A program made the translations under genes and the position numbers. The notes under the pieces are model-generated. The model did no database searches, was not told the origin of the DNA, and was given only the letters and a program-made list of their open reading frames with translations. A stretch of 64,000 nucleotides of DNA from Gallaecimonas mangrovi (GTDB taxonomy: Bacteria > Pseudomonadota > Gammaproteobacteria > Enterobacterales > Gallaecimonadaceae), in the NCBI RefSeq assembly GCF_003367375.1, contig NZ_CP031416.1, positions 3,940,674 through 4,004,673 of the forward strand, written 5' to 3'. Of the stretch, positions 1 to 64,000 are shown piece by piece (within the stretch, counting starts at the first letter, position 1; the number at the start of each line of letters is the position of its first letter).

Positions 1-1664
1 CTGTCATCCAGCATAGTGCTGACCACATCAACAAAAGGCACTCCAACCAAGGCGCCTTTGTAAAGCTCTGGTGCTTCATTCAGCACCGCGCCCATTAACA
101 GGCCGCCGGCGCTGCGGCCCTCGCAAAACACCTTATCAGCTGCGCCCCAACCTTGTGCAATCAAGCCTTGAGTGGCGTCAATAAAGTCATGAAAACTATG
201 CCATTTGTGCTGGCGACGGCCGCCTTCATACCAGGCGCGGCCTTTTTCCTGGCCGCCACGAATATGCGCTACCGCCAATACAAAACCTTGGTCAAGCAAG
301 CTGAGCCTAGCAACCGAAAAGCCCGGATCAATACTGATGCCATAGGCGCCATAACCTTCCACCAACAGTGGGTTTTGACCTTTTACAAAGCCGTCTTTTC
401 GCCACACTAAAGTGACCGGTACCTTTGCGCCGTCACGAGCACTGACTTCAATACGCTGGCAGTCATAAAGGGTCAGATCGCAATTGGGCAAGGGCCGGGT
501 TTTCAATAGGGTTTTGGTTAAATTAGCTTCGATACGATAAAGGCTAGGGGCTTGTACCGGGCTTTGATAACCCACCACCAGCTCGCTGGTATCATCACTG
601 TGCCCTAGCCAAACGTCTTGAACCTCGGCGTCCCATGCCAATAGCTGGCTCTGGTTGCCGGCAAAAACGCGGATGCGAGACTGCCCTTCATAACGCTCCA
701 AAAGCGCCAGGCGGCCTTGTAGGATGTCAACATCTTCAAGCAGTACGGCAGGGTCGTGTGGCTGGCGTTCGGCCATGTCATCAGGGCCAGTGCCCAGCAA
801 CAACTTAAAGTTGGGCGCCTTTTCATTGCTCAGCACCACAAACTGGCTATCTAGGCGGTCAAGGCTGTATTCAATACCTTCACGGCGTGGCCAAAATGGC
901 TTGGGGGCATCATCGCTGCCATCAAGTGGCAGCAGCCGCACCTCAGCGGTGAGGGTCGCGGCACAGGACAACAACAACCATTGGCGGTCGCGACTTTCCC
1001 CCATCCCCAACCAGAAGGTGTTGTCTTCTTCTTCGTACAGTACTTGCGGCGCCTGGCCAAGGCGCTGGCGGTTAAGCTGATAGGGCAGCAGGCTGTCGTC
1101 TAGGGTCAGATAGTAAAGGCTTTGGCTGTCGCTGCCCCAAATAAGCTCACCGCTGATGTTGGGAAAGCTTTCCTCAATGGCACTGCCGCTTTCTAAATCG
1201 ATAAGCTGCACTTCATAACTGCGATCGCCGTTGTGGTCAGTACTGTATGCCAGCAGGCGGCCGTCCGGGCTAATGGCCATATCACCTAATGAGAAGTAGC
1301 TAGCATTGCCTGCCAACACATTGCCATCGAGCAGTAGCTGCCACTCATCCTGCGCTGAGCGGCGTCCCTCAATCAACGCATACTCTTTGCCATCAAGGGT
1401 ACGTTCACGCAGCTGCCAACCATAGTCCCACCAAGGCAAACTGACATCTTCAGGGGCAATGCGCGAACGCATTTGCTGATAAAGCTGTTCTTCTAGGGCC
1501 TGATTGCTGGCAAGTACCGATTCGGCGTAGCTGTTTTCTGCTTTGAGATGGGCAAGGACGTCGGGGTTTTGCCGGTTATCGTCCCGCAACCAATGATAAG
1601 GGTCCTGTCGCTGGTGGCCGTGTTGGCTATGGATATAAGGCTTTTTCTTGGCAACAGGGGGCAT
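1..1664 (-). CDS. ptrB: Oligopeptidase B, S9A serine peptidase (C-terminus cut by window edge)
   Basis: Cytoplasmic prolyl-oligopeptidase-family enzyme that cleaves short peptides after basic residues. About 555 residues are in the window. The N-terminus resembles E. coli oligopeptidase B (DPYHWLRDD, LKAENSYAE), a beta-propeller region follows, then the catalytic domain with the nucleophile motif GRSAGG (Ser codon at 111-113) and VPFVDVVSTMLDD at the edge. The Asp and His of the triad lie outside. I chose the ATG at 1664 because GGAG sits 5 bases before it; an in-frame ATG at 1691 would add nine residues but has no clear ribosome site. It is the last gene of a leftward group behind the CPPC protein and the LuxR regulator, 65 bases away, so co-transcription is possible. 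The family is secure; exact specificity is inferred. Confidence 0.9.
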   Translation of the reverse strand, partial: MPPVAKKKPYIHSQHGHQRQDPYHWLRDDNRQNPDVLAHLKAENSYAESVLASNQALEEQLYQQMRSRIAPEDVSLPWWDYGWQLRERTLDGKEYALIEGRRSAQDEWQLLLDGNVLAGNASYFSLGDMAISPDGRLLAYSTDHNGDRSYEVQLIDLESGSAIEESFPNISGELIWGSDSQSLYYLTLDDSLLPYQLNRQRLGQAPQVLYEEEDNTFWLGMGESRDRQWLLLSCAATLTAEVRLLPLDGSDDAPKPFWPRREGIEYSLDRLDSQFVVLSNEKAPNFKLLLGTGPDDMAERQPHDPAVLLEDVDILQGRLALLERYEGQSRIRVFAGNQSQLLAWDAEVQDVWLGHSDDTSELVVGYQSPVQAPSLYRIEANLTKTLLKTRPLPNCDLTLYDCQRIEVSARDGAKVPVTLVWRKDGFVKGQNPLLVEGYGAYGISIDPGFSVARLSLLDQGFVLAVAHIRGGQEKGRAWYEGGRRQHKWHSFHDFIDATQGLIAQGWGAADKVFCEGRSAGGLLMGAVLNEAPELYKGALVGVPFVDVVSTMLDD

Positions 1665-1729
1665 AACGGCTCCGACAAAGGTTTTAGGCATTATGCCCAA
1701 GCGTTTGCCATCACTAAACCTCTTACTGG

Positions 1730-2290
1730 CTATCGGTAACGGTTAATCAGCACCTTAAGTGCCCCCTCAGAGAAGCCAAGATGCTTAGCGGTAATAGCAC
1801 CTACGTCATTTATTTCATAGAGCACCGGCGATAACTTGGCATCCATGTAAAGTTGTTTTGGGGCAAGATGGGTTTTCACTATCACCATGTCGGTATTGGC
1901 TAATTGCGCCGGCTTGGGAGGTGTTTCACCGGCAAAAGTGATCACCAAAAACGGTACGTGCTCTTGCTTACCCATGTAATTAATTAACGTTTCACAAGGG
2001 GGGCAACCTTCAACATAGGGCATAACCAGGGCTTTTCTCGTTAAAACTTGGCCGAGCTGAGTGTGTAAACTACCCACCACCACTGGCACTGTTAGATCTA
2101 ACCGCTTGTGCAGGTTGTGACTTTTTTCTTCCTCCACTAACGGTGAAAATGTGGCTGGCGAACTGAAAAAAAAGCCAATTAATCGCTGCCCTAAGCTGGT
2201 TTTTAAAAACACAGCAGTGACCAACACCATTAATAAAATAGCGAAGCTTATCTTGGCAAAGCGTTCGATTAATTGGCCCGCTGACATCAA
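1730..2290 (-). CDS. Membrane-anchored thioredoxin-like protein with CPPC motif
   Basis: A 186-residue protein with one N-terminal membrane segment (about residues 13-30) and a soluble domain containing a CPPC redox-type motif (Cys96, Cys99) after a short strand, VMPYVEG, as in thioredoxin folds. No lipobox is seen and the hydrophobic segment looks like an uncleaved anchor, so the domain probably faces the periplasm. That would suit disulfide exchange or thiol reduction, but this is inferred from the motif only. Its start overlaps the stop of the LuxR-type gene by four bases, so the two are translationally coupled. It could instead be a non-redox thioredoxin-fold protein; I do not recognise a named family. 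Confidence 0.7.
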   Translation of the reverse strand: MMSAGQLIERFAKISFAILLMVLVTAVFLKTSLGQRLIGFFFSSPATFSPLVEEEKSHNLHKRLDLTVPVVVGSLHTQLGQVLTRKALVMPYVEGCPPCETLINYMGKQEHVPFLVITFAGETPPKPAQLANTDMVIVKTHLAPKQLYMDAKLSPVLYEINDVGAITAKHLGFSEGALKVLINRYR

Positions 2291-2976
2291 AAAATACTTC
2301 CATTGAGCAGCAATTTAGTAATGGCCTGATTACGGTTTTCACTTTGAGTTTTAGCCAAAACATTATTTAAATGAAAGGAGGCAGTTCTTTCAGCAATATT
2401 GAGGATCTTTGCCACTTCCCAAGTGGTTTTTCCTTCCGAAACCCATTTTAAGCACTCTTTTTCTCTAGGGCTTAACTTCGGATATTCTGCTTCATCTGAA
2501 AGAATACGGTTTGCCTGCTGGTGATATACAGCAAAAAGAGCGGCCAGATTATCTACCTCATAGGCAAAGCGTTTGGCATCTTCGCTGTGATTAAAAAACA
2601 ACGTCAAGCTGCCGTAAGACAATCCCACCCCATGTACCGGACTTACCATAGCTGCCAGCTTTTCGTTTCTAATAGCCGATTGGAAGTTGGCTTTTAACAA
2701 AGGCAGCAAAGGTGTGACCAGAGTATGGTCAGATGCATACTGGGCAACCGGACATTCCGAGGTTTTGGTTTGCGTTAGGCTAGCGCCCCATTCAAAGGGC
2801 AAGTTATGCAGGCTAAGTACTTCATGGCGGGTGAGCGTCAACGGGCGGTGCAGTGCAAACCAGTAATGACTGGCCCCCAATTCCTTACTCAATTCGGCAA
2901 GGCAATTACTCAATTCTGCTCGGCTCTCAACGGTTCTAGCTTGAGAGATAAGATGACCAAAATGCTGCTGTTCCAT
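2287..2976 (-). CDS. LuxR-type transcriptional regulator (orphan autoinducer-binding-like domain)
   Basis: A 229-residue protein with a LuxR/GerE helix-turn-helix at about residues 165-229 (KLSPREKECLKWVSEGKTT, conserved Glu, Leu and Gly) and an N-terminal domain laid out like the acyl-homoserine-lactone-binding domain. The ligand-site residues are not standard: the Trp of the NxPxxW motif is present (LHNLPFEW), but the Tyr four residues later is Leu and the usual Asp-Pro is Cys-Pro (ECPVAQYA). No luxI-type synthase is in the window. It is therefore an orphan regulator that may bind something other than an AHL. The ATG at 2976 is chosen for GAGGAAAGG just upstream; a TTG at 3000 is possible. 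It is divergent from the CadC-like gene and coupled to the CPPC gene. Confidence 0.85.
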   Translation of the reverse strand: MEQQHFGHLISQARTVESRAELSNCLAELSKELGASHYWFALHRPLTLTRHEVLSLHNLPFEWGASLTQTKTSECPVAQYASDHTLVTPLLPLLKANFQSAIRNEKLAAMVSPVHGVGLSYGSLTLFFNHSEDAKRFAYEVDNLAALFAVYHQQANRILSDEAEYPKLSPREKECLKWVSEGKTTWEVAKILNIAERTASFHLNNVLAKTQSENRNQAITKLLLNGSIF

Positions 2977-3071
2977 GTGCCTTTCCTCTGTGTGTTCCAA
3001 CAGGTCTTTACACTAGAGAGACCGCTTCCACGCATCTACACACAACAGCGGATTTCGAGGTGATTTTTGTT

Positions 3072-3090
3072 GGTCACACAAAGGTCACAC
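3072..3090. promoter_or_regulatory. Tandem direct repeat GGTCACAC, one helical turn apart
   Basis: GGTCACAC occurs at 3072-3079 and again at 3083-3090, so the two copies start 11 bases apart on the same face of the helix. They lie between the divergent LuxR-type and CadC-like genes. OmpR/CadC-type winged helices usually bind tandem half-sites with about this period, so it is a candidate binding site for the adjacent CadC-like regulator. The repeat is seen; the binding is inferred. Confidence 0.45.
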
Positions 3091-3198
3091 GCTTAAAATA
3101 AACGTAAGTCATTGATAAAAAATGGTTTACCAACAAGACTACCGTAGCATTTACCCTTTCAACAACTTCTGATAATAATACGGTTATAGAGGACTCAA

Positions 3199-5184
3199 TT
3201 GGCACATGGCGTGTTTAAAATAGGGCGTTTTTACCTTAATACTGAACAAAAGACCCTGTTGGATGAACACCAGCAGGAGGTGAGCCTAGAGGCCAAAGTT
3301 CAGGAAATACTGCTCTATTTGTTTGAGAACAGGGATCGCTACGTCACCCTGGAAGAGCTGCATGACAATGTTTGGGCGGGCCGTGTTGTCAGTGACTCTG
3401 CAGTCAGACGCGCCATAAGCAAGTTGAGGAAACTGCTAGGCGACCAGGGAGAACCCGCTCATTACATCAAATCGGTAGTTAAGAAAGGCTATAAGTTTGT
3501 TTGTGATGTTGAAGAAACTGAAGACTTAGTACCAGAAAGTCAATTACGACCGAAAGTAAAGAAAAAAAAGCCTATTCTAAAAAAAATTGGTTTTTATTTT
3601 CTCTATCTATTATTGATTTCTATAATTGTTGTTCTATTTAAAGCTACTTTTTTTAGGCTTGAGACATTAGACCAAAATGACGTTTTATTTATAAGCCGTG
3701 ATCTCAATAGTGGTGATCTTACCTATGTGGGTTTCTCATCAAGCGATATGAGATATCAACTATTTTACAGGAAACATGGTGGCGATGAAGATCATATTAT
3801 CAGGTCTTCAAGTAATCCTTTAATGTATCCATTTTCTTCAGGAGATAGTGTTTGGGTTGGATGGCAAAATAAAGATAAATGCGGATTGTTAAAAATATCG
3901 AAAATAAAAAATAGCACTGAAGAAGTAAAAATTGACTGTGAGATTCTTAGTCATATCTCTAGGGTTTCAGAAACAGAACTCTTAATTACTATGAAAAAAG
4001 ATAACAATAATAAATTCTTATCTTATCTGTTTGATACTAAAAGTTTATCTCTAAAAATAATACCTGAAACCGATAGCAATGTTCCTTTTATTGCAGCATT
4101 ATCACCTAACAAAAAAATATTAGCTCTTACAGAGAATAGTTCCACAGGTTCTATACTTAGACTGGTTGATATTAAACGGCATTTACAATTAAGAGATAAT
4201 ACACTCCCAGAGAACATTATCCAATTGAAATGGAATGGTTCATTATTGAAAATAGCAACAGAGCACAAGCTGTTCTCTTTAGATTCTCACACTGGAAAAA
4301 TAACTCAATTTGAAGTTAGACCAAACGTCACGATAAAAAATAGAATTATTGATTTTTGCTTTAATACTAATAAAAATGTGCAATCTCTAAATGATAATAA
4401 CATTGATATTAAAAGGTATCAAAATACCTACCTACTCAATGAAAACAAAATAACGTTTATTAAGTCTATTTCTCAAGATCCTAATAGGAAGTATATTGGA
4501 GATAATAAAGAAATTTACGAGGATGTAGAGAATTCAAATTATTTTCTTAAAAAAGAAAATAGTAATAGTATTATCCTGAAAAGTAATGTTCCAATAAAAA
4601 TGTTGGATACGAACAATGAGAATAAATCAATATTATTGTCAGCATCAAATCAACTATTCATATTAAATTCTTCATCAGGAGTCATAGAATATAATACTAA
4701 CTTTAGAAGTAACGTAAAGCAGGCTATCGCAGTTCCCAACATGCCTGCCTACTGGCTCATAGTAGAAACTCAAGCCGGCTGGCAAACGTTGCTATGGAAT
4801 TACGGTGAAAATAAACTGACAACCATCGCATTAAATGAGCGTTTTAGGTTTAAATTACAGAATAAACTTTATTGGGTTGATAGTAGAGACAATAAACTCA
4901 AGACACAAAGTGATAATGAGCATAGCTCTACGGTTAGTGGCTTATTGCCCTTAACAGACGATACTCAATGGGTAGTCGATGATGATCATAATATATGGTT
5001 TTCTATATCAAGGCCTTATGGAGAAGAAATCTATGGTCTTAAAATAGGAGAAGAGACGCCTCATTTCCAAGTAAGAGTTAAAGGGTTTATATCTATGCGT
5101 ATAAAGAATAAAAAACTAATAGTTGAAGTTGAAAGTAAACCAAACACTGTATTATCTAGTTCAATGAAGATATTCACATTATAG
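3199..5184 (+). CDS. CadC-like membrane-bound transcriptional regulator with AT-rich periplasmic sensor
   Basis: A 661-residue ToxR/CadC-type regulator. Residues 1-105 form an OmpR-type winged helix (VQEILLYLFENRDRYVTLEE, then SDSAVRRAISKLRKLLGD and IKSVVKKGYKF). A Lys-rich linker and one membrane segment follow at about 130-155, and some 500 residues should be periplasmic, with short repeating beta-rich stretches that suggest a propeller-like sensor. The start is a TTG preceded by GAGG six bases upstream. From about 3540 onward the DNA is strikingly AT-rich with many Asn, Lys and Ile codons, while the DNA-binding part matches the neighbours. It is convergent with the small secreted peptide gene. 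What it senses and regulates is unknown. Confidence 0.85.
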   Translation: MAHGVFKIGRFYLNTEQKTLLDEHQQEVSLEAKVQEILLYLFENRDRYVTLEELHDNVWAGRVVSDSAVRRAISKLRKLLGDQGEPAHYIKSVVKKGYKFVCDVEETEDLVPESQLRPKVKKKKPILKKIGFYFLYLLLISIIVVLFKATFFRLETLDQNDVLFISRDLNSGDLTYVGFSSSDMRYQLFYRKHGGDEDHIIRSSSNPLMYPFSSGDSVWVGWQNKDKCGLLKISKIKNSTEEVKIDCEILSHISRVSETELLITMKKDNNNKFLSYLFDTKSLSLKIIPETDSNVPFIAALSPNKKILALTENSSTGSILRLVDIKRHLQLRDNTLPENIIQLKWNGSLLKIATEHKLFSLDSHTGKITQFEVRPNVTIKNRIIDFCFNTNKNVQSLNDNNIDIKRYQNTYLLNENKITFIKSISQDPNRKYIGDNKEIYEDVENSNYFLKKENSNSIILKSNVPIKMLDTNNENKSILLSASNQLFILNSSSGVIEYNTNFRSNVKQAIAVPNMPAYWLIVETQAGWQTLLWNYGENKLTTIALNERFRFKLQNKLYWVDSRDNKLKTQSDNEHSSTVSGLLPLTDDTQWVVDDDHNIWFSISRPYGEEIYGLKIGEETPHFQVRVKGFISMRIKNKKLIVEVESKPNTVLSSSMKIFTL

Positions 5185-5214
5185 ATGCCGGTACTTATTT
5201 ATACCGGCATCTAT
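5181..5214. other. Perfect 13-bp inverted repeat between convergent genes
   Basis: ATAGATGCCGGTA (5181-5193) is repeated inverted at 5202-5214 with an 8-base loop, right at the CadC-like stop codon and before the convergent peptide gene. On the plus strand an A-run, not a T-run, follows, and on the minus strand the T-run precedes the stem, so it is not a textbook intrinsic terminator for either gene. It may still block convergent transcription or protect 3' ends. Confidence 0.6.
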
Positions 5215-5220
5215 AAAAAA

Positions 5221-5394
5221 TCATGAACTTCTAGTGATTAAGCATAGCATTGCATCACTACCCACATTTAAACAATAAGAAATAGACTGAATAATGTTGG
5301 TAGAATCATCACCGGAAGATGTTTTCGCTAAAACGCTTGGTGTGGTAATAGCTCCCATAACAATAGATATAATTAAAATAAATTTCTTGAGCAT
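5221..5394 (-). CDS. Small secreted two-cysteine peptide, 57 residues
   Basis: A short ORF with a good ribosome site (GGAG eight bases before ATG). The product starts MLKKFILIISIVMGAITTPS, a classical signal peptide, with a probable cleavage after VLA at residue 23. The mature part would be 34 residues with exactly two cysteines (41 and 51) in a context like SYCLNVGSDAMLC, which could form one disulfide loop. It lies in the same AT-rich patch as the CadC-like sensor and is convergent with it. I recognise no family. It might be a signal peptide ligand, a small toxin or bacteriocin, or a periplasmic accessory of the sensor; none of these is shown by the sequence. Confidence 0.65.
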   Translation of the reverse strand: MLKKFILIISIVMGAITTPSVLAKTSSGDDSTNIIQSISYCLNVGSDAMLCLITRSS

Positions 5395-5419
5395 AATCAA
5401 TCTCCATGACCTTTAAATT

Positions 5420-5441
5420 TTTAATACTTTCTAATATTAAA
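5420..5441. promoter_or_regulatory. Inverted repeat in the promoter region of the small peptide gene
   Basis: TTTAATA (5420-5426) and TATTAAA (5435-5441) form a perfect 7-bp inverted repeat with an 8-base spacer, 26 bases upstream of the peptide start codon, in the stretch where the promoter must lie. It could be an operator or part of an AT-rich promoter. This is weak evidence because the region is AT-rich. Confidence 0.3.
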
Positions 5442-5466
5442 TCTGCTTTGCGCCTCTAGCGTCCTG

Positions 5467-5493
5467 TAAAAAAGCCCTGCTCTTATCGGCAGG
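5467..5493 (-). terminator. Intrinsic terminator behind the 5536-5871 gene
   Basis: Read leftward: CCTGC, loop CGATAAGA, GCAGG, then GC and a run of six T (complement of 5468-5473). It separates the hypothetical gene from the small peptide gene, which therefore needs its own promoter. Confidence 0.6.
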
Positions 5494-5535
5494 TCGGCGC
5501 CAACAGTAGAAGAAAATTCGATATGAGTCAGTGCC

Positions 5536-5871
5536 TTATTTGCAATTGATGTAGCTTGTATCTAGCCACATCTCGATGCAGCGAACAGTGCCCAGGCCAT
5601 AACCGTCTTCATCATCACAATTTTGGCGGTAGTGTTCAGCAAGAGCAGCCAGTTGGCGCTGGCATCGCAGCAGGAAGGCATCAATAGATTCATCTGGTGC
5701 CAGAGTCAGTATCTGTTGGCATTGAAGAACGGCTGCTAACTCAATATGGCCAACATTTCCCCAGTGCCAAGACTCACTGATCTTCTGTTGTGCCAGGTTT
5801 CGTTGCTTAGCCAGCATCCGGCCCGCTGCTTTGATGAGCTTTTGCCGTTGATACCTTTGCCAAAGACCCAT
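5536..5871 (-). CDS. Hypothetical protein
   Basis: An 111-residue soluble protein rich in Gln, Arg and Leu, mostly helical by composition (QRQKLIKAAGRMLAKQRN), with three cysteines in the C-terminal half. It has no signal peptide or membrane segment. The ATG at 5871 follows a purine-rich GGGGAAGG; an in-frame ATG at 5910 would add 13 residues but has no ribosome site. A terminator follows at 5467-5493, so it is transcribed alone. I do not recognise a family and assign no function. Codon use resembles the GC-rich neighbours rather than the AT-rich patch beside it. Confidence 0.6.
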   Translation of the reverse strand: MGLWQRYQRQKLIKAAGRMLAKQRNLAQQKISESWHWGNVGHIELAAVLQCQQILTLAPDESIDAFLLRCQRQLAALAEHYRQNCDDEDGYGLGTVRCIEMWLDTSYINCK

Positions 5872-6234
5872 CTCGCCTTCCCCAACGCCTGAATTGAACC
5901 CGCTGGCCATCAGCGATTAATGCTAATGCCATAATGTGCTTCCACTATGCGTTTTATAGCGTAGGAAAAGTCGTCAAAAGCGGTTTAAGCTATGGCTGTC
6001 TGTACACAAATAAGCCAGTTTTTACCGGCCTTTGGGCGATTATCTACCAACGGTAGGGATCAAACGATAAAGACACTGGCGAAAAAGCGTGCTGGCGATG
6101 TATACATTGAAAACAACTGCAATGATTCCCATACGTTTCTTTACATCACTTTACGGCATGGGGCTTGGCCGGGATGAAAGAAACACGCAAGCTATCGATG
6201 CGCGCTTTTCTGCCTTCCAAAGACGAAGATTCAT
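5872..6234. other. Intergenic region upstream of the RND operon
   Basis: About 360 bases between divergent genes. I see no convincing gene: a 61-codon ORF at 5992-6177 has no ribosome site. It contains the perfect palindrome ATGTATACAT (6098-6107) and a short hairpin CTACC-AAC-GGTAG near 6045, which may be control elements of the efflux operon. No regulator gene is adjacent to the operon. Confidence 0.5.
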
Positions 6235-7374
6235 ATGACAAAACTGACCTTACTTTCAGGCCTGCTGGCACTGACCTGTACCTTGGCAGCCTGCCAGGAC
6301 CAAAAATCTGAGCATCACTCTCAAGCAAAAATTGAAGTCGGCGTTGTCACTCTTAAGGCAACTACTATCCCGCTGGACACCGAACTGCAAGGCAGGCTGA
6401 CAGCCTCCCTCTCTTCTGACGTTCGCCCTCAGGTCAGCGGTATTATTGAAAAGCGCCTGTTCACCGAAGGCAGCCAGGTGAAAAAAGGCCAGCTGCTCTA
6501 TCAGCTGGACCCTGCCACCTATCAGGCAGCCTACGACCAGGCGAAGGCGAATTTATTAAATGCCCAGGCCACGGTCACTGCCGATAAGCTCAAAGACGAG
6601 CGTTACCAGTCGCTGCTTCAAGACGAAGGCGTTTCGAAGCAAGATGCCGACGACGCCCACGCCACTTACCTTGCCGCCAAGGCCAGCGTTGCCAGTTACC
6701 AAGCCGCCGTTGAAAGCGCCCGCATTGACTTGGATCGCACGAAAATCAAAGCCCCCATTTCAGGCTTTATTGGTATTTCCAGCTATACACCTGGCGCCCT
6801 AGTTACCGCTGACCAAGACGACGCTTTGGCCACCATTCGCGCCCTTAACCCCATTTATGTGGATTTAACGCAGTCTTCCAAAGAACTCTTAAAACTGCGT
6901 AAAACCCTGGATCGCAAAACCGTAGAAAAAGGTACCGCTGCGGTCACCCTGACCCTTGAGGACGACTCCACTTACCCGCTGCAGGGCAAGCTGCAAATGA
7001 AGGAAGTCTCGGTCAACGAATCCACCGGTTCGGTGACCTTGCGCGCCGAGTTCCCTAACCCAAATGGGGTATTACTGCCTGGTATGTTTGTTCGCGCAAA
7101 AATTAATGAAGCAGTTGATAAAAAAGGTATTTTGGCCCCGCAGCAAGGGGTTATCCGCGACAACGACGGCAGCGCTCACGCCTGGTTAGCGGTGGATGGC
7201 AAAGCCAAGCGGGTAGAGGTCGTTACCGAACAAGCCATTGGCGACAAATGGGTGGTTTCTTCCGGTTTGCATGACGGCGACAAGCTCATTGTCGAAGGTA
7301 CCGACAAAGTCACTAACGGCGACGCCGTTAACGCCGTTGCCGTCAAACTCGACAGCAGCACAGGGGGCCAGTAA
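6235..7374 (+). CDS. RND efflux periplasmic adaptor lipoprotein (AcrA/MexA family)
   Basis: A 379-residue membrane-fusion protein that links the inner-membrane pump to the outer-membrane channel. The N-terminus is a lipoprotein signal with lipobox LAAC (Cys20). Then come the biotinyl-lipoyl half-motifs (DVRPQVSGIIEKRLFTEGSQ and later IKAPISGFIG), a coiled-coil hairpin at about residues 95-165 and the beta-barrel with LLPGMFVRAKI. The length and layout match AcrA/MexA. It is the first gene of a three-gene operon, with only 3 bases to the pump gene. The usual TetR-type repressor gene next door is absent. Substrates cannot be told from the sequence. Confidence 0.93.
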   Translation: MTKLTLLSGLLALTCTLAACQDQKSEHHSQAKIEVGVVTLKATTIPLDTELQGRLTASLSSDVRPQVSGIIEKRLFTEGSQVKKGQLLYQLDPATYQAAYDQAKANLLNAQATVTADKLKDERYQSLLQDEGVSKQDADDAHATYLAAKASVASYQAAVESARIDLDRTKIKAPISGFIGISSYTPGALVTADQDDALATIRALNPIYVDLTQSSKELLKLRKTLDRKTVEKGTAAVTLTLEDDSTYPLQGKLQMKEVSVNESTGSVTLRAEFPNPNGVLLPGMFVRAKINEAVDKKGILAPQQGVIRDNDGSAHAWLAVDGKAKRVEVVTEQAIGDKWVVSSGLHDGDKLIVEGTDKVTNGDAVNAVAVKLDSSTGGQ

Positions 7375-7377
7375 CCG

Positions 7378-10300
7378 ATGTTGGCCCGTTTCTTTATCGA
7401 TCGCCCCGTCTTTGCGTGGGTGATTGCGATCATCATCATGATGGCGGGGGTCTTCGCCATCAATACGCTGCCGGTGGCGCAATATCCCGACGTGGCACCA
7501 CCAACCGTTTCCATATCTGCCACCTATACCGGTGCCGATGCCAAAACCGTTGAAAACAGTGTTACCCAGGTACTAGAGCAGCAATTAACCGGTATCGATG
7601 GGCTGCTGTATTTCTCGTCCACCAGTTCTTCGGCCGGCAAGTCTTCCATCAAGGTAACCTTTGAGCAGGGCACCGACCCTGACACCGCCCAGGTACAGGT
7701 GCAAAACCAGGTATCACAGGTGGAATCACGGCTACCCACCTCGGTTCAGTCGCAGGGCATCACCGTTAAAAAGTCGCAAAGTGACTTCTTGATGATCTTT
7801 GCGTTGTACGATTCCACCGACCGCGCCACCTCAAACGATGTGGCCGACTACTTGGCTTCCAACATGCAAGACACCATCGCCCGTCTCGACGGTGTGGGTG
7901 ACGTGCATGTATTTGGAGCCCAGCACGCCATGCGTATCTGGCTGGACCCAACCAAACTGGCCGCCTATGACCTAATGCCTTCCGACATTACCAGCGCTCT
8001 TGAAACACAGAATGCGCAGCTGGCTGCCGGCAGCATTGGTGGCATGCCCACCACCAACGACCAGGAACTTAACGCCACTGTGACTGCCCAGTCGATGCTG
8101 CAAACGCCCGAGCAGTTTCGCAACATCATCGTTAAGCACAACTACAAAGGTGCCGACGTTAAGCTGAGCGATGTGGCCAAGGTCGAAATGGGTAGCGAAA
8201 GCTACAACTCTATTGCCCGCCTTAACGGCCACCCTGCCTCCGGTATGGCCATCATGCTGGCGCCTGGTGCCAACGCGCTTAGCACCGCCGAGCGCGTTAA
8301 ATCCGCCATCGCCAGCATGAAAAAAACACTGCCGGCCGGCTACAAAATTGGTTACCCCAAGGACAGCACCGCCTTTATCAAGGTCTCCATCGAAGAAGTG
8401 GTAAAAACCCTCTTTGAAGCCATCGCGCTGGTGGTGGTGGTGATGTTTGTGTTCTTGCAAAATTGGCGAGCAACGCTTATCCCCGCTATTGCCGTACCGG
8501 TGGTGCTACTGGGAACCTTTGGGGTGCTGTCGGTATTTGGCTACTCCATTAATACCCTCACCATGTTCGGTATGGTGCTATCGATAGGGCTGTTGGTGGA
8601 TGACGCCATCGTGGTGGTGGAAAACGTAGAGCGGGTGATGCGAGAAGAAAAGCTCGACCCGCGCCGCGCCACCATTAAGTCAATGAAGGAGATAAGCTCC
8701 GCCCTGATTGGTATCGCCGTGGTGCTGTCGGCGGTATTCCTGCCGATGGCGTTTTTCGGGGGTTCTACCGGCGTTATTTACCGCCAGTTCTCGATCACCA
8801 TTGTCTCATCGATGGTGCTGTCGGTTATCGTGGCACTGACCTTAAGCCCGACCTTGTGCGCCACGCTGTTAAAGGCCCATGACGCCGACCACACCAACAA
8901 GGGCTTATTCGGCTGGTTTAACCGCACCTTCGACGCCATGCTGGCCAAATACAGTGGCCGGGTCACCAAAGTGGTCCATCAGCCGGTGCGCTGGATGCTG
9001 GTGTACGGCGTTATTGTGGCGCTGCTGGCCATCTTGATGGTGCGGCTGCCTACCGGCTTTTTGCCCACCGAAGACCAAGGCGATGTGATGGTGCAGTTCA
9101 ACCTGCCCACTGGCGCCTCTATCAAACGCTCTATGGCGGTAGCCAAACAGGTTGAAAACTACTTCCTGACCGACGAGAAGAAAAACCTCAACACCCTGTT
9201 CACGCTGTCGGGATTTAGCTTTGGCGGTAACGGTCAAAACGCCGGTATGGCTTTTGTGTCCTTGAAAAACTGGGACCAACGCCCAGGCGAGGAAAACACC
9301 GCTAACGCCGTGGCGATGCGGGCTATGGCCAACTTGAGCAAAATTCGCGATGCCCGGGTTTTTGCAATGACACCGCCAGCCGTACACGGCCTTGGCCAAA
9401 GCGACGGCTTTAGCTTCCAGTTGCTGGCCGCTGCCGGTACCAGCCGTGACAAACTCACCGAGCTAAAAGAGCAGCTCATTAAAGATGCCCGTAAAGATCC
9501 GCTGTTAACCGGTATTCGCGAAGGCACCTTAACCGACACGCCGCAGCTGAAAGTCAACATTGATGACGCCAAAGCATCGGCGTTAGGTCTTAGCCTTTCC
9601 GACGTCACCAGTACCTTGTCTACCGCCTGGGCGGGTAGCTACGTTAACGATTTTCTCGATAACGAACGGGTTAAAAAGGTCTACGTGCAGAGCGAAGCCA
9701 AATACCGATCTTCACCAGACGACCTGAAATATTGGTACGTTCGCGGTACCGACAGCGACGGTGACGATGTCATGACACCGTTCTCGTCCTTTGCTTCAGT
9801 GAAATGGACCTCGGGGCCACAAAGCTTAAGCCGCTTTAATGGCAGCTCTTCTTTTGAGTTGGAAGGGACCGGTAACGGCATCAGTTCCGGCGAAGCCATG
9901 AACGAAATCGCCCGTTTGGCTGACGCCTTGCCAGGTAAGGCCGTTAGCTACGCTTGGAGTGGTTTGTCTTACCAGGAAAAGCTATCCAGTGGCCAAGCCA
10001 CCTTGCTTTACACCATTTCCATTTTGGTGGTGTTCTTGTGTCTGGCCGCCCTTTACGAGAGCTGGACAGTGCCCTTCTCGGTACTGCTGGTGATCCCACT
10101 TGGGGTGATTGGTGCCGCTTTGGCAGCCACCATCCGCGGCCTTGAGAACGACGTTTACTTCCAGGTTGCTCTGCTAACCACCATTGGTTTGTCGTCGAAA
10201 AACGCCATTTTGATCATCGAGTTCGCCGAGGAGGCTTATGAAAACGGTAAATCCGCTTTCGATGCCGCCTTGGAAGCAGCGCGCCTGCGCCTGCGGCCCA

Positions 10301-10515
10301 TTTTGATGACCTCGCTGGCCTTTATCTTCGGTACCTTGCCACTGGCGGTGTCTACCGGCGCCGGTGCCAACAGCCGAATTTCCATCGGCTCTGGCATGGT
10401 GGGCGGCACCTTAACCGCCACCTTGCTGGCCATTTTCCTGGTACCGCTGTTCTTCGTACTGGTCCGCCGTGCCTTCCCAGGCCGCCGACCGGTTTATGAA
10501 GACGATGATATTTAA
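7378..10515 (+). CDS. RND multidrug efflux pump, HAE1 family (AcrB/MexB-like)
   Basis: A 1045-residue inner-membrane proton/drug antiporter, the full family length. The start MLARFFIDRPVFAWVIAI is the typical first membrane helix. The proton-relay pair Asp408-Asp409 is in GLLVDDAIVVVENVERVM. The second membrane block is intact, with SSKNAILIIEFA and RLRPILMTSLAFIFG. The large periplasmic loops are uninterrupted, so the pump should work as a trimer with the adaptor before it and the channel behind it. It exports hydrophobic or amphiphilic compounds in known relatives; the actual range is not inferable here. Confidence 0.95.
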   Translation: MLARFFIDRPVFAWVIAIIIMMAGVFAINTLPVAQYPDVAPPTVSISATYTGADAKTVENSVTQVLEQQLTGIDGLLYFSSTSSSAGKSSIKVTFEQGTDPDTAQVQVQNQVSQVESRLPTSVQSQGITVKKSQSDFLMIFALYDSTDRATSNDVADYLASNMQDTIARLDGVGDVHVFGAQHAMRIWLDPTKLAAYDLMPSDITSALETQNAQLAAGSIGGMPTTNDQELNATVTAQSMLQTPEQFRNIIVKHNYKGADVKLSDVAKVEMGSESYNSIARLNGHPASGMAIMLAPGANALSTAERVKSAIASMKKTLPAGYKIGYPKDSTAFIKVSIEEVVKTLFEAIALVVVVMFVFLQNWRATLIPAIAVPVVLLGTFGVLSVFGYSINTLTMFGMVLSIGLLVDDAIVVVENVERVMREEKLDPRRATIKSMKEISSALIGIAVVLSAVFLPMAFFGGSTGVIYRQFSITIVSSMVLSVIVALTLSPTLCATLLKAHDADHTNKGLFGWFNRTFDAMLAKYSGRVTKVVHQPVRWMLVYGVIVALLAILMVRLPTGFLPTEDQGDVMVQFNLPTGASIKRSMAVAKQVENYFLTDEKKNLNTLFTLSGFSFGGNGQNAGMAFVSLKNWDQRPGEENTANAVAMRAMANLSKIRDARVFAMTPPAVHGLGQSDGFSFQLLAAAGTSRDKLTELKEQLIKDARKDPLLTGIREGTLTDTPQLKVNIDDAKASALGLSLSDVTSTLSTAWAGSYVNDFLDNERVKKVYVQSEAKYRSSPDDLKYWYVRGTDSDGDDVMTPFSSFASVKWTSGPQSLSRFNGSSSFELEGTGNGISSGEAMNEIARLADALPGKAVSYAWSGLSYQEKLSSGQATLLYTISILVVFLCLAALYESWTVPFSVLLVIPLGVIGAALAATIRGLENDVYFQVALLTTIGLSSKNAILIIEFAEEAYENGKSAFDAALEAARLRLRPILMTSLAFIFGTLPLAVSTGAGANSRISIGSGMVGGTLTATLLAIFLVPLFFVLVRRAFPGRRPVYEDDDI

Positions 10516-10527
10516 GAGGAACAGCAG

Positions 10528-11967
10528 ATGACCTTTAAAACACACAAACTGGCTTGTCTCCTCGTTGTTAGCCCGCTGTTTTTAGCGGGCTGTAACCTGG
10601 CGCCCGATTATCAAAAACCTGACGCCGCTATCCCCACAGCGCTGCCCAAAGGCGAAGCCTATGACAAGGCTTACCAACAAGGTGCCAACGGCAAATCCGC
10701 CGCCCAAGTCCCCTGGCAGCACTTTGTGCAAGATACGCGGCTGCAAAAGGTGATAGCGCTGGCTCTGGCCAATAACCGCGACCTGGCACAAACCGTGGCC
10801 GATGTCGCCGCCGCTCGCGCTACCTACAAAGGTGAATACGCTGACCAGTTCCCGGAAATAGACGCCGGTGTTTCGGGTACCCGTGAAAAGAGTAGCGACG
10901 GCCAAATTAGCTCCAGCTACGAGGCCACCCTTGGCCTCAGTAGCTACGAAATTGACTTGTTCGGCAAAGCCCGCAACATGACCAAGATGGAGCTGGAAAC
11001 CTACCTTTCTAGCGCTGAAACCGCCCGCGCCGCCAAAATCACCCTGATTGGCGAAACCGCCACGGCCTGGCTCACTCTGGCCGCCGATAAAAGCTTGTTG
11101 AAGCTGGCGCAAGACACCGCTGCCAGTGCCCAGAAAACCATGGCCATCAGCAAAAAGCGGCTGGAATTGGGGGTAGACTCACGGGTGGACTTAAGCTCGG
11201 CTGAAACCACCTACCAAAGCGCCCGCGCTGATGTTGCCAGCTACCAAACCCAGGTCGCACAGGACATTAACGCCCTGAACCTGCTGGTAGGCCAAAGCCT
11301 GGACGCAGCGCTGCTGCCCGGCAACTTGCCAACCGACGGTGGCTGGCTGGCCCAGGTGCCAGCAGGCATTTCGTCAAAAGTGTTGCTGGAGCGCCCCGAT
11401 GTGTTAGCCGCCGAGCACACCTTAAAAGCGGCCAATGCCGACATAGGCGTGGCCCGCGCCGCTTACTTTCCCACCCTTAGCCTTACCGCCAGCGGCGGCT
11501 TGGCAAGCTCGGCGCTGTCAGACTTGTTTAGTGGCGGCGCCAGCCATATCTGGTCGGTAGCGCCCAGTGCCACCCTGCCCATTTTTGACTGGGGCGCCAA
11601 CAGCGCCGAGGTGGCGTACACCAAGGCCGAGCGCGACAAAGACATTGCCGCCTATCAGTACACGCTGCAAACCGCCTTTCAGGAAACCGCTGACGCCCTG
11701 GCGCGCCGCGGCACCATTGAAGAACAGCTTTCGGCCCAGCGCGCTTTAGTGAGTGCTGCCCAGAAGAGTTATGACCTGTACTTCAAACGCTATAAGGCTG
11801 GCATCGACAGCTTTGAGGACGCGCTCACTTACCAGCGCACCCTTTATAGCGCCCAGCAAACCTTGATAAGTACCCGCCTGACCGAGCTCAGTAACCGGGT
11901 TACCTTATACCGGGTTCTCGGTGGCGGCTTGGCCGGCACCAAAGATGAAAAGCCGGTTAGCCAATAA
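10528..11967 (+). CDS. Outer-membrane efflux channel lipoprotein (OprM/NodT family)
   Basis: A 479-residue outer-membrane factor that forms the exit duct of the RND pump. It has a lipoprotein signal with LAGC followed by NLAPDYQKP, the typical OprM start, and the internal duplication of the TolC fold: two helical-hairpin repeats, seen as ALALANNRDLAQTVADVAAA and LKAANADIGVARAAYFPTLS. It lies 12 bases behind the pump gene with GAGGA before ATG, and a strong terminator follows. The operon adaptor-pump-channel is therefore complete and self-contained. Confidence 0.94.
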   Translation: MTFKTHKLACLLVVSPLFLAGCNLAPDYQKPDAAIPTALPKGEAYDKAYQQGANGKSAAQVPWQHFVQDTRLQKVIALALANNRDLAQTVADVAAARATYKGEYADQFPEIDAGVSGTREKSSDGQISSSYEATLGLSSYEIDLFGKARNMTKMELETYLSSAETARAAKITLIGETATAWLTLAADKSLLKLAQDTAASAQKTMAISKKRLELGVDSRVDLSSAETTYQSARADVASYQTQVAQDINALNLLVGQSLDAALLPGNLPTDGGWLAQVPAGISSKVLLERPDVLAAEHTLKAANADIGVARAAYFPTLSLTASGGLASSALSDLFSGGASHIWSVAPSATLPIFDWGANSAEVAYTKAERDKDIAAYQYTLQTAFQETADALARRGTIEEQLSAQRALVSAAQKSYDLYFKRYKAGIDSFEDALTYQRTLYSAQQTLISTRLTELSNRVTLYRVLGGGLAGTKDEKPVSQ

Positions 11968-11994
11968 AAAAGGCGCCTTGGGCGCCTTTTTTTA
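11966..11994. terminator. Bidirectional terminator between the RND operon and the IclR-type gene
   Basis: A-run, AGGCGCC, loop TTG, GGCGCCT and seven T. The matching A-run upstream gives a T-run on the minus strand, so it can end both convergent transcripts; the IclR-type stop codon lies in the T-run. Confidence 0.9.
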
Positions 11995-12759
11995 TATTTC
12001 ACTGTCATCAAGCTTGGCCAGCTCTGCTGCCGCCTGCTGCAGGTGCGGCACAAATTCGAGCAATTTATCAAAACTCACCCTGAGCGAGGGGGCGTGCACA
12101 TAAAGGCAGGCCACTAAGCGGCCCTGGCCATCCTTTATTGGCACCGAGCAAGCCACCATGCCGTCGATAAACTCTTCGTTATCGGTGCCAATGCCTGATT
12201 TAGCAATCCTATCAAGCTCTTGGTTAAGGGCGTCAAGGTCGGTAATGGTGTTGCGGGTCATCGCGGTTATCGGCAGCACCTCCAGCACTTTTTGGCGTTT
12301 GGCCTTGGTTAGAGACGCCAAATACAGTTTGCCGGATGAGGTACACCACACCGGGGTATGGCTACCTTCAGGCAAGTAAATCTGTAGCGGCCAGTTGGCT
12401 TGCACCCGGTCGTAATAGACCATTTCCAACCCTTGCGGAATGGAGATACCGCAGGTTTCATGCACCTCTGACGCCAAGCGATGCATGATGGCCTGACGGG
12501 CATTTTTGAAACGCTCGGCATGCCAGACCCCCATGCTCAATTGATAAAGGCGGTTACCCGGCTCCCACAGCCCGCGCAGGTTTATTTGTAAAAAATCATC
12601 CTGCTTTAGCTGCGCCAGCAATCGATGCACGCTGGGTTTGGGGATCGCCAAGGCGTGGGAAATATCAGCCGGTGAAAGTGGCGACTGGGCATTGGCGACC
12701 AGTTCAATGATCTCCAGCACCCGGTTAATGGCGGAGCCTTTATCGCGTTTGGTGGTCAA
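11992..12759 (-). CDS. IclR-family transcriptional regulator
   Basis: A 255-residue protein with an N-terminal winged helix (about residues 8-70, SPADISHALAIPKPSVHRLL) and the IclR effector domain (GISIPQGLEMVYYDRV, PVWCTSSGKLYLA, the C-terminal DGMVACSVPIKDGQGRLVAC). It lies directly behind the mmsA-like gene on the same strand but a terminator (12838-12861) separates them. IclR-family proteins usually control nearby carbon-source catabolism, so the permease/dehydrogenase operon beside it is the likely target, with the palindrome at 17097-17113 as a candidate operator. The effector is unknown; a small carboxylate or aldehyde is plausible. Confidence 0.92.
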   Translation of the reverse strand: MTTKRDKGSAINRVLEIIELVANAQSPLSPADISHALAIPKPSVHRLLAQLKQDDFLQINLRGLWEPGNRLYQLSMGVWHAERFKNARQAIMHRLASEVHETCGISIPQGLEMVYYDRVQANWPLQIYLPEGSHTPVWCTSSGKLYLASLTKAKRQKVLEVLPITAMTRNTITDLDALNQELDRIAKSGIGTDNEEFIDGMVACSVPIKDGQGRLVACLYVHAPSLRVSFDKLLEFVPHLQQAAAELAKLDDSEI

Positions 12760-12837
12760 GGGCTTACCTGCAACGGTGAAAGTCGGTTAATGGTCGCGTT
12801 TTCCGCGGTTTGTCGCAAGCAAGCTGTTGCCGGCAAT

Positions 12838-12861
12838 AAAAAAAGCCGCCATCAGGCGGCT
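12838..12861 (-). terminator. Terminator of the permease-dehydrogenase operon
   Basis: On the minus strand AGCCGCC, loop TGAT, GGCGGCT, followed by a T-run (A-run 12838-12844 on the plus strand). It stands 20 bases behind the mmsA-like stop. Confidence 0.85.
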
Positions 12862-12881
12862 AACTCGCGGGGGAGTGCGAT

Positions 12882-14378
12882 TTACTTCATGGTTGGCATC
12901 GCAAACTCAGCGCCTTCACGCACATTGGCCGACGGCCAGCGCTGGGTAATGGTTTTACGGCGCGTGTAAAAACGCGCTCCGTCTGGGCCATAGGCATGCA
13001 GGTCGCCAAACAGGGAACGCTTCCAGCCGCCAAAGCTGTGGTAGGCCACCGGTACCGGTAACGGCACATTGATACCCACCATGCCCACCAGAATGTTGTC
13101 GCTAAAGTAGCGGGCGGCTTCACCGTCGCGGGTATAAATACAGGTGCCATTGCCGTATTCGTGGTCGTTAATAAGCTGCATGGCCTCTTCCATGGTGTTG
13201 ACCCGCACCACTTGCAATACCGGCCCGAAGATCTCGGCCTGGTAGCTGTCCATTGTTGGCGTAACCTTATCAATCAAGGTGGCGCCGACAAAAAAGCCGT
13301 CCTCAAAACCGGGCACTTTTACGCCGCGGCCATCCACCACTACTTTGGCCCCCTGGGCCTCGGCACTGCTGATATGGCCCACCACCTTTTCCTGGTGAGC
13401 CTTGGTGATCACCGGGCCAAAATCATTGTTTTTATCGTGGTAAGCGCCCACTTTCAGGCCTTGCATGCCGGTTTGCATTTTTTCAATCAATGCATCGGCC
13501 GCTGCGTCACCCACGGCCACCGCCACCGACAACGCCATACAGCGCTCGCCCGAGGAGCCAAAGGCGGCGCCCAGTAAGGAGTTCACCACGTTGTCCATGT
13601 CGGCATCGGGCATCACAATGGCGTGATTTTTAGCGCCGCCCAGCGCCTGGCAGCGCTTGCCGTAGCTGCTGGCGGTGGCATAAATGTATTCAGCCACCGG
13701 GGTTGAACCAACAAAGCTAACCGCCTGCACCCGTGGGTCGGTAAGCAGCGTATCCACCGCTTCTTTATCACCGTTAACCAGGTTAAAGACACCGGCTGGC
13801 AGACCGGCTTCGTGCAGCAACTGGCCAATAAAAAGGGTGGCTGATGGGTCACGTTCAGAGGGTTTAAGCACAAAGGTGTTACCGCACACCAGCGCCATCG
13901 GGAACATCCACAGCGGCACCATGACCGGGAAGTTGAAAGGGGTAATGCCAGCCACCACGCCCAGCGGCTGCATTTCGCTCCAGGCATCAATGGCCGGCCC
14001 TACATTCTTGGTAAATTCGCCTTTTAACAGCTCTGGGGCGCCACAGGCATATTCGACGTTCTCGATGCCGCGCTGCAACTCACCGGCGGCGTCATGCACA
14101 ATTTTGCCGTGCTCCTGGCCGATAAGTTCACAGATTTTATCGCTGTGCTGCTCAAGCAGTTCTTTGAAGCGAAACATTACCCGCGCCCGCTTGATAGGCG
14201 GGGTGTTGCGCCAAGCCGGGTAAGCCGCCTGCGCCGCAGCAATAGCCTCTTCCACCGTGGCTTTCGGGGCCAGGGCAACTTGCTTTTCAGCCTGGCCAGT
14301 GGCGGGGTTGAAAATGGCCTGAGTGCGGCTGCCATCAACGCGTACTTGGCCATTAATCAGATGTCCAATGGTGTTCAT
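12882..14378 (-). CDS. mmsA: CoA-acylating methylmalonate-semialdehyde dehydrogenase
   Basis: A 498-residue aldehyde dehydrogenase that converts (methyl)malonate semialdehyde and CoA to propionyl- or acetyl-CoA with NAD. Seen: the cofactor-binding region ITPFNFPVMVPLWMFPMALV, the catalytic Cys280 in FGSSGERCMALS, and the family ending RRKTITQRWPS. Length is normal for MmsA/IolA. It is the last gene of the operon permease, iron-ADH, mmsA, 28 bases behind the alcohol dehydrogenase. The usual valine or inositol catabolic genes are absent, and the partner dehydrogenase suggests a hydroxyacid such as 3-hydroxypropionate as the source of the semialdehyde; that substrate is inferred. Confidence 0.93.
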   Translation of the reverse strand: MNTIGHLINGQVRVDGSRTQAIFNPATGQAEKQVALAPKATVEEAIAAAQAAYPAWRNTPPIKRARVMFRFKELLEQHSDKICELIGQEHGKIVHDAAGELQRGIENVEYACGAPELLKGEFTKNVGPAIDAWSEMQPLGVVAGITPFNFPVMVPLWMFPMALVCGNTFVLKPSERDPSATLFIGQLLHEAGLPAGVFNLVNGDKEAVDTLLTDPRVQAVSFVGSTPVAEYIYATASSYGKRCQALGGAKNHAIVMPDADMDNVVNSLLGAAFGSSGERCMALSVAVAVGDAAADALIEKMQTGMQGLKVGAYHDKNNDFGPVITKAHQEKVVGHISSAEAQGAKVVVDGRGVKVPGFEDGFFVGATLIDKVTPTMDSYQAEIFGPVLQVVRVNTMEEAMQLINDHEYGNGTCIYTRDGEAARYFSDNILVGMVGINVPLPVPVAYHSFGGWKRSLFGDLHAYGPDGARFYTRRKTITQRWPSANVREGAEFAMPTMK

Positions 14379-14405
14379 CAGTATTCTCCTTGGAAGTGGC
14401 GGGCA

Positions 14406-15563
14406 TTAAGCCCAAAGCTGTTCGTAAAGGGCGACAATCTCGTCGGCAGAGGCCACGCGGGGGTTATTCCCGGGCGAACCCGATGCCAAGGCCTGCTCGG
14501 CCATGGTGTGGCGAACCTCAAAAAAGCGGGCCTTTTCAATGCCAAAATCTGCGGGTGTTGGCACCTGGAGCTCACGGTTAATGGCCGCCAATTCAGCAAG
14601 CAATTTGCCATTGGCGGTGGCCGTGTCGTCATCCATGTGGGCAAAGCCCAGCGCCTTAGCACAGTCGGCATAACGTTCTTGGGCGGCGGGGATAGACCAC
14701 GCCGTTACCGCAGGCAGCAGCATGGCGTTAGACAAGCCGTGGGGCACATGAAAAAAGGCGCCAATGGGGCGGCTCATACCATGCACCAGAGCAACAGAAG
14801 CATTGGAAAAGGCAATGCCCGCCAGATTTGCCCCCAGCATCATTGCCGCACGGGCCTTGGCATCATCGCCATGGTGATAAGCGCGGCGCAGGTTGGGGCC
14901 AATCAGCTTCATCGCGGCCAGGGCCTGGCTGTCGCTAAAGGGACTCGCCTTTTTACTGACATAAGCTTCAATGGCGTGGGTCATGGCATCAATACCGGTG
15001 TCAGCGGTGGTGCGCGGCGGCACCGACACTGTCAATTCATAGTCAATCAGTGCCGCAACCGGCATAAAGCCAACACCGCTACACAGCAATTTTTCGTCGG
15101 TGCTTTCATCGGTGATGATGGTAAAGCGAGTCACCTCTGAACCAGTACCGGCAGTGGTGGGAATGGCAATAATTGGCAGCCCGGGTTCGCTGACGACGCG
15201 GGGAAAACGGTAGTCGTTAATGCGGCCACCGTGTTTACCTAAAATGGCAATCGCCTTGGCGCTGTCGATGGGGCTGCCGCCGCCGAGGGCAACGACCGCA
15301 TCAAAATCACCCGCTTTTACCTTATCTACGCCGGCTTGTATCGACGCTGCTGTAGGCTCTGGCACGGTATCGGCGAAGACGTCGCTTTCAATGTGGCTTG
15401 CCGCCAGCAGAGTCTGCAATTTATCCAGATACCCCAGCTTTACCATCATATGGTCGGTGACCAGCAGCGGCTTTTTGCAGCCGAAGGTTGCCAGCAGCGC
15501 TGGCAGTTTTTCAATGGCGCCGGGTCCAACTTCCATTACCCGGGGCAAAATGACAGTGGCCAT
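14406..15563 (-). CDS. Iron-containing alcohol dehydrogenase
   Basis: A 385-residue group III (Fe-type) NAD-dependent alcohol dehydrogenase. Seen: the nucleotide-binding GGGSPIDSAKAIA at about residue 95, ITTAGTGSE-type motif (IPTTAGTGSEVTRF), and the metal ligands Asp and His in TGIDAMTHAIEAY and two His in the segment VHGMSRPIGAFFHVPHG. In a unit with a GntP-type permease and mmsA it probably oxidises a small hydroxy compound to a semialdehyde. Iron ADH plus MmsA is the arrangement of dddB-dddC in DMSP/3-hydroxypropionate catabolism of Marinomonas, which is the closest precedent I know. 1,3-propanediol or 3-hydroxyisobutyrate are alternatives. Confidence 0.9.
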   Translation of the reverse strand: MATVILPRVMEVGPGAIEKLPALLATFGCKKPLLVTDHMMVKLGYLDKLQTLLAASHIESDVFADTVPEPTAASIQAGVDKVKAGDFDAVVALGGGSPIDSAKAIAILGKHGGRINDYRFPRVVSEPGLPIIAIPTTAGTGSEVTRFTIITDESTDEKLLCSGVGFMPVAALIDYELTVSVPPRTTADTGIDAMTHAIEAYVSKKASPFSDSQALAAMKLIGPNLRRAYHHGDDAKARAAMMLGANLAGIAFSNASVALVHGMSRPIGAFFHVPHGLSNAMLLPAVTAWSIPAAQERYADCAKALGFAHMDDDTATANGKLLAELAAINRELQVPTPADFGIEKARFFEVRHTMAEQALASGSPGNNPRVASADEIVALYEQLWA

Positions 15564-15588
15564 AAGGCCCTCCTTATGTTGAATAACG

Positions 15589-16977
15589 TTAGAAAGAACC
15601 GAACCAGCTACCCAGCGCTATCACCACGGCCAACCCGGCCAGGGCCGCCGGAATGGTGACCATAAAGACATCCAAATAAGACTGGCGATGCGTGAGACCG
15701 CAGATAGTCAGTAGGGTGATCACAGCGCCGTTATGGGGCAGGCTATCTAAACCACCCGACGCCATGGCGGCGACCCGATGCAAAAGTTCAGGGGAAATGC
15801 CGGCTTGGTTAGCCAAATGCAGGTAGGTGTCGCCCAAGGTATTCAGGGCAATGCTCATACCGCCGGAAGCAGAGCCGGTGATACCCGCTAACACGTTCAC
15901 TACCACCGCTTCGGAAATCAAAATATTGCCGGGCGACATGTGCAGCATCATTTCCCGCAGCACGGCAAAAGCCGACAACGAGGCGATAACCGAGCCATAA
16001 CCCACTTCAGATGCGGTATTGAAAATAGGTAACAACGAACCCATGGTGCCTTTATTCAAGGTGTTCTTGAGGTTGTCCCAGCGGCGCCAGTTCATCACGA
16101 TAATGGCTAGGCAGGCCAACAGCAGGGCGCTGATAATGGACCAAATGCCCAGCACGGCACTGAGTTCGATATGGCCGAACTTCGCTTCTTTGAGGTAACT
16201 GTTATTCAGTGCGGGGAAAACAGCTTTACTGAAAACGTAATTGCCGATAACCACCACCAAAATCGGTAGCATCGCTACCCACAGCGGCGGCAGTTTTCCA
16301 AGGTCGAAGCCGGCTTGTTCAGTATCGCCATGGTGGCCATAGCCTTCATTGGCAAGCCGCGCTTTACGGGCGCGGAACTCCATCCAGCCCCAACCACAGC
16401 CAAACATCACCATGCCGCCAATAATGCCAAGGCCCGGCGCCGCAAAGGCGTCGGTGCCGAAAAAAGGCATGGGAATGGCATTTTGGATAGCTGGCGTACC
16501 GGGCAAAGCCGTCATGGTAAAGCCCAGTGATCCAATGGCGATGGCGCCCGGTATCAGGCGTTTAGGCACATCGGCTTCACGAAACAGCGCGGCAGCAATA
16601 GGAAATACCGCAAACCCCACCACAAACAGTGATACGCCACCGTAGGTTAAAAGCGCACAAGAAAGGGCGATGGCCAGTATGGCGCGCGTGTCCCCCAACT
16701 TTTTCACCAGGGCATGGGCAATGGCGCGAGCCGAGCCTGAGTCGTCCATGAGCTTGCCAAAAATCGCGCCCAGCAAGAAAAGTGGAAAGTATTTCACAAC
16801 ATAGCCCCCCAGGCCGGTCATGAAAACTTGGGTGTAAGTACCTAATAACTGGTTACCTTCACCACTCATCAGTACTGCCAGTAGTGCCAGTATCGGCGCC
16901 AGGATAAGCACGCTGATGCCGCGGTAGGCCAGATACATCAACAGTCCTAGTGACAGGACAATTCCAAACAAACTCAT
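15589..16977 (-). CDS. GntP-family carboxylate permease
   Basis: A 462-residue inner-membrane protein with about 12 hydrophobic segments and GntP-family features: FPLFLLGAIFGKLMDDSGSA, SCALLTYGGVSLFVVGFAVF, TALPGTPAIQNAIPMPFFGT, and the C-terminal MASGGLDSLPHNGAVITLL. Family members import gluconate, D-serine, hydroxybutyrate and other hydroxyacids. It is the first gene of a leftward operon with iron ADH and mmsA (25 and 27 base gaps), so it probably brings in the substrate those enzymes oxidise. Upstream control is likely through the palindromes at 17097-17113 and 17151-17166. Confidence 0.9.
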   Translation of the reverse strand: MSLFGIVLSLGLLMYLAYRGISVLILAPILALLAVLMSGEGNQLLGTYTQVFMTGLGGYVVKYFPLFLLGAIFGKLMDDSGSARAIAHALVKKLGDTRAILAIALSCALLTYGGVSLFVVGFAVFPIAAALFREADVPKRLIPGAIAIGSLGFTMTALPGTPAIQNAIPMPFFGTDAFAAPGLGIIGGMVMFGCGWGWMEFRARKARLANEGYGHHGDTEQAGFDLGKLPPLWVAMLPILVVVIGNYVFSKAVFPALNNSYLKEAKFGHIELSAVLGIWSIISALLLACLAIIVMNWRRWDNLKNTLNKGTMGSLLPIFNTASEVGYGSVIASLSAFAVLREMMLHMSPGNILISEAVVVNVLAGITGSASGGMSIALNTLGDTYLHLANQAGISPELLHRVAAMASGGLDSLPHNGAVITLLTICGLTHRQSYLDVFMVTIPAALAGLAVVIALGSWFGSF

Positions 16978-17096
16978 TTATTACCCCCAAAGGCAGCTGC
17001 ATGCCTTCTGCTGTTGTTGTTGTTTCCTTGCTGAGGGATGGGGTTCTGTTATTCGAACTCTCTCACCGCCCCGACACTTAACTTAAAATCATTTAT

Positions 17097-17113
17097 TGAT
17101 ACGAAACGTATCA
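17097..17113. promoter_or_regulatory. Perfect palindromic operator candidate (TGATACG-AAA-CGTATCA)
   Basis: Two 7-base arms, TGATACG and CGTATCA, with a 3-base centre, 120 bases upstream of the permease start. Size and shape fit operators of IclR-family regulators, and an IclR-type gene sits at the other end of this operon. The palindrome is seen; the regulator is inferred. Confidence 0.5.
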
Positions 17114-17150
17114 TTATTGATCAAAAACAAAGCGTCAAAGGGAAATTCAC

Positions 17151-17166
17151 TTTACGTAAACGTAAA
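17151..17166. promoter_or_regulatory. Second inverted repeat TTTACGTAAACGTAAA
   Basis: Arms TTTACG and CGTAAA around TAAA. From memory it resembles the site described for LiuR, a MerR-type regulator of branched-chain amino acid breakdown in gammaproteobacteria, a pathway where MmsA also acts. I cannot verify the match here. It lies 174 bases before the permease and 135 before ubiE. Confidence 0.35.
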
Positions 17167-17300
17167 TAAAGAGAGACCCAATTAAGATGCGGGCTGTGCT
17201 GAGTCAAAAAGATCGGCGTTATTGGTTTTTCAAACACGCATAGGGCTGCGCTACCGGCCGCGCTCAAGTACACTAGGGCCGACTTAAAAAGGATTAACTC

Positions 17301-18050
17301 ATGGCAGACAACAACAGCACCGACTTCGGTTATAAAACGGTTCCCGTTGCCGATAAGGCCAAGATGGTGGCCGGCGTTTTCCATTCTGTGGCCGGTAAAT
17401 ACGATGTAATGAACGATTTGATGTCCATGGGCATTCACCGCCTGTGGAAGCGTTTTACCATCGACCTTTCCGGGGTGCGAAGCGGACAGAAGGTGCTGGA
17501 TTTAGCGGGCGGCACAGGTGATTTAGCCGCAAAATTTGCCCGCATCGTTGGTGACAGTGGTGAAGTGGTACTGGCCGACATTAACGATTCTATGCTCAAT
17601 GTCGGTAAAGAAAAGCTGCGCAACATGGGCATCGTTTCCAACGTGCGCTTTGTGCAAGCTAACGCCGAATGTCTGCCCTTTCCTGACAATCACTTTGACC
17701 TCATTACCATTGCCTTTGGCCTGCGTAACGTGACCGACAAGGCCGCTGCCCTCAAGTCCATGTGCCGGGTGCTAAAGCCGGGTGGCCGCTTGCTAGTACT
17801 GGAATTTTCAAAACCACAGAACCCGCTGCTGACCCAGGCTTACGATCTGTATTCGTTTAAGGTCTTGCCCGCCATGGGTAAATTGGTGGCAGGCGACAGC
17901 GAGTCTTACCAATACTTGGCGGAAAGCATTCGTATGCACCCCGACCAGGAAACCTTAAAATCGATGATGCTCGACGCCGGTTTTGACCAGGTGGAATACC
18001 ACAACCTGACCGGTGGCATTGTCGCCCTGCACCGAGGCTTTAAGTTCTGA
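17301..18050 (+). CDS. ubiE: Ubiquinone/menaquinone C-methyltransferase UbiE
   Basis: A 249-residue SAM-dependent methyltransferase that methylates demethylmenaquinol and the ubiquinone precursor 2-methoxy-6-polyprenyl-benzoquinol. Seen: the UbiE signature [18 protein letters not shown], the SAM loop [14 protein letters not shown], and the second signature in [20 protein letters not shown]. Length equals E. coli UbiE (251). It starts a co-oriented run ubiE-ubiJ-ubiB-tatABC, the standard gammaproteobacterial order. AGGA precedes the ATG. Confidence 0.97.
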
Positions 18051-18051
18051 T

Positions 18052-18654
18052 ATGCCGTTTAAGCAGCTGATCCAGGCCATCGCCGAAACCGGCGCCAACA
18101 AGCTGCTGGCGCTGGACGGGGCCAGTGGCCGCCGTTTGCAGCGCCTAAACGGCAAAGTCATCGTCGTACAACTGACCGATATCGGCCTTGATTTGGGCTT
18201 TGTGGTAACGCCAGACAACCTGCTGGTAACCGGCGCGCTAGACCAAGCCGACGCCACCGTCGCCTTACCGGTTGCCGCTATTGGCGAGCTGAAAGACAGC
18301 GCCCAACTGCCAAAAGCCATTAAGGAGGGCCGCCTGGAATTAACCGGCGACCCGATGCTGCTTAAACAGTTTTCCGAACTTTTCGCCAAACTGGATATCG
18401 ACTGGGAAGGCGAGCTGGCTCGCTATGTCGGTGATGTGCCAGCGCACCTGCTGTTCGATACCGCCACCAAGCTGAAGGCGAAGCTTACCAAAGGCCTTGG
18501 CCAGTTTGGCCACTGGGGCGCCGAACAGCTCACCGAAGAGGCGCGGCTGTTACCCAGTGCCTTGGAACAGCAGCATTTCTTTGATGCAGTTGATGACCTT
18601 AAAAGTGATCTGGCCCGCCTGGAACGGCGGCTGGAAGCACTGGAGCGGCAATGA
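18052..18654 (+). CDS. ubiJ: Ubiquinone biosynthesis accessory factor UbiJ
   Basis: A 200-residue SCP2-type lipid-binding protein of the soluble Ubi complex. It has an SCP2-like N-terminal half ([20 protein letters not shown]) and a helical C-terminus ending in a coiled coil ([20 protein letters not shown]). The ATG one base behind the ubiE stop is chosen over an earlier in-frame codon inside ubiE. Its end overlaps ubiB by four bases. Position between ubiE and ubiB supports the call strongly. Confidence 0.93.
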
Positions 18655-20267
18655 GCAGTTTGCGACTCTATAAGGTGCTAACCACCTTTATCAGCTATGG
18701 CCTGGACGAATTACTGCCAAAACGTTTTTGGCCTTGGTACATGCGCCTTTGGCGTATGTCTTGGTTTTGGATCCCCCGCCGTCACAAACATAAATCACGC
18801 GGTGAACGGCTGCGTCTGGCGCTGGAATCCCTAGGCCCGGTTTACATTAAGTTTGGGCAAATGCTGTCGACCCGACGCGACCTGATGCCAGATGATATCG
18901 CCCATGAGCTAACCCGCCTGCAAGACAACGTTGCCCCCTTTGACGGCAAGCTGGCCCGCGCCGACATCGAAGCCTCTTTAGGCGGCCCGTTAGAGCAGTG
19001 GTTTGTCGACTTTGATGAAAAGCCGCTGGCCTCAGCCTCCATTGCCCAAGTACATACCGCCCGCCTAAAAGACAGCGGCATGGATGTAGTGCTCAAAGTG
19101 ATTCGCCCCAATATTGGCAAAGTGATGGCGGCCGATGTTGAACTGATGAGCACCTTTGCCACCATTGTTGCCAAACTGCTGCCCGATGGCCGCCGTCTCA
19201 AACCGCGGGAAGTGGTGCGCGAATACCAGAAAACCTTGTTTGATGAGTTGGATTTGCTGCGTGAAGCAGCAAACGCCATTCAGCTGCGCCGTAATTTTGA
19301 AGGCTCTGATTCACTGTATGTGCCGGTGGTTTACCCTGACCTTTGCCGCAAGCGGCTGCTGGTCATGGAACGTATTTACGGTATTCCAGTGGCCGATGTG
19401 GAAACCCTTAAAGCCAACGGCACCAATATGGAGCGCTTGGCAGAAAAGGGCGTAGAAGTCTTCTTTACCCAAGTATTTCGCGACTCCTTCTTCCATGCCG
19501 ATATGCACCCGGGTAATATTTTCGTGTCTTACGAGAATCCGCAAAACCCAATGTATATTGGTATTGATTGCGGCATCGTTGGCACCCTTGCCAAGGAAGA
19601 CAAACGTTACTTGGCCGAAAACTTTGTAGCGTTTTTCAACCGTGATTACCGAAAGGTTGCCCAGCTACATGTGGATTCTGGCTGGGTGCCATTTGATACC
19701 AGCGTTGATGAATTTGAAATGGCCATTCGCACGGTGTGCGAGCCCATTTTCGAAAAGCCATTGGCCGAAATTTCCTTTGGCCAAGTGCTGGTTAACCTGT
19801 TTAACACCGCCCGCCGCTTCAACATGGAAGTACAGCCGCAGCTGGTATTGTTGCAAAAGACACTTTTGTATATTGAAGGCCTGGGCCGTCAGCTTTACCC
19901 GCAATTGGATTTGTGGAAAACCGCCAAACCCTTCTTGGAAGATTGGCTTAAAGAACAAATGGGCCCCAAGGCCATGTTCAAACACATCAAGTCCAATCTG
20001 CCGTTTTGGGGAGAAAAGCTACCGGAACTGCCCGACCTTATATACGATAACCTGCGCCTGGCTCGCGACTGGCAACAACGTCAGTCCAATCGCGACCAAG
20101 CGTCAAATAAAGCCGCAGAGCAGCGCAGTCAACGGCTGGGTTTGCAGATTTTAGGTGCCACCTTATTGGTGTGTGCGGCAGTACTTTATGGCAAGGTAAA
20201 CGAAGCATTACCTGGCCTGTTAGCCTTGGCGTCTGTTGTCGCTTGGCTAAAAGCACTACGTAAGTAA
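18651..20267 (+). CDS. ubiB: Ubiquinone biosynthesis ATPase/kinase-like protein UbiB
   Basis: A 538-residue membrane-associated member of the atypical ABC1/ADCK kinase-like family, needed for ubiquinone synthesis. Seen: the family motif KxGQ ([17 protein letters not shown]), the Ala-rich nucleotide loop ([13 protein letters not shown]), the Lys in VVLKVIRPN, the [13 protein letters not shown] loop and the metal-binding Asp in [10 protein letters not shown]. Two hydrophobic C-terminal segments (about 490-536) anchor it. Slightly shorter than E. coli UbiB (546). It is coupled to ubiJ and precedes tatA by 33 bases. Confidence 0.96.
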
Positions 20268-20300
20268 CGTAACTTCGATTAACGATTATTAGGATTTTCC

Positions 20301-20531
20301 ATGGGCAATATCAGTATTTGGCAGCTGCTTATTCTGCTGGCCATCATCGTCCTACTGTTCGGCACCAAAAAGCTGGGCAACATTGGTTCCGACCTTGGCA
20401 ATGCTTTTAAAGGCTTTAAGAAAGCCATAAAAGACGAGGACGAAGACAAAAAGATTGAAGAGAAGCCCGACGCGCAATTCAAGGAAGAAAAGCAGGAGGA
20501 AAAGGCCAAGTCTGACAAGGATAAGGTCTGA
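20301..20531 (+). CDS. tatA: Sec-independent translocase subunit TatA
   Basis: A 76-residue protein with one N-terminal membrane helix ([16 protein letters not shown]), an amphipathic helix ([18 protein letters not shown]) containing the conserved FG hinge and a charged, acidic/basic tail. It forms the pore-like assembly of the twin-arginine transport system. AGGA precedes the ATG; the stop overlaps the tatB start by one base. Confidence 0.95.
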
Positions 20532-20842
20532 TGTTCGATATCGGCTTCGGGGAACTGGTTGTCGTCGGGATCATCGCCCTGGTGGTGTTGGGCCCAGAAA
20601 GGTTGCCTGCTGCCGCCCGCACGCTGGGGCGCTGGATCCGTACCATTAAAGGTATGGCCCAGCAGGTTCGCAACGAATTGGAACGCGAGCTGGAAACCCA
20701 TGAGCTTAACGAAAGCCTGAAAAAAGCCGAGCAACTCGGCAAGGATGTGCCCAAGGAATTGGCGGATACCGTTGACGACATGAAACGGAGCGCCGAGGAG
20801 CTGGACAGGCCTTATAAGGATTCGAAAGACTCCCATGAGTGA
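20531..20842 (+). CDS. tatB: Sec-independent translocase subunit TatB
   Basis: A 103-residue protein with the TatB start [20 protein letters not shown], the conserved Glu in the membrane helix and the GPERLP hinge, then a long amphipathic helix. It forms the twin-arginine signal receptor with TatC. Shorter than E. coli TatB (171) because the acidic tail is reduced, which is common. It overlaps tatC by eight bases. Confidence 0.95.
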   Translation: MFDIGFGELVVVGIIALVVLGPERLPAAARTLGRWIRTIKGMAQQVRNELERELETHELNESLKKAEQLGKDVPKELADTVDDMKRSAEELDRPYKDSKDSHE

Positions 20843-21578
20843 TATGCCGCTGCTGGCGCACCTTTTGGAGCTGCGCACCCGTATTTTGCGTGCCCTTATT
20901 GCTGTTGGTCTGGTGCTGATTGTGATGGCGTATTTCGCCAAAGATCTTTACCACAACCTGGCATTGCCGCTACTGAGTAAAATGCCTGCTGGCACCTCGA
21001 TGATCGCCACCGATGTGGCATCACCGTTTTTTGTGCCTTTTAAACTGGCGCTGGTGCTGTCCTTTTTTGTGGCCATGCCGGCGGTGCTTTATCAGGTTTG
21101 GGCCTTTGTGGCCCCTGGCCTCTACAAACATGAGCGGCGCCTTATTGCACCGCTCTTGGCGATGAGCAGCCTGCTGTTCTATGGCGGTATTGCCTTCGCC
21201 TACTTTGTGGTGTTTCCAGTTATTTTTACCTTTTTTACCTCGGTTGCACCGCAAGGCGTGACCATTGCTACCGACATCTCCAGTTATCTTGATTTTGTTC
21301 TGAAGCTGTTTTTTGCCTTCGGTGTGGCCTTTGAGATCCCGATAGCAGTGACGCTGCTTTGTTACACTGGCGCTGTTGAAGTGCAAACCTTGGCCAAAAA
21401 ACGGCCTTATATCATCGTAATTGCCTTTGCGTTGGGAATGCTACTTACCCCCCCCGACGTGATTTCTCAAACATTGTTAGCCGTGCCAATGTGGCTGCTA
21501 TTTGAATTGGGCCTGGTAATGGCACGGATGGTAAAACGTCGCCGCGCCCCTGAAGACGAAGAAGAGGAAGCTCAATGA
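20835..21578 (+). CDS. tatC: Sec-independent translocase subunit TatC
   Basis: A 247-residue inner-membrane protein with six hydrophobic segments. Seen: the N-terminal LLAHLLELRTRILRAL, the periplasmic-loop motif PALYQVWAFVAPGL-like (VLYQVWAFVAPGLYKHERR) and FAFGVAFEIPIAV. It recognises twin-arginine signal peptides together with TatB. The acidic tail EDEEEEAQ overlaps the next gene by four bases. Confidence 0.96.
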   Translation: MSDMPLLAHLLELRTRILRALIAVGLVLIVMAYFAKDLYHNLALPLLSKMPAGTSMIATDVASPFFVPFKLALVLSFFVAMPAVLYQVWAFVAPGLYKHERRLIAPLLAMSSLLFYGGIAFAYFVVFPVIFTFFTSVAPQGVTIATDISSYLDFVLKLFFAFGVAFEIPIAVTLLCYTGAVEVQTLAKKRPYIIVIAFALGMLLTPPDVISQTLLAVPMWLLFELGLVMARMVKRRRAPEDEEEEAQ

Positions 21579-22044
21579 AACTGCGTTATTTTCTGCTGAC
21601 GGTGCTGGCTTTCGGTGCCTCTGCGGCCAACGTTCAAGAACAACTGGTGCAGTGCGCCAAGGTGGCTGACAACGGTAAACGCCTGGCCTGTTTTGACCAA
21701 TTGGCAAAGACCACCAAAGCGCAGCCTCAAGGCAAAGCCCTGCAGCAAGACAAGGTGATTGCCAGCACCGCCGATGCCAAGGCCAACTTTGGCATGGAAG
21801 AGAAAATCGTTGCTGAGCAACAAAATAAAGTCGAAAGCATTACTGCCGTGGTGGTTCAGGCCTCACAAGACCCATACGGCCACCTGACCTTAGTACTGGA
21901 TAACGGCCAGCACTGGAAACAAACCGACAGTAACTATTCCGGTATCCACAAAAGCGACACCGTGATACTGAAAAAAGGTGCCTTAGGCGCTATTTACATG
22001 CACAAGAAAGGTTACAACCGCACCATCCGGGTCGTGCGTAACAA

Positions 22045-22048
<4 letters not shown>
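21575..22048 (+). CDS. Conserved periplasmic protein of unknown function
   Basis: A 157-residue protein with a signal peptide (MKLRYFLLTVLAFGASA), two cysteines in the first mature segment (VQCAKVADNGKRLACFDQLA), a Lys/Gln-rich linker and a compact C-terminal domain with LVLDNGQHWKQTDS and KKGALGAIYMHKKGYNRTIR, probably a small beta-barrel. The C-terminal pattern resembles exported proteins found near tat genes and in type VI-related VasI-like proteins, but I would not assign a function. It is translationally coupled to tatC and to tatD (four-base overlaps). Confidence 0.8.
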
Positions 22049-23860
<1,812 letters not shown>

Positions 23861-23878
23861 CTTTGCCACTAACGTGCA

Positions 23879-23905
23879 AGCCGGCCATTGAGCCGGCTTT
23901 TTTTT
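23879..23905 (+). terminator. Intrinsic terminator behind hemB
   Basis: AAGCCGGC, loop CATTGA, GCCGGCTT, then eight or more T. Confidence 0.93.
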
Positions 23906-23987
23906 GCCCTTAATTTTTCGTTAAGTCTCACTACCCAAATTGCCATTTTCGTCTATGAATTAGTTGTTTTTTTTAGGAAGTGGGCCA

Positions 23988-24701
23988 ATGGAAGTCTCGA
24001 TAGTGATACCGGCCAAAAATGAAGCAGAGAACCTGCCAGGACTCCTGCAAGAAATTGATACCGCCATGGACAAGGATTCGTTTGATGTATGGGTTATTGA
24101 TGACGGCTCAACCGATAACAGTTGGCCGTTACTCACCGCACTTAAAACCCGTTACCCCTGGCTACATGCCCTGCGTTTAAAACAATCATGCGGGCAGAGT
24201 ACGGCAGTTTGGCTTGGCGCCCGTAAAGCCCAAGGCCGCTTTATTGCCACCATCGACGGCGACGGCCAAAACGACCCGGCCGACATACCGCTGCTGTTGA
24301 AAAGCGCCCTTGAACAACGCGGGCCTGTTTGCATCTGTGGCATTCGTACCCGCCGTAACGATACTTGGCTAAAACGCGTTTCATCCAAGGTCGCCAATGG
24401 TGTTAGACGCCGCATTCTCGCTGACGGCGTGGTCGATACTGGTTGCGGCCTTAAGCTCATCAGCCGCGATTTATTTCTCACACTCCCCTACTTTGACCAC
24501 ATGCACCGTTTTTTACCGGCACTTTGCGTGCGTACCGGCGCTGCCATTAAAAGCCTGCCGGTCAATCACCGAGCCCGGCAAGCAGGGGTATCCAAATACG
24601 GCTTACATAATCGGCTTTGGGTAGGACTGGTGGACATGGTTGGCGTACGCTGGCTACAAAGAAGAGCCAAGCAGCCGCTATTAAGTGAGGAACTTGAATG
24701 A
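23988..24701 (+). CDS. Family 2 glycosyltransferase (polyprenyl-phosphate sugar synthase-like)
   Basis: A 237-residue GT-A fold enzyme. Seen: SIVIPAKNEAENLPGLLQEI, the nucleotide-sugar site VIDDGSTDNS, and the DxD motif in TIDGDGQNDP. It resembles dolichol-phosphate mannose synthase and ArnC but lacks the C-terminal membrane helices of ArnC. It probably makes a polyprenyl-phosphate-linked sugar for the GT39-type transferase two genes on. The ATG at 23988 is chosen for AGGAAGTGGG upstream. It overlaps the next gene by four bases. Sugar identity unknown. Confidence 0.88.
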   Translation: MEVSIVIPAKNEAENLPGLLQEIDTAMDKDSFDVWVIDDGSTDNSWPLLTALKTRYPWLHALRLKQSCGQSTAVWLGARKAQGRFIATIDGDGQNDPADIPLLLKSALEQRGPVCICGIRTRRNDTWLKRVSSKVANGVRRRILADGVVDTGCGLKLISRDLFLTLPYFDHMHRFLPALCVRTGAAIKSLPVNHRARQAGVSKYGLHNRLWVGLVDMVGVRWLQRRAKQPLLSEELE

Positions 24702-24964
24702 CCATAAATTATTGGCTGGTGTTGGGTTTTGTTGGCCAACTGATGTTCTCTGCCCGCTTTATTATTCAATGGCTCGTCAGTGAAAAGGCCCGCCAAAGCA
24801 TCGTTCCTAAGGCCTTTTGGTATTTCTCACTCGCCGGTTCTAGCCTATTGCTGATTTACGCCATTTACCGCCGTGACCCAGTGTTCATTCTTGGCCAGAG
24901 CGCTGGCTTCATCATTTACCTTCGCAACCTGCAATTGATTAAAAATCATGACGCCAAAAACTGA
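24698..24964 (+). CDS. Lipid A disaccharide synthase N-terminal-like membrane protein (LAB_N)
   Basis: An 88-residue membrane protein with three hydrophobic segments and the LAB_N pattern: QLMFSARFIIQWLVSEKARQ, VPKAFWYFSLAGSSLLLIYA and AGFIIYLRNLQLI. This domain occurs fused to some LpxB proteins or alone next to lipid A-modifying glycosyltransferases. Its exact job is not established. It overlaps the GT39-type gene by 17 bases, so the three genes form a tight operon. Confidence 0.87.
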   Translation: MTINYWLVLGFVGQLMFSARFIIQWLVSEKARQSIVPKAFWYFSLAGSSLLLIYAIYRRDPVFILGQSAGFIIYLRNLQLIKNHDAKN

Positions 24965-26600
24965 GTATCGGTTAGGGTGGCTGCTGCTGATCCTGGTGGT
25001 GTTTGCCGGTATCGGTTTACGCTGGCCCTGGCCGGCAGATGAACCCCGGTTTGCGCTTATCGCCCAAGAAATGGTGAACACCGGCAACTGGCTGATTCCC
25101 CATCGGGTCGGTGAACTCTACCCCGACAAGCCACCCATTTTCATGTGGGCCATCGCCATTTTGCTGTGGCTAAAAGTGCCGCTGAAGGTCGCCTTTTTGT
25201 TGCCATCTGCGCTGGCGGGCTTGGGTACCGCCTGGCTAACCGTTGATTTAGCGAAACGCCTACACGGTGAAAAAGTGGCCACGTGGACACTGTGGTTACT
25301 CGCCTTTAGCGTGCAATTCGCACTACAGGCCAGAACCGCGCAAATCGACATGCTGTTGGTATTCTGGGTCACCCTTGGCGGTTATGGTTTAGTTCGCCAC
25401 CTGCTGTTGGGGCCTGCCTGGGGCTGGTACTTCCTAGGTTTTGCAGCGGCCGGCTTTGGTGTCATCACCAAAGGCGTTGGGGTAATAGCCCTCTTTATGC
25501 TTTTGCCGCTTATCTGGCGGCCAGACCTTAGAGCACATATGCGTAAAAGGGCCTGGCTGGGCCCCTTAGCCTTTATCGCCGCTATTGCCACCTGGGGCCT
25601 GCCGATGCTGCTTTTTGCCGCTCACAGCCATAACTCAGAAGCGATAGCCTACCGCGACAACATACTCTTTAACCAAACCGCTAATCGCTACGTGCACTCA
25701 TTGGGGCACCGTCAGCCTTTTTGGTTTTATGTGCTGGAAGTCGCGCCGCTGTTCTGGCTGCCGATGTCGGTCATCGCCCCCTTCCTGGTAAAACGCTGGT
25801 GGCAAGACAAGGCCAAGCCTGAAATTTTACTGCCAGTCGTGATGGTACTGGCCATCATACTGTTCTTCTCGATTAGCCCGGGCAAACGCGGGGTTTACAT
25901 TACGCCGGCGCTGCCTTGGCTGGCCTTGGCCATCGCCCCGTACTTACCCAGCCTTGCAGACAAAAAGTGGCTCAATAGCATTTGGTTAGGTGTTGCAGTG
26001 CTGCTTGCCGCCGTTATTACCATTGCCGCCGGCATTCCCAAAATTCACCAGGAACTGGGCAGTGGTGGTGTTTGGTTCTTAGCTATCACCGGCATTGCCA
26101 TGCTATTGGCGCTGCTACTTGCCCGCCACCAGCCCATGTGGCAACGCTGGGCCTTTATGATGGTGTGTTTTTGGGCAGGTTACGGCTTTATTGGCGGCCC
26201 GGCCCTAAACCCGGTACGCACGCCCATCGACATTATGGCGAAGGTGGCCAAGCGTATCGGCCCAGATGGCCAATTGGCACTGCTTGACTACAAAGAGCAG
26301 TTTGCCCTCTTTGCCGACCGTCCGGTCACTCAATTTGGCTTTCATACGGCGATGGATGAACAGCGTGCTGCCGCCCGCGATTGGGTAGCGCAAGGCCGCC
26401 AATACTACGTACTGGGCCCGAAAGAGAACATGCACCAGTGTTTTGACCTGAAGGCCGAAGGCTATATGGGTTTGCGCCACGGTGGCCGCTGGTATCTGGT
26501 TAACAGCCAAGACCTAAAACCAAATTGCGAACCCGGGGTAACCCCAGCGCCGCGCTACCAAGGGCCTAATTACGGCGTTGTGCCTTCGCCAAACCAGTAA
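24948..26600 (+). CDS. ArnT/PMT-like family 39 glycosyltransferase
   Basis: A 550-residue integral membrane transferase with about 12 hydrophobic segments. The catalytic first periplasmic loop is visible (RWPWPADEPRFALIAQEM, matching the Asp-Glu pair of ArnT) and is followed by YPDKPPIFMW. Known relatives move a sugar from undecaprenyl phosphate to lipid A or protein on the periplasmic face. With the GT2 enzyme and the LAB_N protein it forms a lipid A glycosylation cassette similar in composition to those of Bordetella. The substrate is not inferable, and neither is an effect on polymyxin sensitivity. Confidence 0.88.
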   Translation: MTPKTEYRLGWLLLILVVFAGIGLRWPWPADEPRFALIAQEMVNTGNWLIPHRVGELYPDKPPIFMWAIAILLWLKVPLKVAFLLPSALAGLGTAWLTVDLAKRLHGEKVATWTLWLLAFSVQFALQARTAQIDMLLVFWVTLGGYGLVRHLLLGPAWGWYFLGFAAAGFGVITKGVGVIALFMLLPLIWRPDLRAHMRKRAWLGPLAFIAAIATWGLPMLLFAAHSHNSEAIAYRDNILFNQTANRYVHSLGHRQPFWFYVLEVAPLFWLPMSVIAPFLVKRWWQDKAKPEILLPVVMVLAIILFFSISPGKRGVYITPALPWLALAIAPYLPSLADKKWLNSIWLGVAVLLAAVITIAAGIPKIHQELGSGGVWFLAITGIAMLLALLLARHQPMWQRWAFMMVCFWAGYGFIGGPALNPVRTPIDIMAKVAKRIGPDGQLALLDYKEQFALFADRPVTQFGFHTAMDEQRAAARDWVAQGRQYYVLGPKENMHQCFDLKAEGYMGLRHGGRWYLVNSQDLKPNCEPGVTPAPRYQGPNYGVVPSPNQ

Positions 26601-26612
26601 CCGCTGGCCAAT

Positions 26613-26638
26613 AAAAAAGCCCCTTGCGGGGCTTTTTT
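26613..26638. terminator. Bidirectional terminator between the glycosylation cassette and the XRE-type gene
   Basis: AAAAAAGCCCC, loop TTGC, GGGGCTTTTTT; symmetrical A and T runs serve both convergent transcripts. Confidence 0.93.
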
Positions 26639-26655
26639 ATATCGGCACCATGAAC

Positions 26656-27534
26656 TCAGTTATCGTCTGATTTGCCTTGTAAAGCAGCAGCCAATTGGCT
26701 GGCCAGCCGTTCACGTTCCAACAGATAGTAATAACCGGTTTCGTCACAGCGGCCGATAAATTCAACGCCAAGGACGTTACACAATGCATCGGCATCACCG
26801 CGATAGCCGCGCCAAATCACACCGTGAATGTGGCTGCTACGGGTAATACGGTTCATCAGCTTGCGCAAGCACCGTTCCAGCTGGCTATCACACAAGCCGC
26901 CGGCGTGGGTTACTAACAGATAGCAGGGCGCATCAGCCTCGGGCTGTTGAGACGCCGTCAGACTGCGAAAATACGCCGCCGCATCGGTAGCAATGGCATC
27001 ACGCGCCGACTTTTTAATGGGCACCATCACCATGTGCGCCAGCAGCAAATCGTGATGACGGATCAGCTGGTGAGAGATTTGCCCCTCGCGATTTAAACGC
27101 AGGCACGACTCAATCAAGGTGTCGCCCTGATCACAAGCCGCTACCCAGCTATGAAAGCGTTCAAATTCCTCAGGGTCATCTTCGCTCATATCTACGCCGA
27201 CCTTAAGGTGGTCAGCCACACGATAGCGATAGAAGAAGGCGCGTAATCTTGTCCACGGTTCACGCAGCAAAAAGGCGTCGGCCAACTCTTTGGCTTCTTC
27301 GTCTTCACTGTCGCAAAGTGTTTTCAGCGGGTCGTCGCCAACAGCCGCAATAATTTGCGCCTGTCGGTACAAAGAAGGCGTAGTGACACCGCGTTCCCAT
27401 CGGCTGATGGTCACGGCATCGAGCCTAGCAAAGGCTTCCCGTCGACAGGATAAATGGTGGGCAAATTCTTCCTGCGACAGACCCAAGGTTCGCCGCTTCG
27501 CTTTTACAAAAGCGGAAAATTCAAAGTTCATCAA
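26656..27534 (-). CDS. XRE-family transcriptional regulator with large C-terminal domain
   Basis: A 292-residue protein. Residues 5-60 form a helix-turn-helix of the XRE/Cro type (LGLSQEEFAHHL, then AVTISRWERGVTTPSLYRQA), with an insertion between the helices. The remaining 230 residues include two Cys-containing stretches and an aromatic patch (ETGYYYLLERERL) but no family I recognise; the region resembles a ligand- or photoreceptor-type sensor domain (BLUF-like pattern IHGVIWRGYRG) only loosely. It is monocistronic and divergent from the S10 peptidase gene. Confidence 0.8.
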   Translation of the reverse strand: MMNFEFSAFVKAKRRTLGLSQEEFAHHLSCRREAFARLDAVTISRWERGVTTPSLYRQAQIIAAVGDDPLKTLCDSEDEEAKELADAFLLREPWTRLRAFFYRYRVADHLKVGVDMSEDDPEEFERFHSWVAACDQGDTLIESCLRLNREGQISHQLIRHHDLLLAHMVMVPIKKSARDAIATDAAAYFRSLTASQQPEADAPCYLLVTHAGGLCDSQLERCLRKLMNRITRSSHIHGVIWRGYRGDADALCNVLGVEFIGRCDETGYYYLLERERLASQLAAALQGKSDDN

Positions 27535-28189
27535 CCACCTATTGTGCTTGAAGTTGTCTGGCAGTGGTCGCGGCGCAAGTGTCCCCCCTGGAACCAGTTC
27601 CGGTAAATAGCATTATAGTGAACCCCGTTCATCCCATTGCCTATTACATCGTCTCTTGATATTAAGGAACGAATAATATTGCTTCGGGGCATCGCTACAA
27701 CTTTTGTTGAACCAGCATGCCCCGAGTTGGCCATTTTGTCACCCTGTGTTTTTGCACTAGCTTAGGCTAAGCCCTTGCTATCAGGAAGAAAACCCTGGGT
27801 GCGTAAACAACAGTTTTACCTTTTAGGTCGCCCAAAAACGCCTGGTAATCTCCACGTCGAGCGGTAATTCATACCAGGCGACCGTGGTGGCGATAACAGT
27901 AAACGGCGACCCGCTGATGGCCTTTTGGCATGCCATGCCACATTTGGCCATTTATGGTGTTGCTTGAAAACAAAACCAGAAATGACTAACTCATCAGAAA
28001 ATACTGTTTCATTCGCAATAATTGAAATTAGCAGCGCTAACGCACTGTCTTTACTTGCCTACGCTGACGGCTTGGCGCAAGGTGTAGCACCTTAAGAAGC
28101 CGAAAAATCGCCACAAGGTTGTAAAAAAGGGATCTCTTCTAACCGTTTTGGCATTGCATTATCAAAGTGACAACAGGGTAAAGAAGTCG
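27535..28189. other. Long intergenic region with nested inverted repeats
   Basis: 655 bases without a convincing gene. It contains GCCTGGTA (27840-27847) inverted as TACCAGGC some 24 bases on, and a nested palindrome with outer arms ATGGCC (27917-27922) and GGCCAT (27946-27951) around TGGCATGCCA (27926-27935). A 38-codon ORF (27982-28098, plus) lacks a ribosome site. A 67-codon minus ORF at 27531-27734 has no family features. The region may hold the promoters of both flanking genes and operators of the XRE-type regulator, or the remains of a lost gene. Confidence 0.5.
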
Positions 28190-29695
28190 ATGTTGACCAC
28201 AGCACCAAAAACCACAATTTCAATGGCCACTATTTTAAAACCAATGCGGTTAGGTTTGACAACCTTGTTGCTGTCTATCACCACCGCGCAAGCGGCGAAT
28301 TTTGACCAAGGTGAAGCTGTCCCGTCAGCTCCCGTTGTCAGCCATCACAGCCTTCGCACCCATCAGGGCACCTTAAACTACAGCGCTGAAGTGGGCCGCA
28401 TCGCCATACGTGATGTAGCAACAGGCCAGGCCCATGGCTACATGGGCTATTTTGCGTATCGGGTGCCAAGTAAAACGCCAAGACCGGTGCTCTTTGTTTG
28501 GAACGGCGGCCCAGGTGCAAACTCCACCACCTTACAATTTGAAGCGGCAGGCCCGAAAATTCAGCACGGCCAAGGCCTTGCCGATAACCCTGAAACCTGG
28601 CTGCAATACGCTGATTTAGTGTTTGTTGACCCAATAGGCACTGGCTTTAGCCGTCCCACCGAACGCCGCTATGCCAGCGAATTTTATGGCACCGTTGGTG
28701 ACGTAGCCTCGGTTACCGAATTTGTGCGTAGCTGGCGCTTGTTACATGGCGCCGAGCAATCACCTATTTATCTTGCCGGTGAAAGCTGGGGCGCTGGCCG
28801 GGCCGGAAGCGTAGGCTATGCGTTGCTAAAACAGGGCATTCCGGTAGCAGGGCTGATGCTGCTTTCCGGTGGCGCCGGTTTGCACACCGAAAAAGTGCCG
28901 GCAGCAGAAGCCGCCGCCCTTAAAGTGGTCGACTTAGCACACAGCGCCTTTTATCACGGCAGACTCGCCAAATCGGTGGGTAGCAGTATCGAAGCGGTGG
29001 AAAAAGCCGCCAAAAATTGGGCCCTTAGCCACTACGCACCGGCGTTGGCAAATATCGCAAGTTTAAGTGGCAATGATAAAGCCGACATCATCAGCGGCTT
29101 AAGCCGCTTTACCGGTTTGCCAAAATCGGCCATTGATAAAGAGACCTTGCGCATTTCACCCAGAAGTTACCGCAGCCACTTATTACCCGGCAAAACCCTT
29201 AATACCTTTGATATGCGCAGAACCACAGCCCTGCCGGAATTGCCCAATCAGGCCATCGACCGCTACATTCGCCACGACTTAGCGTATGTCACCAGCCTGC
29301 CTTATTGGGGCCTGGACGGCGCTAAAGCCGGCTATGCTCCCAACGCAAACTACCCACAAACACCCGGCCAAAGCTGGAATTACGCAACGGCAAAACTGTC
29401 AGCTACTGAGGTAAAAGCAGCCATCGCAAAAGCCATCAAAGATGGCGGCGGCCCACCGAAATTAGGGCCGCCACTGCCTTCTGTCGAAGAAGCCAAACAG
29501 CTTGCTCCCGGCCTTAAAGTGCTGGTAGCAGCGGGCAGTTACGACTCGCTCAATAGCTGTACGGTAAACCAGGCACTTGCGAAAAAGTGGCCGGGTATCG
29601 CCTTCCGCTGCTACACCGGCGGCCATATGTTCTATCTCGATAAAGCGTCACGTTTGGCCTTTAACAAAGACCTCGCCAAGCTGATTAAAGACTGA
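28190..29695 (+). CDS. Exported S10-family serine carboxypeptidase-like protein
   Basis: A 501-residue alpha/beta-hydrolase. S10 signatures are visible: the oxyanion segment VWNGGPGANS, the nucleophile motif GESWGAGR, and the late Asp (VAAGSYDSLNSC) and His (GGHMFYLD). It should remove residues from peptide C-termini in the periplasm or outside. A signal sequence ends at TTAQA before ANFDQG. The ATG at 28190 follows GGGTAAAGAAG; in-frame ATGs at 28223 and 28244 would still leave a signal peptide. It is monocistronic, with a terminator behind. Confidence 0.87.
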   Translation: MLTTAPKTTISMATILKPMRLGLTTLLLSITTAQAANFDQGEAVPSAPVVSHHSLRTHQGTLNYSAEVGRIAIRDVATGQAHGYMGYFAYRVPSKTPRPVLFVWNGGPGANSTTLQFEAAGPKIQHGQGLADNPETWLQYADLVFVDPIGTGFSRPTERRYASEFYGTVGDVASVTEFVRSWRLLHGAEQSPIYLAGESWGAGRAGSVGYALLKQGIPVAGLMLLSGGAGLHTEKVPAAEAAALKVVDLAHSAFYHGRLAKSVGSSIEAVEKAAKNWALSHYAPALANIASLSGNDKADIISGLSRFTGLPKSAIDKETLRISPRSYRSHLLPGKTLNTFDMRRTTALPELPNQAIDRYIRHDLAYVTSLPYWGLDGAKAGYAPNANYPQTPGQSWNYATAKLSATEVKAAIAKAIKDGGGPPKLGPPLPSVEEAKQLAPGLKVLVAAGSYDSLNSCTVNQALAKKWPGIAFRCYTGGHMFYLDKASRLAFNKDLAKLIKD

Positions 29696-29710
29696 GCTTA
29701 GGCCCTGCCG

Positions 29711-29769
29711 ACAAGCCCCAGCCGTGCTACCTTTTTGCAAAGAAGGTGATGTTCGGCGGGGCTTTTTTT
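29711..29769 (+). terminator. Terminator behind the S10 peptidase gene
   Basis: AAGCCCC (29713-29719) pairs with GGGGCTT (29758-29764) across a longer loop and is followed by seven T. Confidence 0.65.
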
Positions 29770-29826
29770 ATTGCTAAAGCTTCACCAAGGTCGCTATTCA
29801 ATCAACCTAAATAAAGTAAAAACAAT

Positions 29827-30963
29827 ATGATAGATATCGATCAGTTCCTTACCCTGCTTGCAAAGAACGACGGCTCTGACCTTTACCTGTCAACAGGTGC
29901 CCCCCCTTGCGCTAAATTTCACGGCCAGCTCAAGATGCTCACCAAAGAGCCACTGGCGCCAGGTGAAATTGAAGAGGTTGCCAAGGCGGTGATGGACGAA
30001 GAGCAGCAGGAAAAATTTCGCAAAGAGTTAGAGATGAACCTGGCGCGCTCCATTGCCGGGGTGGGCCGTTTTCGGGTCAATATCTTCAAGCAACGTAATG
30101 AAGTCAGCATTGTCGCCCGCTATATCCGTAACGATATTCCTCGCCTTGAAGACTTAGGCATGCCAGAGGTGCTTAAAGAAGTGATCATGGCCAAGCGCGG
30201 CCTGGTGCTTTTTGTCGGTGCTACCGGTTCTGGCAAATCCACCTCATTGGCGGCGCTTATTGATTATCGCAACACCAATGCAAGTGGCCATATTATTACC
30301 ATTGAAGATCCGGTGGAGTTTGTACACAAACACAAGAAAAGCATCATTAATCAGCGCGAAGTGGGTACCGACACCCGCAGCTTTCACAGCGCCTTGATTA
30401 ACACCTTGCGCCAGGCCCCAGACGTTATTTTGATAGGCGAGATCCGTGACCGCGAAACCATGGAGCATGCCATTGCGTTTGCCGAAACCGGCCACCTTTG
30501 TATTTCTACCCTGCATGCTAATAACGCCAACCAAGCCTTGGATAGAATAATTAACTTCTTCCCGGAAGAGCGGCGGCCACAATTGCTGCTGGACTTGTCA
30601 CTCAACCTGCGCGCCTTTGTCTCACAACGACTGGTGCCGACGGTAGACGGCAAACGCTGCGCGGCGGTAGAGATTTTGCTGGGCACCTCGACGGTGCAAG
30701 ACATGATTAAACGCGGCGACGTGCATGCCATTAAAGAAATCATGCAAAAGTCGCAAAATCTCGGTATGCAAACCTTTGATAAAGCGCTATTTGATTTGCA
30801 CATGGCCGGGAAGATTGACCTTGACCAAGCCCTTAGAAATGCCGACTCGGTCAACGATCTGCGCCTTAAAATCAAGCTGGCTAAAAACGAGGTGGCAGGC
30901 CAAGGAGGTGGCGGCATGGAGCTGCGCTTGGAAGGCGACGAGGCAGACAAGTTAGACGACTAG
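29827..30963 (+). CDS. pilU: Type IV pilus twitching ATPase PilU
   Basis: A 378-residue retraction-type ATPase. Seen: Walker A GATGSGKST (131-139), the Asp box region IITIEDPVEFVH, Walker B APDVILIGEIRDRETM, and the His box FAETGHLCISTLHANNA. The N-terminal GSDLYLSTGAPP and the length match PilU better than PilT (about 345). It powers pilus retraction with PilT, which is not adjacent here (in many relatives pilT and pilU are neighbours). It is convergent with gppA, 27 bases apart. Confidence 0.92.
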   Translation: MIDIDQFLTLLAKNDGSDLYLSTGAPPCAKFHGQLKMLTKEPLAPGEIEEVAKAVMDEEQQEKFRKELEMNLARSIAGVGRFRVNIFKQRNEVSIVARYIRNDIPRLEDLGMPEVLKEVIMAKRGLVLFVGATGSGKSTSLAALIDYRNTNASGHIITIEDPVEFVHKHKKSIINQREVGTDTRSFHSALINTLRQAPDVILIGEIRDRETMEHAIAFAETGHLCISTLHANNANQALDRIINFFPEERRPQLLLDLSLNLRAFVSQRLVPTVDGKRCAAVEILLGTSTVQDMIKRGDVHAIKEIMQKSQNLGMQTFDKALFDLHMAGKIDLDQALRNADSVNDLRLKIKLAKNEVAGQGGGGMELRLEGDEADKLDD

Positions 30964-30990
30964 ACGCTGACAGCTACAGCCAAAGGCGGC

Positions 30991-32424
30991 TTACAAAAAC
31001 TGTAAATCCCAACCAATGGTTTGGTAGTTGCTTGCTTCTTCTTCAAGCTGGGTCGCCAGCAGCTTCTTGGCTGCAAGCCATTGGCTCGGCAGTTCAAGGC
31101 TGAACTTATGGCCGTTAACACCAAGCGAAATACCGTCGGGCAGGGCCCCGCGGTGGCCACAAAGCAAAATGGCTAACCGCAATATCATTAGCGCGGGTAA
31201 ATTCGGCTGGGTTGCCGTTAATGCCCCTTGTTGGTGATTAACCAAGTCGGCAATAACAGCCTTATCGCTGTCACAAAAACCGGGTAAATCTAAATGGCGA
31301 ATAAGGTAGTCACCATGGCCGCACGCCTGCTTAAAACCGATAGCAAGGCCAAGTTCATGCAACCGGGCAGCGGCCATGGTCAGCGAAAGCGTTTTGTCAT
31401 TGAGCTGTGCCTGCCCCAGTAGCCCTACCAACTGCGCCACCCTTTGCCCTTGCTCATCATCAACAGAGAAACGCGAGACAATGGCCGCTAAGGTGCGGCT
31501 GCGCACATCTTTTTCGGCTTGCGGTAACAAGCCATACAGCACCCCTTCACGCAAGGCGCCACCGGAGGCCTGCATGTCTTTAACGTCCAGGCTTTCAAAA
31601 ATGGCAATAAGAATGGCAAGACCAGCAGCAAACACTGGCTTACGCTCTTCGCCTAAGCCCGGCATGACCAGCTTATCAAGGCTGCCACAGGCAATGGTGG
31701 CGTTAAGGGTTTGCCGCAATCGCGCCAGGGTCACCGACTCATCTTCACCGCGTGCTAGTTGCACCTCTTGCACGGCCTGCACCGAACCAGAAGCACCAAC
31801 ACAATGGCTCCAGCCGCGTTTGAGGTAGTCATCTTTAAGCGGCGCCAGCCTCGCTTTGGCAGCATCAATAGCCTGGTCAAATTGTGCCTGGCCCAAGTTG
31901 CCGCCTTTAAAATAGCGCTGCTGAAAAGTCACGCAGCCCATTTCCAGGCTTTTGAGCTGCTCGGGAGTAAAGTCGGTACCGATTATAAGCTCGGTCGAAG
32001 CGCCACCAATATCCACCACCAAGCGACGGCCACTTTGGCCAGCGGTATGGGCCACCCCTTGGTAAATCAGCGCCGCTTCTTCTTCGCCGCTAATCACCTC
32101 AATGGGCCGGCCTAAGATCTGCTGGCCTTTTTCTAAAAACTGCTCGGCATTTTTTGCAAATCGCAGCGTGGCCGTGGCCACCACGCGCACTTGCTCGGTA
32201 GGAATACCTTCTAAACGCTCAGCAAAAAGCGACAGGCATTCCCAGCCTCTTTCCATGGCGTCAGTTGAAAGCTGATAGTCATCATCAAGGCCAGCGGCCA
32301 AACGCACCTTGCGTTTAACCTTGGCCAGGATTTGCACCTGGCCATAAAGGGCGCGCACCACCAACATGTGGAAGCTGTTTGAACCGAGATCGATGGCCGC
32401 AAACAGCGGGCTGGTTTTACGCAC
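30991..32424 (-). CDS. gppA: Ppx/GppA-family guanosine pentaphosphate phosphohydrolase/exopolyphosphatase
   Basis: A 477-residue actin-like ATPase-fold enzyme that converts pppGpp to ppGpp and can degrade polyphosphate. Seen: phosphate 1 loop AIDLGSNSFHMLVVRA, adenosine/phosphate motif EAALIYQGVAHT, and phosphate 2 loop LVVDIGGASTELIIG. The start is a GTG (32424) seven bases behind the rhlB stop with GAGG before it; upstream ATG/GTG codons lie inside rhlB and would give an Ala-rich tail foreign to the family. The rhlB-gppA pair is conserved in enterobacteria. Confidence 0.9.
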   Translation of the reverse strand: MRKTSPLFAAIDLGSNSFHMLVVRALYGQVQILAKVKRKVRLAAGLDDDYQLSTDAMERGWECLSLFAERLEGIPTEQVRVVATATLRFAKNAEQFLEKGQQILGRPIEVISGEEEAALIYQGVAHTAGQSGRRLVVDIGGASTELIIGTDFTPEQLKSLEMGCVTFQQRYFKGGNLGQAQFDQAIDAAKARLAPLKDDYLKRGWSHCVGASGSVQAVQEVQLARGEDESVTLARLRQTLNATIACGSLDKLVMPGLGEERKPVFAAGLAILIAIFESLDVKDMQASGGALREGVLYGLLPQAEKDVRSRTLAAIVSRFSVDDEQGQRVAQLVGLLGQAQLNDKTLSLTMAAARLHELGLAIGFKQACGHGDYLIRHLDLPGFCDSDKAVIADLVNHQQGALTATQPNLPALMILRLAILLCGHRGALPDGISLGVNGHKFSLELPSQWLAAKKLLATQLEEEASNYQTIGWDLQFL

Positions 32425-32431
32425 CTTGGCC

Positions 32432-33730
32432 TCAGTTAGACGAGCTGCGGCGTTGGGGGCTGCGACTGCGACCACGGCCTCTGCCATTACCACCGCTACT
32501 GCGGTTGCCAGGGCGGTCACGGCTGGCGCGCTGCATGCGCAGCGGCGGCTTAAGGTCGGTCAAGAGCGCATCAGAGCGATACTGGCTCACCGGGATCTCA
32601 TGGCCAATGTATTCTTCGATAGCCGGCAGGTTGAAGACGTACTCTTCACAGGCCAGGCTCACCGCATGGCCAGAGGCACCAGCGCGGCCGGTACGGCCAA
32701 TACGGTGCACATAGTCTTCGCAGTCGTCAGGCAAGTCGAAGTTGTAAACGTGGGTAACCGCAGGAATATGCAGGCCACGGGCAGCAACGTCGGTGGCAAC
32801 CAAAAAGTCCAACTTACCGGCGGTAAAGTCTTCCAGGATGGTCAGACGTTTTTTCTGCGGTACGTCGCCCGTTAACAGGCCAACGCGGTGGCCATCGGCA
32901 GCGAGGTAACCCCAGACCCGTTCACACACTACCTTGGTATTAGCAAATACAATCGCCCGTTCCGGCCAGTCTTCTTCTATTAAGGTCAGCAGCAGCTTGT
33001 ACTTATCTTCCTTGGAAGGATAAAAAAGCTCTTCGGTGATACGGGCGCCGGTTTTTTGCGTCGGTTCCACTTCTACGTGCTCAGGGTTATCCATGTGCTC
33101 GTAGGCCAGCTCCTGTACTTTAAAAGACAGGGTGGCAGAAAACAGCAGGTTCAGCCGCTGGTTGGGCTCGGGCATCCGCCTAAACAGGTAACGGATGTCT
33201 TTAATAAAGCCCAAGTCAAACATACGGTCGGCTTCGTCCAGCACCACCACTTGAATGGCTTTCAGGTCGAACACGCCCTGTTTGAAATAATCGATAATGC
33301 GGCCGGTGGTACCAATCAAAATATCGATACCGTCTTCCAACTGCTTGCGTTGGCTTTCATAACCCTCGCCACCATAGATTAGCCCCATCGTTAATTTCGA
33401 TTCACGGGCCATTTCGATGGCATCTTTATGGATTTGAACAGCCAATTCCCGCGTCGGCGCCATGATAATGGCACGGGGTTGTTGCGGTTTTCGATCAGAT
33501 GCAGCGGGATTATTTAACAAGTGATGAAAGGTTGCAGCCAGGAAGGCAACGGTCTTGCCGGTACCTGTTTGTGCTTGACCTGCAACGTCTTTTCCCTTGA
33601 GCGCTATCGGTAACGACAGCGCTTGAATGGGCGTACAATTGTTAAAACCCTTTTCTGAAAGGGCTTTTATTACCGGTTCTGCAAGACCAAGTTCGCTGAA
33701 CTTGGTTTCAGTTAAATGCGTCTTTGTCAT
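32432..33730 (-). CDS. rhlB: ATP-dependent RNA helicase RhlB
   Basis: A 432-residue DEAD-box helicase, part of the RNA degradosome in E. coli. Seen: Q motif region ([19 protein letters not shown]), Walker [18 protein letters not shown] in [17 protein letters not shown], and [10 protein letters not shown]. The C-terminus is a basic Arg/Ser/Gly-rich tail ([15 protein letters not shown]) for RNA binding. It is divergent from trxA, in the standard order gppA-rhlB / trxA-rho. Confidence 0.96.
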
Positions 33731-33846
33731 AGGGGTCCAAGCATATCAGCTTCAGCTTGCAATGAGGAACAGATTCCTTTGAAATAGGTCCGTCCAGCGC
33801 CGAGGCGGCTGACAGCCCCGGAACGCTAATTTTATTGGAGAAAGCC

Positions 33847-34173
33847 ATGAGCGACAAAATTGTTCACGTGAGTGACGAAAGCTTTGAAGACAACGTGCTC
33901 AAAGCCCAAGGCCCTGTGCTGGTAGATTTCTGGGCCGAATGGTGCGGTCCCTGTAAAATGATCGCTCCTGTTCTGGACGATGTAGCTGAAGAATACGAAG
34001 GCAAATTGACCATCGCTAAGCTCAACATCGACTCCTCCCCCGCTACTGCTCCGCAGTACGGCGTGCGCGGCATCCCAACACTGATCCTGTTTAAAAACGG
34101 TAACGTGGCTGCAACTAAGGTCGGTGCGCTGTCCAAAACTCAATTAAAAGAGTTCCTGGACGCCAACATCTGA
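33847..34173 (+). CDS. trxA: Thioredoxin 1
   Basis: A 108-residue cytoplasmic disulfide reductase. The active site is WCGPC (Cys33, Cys36), with the cis-Pro loop [11 protein letters not shown]. The ATG at 33847 is chosen for GGAG seven bases upstream; an in-frame codon at 33835 would add four residues. Length equals E. coli TrxA. Confidence 0.97.
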
Positions 34174-34180
34174 TCCCGTA

Positions 34181-34207
34181 AACAAGGCGCTGTGAGCGCC
34201 TTGTTTA
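34181..34207 (+). terminator. Hairpin terminator behind trxA
   Basis: AACAAGGCGCT, loop GTG, AGCGCCTTGTT: a perfect 11-bp stem followed by TATAAT rather than a long T-run, so termination may be partial and allow some read-through toward rho. Confidence 0.6.
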
Positions 34208-34352
34208 TAATGTCGCCTTTTATTCCTAGACTTAGCGCAATTTCGCTGCTAATTTAGTCCCGTATTGCTTCCCTTCATGCCCTTCCTGTGTTCACGCCGG
34301 GGCGTGGATTTTCCCGTTGATACTAAAAAAACGTTTTAGACAACCCACCACT

Positions 34353-35618
34353 ATGAATCTTACCGAGTTAAAGAATACGCCAGTTCCTGAACTGGTAGCC
34401 CTGGCCGACACGATGGGCCTGGAAAACATGGCACGGGCTCGCAAACAAGACATTATTTTTGCGATCCTTAAAGCCCACGCAAAATCAGGCGAAGATATTT
34501 TCGGCGACGGTGTACTTGAGATCCTGCAGGACGGCTTTGGCTTCCTTCGCAGCGCCGACTCCTCTTATCTGGCCGGTCCCGATGACATTTATGTCTCGCC
34601 CAGTCAAATTCGCCGTTTCAACCTGCGCACGGGTGACACCATCGCCGGTAAAATTCGGCCACCGAAGGAAGGGGAACGCTATTTCGCCCTCCTGAAAGTC
34701 AACGAAGTTAACTTCGACCGCCCTGAAAACTCCCGCAGTAAAATCCTTTTCGAAAACCTCACGCCGCTTCATGCCAACAGCCGTATGCGCATGGAACGGG
34801 GTAATGGGTCTACCGAAGACATTACTGCCCGGGTTTTGGATTTGGCATCGCCAATCGGTAAAGGCCAGCGCGGCCTTATCGTGGCGCCGCCCAAGGCCGG
34901 TAAAACCATACTGCTGCAAAACATTGCCCAGAGCATTACCTACAACCATCCGGAAACCACCCTCATTGTGCTGCTGATTGACGAGCGCCCAGAGGAAGTG
35001 ACCGAGATGCAGCGCCTGGTAAAAGGCGAAGTGGTTGCCTCTACCTTTGATGAACCAGCCAGCCGCCACGTACAGGTTGCGGAAATGGTCATTGAAAAGG
35101 CCAAGCGCCTGGTTGAGCACAAAAAAGACGTGGTTATTTTGCTCGACTCTATTACCCGTCTGGCCCGCGCCTACAACACCGTGGTACCGAGCTCCGGTAA
35201 AGTACTGACCGGTGGTGTTGACGCCAACGCTCTGCACAAACCGAAGCGCTTTTTCGGTGCAGCACGTAACGTTGAAGAAGGCGGCAGCCTAACCATCATC
35301 GCTACCGCTCTGATTGATACCGGTTCCAAAATGGACGAGGTTATCTACGAAGAGTTTAAAGGTACCGGTAACATGGAACTGCACCTATCGCGGAAAATCG
35401 CTGAAAAGCGGGTGTTCCCGGCTATCGACTTCAACCGCTCCGGTACTCGCCGCGAAGAGTTGCTGTGCCGTGAAGACGAGCTGCAGAAGATGTGGATCTT
35501 GCGCAAAATTCTGCATCCCATGGACGAAATGGCGGCGATGGAATTCCTCATCGACAAACTGTCGATGACCAAAACCAACGACGAGTTCTTCGAAGCGATG
35601 AAACGCACCAAGAGCTAA
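34353..35618 (+). CDS. rho: Transcription termination factor Rho
   Basis: A 421-residue hexameric RNA-dependent ATPase (E. coli 419). Seen: the Rho N-terminal helical domain ([19 protein letters not shown]), the cold-shock-like RNA-binding domain ([20 protein letters not shown]), Walker A APPKAGKT, Walker [17 protein letters not shown], and Q/R-loop region [12 protein letters not shown]. The ATG at 34353 matches the family start; the upstream TTG adds a non-family stretch. The 180-base leader between trxA and rho may carry autoregulation as in E. coli, but no leader peptide is evident. Confidence 0.97.
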
Positions 35619-35623
35619 GTCTT

Positions 35624-35654
35624 AAAACCCCCGCCCGTTGGCGGGGGTTTTGTT
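35624..35654 (+). terminator. Intrinsic terminator behind rho
   Basis: AAAACCCCCGCC, loop CGTT, GGCGGGGGTTTT, then GTTTT. Confidence 0.93.
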
Positions 35655-35708
35655 TTAAGGCCCTAGGCGCGGCATAATGACGCCACTTCAACCAGCCCAG
35701 TAGTGCCA

Positions 35709-37184
35709 ATGAAATACCGGGATCTTCGCGACTTTATCGACCAGCTCGAACAAATGGGCGAGCTTAAGCGCATCAAACACCCTATCAGCCCCGAACTGGA
35801 AATGACCGAGGTAGCAGACCGCACCCTACGCGCAGAAGGGCCAGCACTGCTTTTTGAAAACCCAACCGGCTACGACATGCCGGTACTGGTAAACCTCTTT
35901 GGCACGGCGCGCCGCGTTGCACTGGGCATGGGCCAAGAAGACGTTACCGCCCTTAGGGAAGTGGGTAAGTTGTTGGCTTACCTCAAAGAACCTGAGCCAC
36001 CGAAAGGTTTTAAAGAGCTGTGGGACAAATTGCCGGTCTTTAAGCAAGTGCTAAACATGCCGGTTAAAAAGCTTAAAACAGCGCCTTGCCAAGAAGTGAT
36101 ACTGGAAGGCGATGCGGTCGACTTGGACACAGTACCGATTCAAAAGTGCTGGCCAGAAGATGCGGCACCACTGATGACCTGGGGCCTGACCGTTACCCGC
36201 GGTCCCTACAAAAAGCGCCAGAATTTAGGGATTTATCGCCAGCAGAAACTCGGCAAAAACAAAATCATCATGCGCTGGCTGTCACACCGCGGCGGCGCCT
36301 TGGATTTTGCGGAATTCAAAGAAGCCCACCCAGGTGAAAAATTCCCGGTGGTGGTCGCTTTTGGCGCCGACCCGGCCACCATTATTGGTGCCGTAACGCC
36401 GGTGCCTGACAGCCTTTCTGAATATGCGTTTGCTGGGCTGCTGCGCGGCACTAAAACCGAAGTGGTACAAGCCGTTAGCTGCGATTTGGAAATCCCCGCT
36501 GGCGCCGAGCTGGTGCTGGAAGGCTACATCGACCCTGATGAAACCCATATGGAAGGCCCTTTTGGCGACCATACCGGTTATTACAACGAGCAAGAACGCC
36601 ACGCGGTTTTTACCATTACCCATATTACCAAGCGCAAAGACGCGATTTACCACAGCACTTACACCGGTCGGCCGCCGGATGAACCGGCCGTGCTGGGCCT
36701 GGCTCTCAATGAAGTGTTTGTGCCGATACTGCAAAAGCAGTTTCCGGAAATTGTCGATTTCTACCTGCCGCCGGAAGGCTGTAGCTACCGCATGGCAGTG
36801 GTCACCATGAAAAAGCGTTATCCCGGCCATGCCAAACGGGTGATGATGGGGGTTTGGTCTTTCCTGCGGCAGTTTATGTACACCAAATTTGTTATCGTTT
36901 GTGACGATGATATTAATGCCCGCGACTGGAAAGATGTGATCTGGGCCATTACCACCCGGATGGACCCGAAGCGGGACACCGTGTTTATTGAAAACACCCC
37001 CATCGACTTCCTCGACTTTGCCTCACCGGAGGCAGGAATTGGGTCGAAAATGGGTTTGGATGCCACCAATAAGTGGCCGGGCGAAGTGCACCGCGACTGG
37101 GGCCACCCTATCGTTAAAGATCCAGACGTCGTGGCACGTATCGATGCTATCTGGGACGAGCTAGGCATCCTCGACAACCAATAA
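35709..37184 (+). CDS. ubiD: 4-hydroxy-3-polyprenylbenzoate decarboxylase UbiD
   Basis: A 491-residue prenyl-FMN-dependent decarboxylase of ubiquinone synthesis (E. coli 497). Seen: the start [20 protein letters not shown], the NLGIYRQQ segment of the prenyl-FMN/metal site, PEFPxx-type [11 protein letters not shown], and [20 protein letters not shown]. It needs UbiX (not in the window) for its cofactor. The ATG at 35709 is preferred to a GTG two codons earlier. It is followed nine bases later by fre, a conserved pairing. Confidence 0.96.
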
Positions 37185-37193
37185 AGAGTCATT

Positions 37194-37889
37194 ATGCAGA
37201 GAATTAAATGTCGGGTGCTGGATGTGCGCCCCTTTAGCGACACCGTTTACCATATCCGCTTAGCAGCGCCTAAAGGCCTGCATTTTAATGCTGGGCAATA
37301 CCTGAAAGTGGTGATGAGCGAAGAAGACAAACGCCCCTTTTCTATCGCCTCGGTAGCCGGTGAAGAGGTGCTGGAGCTGCACCTTGGCGCCTTCAGCCCA
37401 GACTCTTGGGCCATGCAAGTGGTTGAGCATTTTCAAAGCCAGCCAGAGGTTGAGCTGGAAATGGCTGACGGCAATGCCCATCTGCGGGAAGATTCAAAAA
37501 GGCCGCTGATTTTAATCGCAGGTGGCACGGGCTTTTCCTATGTGCGGGCGATTTTGCGCCGCGCCTTAACCTTGAACCCGGACCGCCACATTCAGGTCTT
37601 CTGGGGCGGTAAAACACCAGAGGCACTTTACCTGCATAACGAAATGAAGGCGCTAGATGCCACCCATGCCAACCTTAAATATATTCCGGTAGTCGAAGAG
37701 CTACCCGCCGACTTTGACGGTCAGCAAGGGCTGGTGCTAGATGTGGTAAAGGCGATGAATCCAGACTTGTCCGGCTTTGATATCTACATCGCTGGCCGCT
37801 TTGAAATGGCGGCTGTGGCCCGCGATTTATTCCTGGCCCACGGTGCCAGCAGCGATAATTTGTTTGGTGACGCTTTCGCGTTTATCTAA
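37194..37889 (+). CDS. fre: NAD(P)H-flavin reductase Fre
   Basis: A 231-residue ferredoxin-reductase-fold enzyme that produces free reduced flavin, which can feed ubiquinone synthesis, iron reduction and ribonucleotide reductase activation. Seen: flavin-binding RPFSIASVAG and the nucleotide-binding LILIAGGTGFSYVRAIL; the end has the aromatic GDAFAFI typical of Fre. It is co-transcribed with ubiD and followed by a strong terminator. Confidence 0.95.
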   Translation: MQRIKCRVLDVRPFSDTVYHIRLAAPKGLHFNAGQYLKVVMSEEDKRPFSIASVAGEEVLELHLGAFSPDSWAMQVVEHFQSQPEVELEMADGNAHLREDSKRPLILIAGGTGFSYVRAILRRALTLNPDRHIQVFWGGKTPEALYLHNEMKALDATHANLKYIPVVEELPADFDGQQGLVLDVVKAMNPDLSGFDIYIAGRFEMAAVARDLFLAHGASSDNLFGDAFAFI

Positions 37890-37902
37890 AAAATCTCTCA
37901 AT

Positions 37903-37930
37903 AAAAAAGGCCGCGAAAGCGGCCTTTTTT
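37903..37930. terminator. Bidirectional terminator between fre and the AEC transporter
   Basis: AAAAAAGGCCGC, GNRA-type loop GAAA, GCGGCCTTTTTT; symmetrical runs fit both convergent genes. Confidence 0.95.
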
Positions 37931-38897
37931 ATATCAAACCGGTCAAACGCATCACAAAAATACCGGTCGACAGGCTGATGACCGAGCCTAAGGTCGAAAC
38001 CAAAATAATGTTGGCGGTCAGCTGGTCGTTAGAGCCCATGGCTCTTGCCATCACAAAGGCGGCCGCAGCGGTGGGTGACCCCAGCATGACAAATAACAGC
38101 GCCACATCTTTACCATCAAAGCCCAGCAACCAACCGATAAAACTAAACAGCCCCGGCATCCACACCAGCTTGACCAAACTCGCTTCAATGGCCAGTTTCG
38201 AGTCTGACTTCATGTCGCGAAGATTGAGGGTTGCACCAATGGTCAAAAGCGCCAGCGGCAGCGTCATCCGCCCCAGCGACTTACCCGCATCAACAGCGAT
38301 AGAGGGCAGTGGCCATTCCATAATCGAAAACGGTAGTGCCAGCACCACGGCAATGATCAACGGGTTCTTGCAGACGTTCTTAAAGGTTTGAGCCCAGTTG
38401 GGTTCCTGCCCCTTAGACAGCGCCAAAATCGACAACACATTGAACATTGGAATGCCCAGCGCCAACAATACCGAGGCGCGAGCAAGGCCAGAATCACTAA
38501 AAAGGCTGACCGCCATCGCTAAACCAATAATGCCGAAATTGGACCGAAAGGCACCTTGTACAAAGGCGCCCTGATCGCGCCCCGGCAAGCCTTTAAGCTT
38601 GGCCCAAACACCGCAACCAAGGTAAGTCAACAATACCGCTGCCGCCGTGAGCCCCATTAATTTAGGCTCTAACACTTCACGAATGTGGGTTTGGCTGATA
38701 GACAAAAACACCAGCACCGGCAGACACACCAAAAAAACTAATCGGGAGCCGGTTTGTACAAAGGCTTCGTTAAGTAATTTGCCGCGTTTTAGCAAGGCGC
38801 CCAGCAGCACCAACAAAAAGATGGGGGCCACCATATTGGCGGTAAATAGCAGGGTGTCCCAGTACAGGGCAAAACCATGGAGGTGGCTGGCTTTCAT
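37929..38897 (-). CDS. AEC-family (auxin efflux carrier-like) transporter
   Basis: A 322-residue inner-membrane protein with about ten hydrophobic segments. Family features: NMVAPIFLLVLLGALLKRGK near the start, AFRSNFGIIGLAMA, NPLIIAVVLALPF, LPLALLTIGATL, and LGSPTAAAAFVMAR. Bacterial members move malonate, malate or other small organic acids. The ATG at 38897 fits the family start; a TTG at 38957 is an alternative. It ends the leftward hem block, but the 100-base gap to the lipoprotein gene leaves co-transcription open. Confidence 0.86.
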   Translation of the reverse strand: MKASHLHGFALYWDTLLFTANMVAPIFLLVLLGALLKRGKLLNEAFVQTGSRLVFLVCLPVLVFLSISQTHIREVLEPKLMGLTAAAVLLTYLGCGVWAKLKGLPGRDQGAFVQGAFRSNFGIIGLAMAVSLFSDSGLARASVLLALGIPMFNVLSILALSKGQEPNWAQTFKNVCKNPLIIAVVLALPFSIMEWPLPSIAVDAGKSLGRMTLPLALLTIGATLNLRDMKSDSKLAIEASLVKLVWMPGLFSFIGWLLGFDGKDVALLFVMLGSPTAAAAFVMARAMGSNDQLTANIILVSTLGSVISLSTGIFVMRLTGLI

Positions 38898-38996
38898 AGA
38901 CGGCACTACAACAAGAAACGGGGCCACTATCAAAACCGCTTTAAGCCCGAAGCTCAAGCTTTAAACGCTGTCTGGTTGTTACAACTATATCAACAG

Positions 38997-39401
38997 CTAT
39001 TGATTAGCCCTTTCCGCCGGGGTTACCGGCACCATCATCACATCTAAAGGTTGGTCCAAACGGCCAAGGTCAACCCCGGTCAACGCCTGGTTTACAAACA
39101 GCAGCAGTCCTTTTTTGCTGGTGATTTGCGCCACCACGATGTATTGCCGATGGCCCTGGCCAAGGTGTTTTGGCAAGGCAATCCGAAAATGGTGGGGCCA
39201 AGTGCTGGCATCGGAAGTGGTGCTAGCCACCACATGGATAGGGGAGTCTGGGCCGTCGAAGGTTTCTAAGTTAACGGTGACCCGCGCATCAGCCGGTACC
39301 TGGGCGTCCATGGGCACATGCAGTTGGCCAGACAACCAACGGTTATTCCACTGACATGCCGCCAGCAACATCAGTGACAGTGCCACAACCCATTTTCTCA
39401 T
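38997..39401 (-). CDS. YbaY-like lipoprotein
   Basis: A 134-residue lipoprotein: signal MRKWVVALSLMLLAAC with lipobox LAAC (Cys16). The mature part follows the YbaY-type pattern (SGQLHVPMDAQVPADARVTV, then FRIALP, RQYIVVAQI and LLLFVNQALTG), a small beta-sandwich proposed to sit at the inner face of the outer membrane. Function is unknown. An upstream in-frame extension to 39524 overlaps the neighbouring gene and lacks a signal at its end, so the start at 39401 is preferred. Confidence 0.8.
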   Translation of the reverse strand: MRKWVVALSLMLLAACQWNNRWLSGQLHVPMDAQVPADARVTVNLETFDGPDSPIHVVASTTSDASTWPHHFRIALPKHLGQGHRQYIVVAQITSKKGLLLFVNQALTGVDLGRLDQPLDVMMVPVTPAERANQ

Positions 39402-39471
39402 CGCGCAAAGAACCGTATTAGTTAAAAAAGGCGTTAAAGAGCCTACCCAGAGGAAGGCAACAGTAGCTGAA

Positions 39472-39909
39472 TCAGCGGCGCTGCTGCTGACGCTTACAAG
39501 CATCAATCGCTTGCTGGCGCGCATAATAACCCGCTAGCCGGCATTCGATGCTGTACCGGCGACTACGATACAACGGCCGGCTGTCACTGCCAAAAATAAA
39601 CACCACAAAATGGTAGGTGCGGCCACTGAGGCGCGCTTGCTGGGTTAACACCACCGCGTCTCGGTGTTGCCATTCCAACGCTGATACTACCGGGTCTTGA
39701 AAGGTTTCACTGGGCGTATTCAGCTCCGAGGGGCGGCGCTGGCGCAGCAGATCTTTGATAAAGGCTTGGCGGTTAGGGTAGGCGATGTCCATAAAGCGGG
39801 AAGATAATAACGGATCAGAACTGGCGGCCTGTGCCGCCGCACTGGCCACCAGCAATAATACCGTCAAGGAGCTGGCTTTAAGCCAATCGGCGATACTGCT
39901 CCACAGCAC
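39472..39909 (-). CDS. Exported hypothetical protein behind hemY
   Basis: A 145-residue protein with a signal-like N-terminus ending VLLLVASAAAQA and a basic, Gln/Arg-rich mature part with a Cys near the end (YSIECRLAGYYAR and IDACKRQQQRR). The start is probably the GTG at 39909, with GGGGGA upstream inside hemY; the gene overlaps the hemY end by 32 bases in another frame, so coupling is likely. I recognise no family. It may simply ride with hemY. Confidence 0.65.
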   Translation of the reverse strand: MLWSSIADWLKASSLTVLLLVASAAAQAASSDPLLSSRFMDIAYPNRQAFIKDLLRQRRPSELNTPSETFQDPVVSALEWQHRDAVVLTQQARLSGRTYHFVVFIFGSDSRPLYRSRRYSIECRLAGYYARQQAIDACKRQQQRR

Positions 39910-40999
39910 CCTGATAATCCCCCTGCTTGGCGAGCACCTCGGCCAAACGCTTGCGCCAGGTAGGCTCTTCTTTGAGTTGTAAGGCCGCTTCCAGATAACG
40001 CTTAGCCTCGCGTAAGTCACCTTGCGCTTGGCTTAATGCGCCGAGCGCCGCCAGCAAGGCTGGGTCGTGGTCACGGCCATGATGCCATTTCAGTACTTGA
40101 CGCTGAGTATGGGCTGCCGATTCGTGATCCACCAGTTGCGCCATGGCAGCAAGGGCCGCGGCTTGGGGATCTTTCTTGATGATCGGCATCAATAAATCCA
40201 AACCTTTGGCCTTGTCGCCTAAGCGGCCATAGGCCAAGGCCAGCGCCGCCACCACCTCGGTTTTTTGGCGACTGCGTTTATTTAAGGACTGCTCCAAACG
40301 CGACAAGCTGGCTTGGCCTTCTGCCACCGCTTGCGCCAAACGCGCGTTAAAGGCGGGTTGAAACAATTGGTCTTGCTCGGTTTCACTAAGGCTATCAAGG
40401 TGGCGCCAAAGCGTTGCCATGTCGCCTTCGGCCTTGGCCAGACGCGCCGCCAGGCTAATGCCACTTTTGCTGTTTTTAATATTGTCATTCAGGGCAGAAA
40501 AGGCACGGTGCGCCGCCTCAGTATCCCCAAGGTGCAGTAGCATTGCCGGGCCAGCCAAGGGCTGGTCTAGCTCTGTTAGCAAGCGATCGCGCTCGGCAAT
40601 ATCACCTGCCCGATGCTCAGCATAAGCCGCTGCCAGACGGGGAAAGTCAGGCAAAGGGGCATGGGGCACGGCGGCCGACAAGGCAGCACCGGCTTGCCCA
40701 TACTGACCTTGCCACAGTTGCTCCCAGGCTTTGGAGGCCTTTTTCTGAGCCCGGCGGCCGCTACGGTCACTAAACCAGCTGCGAGAAGAGCCAAAAGAAC
40801 GGGCAATGCGGCGCACCAGCCAATCAAGGCACCAAATCACCCCCATTAGCACCACAATGGCTATCGCCAGCACCACACCGGAAGTTTCAATGGTGTAATG
40901 GCCAAGGGCAATGAGCACGTAGCCGGTTTTGTTCATCAGCATCGGCCCGGCGATAAGGCCGACAATCAGGATGGCGATAAAAATCAAAAGCCGGATCAT
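39878..40999 (-). CDS. hemY: HemY, TPR-containing membrane protein of the haem operon
   Basis: A 373-residue protein with two N-terminal membrane segments (about 1-22 and 38-60, then an Arg-rich stretch) and a tetratricopeptide-repeat domain (for example LAALGALSQAQGDLREAKRY and LAKQGDYQGAVEQYRRLA). This is the proteobacterial HemY, unrelated to the Bacillus oxidase of the same name. It is associated with late haem synthesis or haem handling at the inner membrane. It overlaps the fused hemDX gene by four bases. Confidence 0.93.
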   Translation of the reverse strand: MIRLLIFIAILIVGLIAGPMLMNKTGYVLIALGHYTIETSGVVLAIAIVVLMGVIWCLDWLVRRIARSFGSSRSWFSDRSGRRAQKKASKAWEQLWQGQYGQAGAALSAAVPHAPLPDFPRLAAAYAEHRAGDIAERDRLLTELDQPLAGPAMLLHLGDTEAAHRAFSALNDNIKNSKSGISLAARLAKAEGDMATLWRHLDSLSETEQDQLFQPAFNARLAQAVAEGQASLSRLEQSLNKRSRQKTEVVAALALAYGRLGDKAKGLDLLMPIIKKDPQAAALAAMAQLVDHESAAHTQRQVLKWHHGRDHDPALLAALGALSQAQGDLREAKRYLEAALQLKEEPTWRKRLAEVLAKQGDYQGAVEQYRRLA

Positions 41000-42780
41000 T
41001 GAGCGGCCTCCGCCATACGCAAAGAATCCAGTTTATTGGGCAGGCTTAAACTCACCGGGCTGTCGAGCAGCGCGTTAAGGGCCTTTACAAAGGCCTTAAC
41101 CGCGTCGTTGTTGGCATCGCCGTAGCTGTCTACCCAGTCACGCACCTGGCGCAAGCTGGCTTGGTAGCGGCCTTTGTCACCGGCAAACATTGCCAATTTT
41201 GCTTCGCTAAGGGCCAGCCGTAAGTCTTCCCGCAAATAGGCTTCGTGGCTGGGCCCAAGTAAGGGTTTGACCCCGTCTTGGCGCTTGCGAATTTTGATAA
41301 ATTTGTCGGCGAAGCTTTCCAGGGATTTTTCCAGGTTATTGCGCCAGTCGCCTTCGTCCTGAGTGGGGCTTAAGTCTTGTTCTTGGTCAGCCAGCTTCGG
41401 CAGTTTCACCGTATTAAGGGCAAGCTCGGGCACTTGTTTACTGAGCGCTTCAAGGCGCATTGCCAGTTCTGTGCGGTCAATTTTAGGTTGTGCCGCTAAG
41501 GTGGCGAGGTCGGCGGCTATGGCTTGGCGCCACGCCAGTACATCGGTACTTTCCGGCAGTTTTTTAAGGCTGGCATCAGCATCTTTTAATAACGCCTGGG
41601 CCACATTCAGCTCTTGTGCCAAATAAAGCCTGCGGTTAGCCATACGCACCAACATTGCCGCCTCTTCACGGGGCCAAGAAATGGTTTTTTGCTGGCTTTT
41701 CCAGAGTTTGTCGATTTGCCCCTGAATATCGGCCAGGCGGTTTTGCTGCTGGCCAAGGGCTTGTTGCTGCCCCGACGACAAGGCGCTGAGCTTGGCATTC
41801 AGGTCACTCACCGCATCGTTCAGCTGTGACGGGCTAACGGTAGGAGCCTTATGGGCAAGCGCCAACTGCTGCTGATAATACTGCCAGCCCGATAATCCCA
41901 AGGCGCCGGCACCAAGCAATAACGCCAGCACTGCCACCGCCATCGGCAACTTGGCTGAATTTGCTTTCACCGCCCGTGGTGGCGGGGTGACCTTGGCAAC
42001 TTTGGGTTGTTCAGAGGGGGCTGCGGCCTCTTTGGGCGACTTGGGCATCTTCTGAGTATCGGTCATAGGCTGGGCACTTTCCTTGAGATAGTGGACAACC
42101 GCTTCGTCTGAAGCGTCTTTTAACAGCACGAGTTTGGAGAAACCTTTTTGCTCGGCATACTGGCGCACCCGCGCCGAGGGCAGCAACAGTGTCAGGCCCT
42201 GCAGCCACGGCAGCAAATGCGCGGGCGTGGTAGCGATAAGGGCATCAAGCAAGCTACAAGACGTGACCTGGATACAGTCCACACCTTTATCCTGCCAGGT
42301 CAATACCGTTTCAGGCAGCAATAACACCGGCTCGCGCCGATACAGGGTAACCTCTTCAACATTAGCGCCCCGTTCGCGAAGGGTGTCGGCGAGCAGTTCC
42401 CGGCCACCATTGCCTTTGGCAATGATGATGTTTTCATCTTGCACCTTGGCCAGCGCCGGTTGCGCCAGCAGACCTTCTGAATCAGGTGGGTCGGCGACCA
42501 GCACGGCCTTGGCACCGGCGTCTTTAAGGGCATCTCCGGTGGCTTGGCCAACGGCGGCAAAGCGGGGGCCAGAGGGTAGTGGTTTGGCAAGCCCAGCAAC
42601 GGCATGGGCCGAGACAGCAATCACCCACTGCGCTTTGGCCAGCTTATCGGTTAAGTCTGCGGGTACAGGTTCAGGGGTGATGGTCAGCAGTGGGCTCACC
42701 AGATACGGCACCTTGTGATAATCCAGCGTCGCCGCCAGACGGCTGGCTTGTGGGTCCGGTCTGATGATAAGCACTGTCAT
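40996..42780 (-). CDS. hemDX: Fused uroporphyrinogen-III synthase HemD - membrane protein HemX
   Basis: A single 594-codon ORF. Residues 1-235 are uroporphyrinogen-III synthase ([38 protein letters not shown], and [10 protein letters not shown]), which closes hydroxymethylbilane into the ring. From Met239 ([15 protein letters not shown]) the sequence is HemX: a cytoplasmic linker, one membrane segment at about 275-297 and a periplasmic coiled-coil domain. In E. coli these are separate genes; Met239 looks like the old hemX start, but no well-spaced ribosome site precedes it. Fused forms are annotated in other proteobacteria. No frameshift is visible in the sequence. Confidence 0.92.
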
Positions 42781-43709
42781 AGGGATCGTCCGTACACCGC
42801 TTCAAGAATGGCTTTAGCGCCGTTATCCAGCAATTGCTGACCCAGTGTTTTACCAAGCTGTTCGGCCTGGGCGATGCTGCCACGTATCTCGCCTTCAACC
42901 ATAGCACTGCCGTCGGGCTGACCGACCAAGCCACGCAGCCAAAGCTGGTCGCCTTCGAGGATCGCAAAACTGCCGATAGGCACCTGGCAGCCACCTTCAA
43001 GCTGGGTGTTCATGGCCCGCTCGGCGGCAACCCGTACTCGTGTTGCTTCATGGCCAAGGGGTTTGAGTAAATCAATAATGCGCTGGTCATCCAGACGCGC
43101 CTCGATACCCACAGCGCCCTGACCAACAGCGGGCAAGCTTTGCTCGGCACTGAGGGCGCTTTTGATCCGCGCACTCATCCCCAAGCGTTTAAGGCCTGCG
43201 CAGGCCAGAATAATGGCGTCGTATTGGCCATCATCCAGCTTGGCTAAACGGGTATTAACGTTGCCCCGTAGGTCTTTAATCACCAAGTCGGGCCGCCGGG
43301 AGCGCAACTGACACTGGCGACGCAGGCTAGAGGTGCCAACAACAGCGCCAGCAGGCAGCTCATCTAAATGGTTATAGGTATTAGAAACAAAGGCGTCGAA
43401 GGGATCTTCACGTTCGCAAATGGTCACCAGCCCTAGGCCGTCAGGAAACTCCACCGGCACATCTTTCATCGAATGCACGGCGATATCGGCGCGGCCTTCC
43501 AGCATCGCCACTTCTAATTCCTTCACAAAGAGGCCCTTGCCACCCACTTTGGCCAAGGGTGTATCCAAGATCTTATCGCCCTTGGTCACCATAGGTACCA
43601 GCTCTACCACCAGGCCTTGGTGGGCCTGTTCAAGAGCGGCTTTCACATATTCGGCCTGCCAAAGGGCCAATGGACTTTGCCGGGTGGCAATACGAACAAC
43701 GTTGGACAT
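42777..43709 (-). CDS. hemC: Porphobilinogen deaminase (hydroxymethylbilane synthase)
   Basis: A 310-residue enzyme that builds the linear tetrapyrrole. Seen: [17 protein letters not shown] at the start, catalytic Asp83 in VHSMKDVP, and the dipyrromethane-cofactor Cys241 in [10 protein letters not shown]. The ATG at 43709 has AAGG upstream and matches the family; an in-frame codon at 43739 would add ten residues. It overlaps hemDX by four bases. Confidence 0.96.
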
Positions 43710-43764
43710 CTTACTAACCTTGGATTGAACTGGACTCATCCTACCACCAGGCCATGGCTACAAA

Positions 43765-44157
43765 CTAGGAAGAAGGCGACTGCACCTTGCCCAAGGTCAA
43801 GGTGCGCTCAAAAAGCACCAGGCCGGCGTCGGTGACCACTTCCACTTTCCAGAGGCCTGGCTTGAGGTGTTTTTGCGACCAAGTGCGCCAATGGTTGGCG
43901 CCTACTGGCAGTGCTACATCTGACTGCAGTTGGCCATTAAAGTACCAGCGGTGATGAATTTTTTGGCCGACAGCGCCGCTGACTTCGGTAAAAAGTGCAA
44001 GCTGATCAATGCCATCGGGAAGCTGTTGTTCCTTAACAATGCCCACGGGTTCACGCTGTACCACATCCCGGCAAATCATTGCCCGGTCCAGGTTCACCTG
44101 GGCGAGAACTGCCGGGCTAATTAACCCAAGCAGCCAAAAAAATGCCCATTTGCGCAT
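43765..44157 (-). CDS. DUF2914-type exported protein
   Basis: A 130-residue protein with a signal peptide (MRKWAFFWLLGLISPAVLAQ) and a beta-sandwich-like domain showing the DUF2914 pattern: IHHRWYFNGQ, WRTWSQKHLKPGLWKVEVVT and a final short strand. Function is unknown. It sits between cyaA and hemC, which face each other directly in E. coli, and is oriented like the hem genes with 55 bases to hemC, so it may be the first gene of that operon. Confidence 0.8.
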   Translation of the reverse strand: MRKWAFFWLLGLISPAVLAQVNLDRAMICRDVVQREPVGIVKEQQLPDGIDQLALFTEVSGAVGQKIHHRWYFNGQLQSDVALPVGANHWRTWSQKHLKPGLWKVEVVTDAGLVLFERTLTLGKVQSPSS

Positions 44158-44254
44158 TCTTATTGTTCCTTTTTTCTAATAATGTCAGCAGTATACCCAT
44201 ACCCATACAGTTGTTCCGGAAATTGGCCGTTGGCGAAAGCATCGCCAGGGTTTA

Positions 44255-44276
44255 AAATGTGACCTGATTAACACTT
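44255..44276 (+). promoter_or_regulatory. CRP-like binding site just upstream of cyaA
   Basis: AAATGTGA-CCTGAT-TAACACTT: the left half matches the CRP consensus TGTGA and flank exactly, the right half (TAACA for TCACA) has one mismatch. It ends 10 bases before the cyaA start, a position suited to repression. cAMP-CRP represses cyaA in E. coli, so feedback control is likely. Confidence 0.6.
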
Positions 44277-44286
44277 TATACGGTTC

Positions 44287-46638
44287 ATGCCCCATCTAAG
44301 TCTCGACCAACTCACGCTGAACATCGCCGCGCTCCATAAAGAGCGCCGACGCCTGGCAAGGCAAGCTATGACGCCCCAGGCGGCAGCGGTGTTTGATCTG
44401 GTTCCAGCGCTGCTGCACTGCCAGAGCCCACGGCTACCTGCAGGAGACTTAGCTGCCCCCCATGGCATCCGGGGCGTTGATGATAGCGCTTTACGCCATC
44501 GTTTAGATAAACGATTAGGCATTAGCGCCGACTCCCCCGACCAGCAGGACATCCTGGCGGTTTATTCCATGGGTTCAACCGGTACCCTTGGCCAAACCCG
44601 CAGTTCTGATTTAGACATCTGGGTCTGCCACGACCCGGCTCTCGACGCCGAGCAGCGCTTTGCCCTTAAGGCAAAATGCGAACGGCTGACCGACTGGGGT
44701 AAAGGCCAGGGCATGGATCTGACCTTTTTCCTGATTGACCCCGACGAGTTCCGCCAGGGCAACAAACAAGGCATGAGCGGCGAATCCTGCGGCAGCTTCC
44801 AACACTGGCTGCTACTGGATGAGTTCTACCGCAGCGCCATCTGCCTGGCCGGGCAGCTACCGGTGTGGATGCTGATCTCCCCCGATGACCGCCGCCCCTA
44901 TTTGCAGGCCAAGGCCCACCTGTTTGCTAACGGCATTGACCCAGAGCATTGGGTCGATTTTGGCGCCCCCGACCCCATTCCGGCCGATGAATTTCTCGGC
45001 TCGATGTTGTGGCTGCTGTATAAGGGCATCGAAAACCCCTACAAGGCGCTGTTAAAACTGACCTTAATGTCGGTGTACGCTCGCCAATATCCCAAGGTGC
45101 AGCTGCTCAGTAACGAAACCCGCCGGGCGCTGCACCAAGGCGAAACCGACGTGATGGCGCTAGACCCTTACCTGCAATTGGCGCGATATCTGGCCAATCA
45201 AGGGTTAGCGCCAGCCGATTTAGACATGGCCCGTAGCTGCCTTTACCTCAAGTGCGGCGCCGATGAACTGTCGGACATGCCCGCCCTACACGCCAAGGTG
45301 CTGGGCGAGCTGGCGCAATCTTGGGGCTGGGACGAAGCCAAGCGCCACCAGCTGCAAGGCCATCGTCATTGGCCGCTGGCTGACCTGCAGCAGTGGCACC
45401 AAAGGCTGCGTGAACAGATGCTGGCCGGTATTCATGAGGCCCGCGAACTCTTCCGCCGCACCAGCAGCAATTCACGGCTTTGCCCGATTGAATTAACGGT
45501 ATTAAGCCGCAAGCTCGACGCCACCTTTGCAGAAAAGCCCCACAAACTGCAGCAGCTTTGTCTGCCACCCAGGGTAGAAGTAGGCCAAGCCTCATTGGTG
45601 GTTAGAGCCACCGAAGACCAATGGCAGCTGGCCAGCCCTAACGGCGAGCAGGTGTTTTACCAATGGTCCGAACTGCCGGGCCTGCTGGCCTGGTGCCTGT
45701 TAAACGGCTTTATTACCACCCGCACCGAACTGATGCTCGAGTGCGACCGGCTGGATCTCGATACCCTAGATAGTCTTTGTGACAGCTTGACCTGGCTAAC
45801 CCAAAAGCCGGATCCGGCCGACCAAATTCTTGCCCAGCCGGCACAAATCGAACGCGCTCAGGTCATTGTTAACCTGGAAGATGACGCCACCGACGACATT
45901 AAACTGCGCCGGCAAAAAGCCAGTAATCCACTGATGTTTGGTAAAGAGCGCCAAGTATTGGTAAGCGAACTGACCTTGGTTATCCGTAATACCTGGGGCG
46001 AATGCACGGTGCAAAGTTTCAAAGGCGAGCGCGCCTTGGCCGATTTGCTGCTGGCGCTACTGCCACTGATGCCAAAAGACGCAGTAGCCAAAAAACGCAT
46101 TCATATTCACTGCTTTGCCAGCCAGCTTGGCGAAAGCATTGCCAATACCGTGCTGGAACTTATCGATACTGCCCAAGAGCGCTTAACCCAGGGCCCTTGG
46201 ACCTTATCCGTTGGCCACAGCAAGTGGGTATTCTGGCGCCACGCCGGCACCTTACATTGGCAGGAAATGACCGACCCGGTGGCTTTTTACGCGCAGTTAT
46301 CGGCGGCCAAACTGGCCCAGCAAGGGAAAGCCGATGAAGAAAGGGTGCCAGCGCCGGTTTATGGCCATGCTTTGGCAGGTTTGGTGCAGTTTTTCTTCCT
46401 GTCTAAAGACCAGGGCTACAGCCTGTACGTTTCTAACGAGCAGAACCAGGTAAGTTACTACCATTATCCGGCCATGGATAAAGCCAACTTGGTTAACCTT
46501 ATCAGCCGTTTTTACACCCAAAAAGAAAGCGCCAGTGCCAGCAGCACCTTTAACCTGCCGCAATATTACGAGTTGTTTGAAGACGAGCAGGGCTGGCAGA
46601 TGCAGCCCCTCACCACCACGACCTTGTCAGAGTCCTAA
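44287..46638 (+). CDS. cyaA: Class I adenylate cyclase CyaA
   Basis: A 783-residue enterobacterial-type cyclase that makes cAMP from ATP. The catalytic nucleotidyltransferase-like motif is visible at about residues 93-115 (YSMGSTGTLGQTRSSDLDIW, with the metal-binding Asp pair), and the C-terminal regulatory half is present, ending with the hydrophobic LPQYYELFEDEQGW. Shorter than E. coli CyaA (848) mainly at the C-terminus. The start ATG has no strong ribosome site. The 3' end overlaps convergent cyaY by 12 bases. Confidence 0.95.
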   Translation: MPHLSLDQLTLNIAALHKERRRLARQAMTPQAAAVFDLVPALLHCQSPRLPAGDLAAPHGIRGVDDSALRHRLDKRLGISADSPDQQDILAVYSMGSTGTLGQTRSSDLDIWVCHDPALDAEQRFALKAKCERLTDWGKGQGMDLTFFLIDPDEFRQGNKQGMSGESCGSFQHWLLLDEFYRSAICLAGQLPVWMLISPDDRRPYLQAKAHLFANGIDPEHWVDFGAPDPIPADEFLGSMLWLLYKGIENPYKALLKLTLMSVYARQYPKVQLLSNETRRALHQGETDVMALDPYLQLARYLANQGLAPADLDMARSCLYLKCGADELSDMPALHAKVLGELAQSWGWDEAKRHQLQGHRHWPLADLQQWHQRLREQMLAGIHEARELFRRTSSNSRLCPIELTVLSRKLDATFAEKPHKLQQLCLPPRVEVGQASLVVRATEDQWQLASPNGEQVFYQWSELPGLLAWCLLNGFITTRTELMLECDRLDLDTLDSLCDSLTWLTQKPDPADQILAQPAQIERAQVIVNLEDDATDDIKLRRQKASNPLMFGKERQVLVSELTLVIRNTWGECTVQSFKGERALADLLLALLPLMPKDAVAKKRIHIHCFASQLGESIANTVLELIDTAQERLTQGPWTLSVGHSKWVFWRHAGTLHWQEMTDPVAFYAQLSAAKLAQQGKADEERVPAPVYGHALAGLVQFFFLSKDQGYSLYVSNEQNQVSYYHYPAMDKANLVNLISRFYTQKESASASSTFNLPQYYELFEDEQGWQMQPLTTTTLSES

Positions 46639-46956
46639 TTTCAGCTCTTGCCCGGCTTGGCGGCTGACCGCTTCATCTAAAAAGGCGCTAAGTTCGGCGC
46701 CACTGCGCACATCCAGCCATTGCCCATCCTGATAGCCAAAATGGTGGCCATTAAAGCGGGTTGCTACCCAGACTTGTTGCAGCGGTGGCTGCTTGTTAAT
46801 GATGATTTTACTGCGGTCGGCAAACAGCAAATCAACCTTGGAACCTACCGATTCCACTTCAATGTCCAGGCCTGCGTCATCGGCAGCGGTTTCCACTGCA
46901 TCCTCAATGGCCAACAACAGGGCGTCGGTCAGTTCCTCATATTGGCTGTCGTTCAT
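46627..46956 (-). CDS. cyaY: Frataxin-like iron-sulfur assembly protein CyaY
   Basis: A 109-residue frataxin homologue. It has the acidic first helix (LTDALLLAIEDAVETAADDA) used for iron binding and the beta-sheet motif KIIINKQPPLQQVWVATRFN with GYQDGQWLD. It modulates Fe-S cluster assembly with IscS. It is convergent with cyaA, as in E. coli. AAGG precedes the ATG. Confidence 0.95.
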   Translation of the reverse strand: MNDSQYEELTDALLLAIEDAVETAADDAGLDIEVESVGSKVDLLFADRSKIIINKQPPLQQVWVATRFNGHHFGYQDGQWLDVRSGAELSAFLDEAVSRQAGQELKLGL

Positions 46957-47034
46957 CTGTTACCTTCGGTTTGCAATTGCCATGGGTAGTGCGATTATAG
47001 GGCCAGAACCCGATAAATCCGATTGCCTACCCCA

Positions 47035-47157
47035 ATGAAAAAGCGCTTCTTTATACTCGCCGTTCTCGGCCTTGTTCTTGCTGGCTGTGGCCAGAAGGGC
47101 CCTCTTTTCAAGCCAGCTCCGGCGCAAAATAACCAGCACAGCGAGCCCAAGTCATGA
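47035..47157 (+). CDS. lptM: Small LPS-assembly lipoprotein LptM (YifL)
   Basis: A 40-residue lipoprotein, MKKRFFILAVLGLVLAGCGQ followed by KGPLFKPAPAQ. The lipobox LAGC (Cys18) and the conserved CGQKGPL motif identify it as LptM, which in E. coli binds the LptDE translocon and aids oxidative maturation of LptD. Its stop overlaps the lysA start (ATGA). The position before lysA-dapF is the usual one. There is no strong ribosome site. Confidence 0.9.
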   Translation: MKKRFFILAVLGLVLAGCGQKGPLFKPAPAQNNQHSEPKS

Positions 47158-48395
47158 GCGCCTATTATCAAGATCAAAAACTGATGGTGGAAGGGCTGGC
47201 AGTAGACAACATGGCCAAGCAGTACGGCACACCGCTTTATCTGTATTCAAAAGCGGCAATAGAACAGGCTTTTACCGCCTTTTCGGCGCCATTGAAAGAC
47301 CGTAAGCATCTGATCTGTTTCGCCGTTAAAGCCAACTCAAACCTCGCGGTGCTCAATTTGCTGGCCCGCCTTGGCGCCGGTTTTGACATTGTCTCTGGCG
47401 GCGAACTGGCACGGGTTATTGCCGCCGGTGGCGACCCGGCAAAAGTGGTGTTTTCCGGGGTCGGTAAAACCCGCAGCGAAATGGCCGAAGCGTTAAAGGC
47501 CGGCATTCATTGTTTTAACGTGGAATCTATCGCCGAGATTGACCGCCTGAATGCCGTGGCCGCCGAGCTGAATATGGTGGCGCCAATCAGTATTCGGGTA
47601 AACCCCGATGTGGACGCCAAAACCCACCCTTATATCGCCACCGGCCTTAAGGAAAATAAGTTCGGTATCGACATTCTGATGGCGCCGGACGCCTTTAGAA
47701 AAGCCAAGGCGCTACCCAACCTCAAGGTACTGGGGGTTGACTGCCACATTGGTTCCCAGCTCACCCAAACCCAACCCTTTGTTGATGCCATCAAGCGGCT
47801 GCTGGAATTAAAAGAAACCCTGTCGCAAGACGGTATTGAACTGGAACACATGGATATTGGCGGCGGCCTGGGCGTAACCTATACCAACGAGCAGCCACCG
47901 AAACCGGCTGACTATCTGGCGCACATTCTGCCGCTTATTCCCAGCAACGTTACGCTGGTAATGGAGCCAGGCCGGGCGCTGGTGGCCAACGCCGGGTTAT
48001 TGGTTACCCGCGTCGAGATGACCAAAGACAACGGTTTTAAGCGCTTTGTGATTGTTGATGCCGCCATGAACGACTTGATGCGACCCACCCTTTACCAGGC
48101 GGTTATGCCGGTACTGCCGGTGGTAGAAGCGCAGCAAACAGGTCCTATTTCTGACCTGGTTGGCCCGGTATGCGAAACCGGCGACTGGTTGGCAAAAGAT
48201 GTGCCGCTATCAAGCGAAGAGGGCGACCTGGTGGCTATTGGCGGAGCCGGTGCCTATGGTTTTGTGATGAGTTCTAACTACAACAGCCGGCCAAGAGCTG
48301 CCGAAGTGATGGTTGAAGGCACCCAAGCCCACCTTATTCGCCAGCGGGAAACGGTCGCAGGTTTGTGGGCAGGTGAGCAGGTATTGCCGGAGTAG
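47154..48395 (+). CDS. lysA: Diaminopimelate decarboxylase LysA
   Basis: A 413-residue PLP enzyme that converts meso-diaminopimelate to lysine. The PLP lysine is Lys59 in FAVKANSN; other motifs are HIGSQLTQ, the Gly-rich phosphate loop [19 protein letters not shown] and the active-site Cys in [13 protein letters not shown]. It is directly coupled to lptM and followed two bases later by dapF, so the two last steps of lysine synthesis are adjacent. Confidence 0.97.
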
Positions 48396-48397
48396 CG

Positions 48398-49228
48398 ATG
48401 TTGATCAACTTTTCCAAGATGCATGGCCTGGGCAATGACTTTATGGTGATCGATAACGTCACCCAGAACATCTTTTTCTCCGCCGAGCAGGTACAAAAAC
48501 TGGCAGACCGCCACACCGGCATTGGCTTTGATCAATTACTGATAGTAGAGCCGCCGTACGACCCGGATTTAGATTTTCATTACCGGATCTTTAATGCCGA
48601 CGGCTCAGAGGTGGAACAGTGTGGTAACGGTGCCCGCTGTTTCGCCCGTTTTGTGCGCTTAAAAGGCCTGACCAACAAAAACCGCATTAAGGTTTCCACC
48701 CAAAAAGGCAAAATGGTGCTGTCGGTGGACAAAGACGGCTTGGTTACCGTCAATATGGGCGTGCCCGAGTTAGACCCGGTGCAAGTACCCTTTCGCGCAC
48801 AAAAAGAAGAAAAAACCTACATATTGCGGGAGGCAGACCAAACCTTTTTCGTGGGTGCTGTCTCCATGGGTAATCCCCATTGTGTGTTGCTGGTCGATAG
48901 CGTCACCAGCGCCGATGTCGCCAATATTGGCCCCTTGTTGGGCGCCTCTGACCGCTTCCCGGAAGGGGTGAATGTCGGTTTTATGGAAGTGCTAAACAAA
49001 GAGCACATTAAACTGCGGGTGTTTGAGCGCGGCAGCGGTGAAACCCAGGCCTGTGGTAGCGGCGCTTGCGCCGCTGTGGTGGTTGGCCAGCTGCAAGATA
49101 AACTGGTGCAAAAAGTACAAGTCGACTTGCCCGGCGGTAGTTTACAAATCAGCTGGGCAGGGCCAGGGGAGCCGCTCTATATGACCGGCCCGGCCGAACA
49201 CGTTTATGACGGACAAATACACTTATGA
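48398..49228 (+). CDS. dapF: Diaminopimelate epimerase DapF
   Basis: A 276-residue PLP-independent epimerase converting LL- to meso-diaminopimelate for peptidoglycan and lysine. Catalytic cysteines are Cys75 ([14 protein letters not shown]) and Cys219 ([13 protein letters not shown]), close to Cys73 and Cys217 of E. coli. Overlaps the DUF484 gene by four bases. Confidence 0.97.
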
Positions 49229-49899
49229 GTGAGAGCAACACGGCAAGCCTGTTGGCGCTGGATGAAGATCTGATTGCTGAATACTTGGAGTCAAACCCTG
49301 ACTTTTTTCACCGTTACCCGGAGCTGTTAATCCGGTTGCGCTTGCCCCATGGCGAGCGCGGTTCGGTGTCCTTGCTGGAACGCCAGTTAGAGCTGGCCCG
49401 CAATCGCCATCACAACCTCGAAGAAGAAATTACCGGCTTGTTGTCGGTTGCCGCCCACAACGAACAAGTGGCCAAAGCCTGCCACCAACTGGGGCTTGAG
49501 GCGTTAGCAGCCACCAGCATCGACCAGCTTATCGCCCGGTTGGGCGAGGGCGTGCGCATTCATTTGGGTATGGAAATTTCCCGGCTGGTGCTCTGTTCAC
49601 GCTTGGCCGAAACCCAACATAAGGCCCTTGAAACCGTCTATGCCCGGCTGGAAAAAGGCCCTTATTTTGGTCGTCTGACCGAAGATGAAAAACGCATGTT
49701 GCTGGGCCACTCACCCCAGCGCGCCGAATCTCTGGCACTGATGCCCATTGCCAAAGACGGCAAACTGCTGGGTATTTGGGTAATTGCGTCCCCCGATGCT
49801 GGCCATTTCGAACCCGACATGGACGCCCTTCTTATCAGCCAGCTGTGCGATTTGCTGGCACTGCGCATCGCTACTTTTAGTCATGGTCGCCTTCGCTGA
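49225..49899 (+). CDS. DUF484-family GAF-like protein (YigA)
   Basis: A 224-residue cytoplasmic protein with the DUF484 start ([19 protein letters not shown], then [20 protein letters not shown]) leading into a coiled coil and a GAF-like domain ([33 protein letters not shown]). Function unknown, but it is conserved between dapF and xerC across gammaproteobacteria. Overlaps xerC by 17 bases. Confidence 0.92.
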
Positions 49900-50773
49900 G
49901 GCCCAGCGGCGTTTTTATCGCCATCTTGAAGCCGAGCGCCAGCGCTCGGCCCACACCGTGGACGGTTACCGCCGCCAGTTAGAAAACCAAGCCACGTTTT
50001 TTGAGCGCCAGGGCGCCAACAGCCTGGAGCAGCTAACCGAAAGCCTGATCCGCCAGTGGCTGGCTTTTGAGACCCGCCGCGGCCAGTCACCGCGCTCGCT
50101 GGCCCAAGGCTTGTCGGCATTGCGCAGCCTTTTTAACTACCTCGTACACCTTGGCGAGTTAACCGATAACCCGGCCAGCCGGGTAAAACCTCCAAAGCAG
50201 CCGAAACGGCTACCCAAAGCGCTGGACCTGGATGAAACCGAACGGCTCTTTAGTGACAGCAGTCAAGAGCCGCTACTTATCCGCGACAAAGCCATGCTGG
50301 AATTAATGTATAGCTGTGGGCTGCGGCTATCTGAGCTGGTGGGGGTAGACGTCGATGACATTCATGGCGGTGAGGTACGGGTTACCGGTAAAGGCAGTAA
50401 AGAGCGCATTGTGCCGGTGGGCAGCAAGGCCATTAGCGCAATTGACGCCTGGCGCAAGGTACGCGGCCAATTTAGCCGCGGTGGCGAAAGGGCACTTTTT
50501 ATTAGTAGCCGTGGCAGCCGAGTATCGGTACGCACCGTGCAGCAGCGCTTTGGCCAATATGCGAAAAAGGCCGGTTTAGACAGCCACCTTAATCCCCATA
50601 AGCTGCGCCACAGCTTCGCAACCCACGTGTTGTCATCCAGCGGCGACCTTCGAGCCGTACAAGAACTATTGGGCCACAGCCAGCTTGCCACCACCCAAGT
50701 CTATACCCATCTGGATATGGAAAGGCTGGCAGAGGTTTATGACGCCGCCCACCCAAGAGCGAAGAGAAAATGA
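49883..50773 (+). CDS. xerC: Site-specific tyrosine recombinase XerC
   Basis: A 296-residue recombinase that with XerD resolves chromosome dimers at dif. Catalytic residues: Arg148 (CGLRLSELVG), Lys170 or Lys172 (VTGKGSKER), His239 and Arg242 (HKLRHSFATH), His265 and nucleophile Tyr274 (VYTHLDME), almost the numbering of E. coli XerC. The ATG at 49883 lies in the end of the DUF484 gene; the longer frame from 49784 would add a non-family tail. It is a housekeeping recombinase, not a mobile-element integrase, as shown by the dapF/yigB context. Confidence 0.96.
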   Translation: MVAFAEAQRRFYRHLEAERQRSAHTVDGYRRQLENQATFFERQGANSLEQLTESLIRQWLAFETRRGQSPRSLAQGLSALRSLFNYLVHLGELTDNPASRVKPPKQPKRLPKALDLDETERLFSDSSQEPLLIRDKAMLELMYSCGLRLSELVGVDVDDIHGGEVRVTGKGSKERIVPVGSKAISAIDAWRKVRGQFSRGGERALFISSRGSRVSVRTVQQRFGQYAKKAGLDSHLNPHKLRHSFATHVLSSSGDLRAVQELLGHSQLATTQVYTHLDMERLAEVYDAAHPRAKRK

Positions 50774-51477
50774 TTCATTACCGCCCGTTAGGGCCCATTG
50801 CCGCCATCAGTTTCGATCTTGACGACACCCTTTATGACAATGCGCCGGTGATCCGCCAAGCCGAGCAACAATTGCAAGACTGGCTGGCACAGCGCGTTAA
50901 ATTGCGCGAAGACAGTTACGGCTATTTTCAGGGCTGGCGCCAACGGGTACTGCAAGAAAACCCGGAACTGGCCCACGACACCACCGCCAGCCGCCACCGC
51001 GCCTTAGTCCGTGGTTTAGGTGCCTTGGGGGTTAGCCAGGCAGAAGGCCTGGCCGACGCGGCAATGGCACATTTTCTGGAATGGCGTTCGCGCTGCGACA
51101 TTAATCCACAGGTGCATCAGCTGTTGGCAGAGCTGGCCAGTCGCCGGCCGCTGGTCGCCATTTCTAACGGCAACGCCGATATCGACCGCCTTGGCCTTGG
51201 CAGCTATTTCAAAGCGGCTTTTCACGCCGGTGGCAGCCGCCAAATGAAGCCCAGCCCTGACCTGTTCATCGCCGCCGCCCAGCAGCTTAAACTCACGCCG
51301 CAAGCCATCTTGCACGTGGGGGATCACCTGCGTGAAGACATCGAAGGCGCCCTTGGGGCCGGTTTCCAAACCGCTTGGTATAACCCTGATGGTTTGGCGC
51401 TAAAAGACCAAGCCAAAGGCAAACTATTACCGCATTTTGAATTCCAGACATTGGACTCGCTGCGCCAGTTGTTATAA
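50770..51477 (+). CDS. yigB: HAD-family phosphatase YigB
   Basis: A 235-residue haloacid-dehalogenase hydrolase. Motif I is SFDLDDTLYDN, motif II VAISNGNAD, motif III/IV HVGDHLREDIEGALGAG. E. coli YigB dephosphorylates 5-amino-6-(5-phosphoribitylamino)uracil in riboflavin synthesis and FMN. It overlaps xerC by four bases. The promoter of uvrD lies inside its last 30 bases. Confidence 0.93.
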   Translation: MIHYRPLGPIAAISFDLDDTLYDNAPVIRQAEQQLQDWLAQRVKLREDSYGYFQGWRQRVLQENPELAHDTTASRHRALVRGLGALGVSQAEGLADAAMAHFLEWRSRCDINPQVHQLLAELASRRPLVAISNGNADIDRLGLGSYFKAAFHAGGSRQMKPSPDLFIAAAQQLKLTPQAILHVGDHLREDIEGALGAGFQTAWYNPDGLALKDQAKGKLLPHFEFQTLDSLRQLL

Positions 51478-51478
51478 T
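51451..51478 (+). promoter_or_regulatory. Sigma-70-type promoter for uvrD
   Basis: TTGGAC (51451-51456), a 16-base spacer and a consensus TATAAT (51473-51478), inside the end of yigB. Transcription would start near 51485, just before the LexA-like box, so uvrD has its own promoter. Confidence 0.65.
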
Positions 51479-51494
51479 GGCGCCACGTTCACTA

Positions 51495-51510
51495 CTGTAT
51501 AAATTCCCAT
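51495..51510 (+). promoter_or_regulatory. LexA (SOS) box-like site at the start of uvrD
   Basis: CTGTATAAATTCCCAT matches 13 of 16 positions of the E. coli uvrD SOS box as I recall it. The left half is consensus and the right half degenerate in the same way (CCCA). It overlaps the first base pair of the uvrD start codon, right behind the promoter. Confidence 0.6.
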
Positions 51511-53665
51511 GAATATAGCGCACCTGCTGGAAGGCCTTAACGGCAAGCAACGGGAGGCGGTCGCCGCGCCTCAATCCAACCTGCTGGTGCTGGCCGGTGC
51601 CGGTTCAGGAAAAACCCGAGTACTGGTGCACCGCATCGCCTATTTAATTCAAGGGCTGAACGTTTCCCCTTATGCGGTGATGGCGGTGACCTTTACCAAC
51701 AAAGCCGCCAGCGAGATGCGCGGCCGGGTTGAACAGTTAATGGGAGGCCAGCTGCGCGGCATGTGGCTTGGCACCTTTCATGGCCTGGCCCATCGCTTGC
51801 TGCGCTTTCATCACCAAGACGCCAACCTCCCCGAAAACTTTCAAATTCTCGATTCTGACGACCAGCTCAGAATGATTAAAAGGGTGATGCGCAGCCTCGG
51901 CCTTGACGACAAAAAATGGCCGCCCCGCCAGGCCATGGGTTATATCAACGCCAAAAAAGACGAAGGCCTGCGCCCCAAACATATCGACCCGCAAGATCCG
52001 GTAGAAAGGCTCTGGCACCAAATTTATGAAGCCTACCAAAGCGCCTGCAACCTGGCCGGGTTGGTAGACTTTGCCGAACTGCTGCTGCGGGCACTGGAAT
52101 TGCTGCGCGACAACCAGCACCTGCGCGACCATTACCAAGCCCGTTTTCAGCACGTTTTAGTGGACGAATTTCAAGATACCAACGCCATTCAATATGCCTG
52201 GCTGCGCCTCTTAGCTGGGCCACAAAGCCATGTGATGATCGTGGGCGATGACGACCAGTCCATCTACGGCTGGCGCGGCGCCCGGGTCGATAACATTCAC
52301 CGCTTTTTGGATGATTTTGCCCCAGCCACCACCATTCGCCTGGAGCAAAACTACCGCTCCACCGCCACCATTTTGAAAGCCGCCAATGGCCTTATTACCC
52401 ATAACGCCGAACGCTTGGGTAAAGACTTATGGACCGACGGCAAAACCGGCGAAGCGGTTTCGGTATATTCCGGCTTTAACGAAATCGACGAGGCCCGCTT
52501 TGTGGTTAGCCGCATTCAAGCCTGGGTAGACGACGGTGGCAGCTGGTCGGATGCCGCGATTTTGTATCGCAACAATGCCCAGTCGCGGGTGCTGGAAGAC
52601 GCGCTGCTGCGCGAAAGTATTAAATACCGCATCTATGGCGGCCTGCGCTTTTTCGAGCGCCAGGAAATTAAAGACGCCTTGGCTTACCTGCGGCTGATGG
52701 CAAATCGCGACGACGACGCCGCCTTTGAGCGGGTGGTCAATACCCCCACCCGCGGTATTGGCGACAGAACCCTTGGCATAGTGCGCCAACAGGCGCGCGA
52801 ACAGGGCACTACCCTGTGGCGTGCCTGCCGGCAACTGCTGGACGCCAAGGTACTCTCAGGCCGGGCCGGTAACGCCATCAACACCTTTATGGGGCTGGTG
52901 GATAACCTTGAGCAGCAAAGCGCCGACGAGGTGCTCAGCCGCCAGGTTGATATCGCCATCAAAGAATCGGGCCTGCTGGCGATGTATCAGGCCGAGAAAG
53001 GCGAAAAGGGCCAGGCGCGGGTAGAAAACTTAGAAGAATTGGTCTCCGCTACCCAAGACTTCGAACCGGCTGAAGGCACCGAGGAGATGACAGAACTCAA
53101 CGCCTTCTTGTCCCATGCTGCGCTGGAGTCGGGCGACACCCAGGCCGATGAATTTGAAGATGCGGTGCAAATGATGACCATGCACACCGCCAAGGGCCTG
53201 GAATTTCCGCTGGTATTCTTGGTGGGCGTTGAAGAAGGCATGTTCCCGTCCATGCAGTCGGTTACCGACCCCGACCGTCTCGAAGAAGAGCGCCGCCTTT
53301 GCTACGTTGGCATGACCCGCGCCATGAAAAAGCTCTATCTGTGTTATGCCGAATCACGCCGCCTGTATGGCCGCGACGAGTTCCACACCCCCAGCCGCTT
53401 TTTACGGGAAATTCCCCAAGAGTGTTTGGAAGAAGTGCGGGTGCGCACCCAGGTCAGCCGCCCCGTTACCCAGTACCAAAAGAGCCAGGAACAGTTCAAC
53501 GAAACCGGCCTTAATCTTGGCCAACGGGTACGCCACAGCAAGTTTGGTGACGGCATCATCATCAATTACGAAGGCACAGGCCCACAATCGCGGGTGCAAG
53601 TGGCCTTTGATGATGCCGGTCCAAAATGGCTAGTGGTGGCCTACGCCAGATTAGACGTGCTTTAA
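51509..53665 (+). CDS. uvrD: DNA helicase II UvrD
   Basis: A 718-residue superfamily 1A 3'-5' helicase for nucleotide-excision and mismatch repair. Start LLEGLNGKQREAVAAPQSNL and Walker A GAGSGKTR match E. coli UvrD closely. Further motifs: TFTNKAASEM, VDEFQDTN, DDQSIYGWRGA, MTMHTAKGLEFPLVF and GMTRAMKKLYL; the C-terminal Tudor-like domain binds UvrB/RNAP in relatives (LGQRVRHSKFGDGIIINYEG). No Shine-Dalgarno sequence is visible before the ATG, because the SOS-type box occupies that place. Confidence 0.97.
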   Translation: MNIAHLLEGLNGKQREAVAAPQSNLLVLAGAGSGKTRVLVHRIAYLIQGLNVSPYAVMAVTFTNKAASEMRGRVEQLMGGQLRGMWLGTFHGLAHRLLRFHHQDANLPENFQILDSDDQLRMIKRVMRSLGLDDKKWPPRQAMGYINAKKDEGLRPKHIDPQDPVERLWHQIYEAYQSACNLAGLVDFAELLLRALELLRDNQHLRDHYQARFQHVLVDEFQDTNAIQYAWLRLLAGPQSHVMIVGDDDQSIYGWRGARVDNIHRFLDDFAPATTIRLEQNYRSTATILKAANGLITHNAERLGKDLWTDGKTGEAVSVYSGFNEIDEARFVVSRIQAWVDDGGSWSDAAILYRNNAQSRVLEDALLRESIKYRIYGGLRFFERQEIKDALAYLRLMANRDDDAAFERVVNTPTRGIGDRTLGIVRQQAREQGTTLWRACRQLLDAKVLSGRAGNAINTFMGLVDNLEQQSADEVLSRQVDIAIKESGLLAMYQAEKGEKGQARVENLEELVSATQDFEPAEGTEEMTELNAFLSHAALESGDTQADEFEDAVQMMTMHTAKGLEFPLVFLVGVEEGMFPSMQSVTDPDRLEEERRLCYVGMTRAMKKLYLCYAESRRLYGRDEFHTPSRFLREIPQECLEEVRVRTQVSRPVTQYQKSQEQFNETGLNLGQRVRHSKFGDGIIINYEGTGPQSRVQVAFDDAGPKWLVVAYARLDVL

Positions 53666-53726
53666 TCGACCACAGCGTCGCGCTCTTTGAGTAGCGACAG
53701 CCCCCGACAGTATTAAGGGAATAAAG

Positions 53727-54299
53727 ATGAGCAAAGACAAAGAAGCCGATACCGGTACCGCCAAACTGATTAGCGAAAAGCTGTTTAAAAGCCGTACCCT
53801 GGTGATTTGTGAAGACATAAACCAAACCATGGCGCGCCGGGTTTGCCAGGAGCTGTTGGCCCTGGCAGCCACGTCTGACGAGGACATCACCCTCTTTATC
53901 AATTCCCAGGGCGGGCACGTGGAATCGGGCGACAGCATCCACGACATGATCCGTTTTATTAAGCCAAAGGTAAAAGTGGTTGGCACCGGCTGGGTTGCCA
54001 GCGCCGGTACCCACATTTATCTGGCAGTGGATAAAAAAGACCGCTACTGCCTGCCCAACACCCGCTTTTTGATCCACCAACCTTCGGGTGGTGTTGGCGG
54101 TCAGGCCAGTGATGTTGCCATTCAGGCCGAGCAAATTATCAAGATGCGTGAACGTTTAGCGCAGATCATTGCTCGCCAAACCGGCCAGCCGGTCGAGCAG
54201 GTTCGTAAAGATATCGAGCGCGACAAATGGATGACGGCCGAAGAAGCAGTGGCTTACGGCATTTGCAACCAAATCGTTGAAAAAGCTAGCGAAATCTAA
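53727..54299 (+). CDS. ClpP-like ATP-dependent protease subunit (second-type)
   Basis: A 190-residue serine protease of the ClpP fold. The catalytic triad is intact: Ser92 (TGWVASAGTHIY), His117 (TRFLIHQPSGG), Asp166 (IERDKWMT). The spacings of 25 and 49 residues equal those of E. coli ClpP. The sequence around Ser differs from the canonical GQAASMGAFLL, there is no propeptide-like start, and no clpX or tig is nearby, so this is a divergent paralogue rather than the housekeeping ClpP. AAGGGA precedes the ATG; a terminator follows. Its partner ATPase is unknown. Confidence 0.85.
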   Translation: MSKDKEADTGTAKLISEKLFKSRTLVICEDINQTMARRVCQELLALAATSDEDITLFINSQGGHVESGDSIHDMIRFIKPKVKVVGTGWVASAGTHIYLAVDKKDRYCLPNTRFLIHQPSGGVGGQASDVAIQAEQIIKMRERLAQIIARQTGQPVEQVRKDIERDKWMTAEEAVAYGICNQIVEKASEI

Positions 54300-54350
54300 G
54301 CAGACTGGCAACAGTCAGTTAGGACGAAGCGCTTGACTGATACTCCAGTG

Positions 54351-54386
54351 AAAAAATCCGACATCTCTCTGGTGTCGGATTTTTTT
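54351..54386 (+). terminator. Intrinsic terminator behind the ClpP-like gene
   Basis: AAAAAATCCGACA, loop TCTCTCTGG, TGTCGGATTTTTT. Confidence 0.93.
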
Positions 54387-54543
54387 ATGCATCTTTAAAC
54401 CGCGTTGCGCCCCAAAATAGCGGCTTGAGGCGGTAGCTGCGATGAAAGCCCTGTCAAAGGCTTTGATGGGCATCACCGTAGCAAAGAAGGGTTAGCTGTT
54501 TTTACTCGAAAGTAATAGCAGGGGTGACCCCCCCGTTAAGGTG

Positions 54544-55449
54544 TTAGCAGCCGTCTTTTGCTGGCAACGGCTTTTTTTGTTTAGCACGCAACCGCTGCTG
54601 ACGAAGGCCATCAAACACAAAAACCAGCAAGGCAACCCAGATAAAGCCAAAGGTCAGCATGTTATGGGGGTCGAAGTTTTCGCCGTACACCAGTACCGCC
54701 AGCAAGAACGCCAGACTTGGGGCGATGTATTGGAAAAAGCCCAGCACCGACAACGGTAAATGACGCGCCGCGGCAATAAAGCACAATAGCGGCACCGTAG
54801 TAACGATACCGGCGGCCACCAGCAGTGTGTTCAACGACCAATCGTTATCGCTCATGGCAGCAGTGCTGTGATGAAAGCCCAAGTACAACAGCGCTACCGG
54901 CAGCAACAATAAGGTCTCTACAAACAGGCCCGCTACCGGATCCACCGGTACTTTCTTGCGAAAGAGTCCATAAAGGCCAAAGGATAGGGCCAGCACCAAC
55001 GCTATCCAGGGCAGGCTGCCAAAGTACGCCAGCTGTGCCAACACGCCCAGCAGTGCCAGCATCAGGGCAAACCACTGCAAACGGCGCAGCTTTTCCCCTA
55101 AAAACACCATGCCCAAGGCGACGTTGAGCAGTGGATTGATGTAATAACCGAGGCTTGCTTCCAGAATATGGCCATTGTTAACCGACCAGATGTAAATGCC
55201 CCAGTTGGTCGCAATAAAACAGGCGGTAAGCAGCAGAGTTTGCCATTGGCGGCGCTGCTTGAAGATCTGGCGCACCGCACCAACCTTGCCTAGCGCCAAT
55301 AACAGCGCCACCAAAAACACGCAGGACCAAATCACGCGGTGAGAGAGAATTTCGGTAGCAGGAACTTGGTGAAGCAGCTTGAAGTAAACCGGCGCTATAC
55401 CCCAAATAAGGTAAGCAGCAAGGGCATAGAGGACACCTTTTGAGTCCAT
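54544..55449 (-). CDS. rarD: RarD protein, EamA/DMT-superfamily transporter
   Basis: A 301-residue inner-membrane protein with ten hydrophobic segments in two EamA repeats. The start KGVLYALAAYLIWGIAPVYF, SHRVIWSC, and NWGIYIWSVNNGHILEASLG and GFFQYIAPSLAFLLAVL are the RarD hallmarks. It is described as a chloramphenicol-sensitivity-related permease of unknown substrate. No terminator with a T-run is seen. It ends 150 bases from the ClpP-like terminator; that gap holds no gene. Confidence 0.93.
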   Translation of the reverse strand: MDSKGVLYALAAYLIWGIAPVYFKLLHQVPATEILSHRVIWSCVFLVALLLALGKVGAVRQIFKQRRQWQTLLLTACFIATNWGIYIWSVNNGHILEASLGYYINPLLNVALGMVFLGEKLRRLQWFALMLALLGVLAQLAYFGSLPWIALVLALSFGLYGLFRKKVPVDPVAGLFVETLLLLPVALLYLGFHHSTAAMSDNDWSLNTLLVAAGIVTTVPLLCFIAAARHLPLSVLGFFQYIAPSLAFLLAVLVYGENFDPHNMLTFGFIWVALLVFVFDGLRQQRLRAKQKKPLPAKDGC

Positions 55450-55507
55450 GGCGCCATTAACTCTTGTTAATACACAGGGCCCGTGATGTTACCAGATACC
55501 GCCCAAC

Positions 55508-57499
55508 TCAAGCCATGCGAAAACCCGCTAGCCGTTTTTCCAAGCTTTGAAGCCTATCCTTTAGGCTTTGCGCTTCCAAATTCACCGCACGTACCTGCTC
55601 GGAAGTGTCTTGCGACAACTGGTTAATGCCGGCGCTGGCTTCCTGTACTTCGGCAAGGGTAGCCGATTGCTGCTCGGCAGCGGCAGCCACTTGCTGCACC
55701 AAATCCTGCACTTTATCAATTTCAGTGGTGACTTCTGCCACCGCACTGCTGCTGGCCATAACCCGCCCCGCGGTGTCGGTAACTTGTTCTTCGTTACGCT
55801 GCATGGCCGACAAGGCGCTGGCGCTAGACTGCTGCAACCGGTCTATCATGCCGCGTACGCTTTCGGTGGACTCGCGGGTTTTGTAGGCCAAGGAGCGCAC
55901 TTCATCGGCCACAACGGCAAAGCCGCGCCCCTGCTCGCCAGCGCGGGCGGCTTCAATGGCGGCATTAAGCGCCAGCAAGTTGGTTTGTTCGGCAATACCG
56001 GTAATGGTGTCTAAAATGCCGGAAATTTCACTGCTGTGTTGGGCCAGGCGTTCGATTTCACCGCGGTTTTCCGTTATCGAGGCGGTCAGTTCTTCAAAGC
56101 CGCGGTTCACCGCTTGGGTAAGTAATTGGCTCTGGCTTACCTGCTCTTTGGCGTGGTTCATAGAGTCTCGCGCCTGCTGCATATTGCCCGACACTTCCGA
56201 CGAGGCCTGAGCAATTTCATGCATGGCATGGGCAAGGTGCTCGGCCTGCTGGTTTTGGCGCTCGGCATTATCGTTGGCCTGGCTGGCCGAGGCCATAATA
56301 TTGCCCATGGCGCCGGATGCCGACACCGCAGTTTGATGAAAACCTTTAAAAATGCCGCTGACTTCATCAAGGTGAAGATCGATAGAACGGCTGATATTGC
56401 CAAATTCGTCGGCCCGTTGGTCGGCCAGACGCAGGGTTAAATCAGAATTTTGGGTAATGGCTTTAAGGGTTTCATCCACATAGGCCACCCGTTTTTTCAG
56501 GGAGCGGGTAAGGGTGAAGATAAGATACAGCAGCGGCAGCAGCACCAGCACACTAATTAGGCCGGTTAGCCATAACCCCCATTGGGCATTTTGGCTCACC
56601 TGCTGGGCGGTGGTAATAAAGCGCTGATTAATAGCGCCAGAAACGGTTTTTATCGCCTTAATACGCGCAGTTGCCATGTCAAACCACTGCCCTTGGGATG
56701 GATCAGCCAAGTTATTGGAGGGGCCTTTTTCTAAAACCTGCTGCTGAATTTGCTTAACCTGCTGCCAGTTGCTGCCTTGCTTGGCGTCGTTAAGACGCTG
56801 CTTTAAATCATCGGGCGCGACTTCCAAAAAGTGCTCAATATGATTTTGCTCTTCTGTAACCGCCCGTACCACACCCACAAAAGCGTTGTCGCTCAGCTGG
56901 TGGCGGGCAAAGGCACCGTTTAATAAACCGCGAATTTGGCCGGCGTTTTCACTGGTCCACATCAAAGACAGGGTGGCATCCAGCAGCGCCTTTAATTGCG
57001 GCAGGCCAGCCAGTCTAAGCGATTGGTGAGTAGACAAACTTAACGCCAAGTCGTTAAGCCGGCTGTAAAAGCCAAAGGCGCCATTATCGCTGGCCAGCGC
57101 ATCCACCTTTTGGCGGGTAAGGCTAAGGGCAGCCAACTGCTCGTTAATGCCGGCCAGCAGCTTTTTGCTGGCGGCATCCAAATGGCCAGTGGGAAGCTTT
57201 TTAAAGCGATTAATCGCCTCATCTAACTGTTGGCGCTGGGCTTTTAGCTCTTCGCTAAAACGTGCACCTTTTGAGCCTAAAAATCCGGCGCTCAGCCCCC
57301 TTTCCATGGCCCCTTGTTGGGCAAGGTTGGCCGATGTTTCCACCAGTTCCACCATATCAACAGCGGCGGCGGCAGCCTTCGCCTCGGTTGCCAGGCCACC
57401 AAAATGCACTACCCAGAGGGCTATCAGCCCCAATAACGGCACCAAGGATACGATAAGTACGGCATGAACAAAGCGAAGTCGGGCCAGAATGCGCTGCAT
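55508..57499 (-). CDS. Methyl-accepting chemotaxis protein with NIT-type sensor
   Basis: A 663-residue chemoreceptor. It has an N-terminal membrane segment (about 10-33), a helical periplasmic domain with the nitrate/nitrite-sensing pattern ([20 protein letters not shown]), a second membrane segment (about 305-330), HAMP, and the signalling hairpin [20 protein letters not shown] with [13 protein letters not shown]. The ATG at 57499 is preceded by GGAGG and preferred over one at 57535. No CheW-binding pentapeptide is at the C-terminus. It is monocistronic. Ligand inferred only by domain type; nitrate or nitrite is likely but not proven. Confidence 0.92.
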
Positions 57500-57754
57500 T
57501 ATCCCTCCTGGATCACGGTCAGTTTTAGGCAACAACAGCTAAGGTGAGAGACGAAGTTTAGTCCACAGATCAAGCACTCACCGGCCGATAGGCAAAATAC
57601 CGGCTGAGCATTGAATAATGCTTGTTACTGATACAGCCGTTACGGTAACGCTTTGCGCTGTGGGCTTTTTCGGCAAGTGGCTCCCGCACCAAGCCCGAGG
57701 CGCTTTTCTCCCCCGCAACTTTCTGCCAAGCTGCCGCTAATCAAGGAGATAGCT

Positions 57755-58849
57755 ATGTTCCGATATTTGCTGCTGTTAGCGGTGCTAAGCCTGCCAGCCC
57801 TGGCCGATGTAGAAGAGGCGCGGCTACCCAAAGCCGAAGCTGCTATGCCCGGTGTTATCACCCCCTTTAATAGCCTGCTGGCACAACTCGATGGCTCGCC
57901 AGATATGGCAACGGTGGTAAAAGTGGCAAGCCAGGGTTATGCCCTGGGTAAAGCCATTGCCCTTAAACGCCTGGACGACCGGCCACTGTATTGGTTTCGC
58001 TTAGCAGGCCAAGCAAAGTTGCGCGCCCTGACATTGCCAGAGGCGACAAAAGACAAACTGATGTGGCGTTTTGAGCGGGTCAGCCGCGGTATCGAAGATG
58101 TGCATTTCAAACCCGGCATGAAACATATCTTGTTGACCGGCTTTGACCCCTTCTTCCTTGACCGTCATGTTGACCAGTCCAACCCGTCGGGGCTGGCCGC
58201 CTTGATGCTGGACGGCAAAATCATTGAAAAAGACGGCGTGAAAGCACAGATTGAAACGGTGCTGGTGCCGGTGCGTTTTGCCGACTTTGACCAAGGCCTT
58301 ATCGAACAAATCCTGCTGCCTTATTACACCAAGCACAGCGCCGATATGGTGATCACTGTCTCGATGGGCCGCAGCGACTTTGACTTAGAGCGTTTTCCCG
58401 GCAAACGCCGCAGCGCCGAAGCGCCAGATAATGAAAACGTGCTAACCGGTGCTACCGCCACGGTGCCGAAGCTGCCGCTGTTGTATGGCCAGCCTATTTC
58501 AGGCCCCGAATTTGTGGCCTCAACACTACCCTTTGATGCCCTGATGGACGGCGACGGCCCCTATGCCATTAACGATAACCGTAAGGTCACGACGTTGGCG
58601 GGCGACCGCGAGCCACAACACCTGTTTGAACTCGATGGCCAGGTGTCGGTAAAAGGCTCAGGTGGCGGCTATCTGTCGAACGAAATCAGCTACCGCGCCA
58701 TTCGGCTGCGGGACTTGTTAAAAAGCACCATACCGGTTGGCCATATTCACACCCCGCGCATTGCCGCCTACGACAAAGCCAAAGAAGCGGCGATCGTTAA
58801 ACAGCTCACCTCAATGCTCACCGAGGCGGTTGGCAGCTTAGAGGATTAA
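57755..58849 (+). CDS. Exported pyroglutamyl-peptidase I-like protein with catalytic Cys replaced by Ser
   Basis: A 364-residue protein with a signal peptide (MFRYLLLLAVLSLPALA) and the C15 peptidase fold: ILLTGFDPFFLDRHVDQSNP and TVSMGRSDFDLERFPGKRR, which aligns with the catalytic-Glu region (Glu212). The nucleophile segment of C15 enzymes (xxVCNxxxY) reads GYLSNEISYR, so the catalytic Cys is Ser308. The catalytic His aligns with His332 (GHIHTP). Ser308-His332 are 24 residues apart, exactly as Cys144-His168 in Bacillus Pcp, which supports the alignment. It may be a Ser hydrolase or inactive. AAGGAG precedes the ATG at 57755. An extra N-terminal region of about 100 residues is unusual for C15. 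Confidence 0.8.
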   Translation: MFRYLLLLAVLSLPALADVEEARLPKAEAAMPGVITPFNSLLAQLDGSPDMATVVKVASQGYALGKAIALKRLDDRPLYWFRLAGQAKLRALTLPEATKDKLMWRFERVSRGIEDVHFKPGMKHILLTGFDPFFLDRHVDQSNPSGLAALMLDGKIIEKDGVKAQIETVLVPVRFADFDQGLIEQILLPYYTKHSADMVITVSMGRSDFDLERFPGKRRSAEAPDNENVLTGATATVPKLPLLYGQPISGPEFVASTLPFDALMDGDGPYAINDNRKVTTLAGDREPQHLFELDGQVSVKGSGGGYLSNEISYRAIRLRDLLKSTIPVGHIHTPRIAAYDKAKEAAIVKQLTSMLTEAVGSLED

Positions 58850-58876
58850 AAAAGGCAGCCAATTGGCTGCCTTTTT
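58849..58876. terminator. Bidirectional terminator between the C15-like and S9 genes
   Basis: AAAAAGGCAGCC, loop AATT, GGCTGCCTTTTT. It overlaps the stop of the C15-like gene and ends just before the S9 stop. Confidence 0.92.
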
Positions 58877-58877
58877 A

Positions 58878-60800
58878 CTAACCCAAATGCGCCTTTAAGA
58901 ACTTGGCGACGTTTTCATACACCGCCACTTTGCTGTCGGCATCGTCGATAAAATGCGTGCCGTCTTTGAGTTCCACATAGTGAACGTCTTTACCGGCGGC
59001 CTTGGCAGCTTGGTAAAGTTCCCGGCTTTGCTCAACGTTAACCCGGGTGTCTTTGTCACCATGGATAAGCAACATCGGCATGTTAATGCGCCGCACCTGC
59101 TCGAGTGCAGAAGTACGCTGCCAGCGCGCTTTAACGCCTTTTTGCTCAGGGTCACCCAAGGTTACCGCCATCAAGGCACCAAGGAAGGATGAGCGGTTGT
59201 GGTCTTTTTCCCACATCTGCTGCAGATCGGAGATCCCGGCAATGGCCACCGCACACTGAAAATCTTTGCTGTCGCGGTAGCTCGCGACCATCGCCGCATA
59301 CCCCCCGTAAGAGCCGCCAACAATACAGGCTTTATGGGCATCAACCTGGCCAGTTTTTTGTAGCCAGTGCAAGCCGTCGATGAGGTCGTCTTGCATCTTC
59401 AGCCCCCACTGCTCGTAGCCACGAATCTCAAACTTGTCGCCGTAACCGGTCGAGCCACGGTAGTTGATTTTCAGTACCGCATAGCCCTGGTTGGCCAGCA
59501 TCAGTGCCAAGTCATCAAAGCCCAGTTCGTCACGGGCATGGGGGCCGCCGTGGGGCAATACCACCACCGGCGGTTTTTGCGCATTAACCGGCAATGTTAA
59601 ATAGCCATGCAATGCCAAGCCGTCTCTAGTTTTAAAGGATACCGGCTGGGTGTTGGCCAGGGCTTTACCTTCCAATACCGGCTTGGCAGACAGCCAAAAC
59701 GCCGCCTTATTGGCCTTAAAGTCCACCACAAAATACCGGGTGGGGTGATTGGGTGCCGCTTGGGATACCAGCGCGACCTTGTGGTTAAGGCTGACATCGT
59801 AAAGGTAGGCTTTGCCGCCCTTACCAAAGGTAGCGTGCACCATACGCGCCATTTTCTGTAAATCTGGGTCTTGGTAAACCATCTCAAGGCTGTCGTCGAT
59901 GTAGCTGTAACCGACCAGCTTGTTACCGCGAATAATGCCACTACGAATGTCATACCCCGGCACCTGATAAAGCACTTCGCCAAAGGCCTGTTTGGCAAGG
60001 TCATAAACCTGCATTACCTCACGGTCCTGGCCGTAATCAGAAATCACCGCCAGGCGGTGGTCATCAAGCATGGTAATGGGGTCGAAGGTAATATCCCCTT
60101 TGGTATCAAGCTCTTTAACCAAGGTCAGCTTGCTGTCTTTGCCCACCTTGTATACCGAGATCTTGTCTTTGTCGTAAGCAAAGCCAAAGGTGACTTGCCC
60201 TTCGGCATTCACCGCCCAGTCATTCACGTCTTTGTGGGAAGAGGCCAGCTTGGTGAAATCGCCGTTATCGACATTCATATCGAATACCGAATAGCCCATG
60301 TCTCTGACATCAAATGCCGTCAAGACAATATGGCCGGGCTCAGCAGGTAAGCGGTGCAGCATTTGGCCTTCGCTAACGCTTTTCATCCAGCTGTAGTCGT
60401 CCTGGCCCATTATTTTGATGGCAAGCGGCTGCAGATTAGAACCGTCGCGGTGTACCGCATAGTTATGGGACACCCGATATTGCTGGCCGTAATAGTATTC
60501 GGGGTAACTGGCACTGACGAACAGCCGGTCGTTATCAATCCACTCCACGTCTTCGATACGGTCGCGGGTCTTTTTAAGCTTCACCACATAGTTAAACTGC
60601 GGTTTGGCCAATGGCGACACAAACACCACCGGTACGCCCTTTTCGTAACTGACGCCGGCAATCCATTTACCGTCCGGTGACAACTCTAAATTTTGCGCCA
60701 GTGGCATTTGCGCAAACTGTTCAACAGTAGGGGTTTTGTCCTTGGCAAGGGCAACCTGAGGCAGGCTAAGCGCCAGAAAGAGTAAAAGTCCTTTTTTCAT
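58878..60800 (-). CDS. Exported S9-family prolyl oligopeptidase/acylaminoacyl-peptidase-like
   Basis: A 640-residue protein with a signal peptide (MKKGLLLFLALSLPQVALA), a seven-bladed beta-propeller region (LSPDGKWIAGVSYEKGVPVV and similar repeats) and a C-terminal alpha/beta-hydrolase domain. The triad is visible: Ser497 in GGSYGGYAAM, Asp in LLIHGDKDTRVN, His in LKDGTHFIDD. It probably cleaves short peptides in the periplasm. The ATG at 60800 is preferred over a longer frame to 60905 because it gives a clean signal peptide. The gene is flanked by two near-identical terminators. Confidence 0.92.
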   Translation of the reverse strand: MKKGLLLFLALSLPQVALAKDKTPTVEQFAQMPLAQNLELSPDGKWIAGVSYEKGVPVVFVSPLAKPQFNYVVKLKKTRDRIEDVEWIDNDRLFVSASYPEYYYGQQYRVSHNYAVHRDGSNLQPLAIKIMGQDDYSWMKSVSEGQMLHRLPAEPGHIVLTAFDVRDMGYSVFDMNVDNGDFTKLASSHKDVNDWAVNAEGQVTFGFAYDKDKISVYKVGKDSKLTLVKELDTKGDITFDPITMLDDHRLAVISDYGQDREVMQVYDLAKQAFGEVLYQVPGYDIRSGIIRGNKLVGYSYIDDSLEMVYQDPDLQKMARMVHATFGKGGKAYLYDVSLNHKVALVSQAAPNHPTRYFVVDFKANKAAFWLSAKPVLEGKALANTQPVSFKTRDGLALHGYLTLPVNAQKPPVVVLPHGGPHARDELGFDDLALMLANQGYAVLKINYRGSTGYGDKFEIRGYEQWGLKMQDDLIDGLHWLQKTGQVDAHKACIVGGSYGGYAAMVASYRDSKDFQCAVAIAGISDLQQMWEKDHNRSSFLGALMAVTLGDPEQKGVKARWQRTSALEQVRRINMPMLLIHGDKDTRVNVEQSRELYQAAKAAGKDVHYVELKDGTHFIDDADSKVAVYENVAKFLKAHLG

Positions 60801-60889
60801 GTTGTTGTTTCTTAAGAAAACAGAGCAACAATGTAACAATATTGGACATTGTGAACAAAAAATTAACGGGTTCAGGATCACAGAGCCAT

Positions 60890-60918
60890 AAAAAAGGCAG
60901 CTCATTGGCTGCCTTTAT
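60890..60918 (-). terminator. Terminator behind argS
   Basis: On the minus strand AAAGGCAGC, loop CAATGA, GCTGCCTTT, then TTTAT. It shares the motif GGCAGC..ATTGGCTGCC with the terminator at 58849-58876. Confidence 0.85.
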
Positions 60919-60930
60919 AAAAACAGGCGT

Positions 60931-62667
60931 TTACATCCTTTCCAGGGTTTTAATACCCAGCAGACTCAAGCCTTGTTTAAGGGTGCGGGCGGTTAAGTGT
61001 GCCAGCTTCAGGCGTGAGCCTTTCAAGGCTTCATCTTCACTGCTAAGAATGGGGCAGGCTTCGTAGAAGCTAGAGAATAGCCCAGCCAATTCAAAAAGAT
61101 ACAAACACAGGTAGTGCGGCGCCCCTTCACGGACCACCGAGCCAATGGTTTCTTCAAATTGCAGTAGCTTCTGCGCCAACGCTTTTTCTTGCGGCGCGGC
61201 CAGCTGTAAAGGCGCGCTAAGGCTTTGTGGCTCGATACCGGCCTTACGGAAGATGGAGGCCACCCGGGTATAGGCGTAGAGCATGTAGGGGGCGGTGTTG
61301 CCTTCAAAGCTCAGCATGGCGTCAAAGCTAAAGATGTAATCAGAGCTACGGTGCTTAGAAAGGTCGGCGTATTTCACCGCGCCAATACCCACCGCATGGG
61401 CAATCTCTTTAAGCTCTTGTTCGCTAAAGTCGCTGTCACGCTCTTTAACCAATTGGTAGGCCTTTTCTTCGGCTTCCACCAGTAAGTCAATCAGCTTAAC
61501 GGTGCCACCGCTACGGGTTTTAAAGGGCCTGCCGTCTTCGCCATTCATGGTGCCAAAACCCATGTGTTCAAGGCTAAATTCGTCACGCACAAAGTCGGCC
61601 TTGTGAGCCAGGGTAAAGACCTGTTTAAAGTGCAGGGCTTGGCGCTGGTCAACAAAGTACAAAGCGCGGTCGGCTTTTAAAACGTTGTTACGGTAGCGCA
61701 TTGCCGCCAAGTCGGTGGTGGCATACAGGTAACCGCCGCCCGCCTTTTGAATAATGATCGGCAGAATGGAGCCATCTTTATTTTTGAATTCGTCCAGGAA
61801 TACGCACTTGGCGCCTTGGTCTTCGGTCAGCAGCCCTTTGGCGTCTAGGTCGGCCACCACTTGTGCCAAGTCATCGTTGTAGGCGGACTCGCCCATCACG
61901 TCGGCGCGGGTTAGCGAAACATTGAGCTTTTTGTAGACCGCGTGGCAGTGGTTTAACGAAATATCGTTAAATTCACGCCACATTTTCAGACACTGCTCGT
62001 CGCCACCTTGCAGCTGCACCACCAACTCCCGGGCACGGTTAGCAAAGCTTTCGTCTTCATCAAAGCAGCCCTTGGCGGCGCGGTAAAAGACTTCCAGGTC
62101 AGACAGGCCCATTTCAGCCTGGCTCTTACCTTCAGCCTTTTGCTTCTCTAAATACGCCAGCAGCATGCCAAACTGGGTGCCCCAGTCGCCTACGTGGTTT
62201 TGACGAACCACCTTATGGCCTAAAAATTCCAGGGTGCGCACTACGGCGTCACCAATGATGGTGGAACGCAGGTGGCCAACGTGCATTTCTTTGGCAAGGT
62301 TGGGGCTGGAATAATCCACCACCACGGTTTGGCTAGCAGGTTTGGCAACCGCGAGATCGGCATCAAACAGGGCGTTTTCGGCCTGCTCGGCTAACCACTG
62401 CGGTTTTAAGAAAATATTGATAAAGCCCGGGCCCGCAATTTCCAGCTTGTCGGCCATTGCACCCAGATCCAGGTTATCCACGACCTGTTGTGCGAATTGG
62501 CGGGGGTCTTGCTTCATTCGCTTGGCTGCGCCGATGACACCATTGGCCTGATAGTCACCAAATTCTGGTCTGGCAGACTGACGCACCGCCGCAGGGGTCC
62601 CAACTGGCGCACCCGCAGCCGCAATAGCAGCCCCAACCTTGTCATTAAGCAGCGCTTGAATGTTCAC
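60931..62667 (-). CDS. argS: Arginyl-tRNA synthetase
   Basis: A 578-residue class I synthetase charging tRNA-Arg. Seen: the N-terminal recognition domain start ([14 protein letters not shown]), the HIGH-type motif as HVGH ([18 protein letters not shown]), [12 protein letters not shown], and the C-terminal anticodon-binding domain ([20 protein letters not shown]). As in most ArgS there is no KMSKS ([17 protein letters not shown] stands there). Length equals E. coli ArgS (577). It is an isolated transcript behind the epimerase-like gene. Confidence 0.97.
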
Positions 62668-62703
62668 AACACCATCCCGTCGAAGAAAAAATTGAACAAA
62701 GGG

Positions 62704-63525
62704 TCAGCATTCTACCCCAGACGCCGCGCCTTGGCACCACGCCAGAGGGTCCGGAATTTGATATTGGTAGTTAAGGGTTTGCGCGGTCCAATCACCCACC
62801 ACTCGCTTGCCACCCGTTTGGTCGGAAAAACGTGGCGGCGTAAGCCCTGCCAGTTTTGCCGCCTGCACATAAAAATGGGCGCGGCTGTAGCTTTGCGGGG
62901 CAACGGCATGAAAAATGTCACCAAAGCGCTGGCGCTGCAAGATAGCCAGGCTTAACCCCAAGGCATCGGCTTGGTGCACTAAATTAACCGGGGCGCCGCC
63001 GCGCGGCAGGTCAGTTTTGCCCGCTAAAAAACGGCCGGGATAACGCTCTGGCCCAAAGAGACCGGCCAGCCGCAATACCGCGCTTTGATAACGGCCATCA
63101 TCCAGCAAGGCCCGCTCGGCCTGAGCCAGTGGCGAGTTAGCATCAGCAGCGCTCTTTTCATCCAAGGTCGCGTCGGCTTCTTTTAGCGCGCCGGTTGATG
63201 ACAGCAGCAAAACCTTTTGAAGCCCGTTACCTGCAAGGCCATCACGTAGCCTCTTGAGCATGCTCAGGTAGGCATCACCGTTGCCCCGGCGTACCCCGGG
63301 CGGGAAGGCCAACACCAGCTGCTCAAAGCCATAAAAAGGAGTGAAATCGAGTTTGTCGGCAGATAAATCCAGCACCTGCGCCGGCACGCCGTCTGCAACC
63401 AGGGCGTTACATCTGGCCTCACTGCGGCGGGTTGCGAGCACCTTCTGCCCCTTGGCAGCTAGCCGCTTGGCCAAGGGTGCCCCTAACCAACCAGCGCCGA
63501 TAACAATCGTAGAAATTTGCGTCAT
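62704..63525 (-). CDS. NAD(P)-binding epimerase/dehydratase-like protein (YeeZ-type)
   Basis: A 273-residue Rossmann-fold protein of the extended SDR type: dinucleotide loop VIGAGWLGAPLAKRL, the stretch KVLLLSSTGALKEAD in the active-site Ser position, and the FHAVAP segment. It resembles E. coli YeeZ, whose function is unknown. The Tyr-x-x-x-Lys dyad is not clear. The ATG at 63525 is chosen over a GTG at 63534. The nearest upstream gene on the strand is the SRPBCC protein, 230 bases away across the structured region. Confidence 0.8.
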   Translation of the reverse strand: MTQISTIVIGAGWLGAPLAKRLAAKGQKVLATRRSEARCNALVADGVPAQVLDLSADKLDFTPFYGFEQLVLAFPPGVRRGNGDAYLSMLKRLRDGLAGNGLQKVLLLSSTGALKEADATLDEKSAADANSPLAQAERALLDDGRYQSAVLRLAGLFGPERYPGRFLAGKTDLPRGGAPVNLVHQADALGLSLAILQRQRFGDIFHAVAPQSYSRAHFYVQAAKLAGLTPPRFSDQTGGKRVVGDWTAQTLNYQYQIPDPLAWCQGAASGVEC

Positions 63526-63559
63526 TTTAGGCACAATGAAAAAATTAGACTACCAGACT

Positions 63560-63720
63560 GCCTACCAAATAATGTACAGTAGGCCCGTGTTCATCGATTG
63601 ACCCTTTGCAAGCGGGGTCCTTTGAGGGCACAAGTTGCGCAGACGACGTCCCGGCTGTGCAGCTCATTTAAGGTCCGTTGTCATTTCTTAACCGAATTGA
63701 CCCCGATTGCGGACTGGCCC
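63560..63720. ncRNA. Candidate structured non-coding element (three-way junction)
   Basis: Between two leftward genes with no ORF. P1: GCAAGCGGGGTC (63608-63619) pairs with GACCCCGATTGC (63699-63710) with one mismatch. P2: GAGGGCACA (63624-63632) pairs with TGTGCAGCTC (63656-63665) with a small bulge. P3: TTAAG (63668-63672) pairs with CTTAA (63687-63691). A separate stem GCCTAC/GTAGGC flanks it at 63560-63584. Stems are possible from either strand. I recognise no known RNA family and see no intrinsic terminator. Confidence 0.4.
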
Positions 63721-63758
63721 GGCGGCAATAGAAACAGGCAGATCCCCTCTTCCCTCCT

Positions 63759-64000
63759 CTAGCCGTTGTCGTCGGGCTTATTTTCTTCTTCCTTTTTCTT
63801 CAGCGCCTTTAGCCCTTTATCAAAATCAGGCCCTAATGCGTGCTCCATCACCAGCCCCAGGTAGCGGTCAGAAATATCATTACCCATGTCGGCAAAATAG
63901 CCCCAGGTTACGTCACTACCATTGGCGGTTTGGCGAATGCGAAAAGAGATGTCAGCTTGGTCGTGGCCGGCAAATTGCAACCGAAAAGCCACATAACCCG
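63759..64000 (-). CDS. SRPBCC-family protein, C-terminal part (cut by window edge)
   Basis: The last 80 or so residues of a protein whose start lies outside. The segment VTWGYFADMGNDISDRYLGL followed by VMEHALGPDFDKGLKALKK is the typical end of polyketide-cyclase/SRPBCC proteins, small helix-grip ligand-binding domains; it ends in a Lys/Glu-rich tail. The ligand and function cannot be told. The stop is at 63759. Confidence 0.7.
   Translation of the reverse strand, partial: GYVAFRLQFAGHDQADISFRIRQTANGSDVTWGYFADMGNDISDRYLGLVMEHALGPDFDKGLKALKKKEEENKPDDNG

Follow-up and report, generated by a model that had tools for sequence, protein, structure and literature searches.

The window, the whole stretch of 64,000 nucleotides that we analyzed, contains a short gene on the minus strand (5221..5394) for an apparently secreted peptide of 57 amino acids, MLKKFILIISIVMGAITTPSVLAKTSSGDDSTNIIQSISYCLNVGSDAMLCLITRSS. 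A first reading of this DNA, made from its sequence only, had described a short ORF with a good ribosome-binding site, a signal peptide, and a 34-residue mature part with exactly two cysteines, and all of these are found on inspection. The ribosome-binding site, read from the sequence, is GGAG (5402..5405, minus strand), 7 nt from the ATG. The signal peptide (5326..5394, minus strand; residues 1-23), which was called by eye and with crude leader scripts, seems to be of the Sec type: it has a KK n-region, a hydrophobic core, and a VLA/K-type cleavage site, with cleavage after VLA. A double-glycine leader, as in class II bacteriocins or microcins, is absent from the window peptide. The two cysteines delimit a loop close to the C terminus (C41-x9-C51). 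Upstream of the gene, a terminator-like hairpin (5476..5493, minus strand), identified by its match to the consensus, may form a boundary between it and the next gene.

The peptide gene is convergent with a gene for a membrane-bound CadC-like regulator (3199..5184, plus strand), as the sequence-only reading had also stated, and just 36 bp lie between the two ORFs. A strong hairpin of 15 bp (5179..5216) sits between the convergent 3' ends and includes the stop codon of the CadC-like gene; its folding energy is -23.1 kcal/mol on the plus strand and -28.1 kcal/mol on the minus strand (z of -8.2 and -8.8). That reading had further remarked that the peptide and the periplasmic domain of the regulator have a similar AT-rich composition. 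This is the case in the window (GC of 0.33 for the peptide and 0.31 for the periplasmic part), whereas the corresponding values for the sister species are 0.51 and 0.36. Because AT-richness is not common to both partners in the sister species, composition is no evidence of a link.

The CadC-like protein (661 amino acids) is a transmembrane transcription regulator with an OmpR-type winged helix (PF00486, E = 8.6e-15; 55 bits versus a cutoff of 26.2), a single transmembrane segment, and a periplasmic domain of predicted beta-propeller type (3661..5181, plus strand). The transmembrane segment is a strongly hydrophobic 19-mer, by simple hydropathy, that ends just ahead of residue 154. The protein is not E. 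coli CadC proper, as its score for NF007540 is 56.5 bits and the curated cutoff is 400. An AF2 model of the periplasmic domain from 45 sequences, which we used instead of an earlier model from 6 sequences that was too weak (pLDDT of 64), has a pLDDT of 84.8 and a pTM of 0.75, with beta strands almost throughout. Both Foldseek and VIA searches with this model led to beta-propellers. The best VIA row was TolB of Acinetobacter (Z of 18.7, rmsd of 3.4, 232 residues aligned), with many rows within one Z unit, and three complexes of TolB with colicin peptides (3iax, 4jml, and 2ivz) were in the top 10 VIA matches. The CadC periplasmic fold (3ly7) was not among the matches listed for the model, which excludes nothing. 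The periplasmic domain is predicted to have a propeller fold, and since the model has about 47 strands in its 507 residues, it probably comprises two propellers; VIA rows align either residues 2-237 or segments drawn from the two ends, which leaves several topologies.

Divergent from the CadC-like gene is a gene for a LuxR-type regulator (2287..2976, minus strand; PF00196). Its stop overlaps the start of a gene (1730..2287, minus strand) for a protein that has a hydrophobic N terminus and a CPPC motif (CPSC in the sister species) and that is thioredoxin-like by inspection. The CPPC protein has no match in Pfam or NCBIfam, and its match in the PDB had an E value of just 0.47. On the other side of the peptide gene are an ORF of 124 amino acids with no family match (5536-5910) and, beyond it, an RND-type efflux operon (6235-11967), identified with Pfam. 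A relative of the 124-aa ORF in another genome of the genus (G003) is also beside an RND-type efflux operon (L057).

Conservation and history within the genus

We compared five genomes from the genus: the genome of the window (G000), its sister species (G001), and G002, G003, and G004. The peptide is present in two of these, G000 and G001. The G001 peptide has 52 amino acids and is 37% identical to the window peptide (E = 0.0084), and the two have the core YC[LM]N[VL]G..A.LCL in common. Their local alignment score is 77 for the whole peptides and 50 for the mature parts, versus means of 20.6 and 16.5 for shuffled sequences, and in both cases, none of 20,000 shuffles scored as high. The length of the window ORF is not significant by itself (in Markov sequences of the 351-bp gap, the probability of an ATG ORF of at least 57 codons is 0.08), so the reality of the ORF rests on its conservation in G001. 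We conclude that it is a real gene.

Among the five genomes, a full-length relative of the window's CadC-like receptor is also found only in G000 and G001 (45% identity). The concern that the peptide might be absent from relatives that keep this receptor was thus not borne out: the same two of five genomes have both. The gene for the CPPC protein is likewise in G000 and G001 only, and a scan of genome contigs found no relative of this protein elsewhere. The receptor and the CPPC protein are each about 45% identical between the window and G001, and the last 64 residues of the LuxR-type regulator are identical (L026, 6160-6945), which may reflect strong constraint or a recent exchange. No peptide was found beside the other CadC-like genes of G001 to G004 (L069, L070, L071, L076, and L077).

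The expectation that the peptide gene would always lie next to the CadC-like gene holds in G000 but not in G001, where the two are on separate contigs. In G000, the gene order is LysE, prolyl oligopeptidase (POP), CPPC, LuxR, CadC-like, and peptide, and alpha-2-macroglobulin (A2M) was not found in this genome. The order is LysE-POP-A2M in G003 and POP-A2M in G004 (with POP identified by similarity). In G001, the genes are divided between two contigs: POP-CPPC-LuxR-CadC-like, with transposases after it, is on the first, and LysE, transposases, the peptide, and A2M are on the second. A DDE_3-type transposase region, 98% identical, is near both breakpoints (contigs C7 and C11; L027 and L026). The gene orders of G000, G001, G003, and G004 suggest as the simplest history that there was one island, POP-(CPPC-LuxR-CadC-like-peptide)-A2M, which would have been split later in G001 via insertion elements. 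Given this split and the gene order in G003 and G004, the adjacency of receptor and peptide is probably ancestral.

Beyond the genus, a search with the alignment A1 against 394 genomes from the order gave 18 further weak places, and 17 of these (all but L043) have no relative of the peptide. Two places with a lookalike of the core (L042 and L047) were rejected, because each is in a short frame that lacks a leader and has a stop just upstream. Scans of genome and viral contigs, plasmids, and phages did not find a relative either (for phages, six records with E values of 4 or worse). Among everything searched, a sequence relative of the window peptide was found only in G001.

Peptides beside other CadC-like genes

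A first scan of 20 regions around other CadC-like genes identified leader peptides with two cysteines beside three of them (L066, L072, and L073). For a larger survey, the query (A5) was an alignment of six receptor periplasmic domains, five from receptors with peptides and one from a receptor without. With at most three candidates scored per genome, 107 of the 394 genomes from the order matched at E = 1e-8 or better. Sixty regions were picked from this ranking before scanning, although not strictly as the top 60; 59 of them have a recognizable receptor, and one (L079) was left out because its receptor ORF was too short. In these regions, we counted leader-bearing ORFs of 32-130 amino acids that overlap larger ORFs by at most 45 nt, lie within 500 bp, and have exactly two cysteines after the leader, 4-13 apart. 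The criterion of a leader plus exactly two cysteines came from the window finding, and the leader rule was altered slightly between scans; the limits of 500 bp and on cysteine spacing were fixed after viewing the ORF listing for the 59 receptors. As controls, we used predicted ORFs, rather than curated genes, of at least 130 codons and at least 2.5 kb away in the same regions.

On the 3' side, 30 of the 59 receptors have such a peptide, versus 1 of 231 control ORFs (Fisher p = 2.8e-23, which overstates independence because the loci are related); given the choice of regions and the make-up of the query, this proportion should not be read as a population frequency. On the 5' side, the counts are 1 of 59 receptors and 0 of 231 control ORFs. 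If the spacing rule is dropped, then 27, 31, and 32 of the 59 receptors have a peptide within 300, 500, and 1,000 bp, versus 1 of 231 controls, so the limits that were set post hoc hardly matter. One of the 30 positives (L128) was judged to be spurious. A relaxed look by eye, which was kept out of the p-values, added seven loci with two-cysteine peptides and three with four cysteines; by eye, 36 of the 59 receptors have two-cysteine peptides, 3 have four-cysteine proteins, and 20 have none. The four-cysteine loci are from the genus g8, where secreted proteins of about 105 amino acids (L105, 7413-7724; L139, 6900-7214; and L141, 9215-9535) are convergent with the same type of receptor. They are possibly a sister form of the two-cysteine peptides.

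With the rule fixed beforehand, 3 of 20 lower-ranked receptors have a peptide on the 3' side, versus 1 of 93 control ORFs (p = 0.017), and 1 of 20 has one on the 5' side, versus 3 of 93. A class-wide search for the receptor matched 27 of 369 genomes, many of them only in frames of TolB size. Outside the order, 13 places have frames of at least 680 residues, and of the 11 that had loci and were scanned, none has a convincing peptide by eye (the winged helix was not confirmed for each). Since peptides are few at the lower-ranked loci and at those outside the order, the pairs belong to certain clades of receptors, and since many receptors have no peptide, this type of receptor does not require one.

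The 45 peptide-paired rows represent 14 genera and 7 families, and L189 (from G262) adds one more genus. We placed 84 receptors on a tree by a quick method with long branches flagged; the 45 rows scored as having a peptide include the four-cysteine loci and the moved copy in G001. The presence of a peptide requires 6 changes on this tree, versus a mean of 28 if it is shuffled, and none of 500 shuffles was as low. The receptors of the window and G001 form a clade, which groups at 100 (starred) with the receptors of L066 and L121, both of which have peptides; this join involves rows flagged as long, and the joining of L066 with L121 may be false.

We also considered the converse, starting from the peptides. 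A DNA pattern for CEP[FY]P[DE]C has 10 matches in the 394 genomes, and every one of them is in a gene for a leader peptide on the 3' side of a CadC-like gene; read backwards, the pattern has 2 matches. The pattern was drawn from known pairs: 8 of the 10 are in the discovery set, one (G089) is in the later set of 20, and one (G302, contig C1) is new. At the new match (L207), both the winged helix and the periplasmic domain were confirmed upstream.

The pairs vary in arrangement and in the peptides themselves. Many of the other pairs are on the same strand, and the window pair and some others are convergent. A single genome, G272, encodes at least four of these receptors, and the four peptides that accompany them (at L087, at L103, and two at L107) all differ. 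Among 42 two-cysteine entries, the loop has 5 residues (26 entries), 6 (12), 8 (2), or 9 (2), and it contains proline in 34. The window loop, with nine residues and no proline, differs from the common x5 or x6 loop. After residue 24, 38 of 48 peptides have a net negative charge. Lengths and linkers vary widely. Tandem copies are found at two loci, L066 and L108. The L066 peptides have CILLPQLC in three tandem copies, and the L121 peptide has CILVPELC. The three tandem genes of L066 (2780-3419) lie behind one receptor, their products end with HTVCILLPQLCN[KR], and dN/dS between the copies is 0.24.

Purifying selection is apparent in related pairs elsewhere: dN/dS is 0.11-0.43 in 8 of 15 close pairs, which are those with computable dS, although three of the 8 values are unreliable (dS above 2). 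The window pair (pS of 0.75 and pN of 0.46) and six others of the 15 are saturated at synonymous sites. The peptides fit no curated family. Just one of 48 matches a Pfam model (E = 0.0036), and each of three NCBIfam models has a single hit among them (best E = 0.00077). The names of all these models are unrelated, and the window peptide has no match in either collection.

Possible roles of the peptide

The peptide-regulator pairs in these related bacteria look like an undescribed peptide-sensing system. The open-access full-text literature, to which our search was limited, had no report of such peptide-receptor pairs, and a term search of PMC10269533 gave no match to "propeller," "TolB," or "small protein."

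With moderate confidence, we propose that the peptide is a dedicated periplasmic ligand or partner of the neighboring propeller-type CadC-like receptor. The peptide would be made with its Sec leader and exported to the periplasm, where the two cysteines would close a small disulfide loop. This loop would dock on the beta-propeller domain of the receptor, and occupancy would alter the activity of the cytoplasmic winged helix through the single transmembrane segment. What we regard as established is that the gene exists and is conserved, that such pairs recur across genera, and that the receptor domain is predicted to fold as a propeller. The role as a ligand or partner is argued for by the pairing relative to controls, the converse test, the clustering on the tree, and the dN/dS values. 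In addition, the TolB-colicin peptide complexes show that a periplasmic propeller can take a peptide, and tandem copies, as at L066 and L108, are more readily expected of ligands than of a fixed subunit. Some observations argue against a ligand: 20 of 59 receptors have no peptide, the lower-ranked receptors have one in just 3 of 20 cases, and the loci outside the order in 0 of 11; the window loop is atypical; the G001 pair is on separate contigs; and the peptide gene of the window, unlike many of the others, has no 11-bp repeat upstream. The sequence-only reading had suggested, from position, a paired peptide-sensor unit. The pairing has gained support from the adjacency that we infer to be ancestral, the association relative to controls, and the clade-structured presence, and the mechanism is still a proposal.

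The main alternative, which we consider unlikely, reverses the relation: the CadC-like regulator would control the peptide gene as a local target, and the peptide would be an output, secreted as an effector with an antimicrobial, envelope-stress, or metal-binding role. Direct repeats for OmpR-type winged helices usually have a spacing of 11 bp, and an effector would be consistent with the 11-bp-spaced repeats that we found upstream of 20 of 46 peptide genes, versus 0.19 of 185 control regions (p = 0.0008, which is optimistic because the 46 upstream regions are related). Across spacings of 8-16, the counts are highest at 11 (20), followed by 10 (14); simulated counts for 11 bp average 8.0, and none of 200 simulations reached 20. 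This enrichment implies that OmpR-type proteins, such as the receptor of the pair, probably regulate some of the peptide genes. However, the repeats would be equally expected if the peptide were a ligand under autoregulation. Such repeats are also frequent upstream of receptor genes, both with peptides (0.40) and without (0.44). Furthermore, we did not find an 11-bp repeat in the region upstream of the window peptide gene, and the only CadC-type operator is in the luxR-cadC gap. This candidate is the 11-bp-spaced direct repeat GTCACACAAAGGTCACAC (3073..3090, plus strand; GTCACAC-N4-GTCACAC), which is likely to be an autoregulatory operator of the CadC-like protein. The pattern GTCACACRAARGTCACAC has one occurrence with no mismatches in each of G000 and G001, both in the luxR-cadC gap, and elsewhere in the five genomes it has one match with two mismatches (G004). 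As for a motif common to the cadC and peptide promoters, the best shared 16-mers were generally no better than shuffles. The RND-type efflux operon beyond the next gene might also hint at an effector, but G003 has the efflux operon together with the 124-aa gene and no peptide, so the operon is not tied to the peptide.

Less probable again is a redox or pH sensor, in which the cysteine pair of the peptide would exchange with that of the receptor, with help from the CPPC protein in this genus. Of 45 aligned peptide-paired receptors, 40 have the cysteine pair, at domain residues 74 and 93; the CPPC gene is in the same two of five genomes as the peptide; and the periplasmic disulfide of E. coli CadC is pH-dependent (PMC3096576). 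However, most receptors without peptides also have the cysteine pair, and five peptide-paired receptors lack it (L066, L097, L104, L111, and L121). Because the scan of genome contigs found no relative of the CPPC protein elsewhere, it cannot serve the other pairs, and the study of E. coli CadC (PMC3096576) saw no major change in regulation when dsb genes were deleted singly.

It is very unlikely that the peptide, instead of being a signal, assists the receptor as a small chaperone or stabilizing factor, in the manner of ToxS with ToxR. Its position as the 3' neighbor is fixed, co-component systems are a known theme (PMC9214523), and the leader could conceivably remain uncleaved as an anchor; against this, the mature part is very small, two loci have tandem copies, and the lengths and linkers are highly variable. 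That the ORF arose by chance or is a functionless hitchhiker, as its length by itself would permit, is hardly credible in light of its conservation in G001, the association statistics, and the selection in related pairs.

If the peptides are ligands or partners of their receptors, as we propose, then these pairs may show Gram-negative one-component receptors reading gene-encoded peptides. More tentatively, and at somewhat below even chances, they could represent a widespread kind of peptide communication that has not been described in Gram-negative bacteria, in which peptides that are ribosomally made, Sec-exported, and disulfide-looped would each be read directly by a membrane-bound propeller transcription factor of their own, with several separate pairs in one genome. 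To our knowledge, few of the membrane-bound transcription factors of the ToxR/CadC type have a known signal, and small peptide genes beside dozens of these receptors are ligand candidates that can be tested immediately. The receptors and peptides of G272 would be of use as separate sensor parts in the laboratory.

Comparison with known systems

First, in the peptide pheromone systems of Gram-positive bacteria, such as Agr and Com, the receptors are kinases or cytoplasmic regulators. As in those systems, a small gene for a leader peptide is beside the gene for its receptor, and a small ring is likely to be the active part. Unlike those systems, the receptor is a one-component membrane transcription factor in Gram-negative bacteria, and the peptide is proposed to act in the periplasm.

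Second, TolB is a soluble protein that is part of Tol-Pal and is not a transcription factor. The proposed pairs resemble its complexes with colicins (3iax, 2ivz, and 4jml), in which a periplasmic beta-propeller takes a peptide, with the qualification that the receptor's fold is a prediction and many propellers score nearly equally.

Third, according to PMC3096576, E. coli CadC has a winged helix, a transmembrane segment, and a large periplasmic domain with a cysteine pair, as does the window receptor. The window receptor differs from it in the predicted propeller and in the adjoining gene for a secreted peptide, whereas E. coli CadC has the LysP permease as its co-sensor.

Finally, VtrA/VtrC and ToxR/ToxS, as described in PMC9214523, are like the window pair in combining an OmpR-type winged-helix factor that has one transmembrane segment with a fast-evolving periplasmic partner from a neighboring gene. 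In those systems, the partner is a lipocalin-like protein encoded by a downstream gene in the same orientation, and the two genes overlap in VtrA/VtrC. Here, in contrast, the partners are leader peptides of 50-110 amino acids with a short cysteine loop, and the mature part of the window peptide, at 34 residues, would be too short for a lipocalin-like barrel. Also unlike VtrA/VtrC, the receptor domain is predicted to be a propeller, and the window peptide gene is convergent with the receptor gene instead of being downstream in the same orientation.
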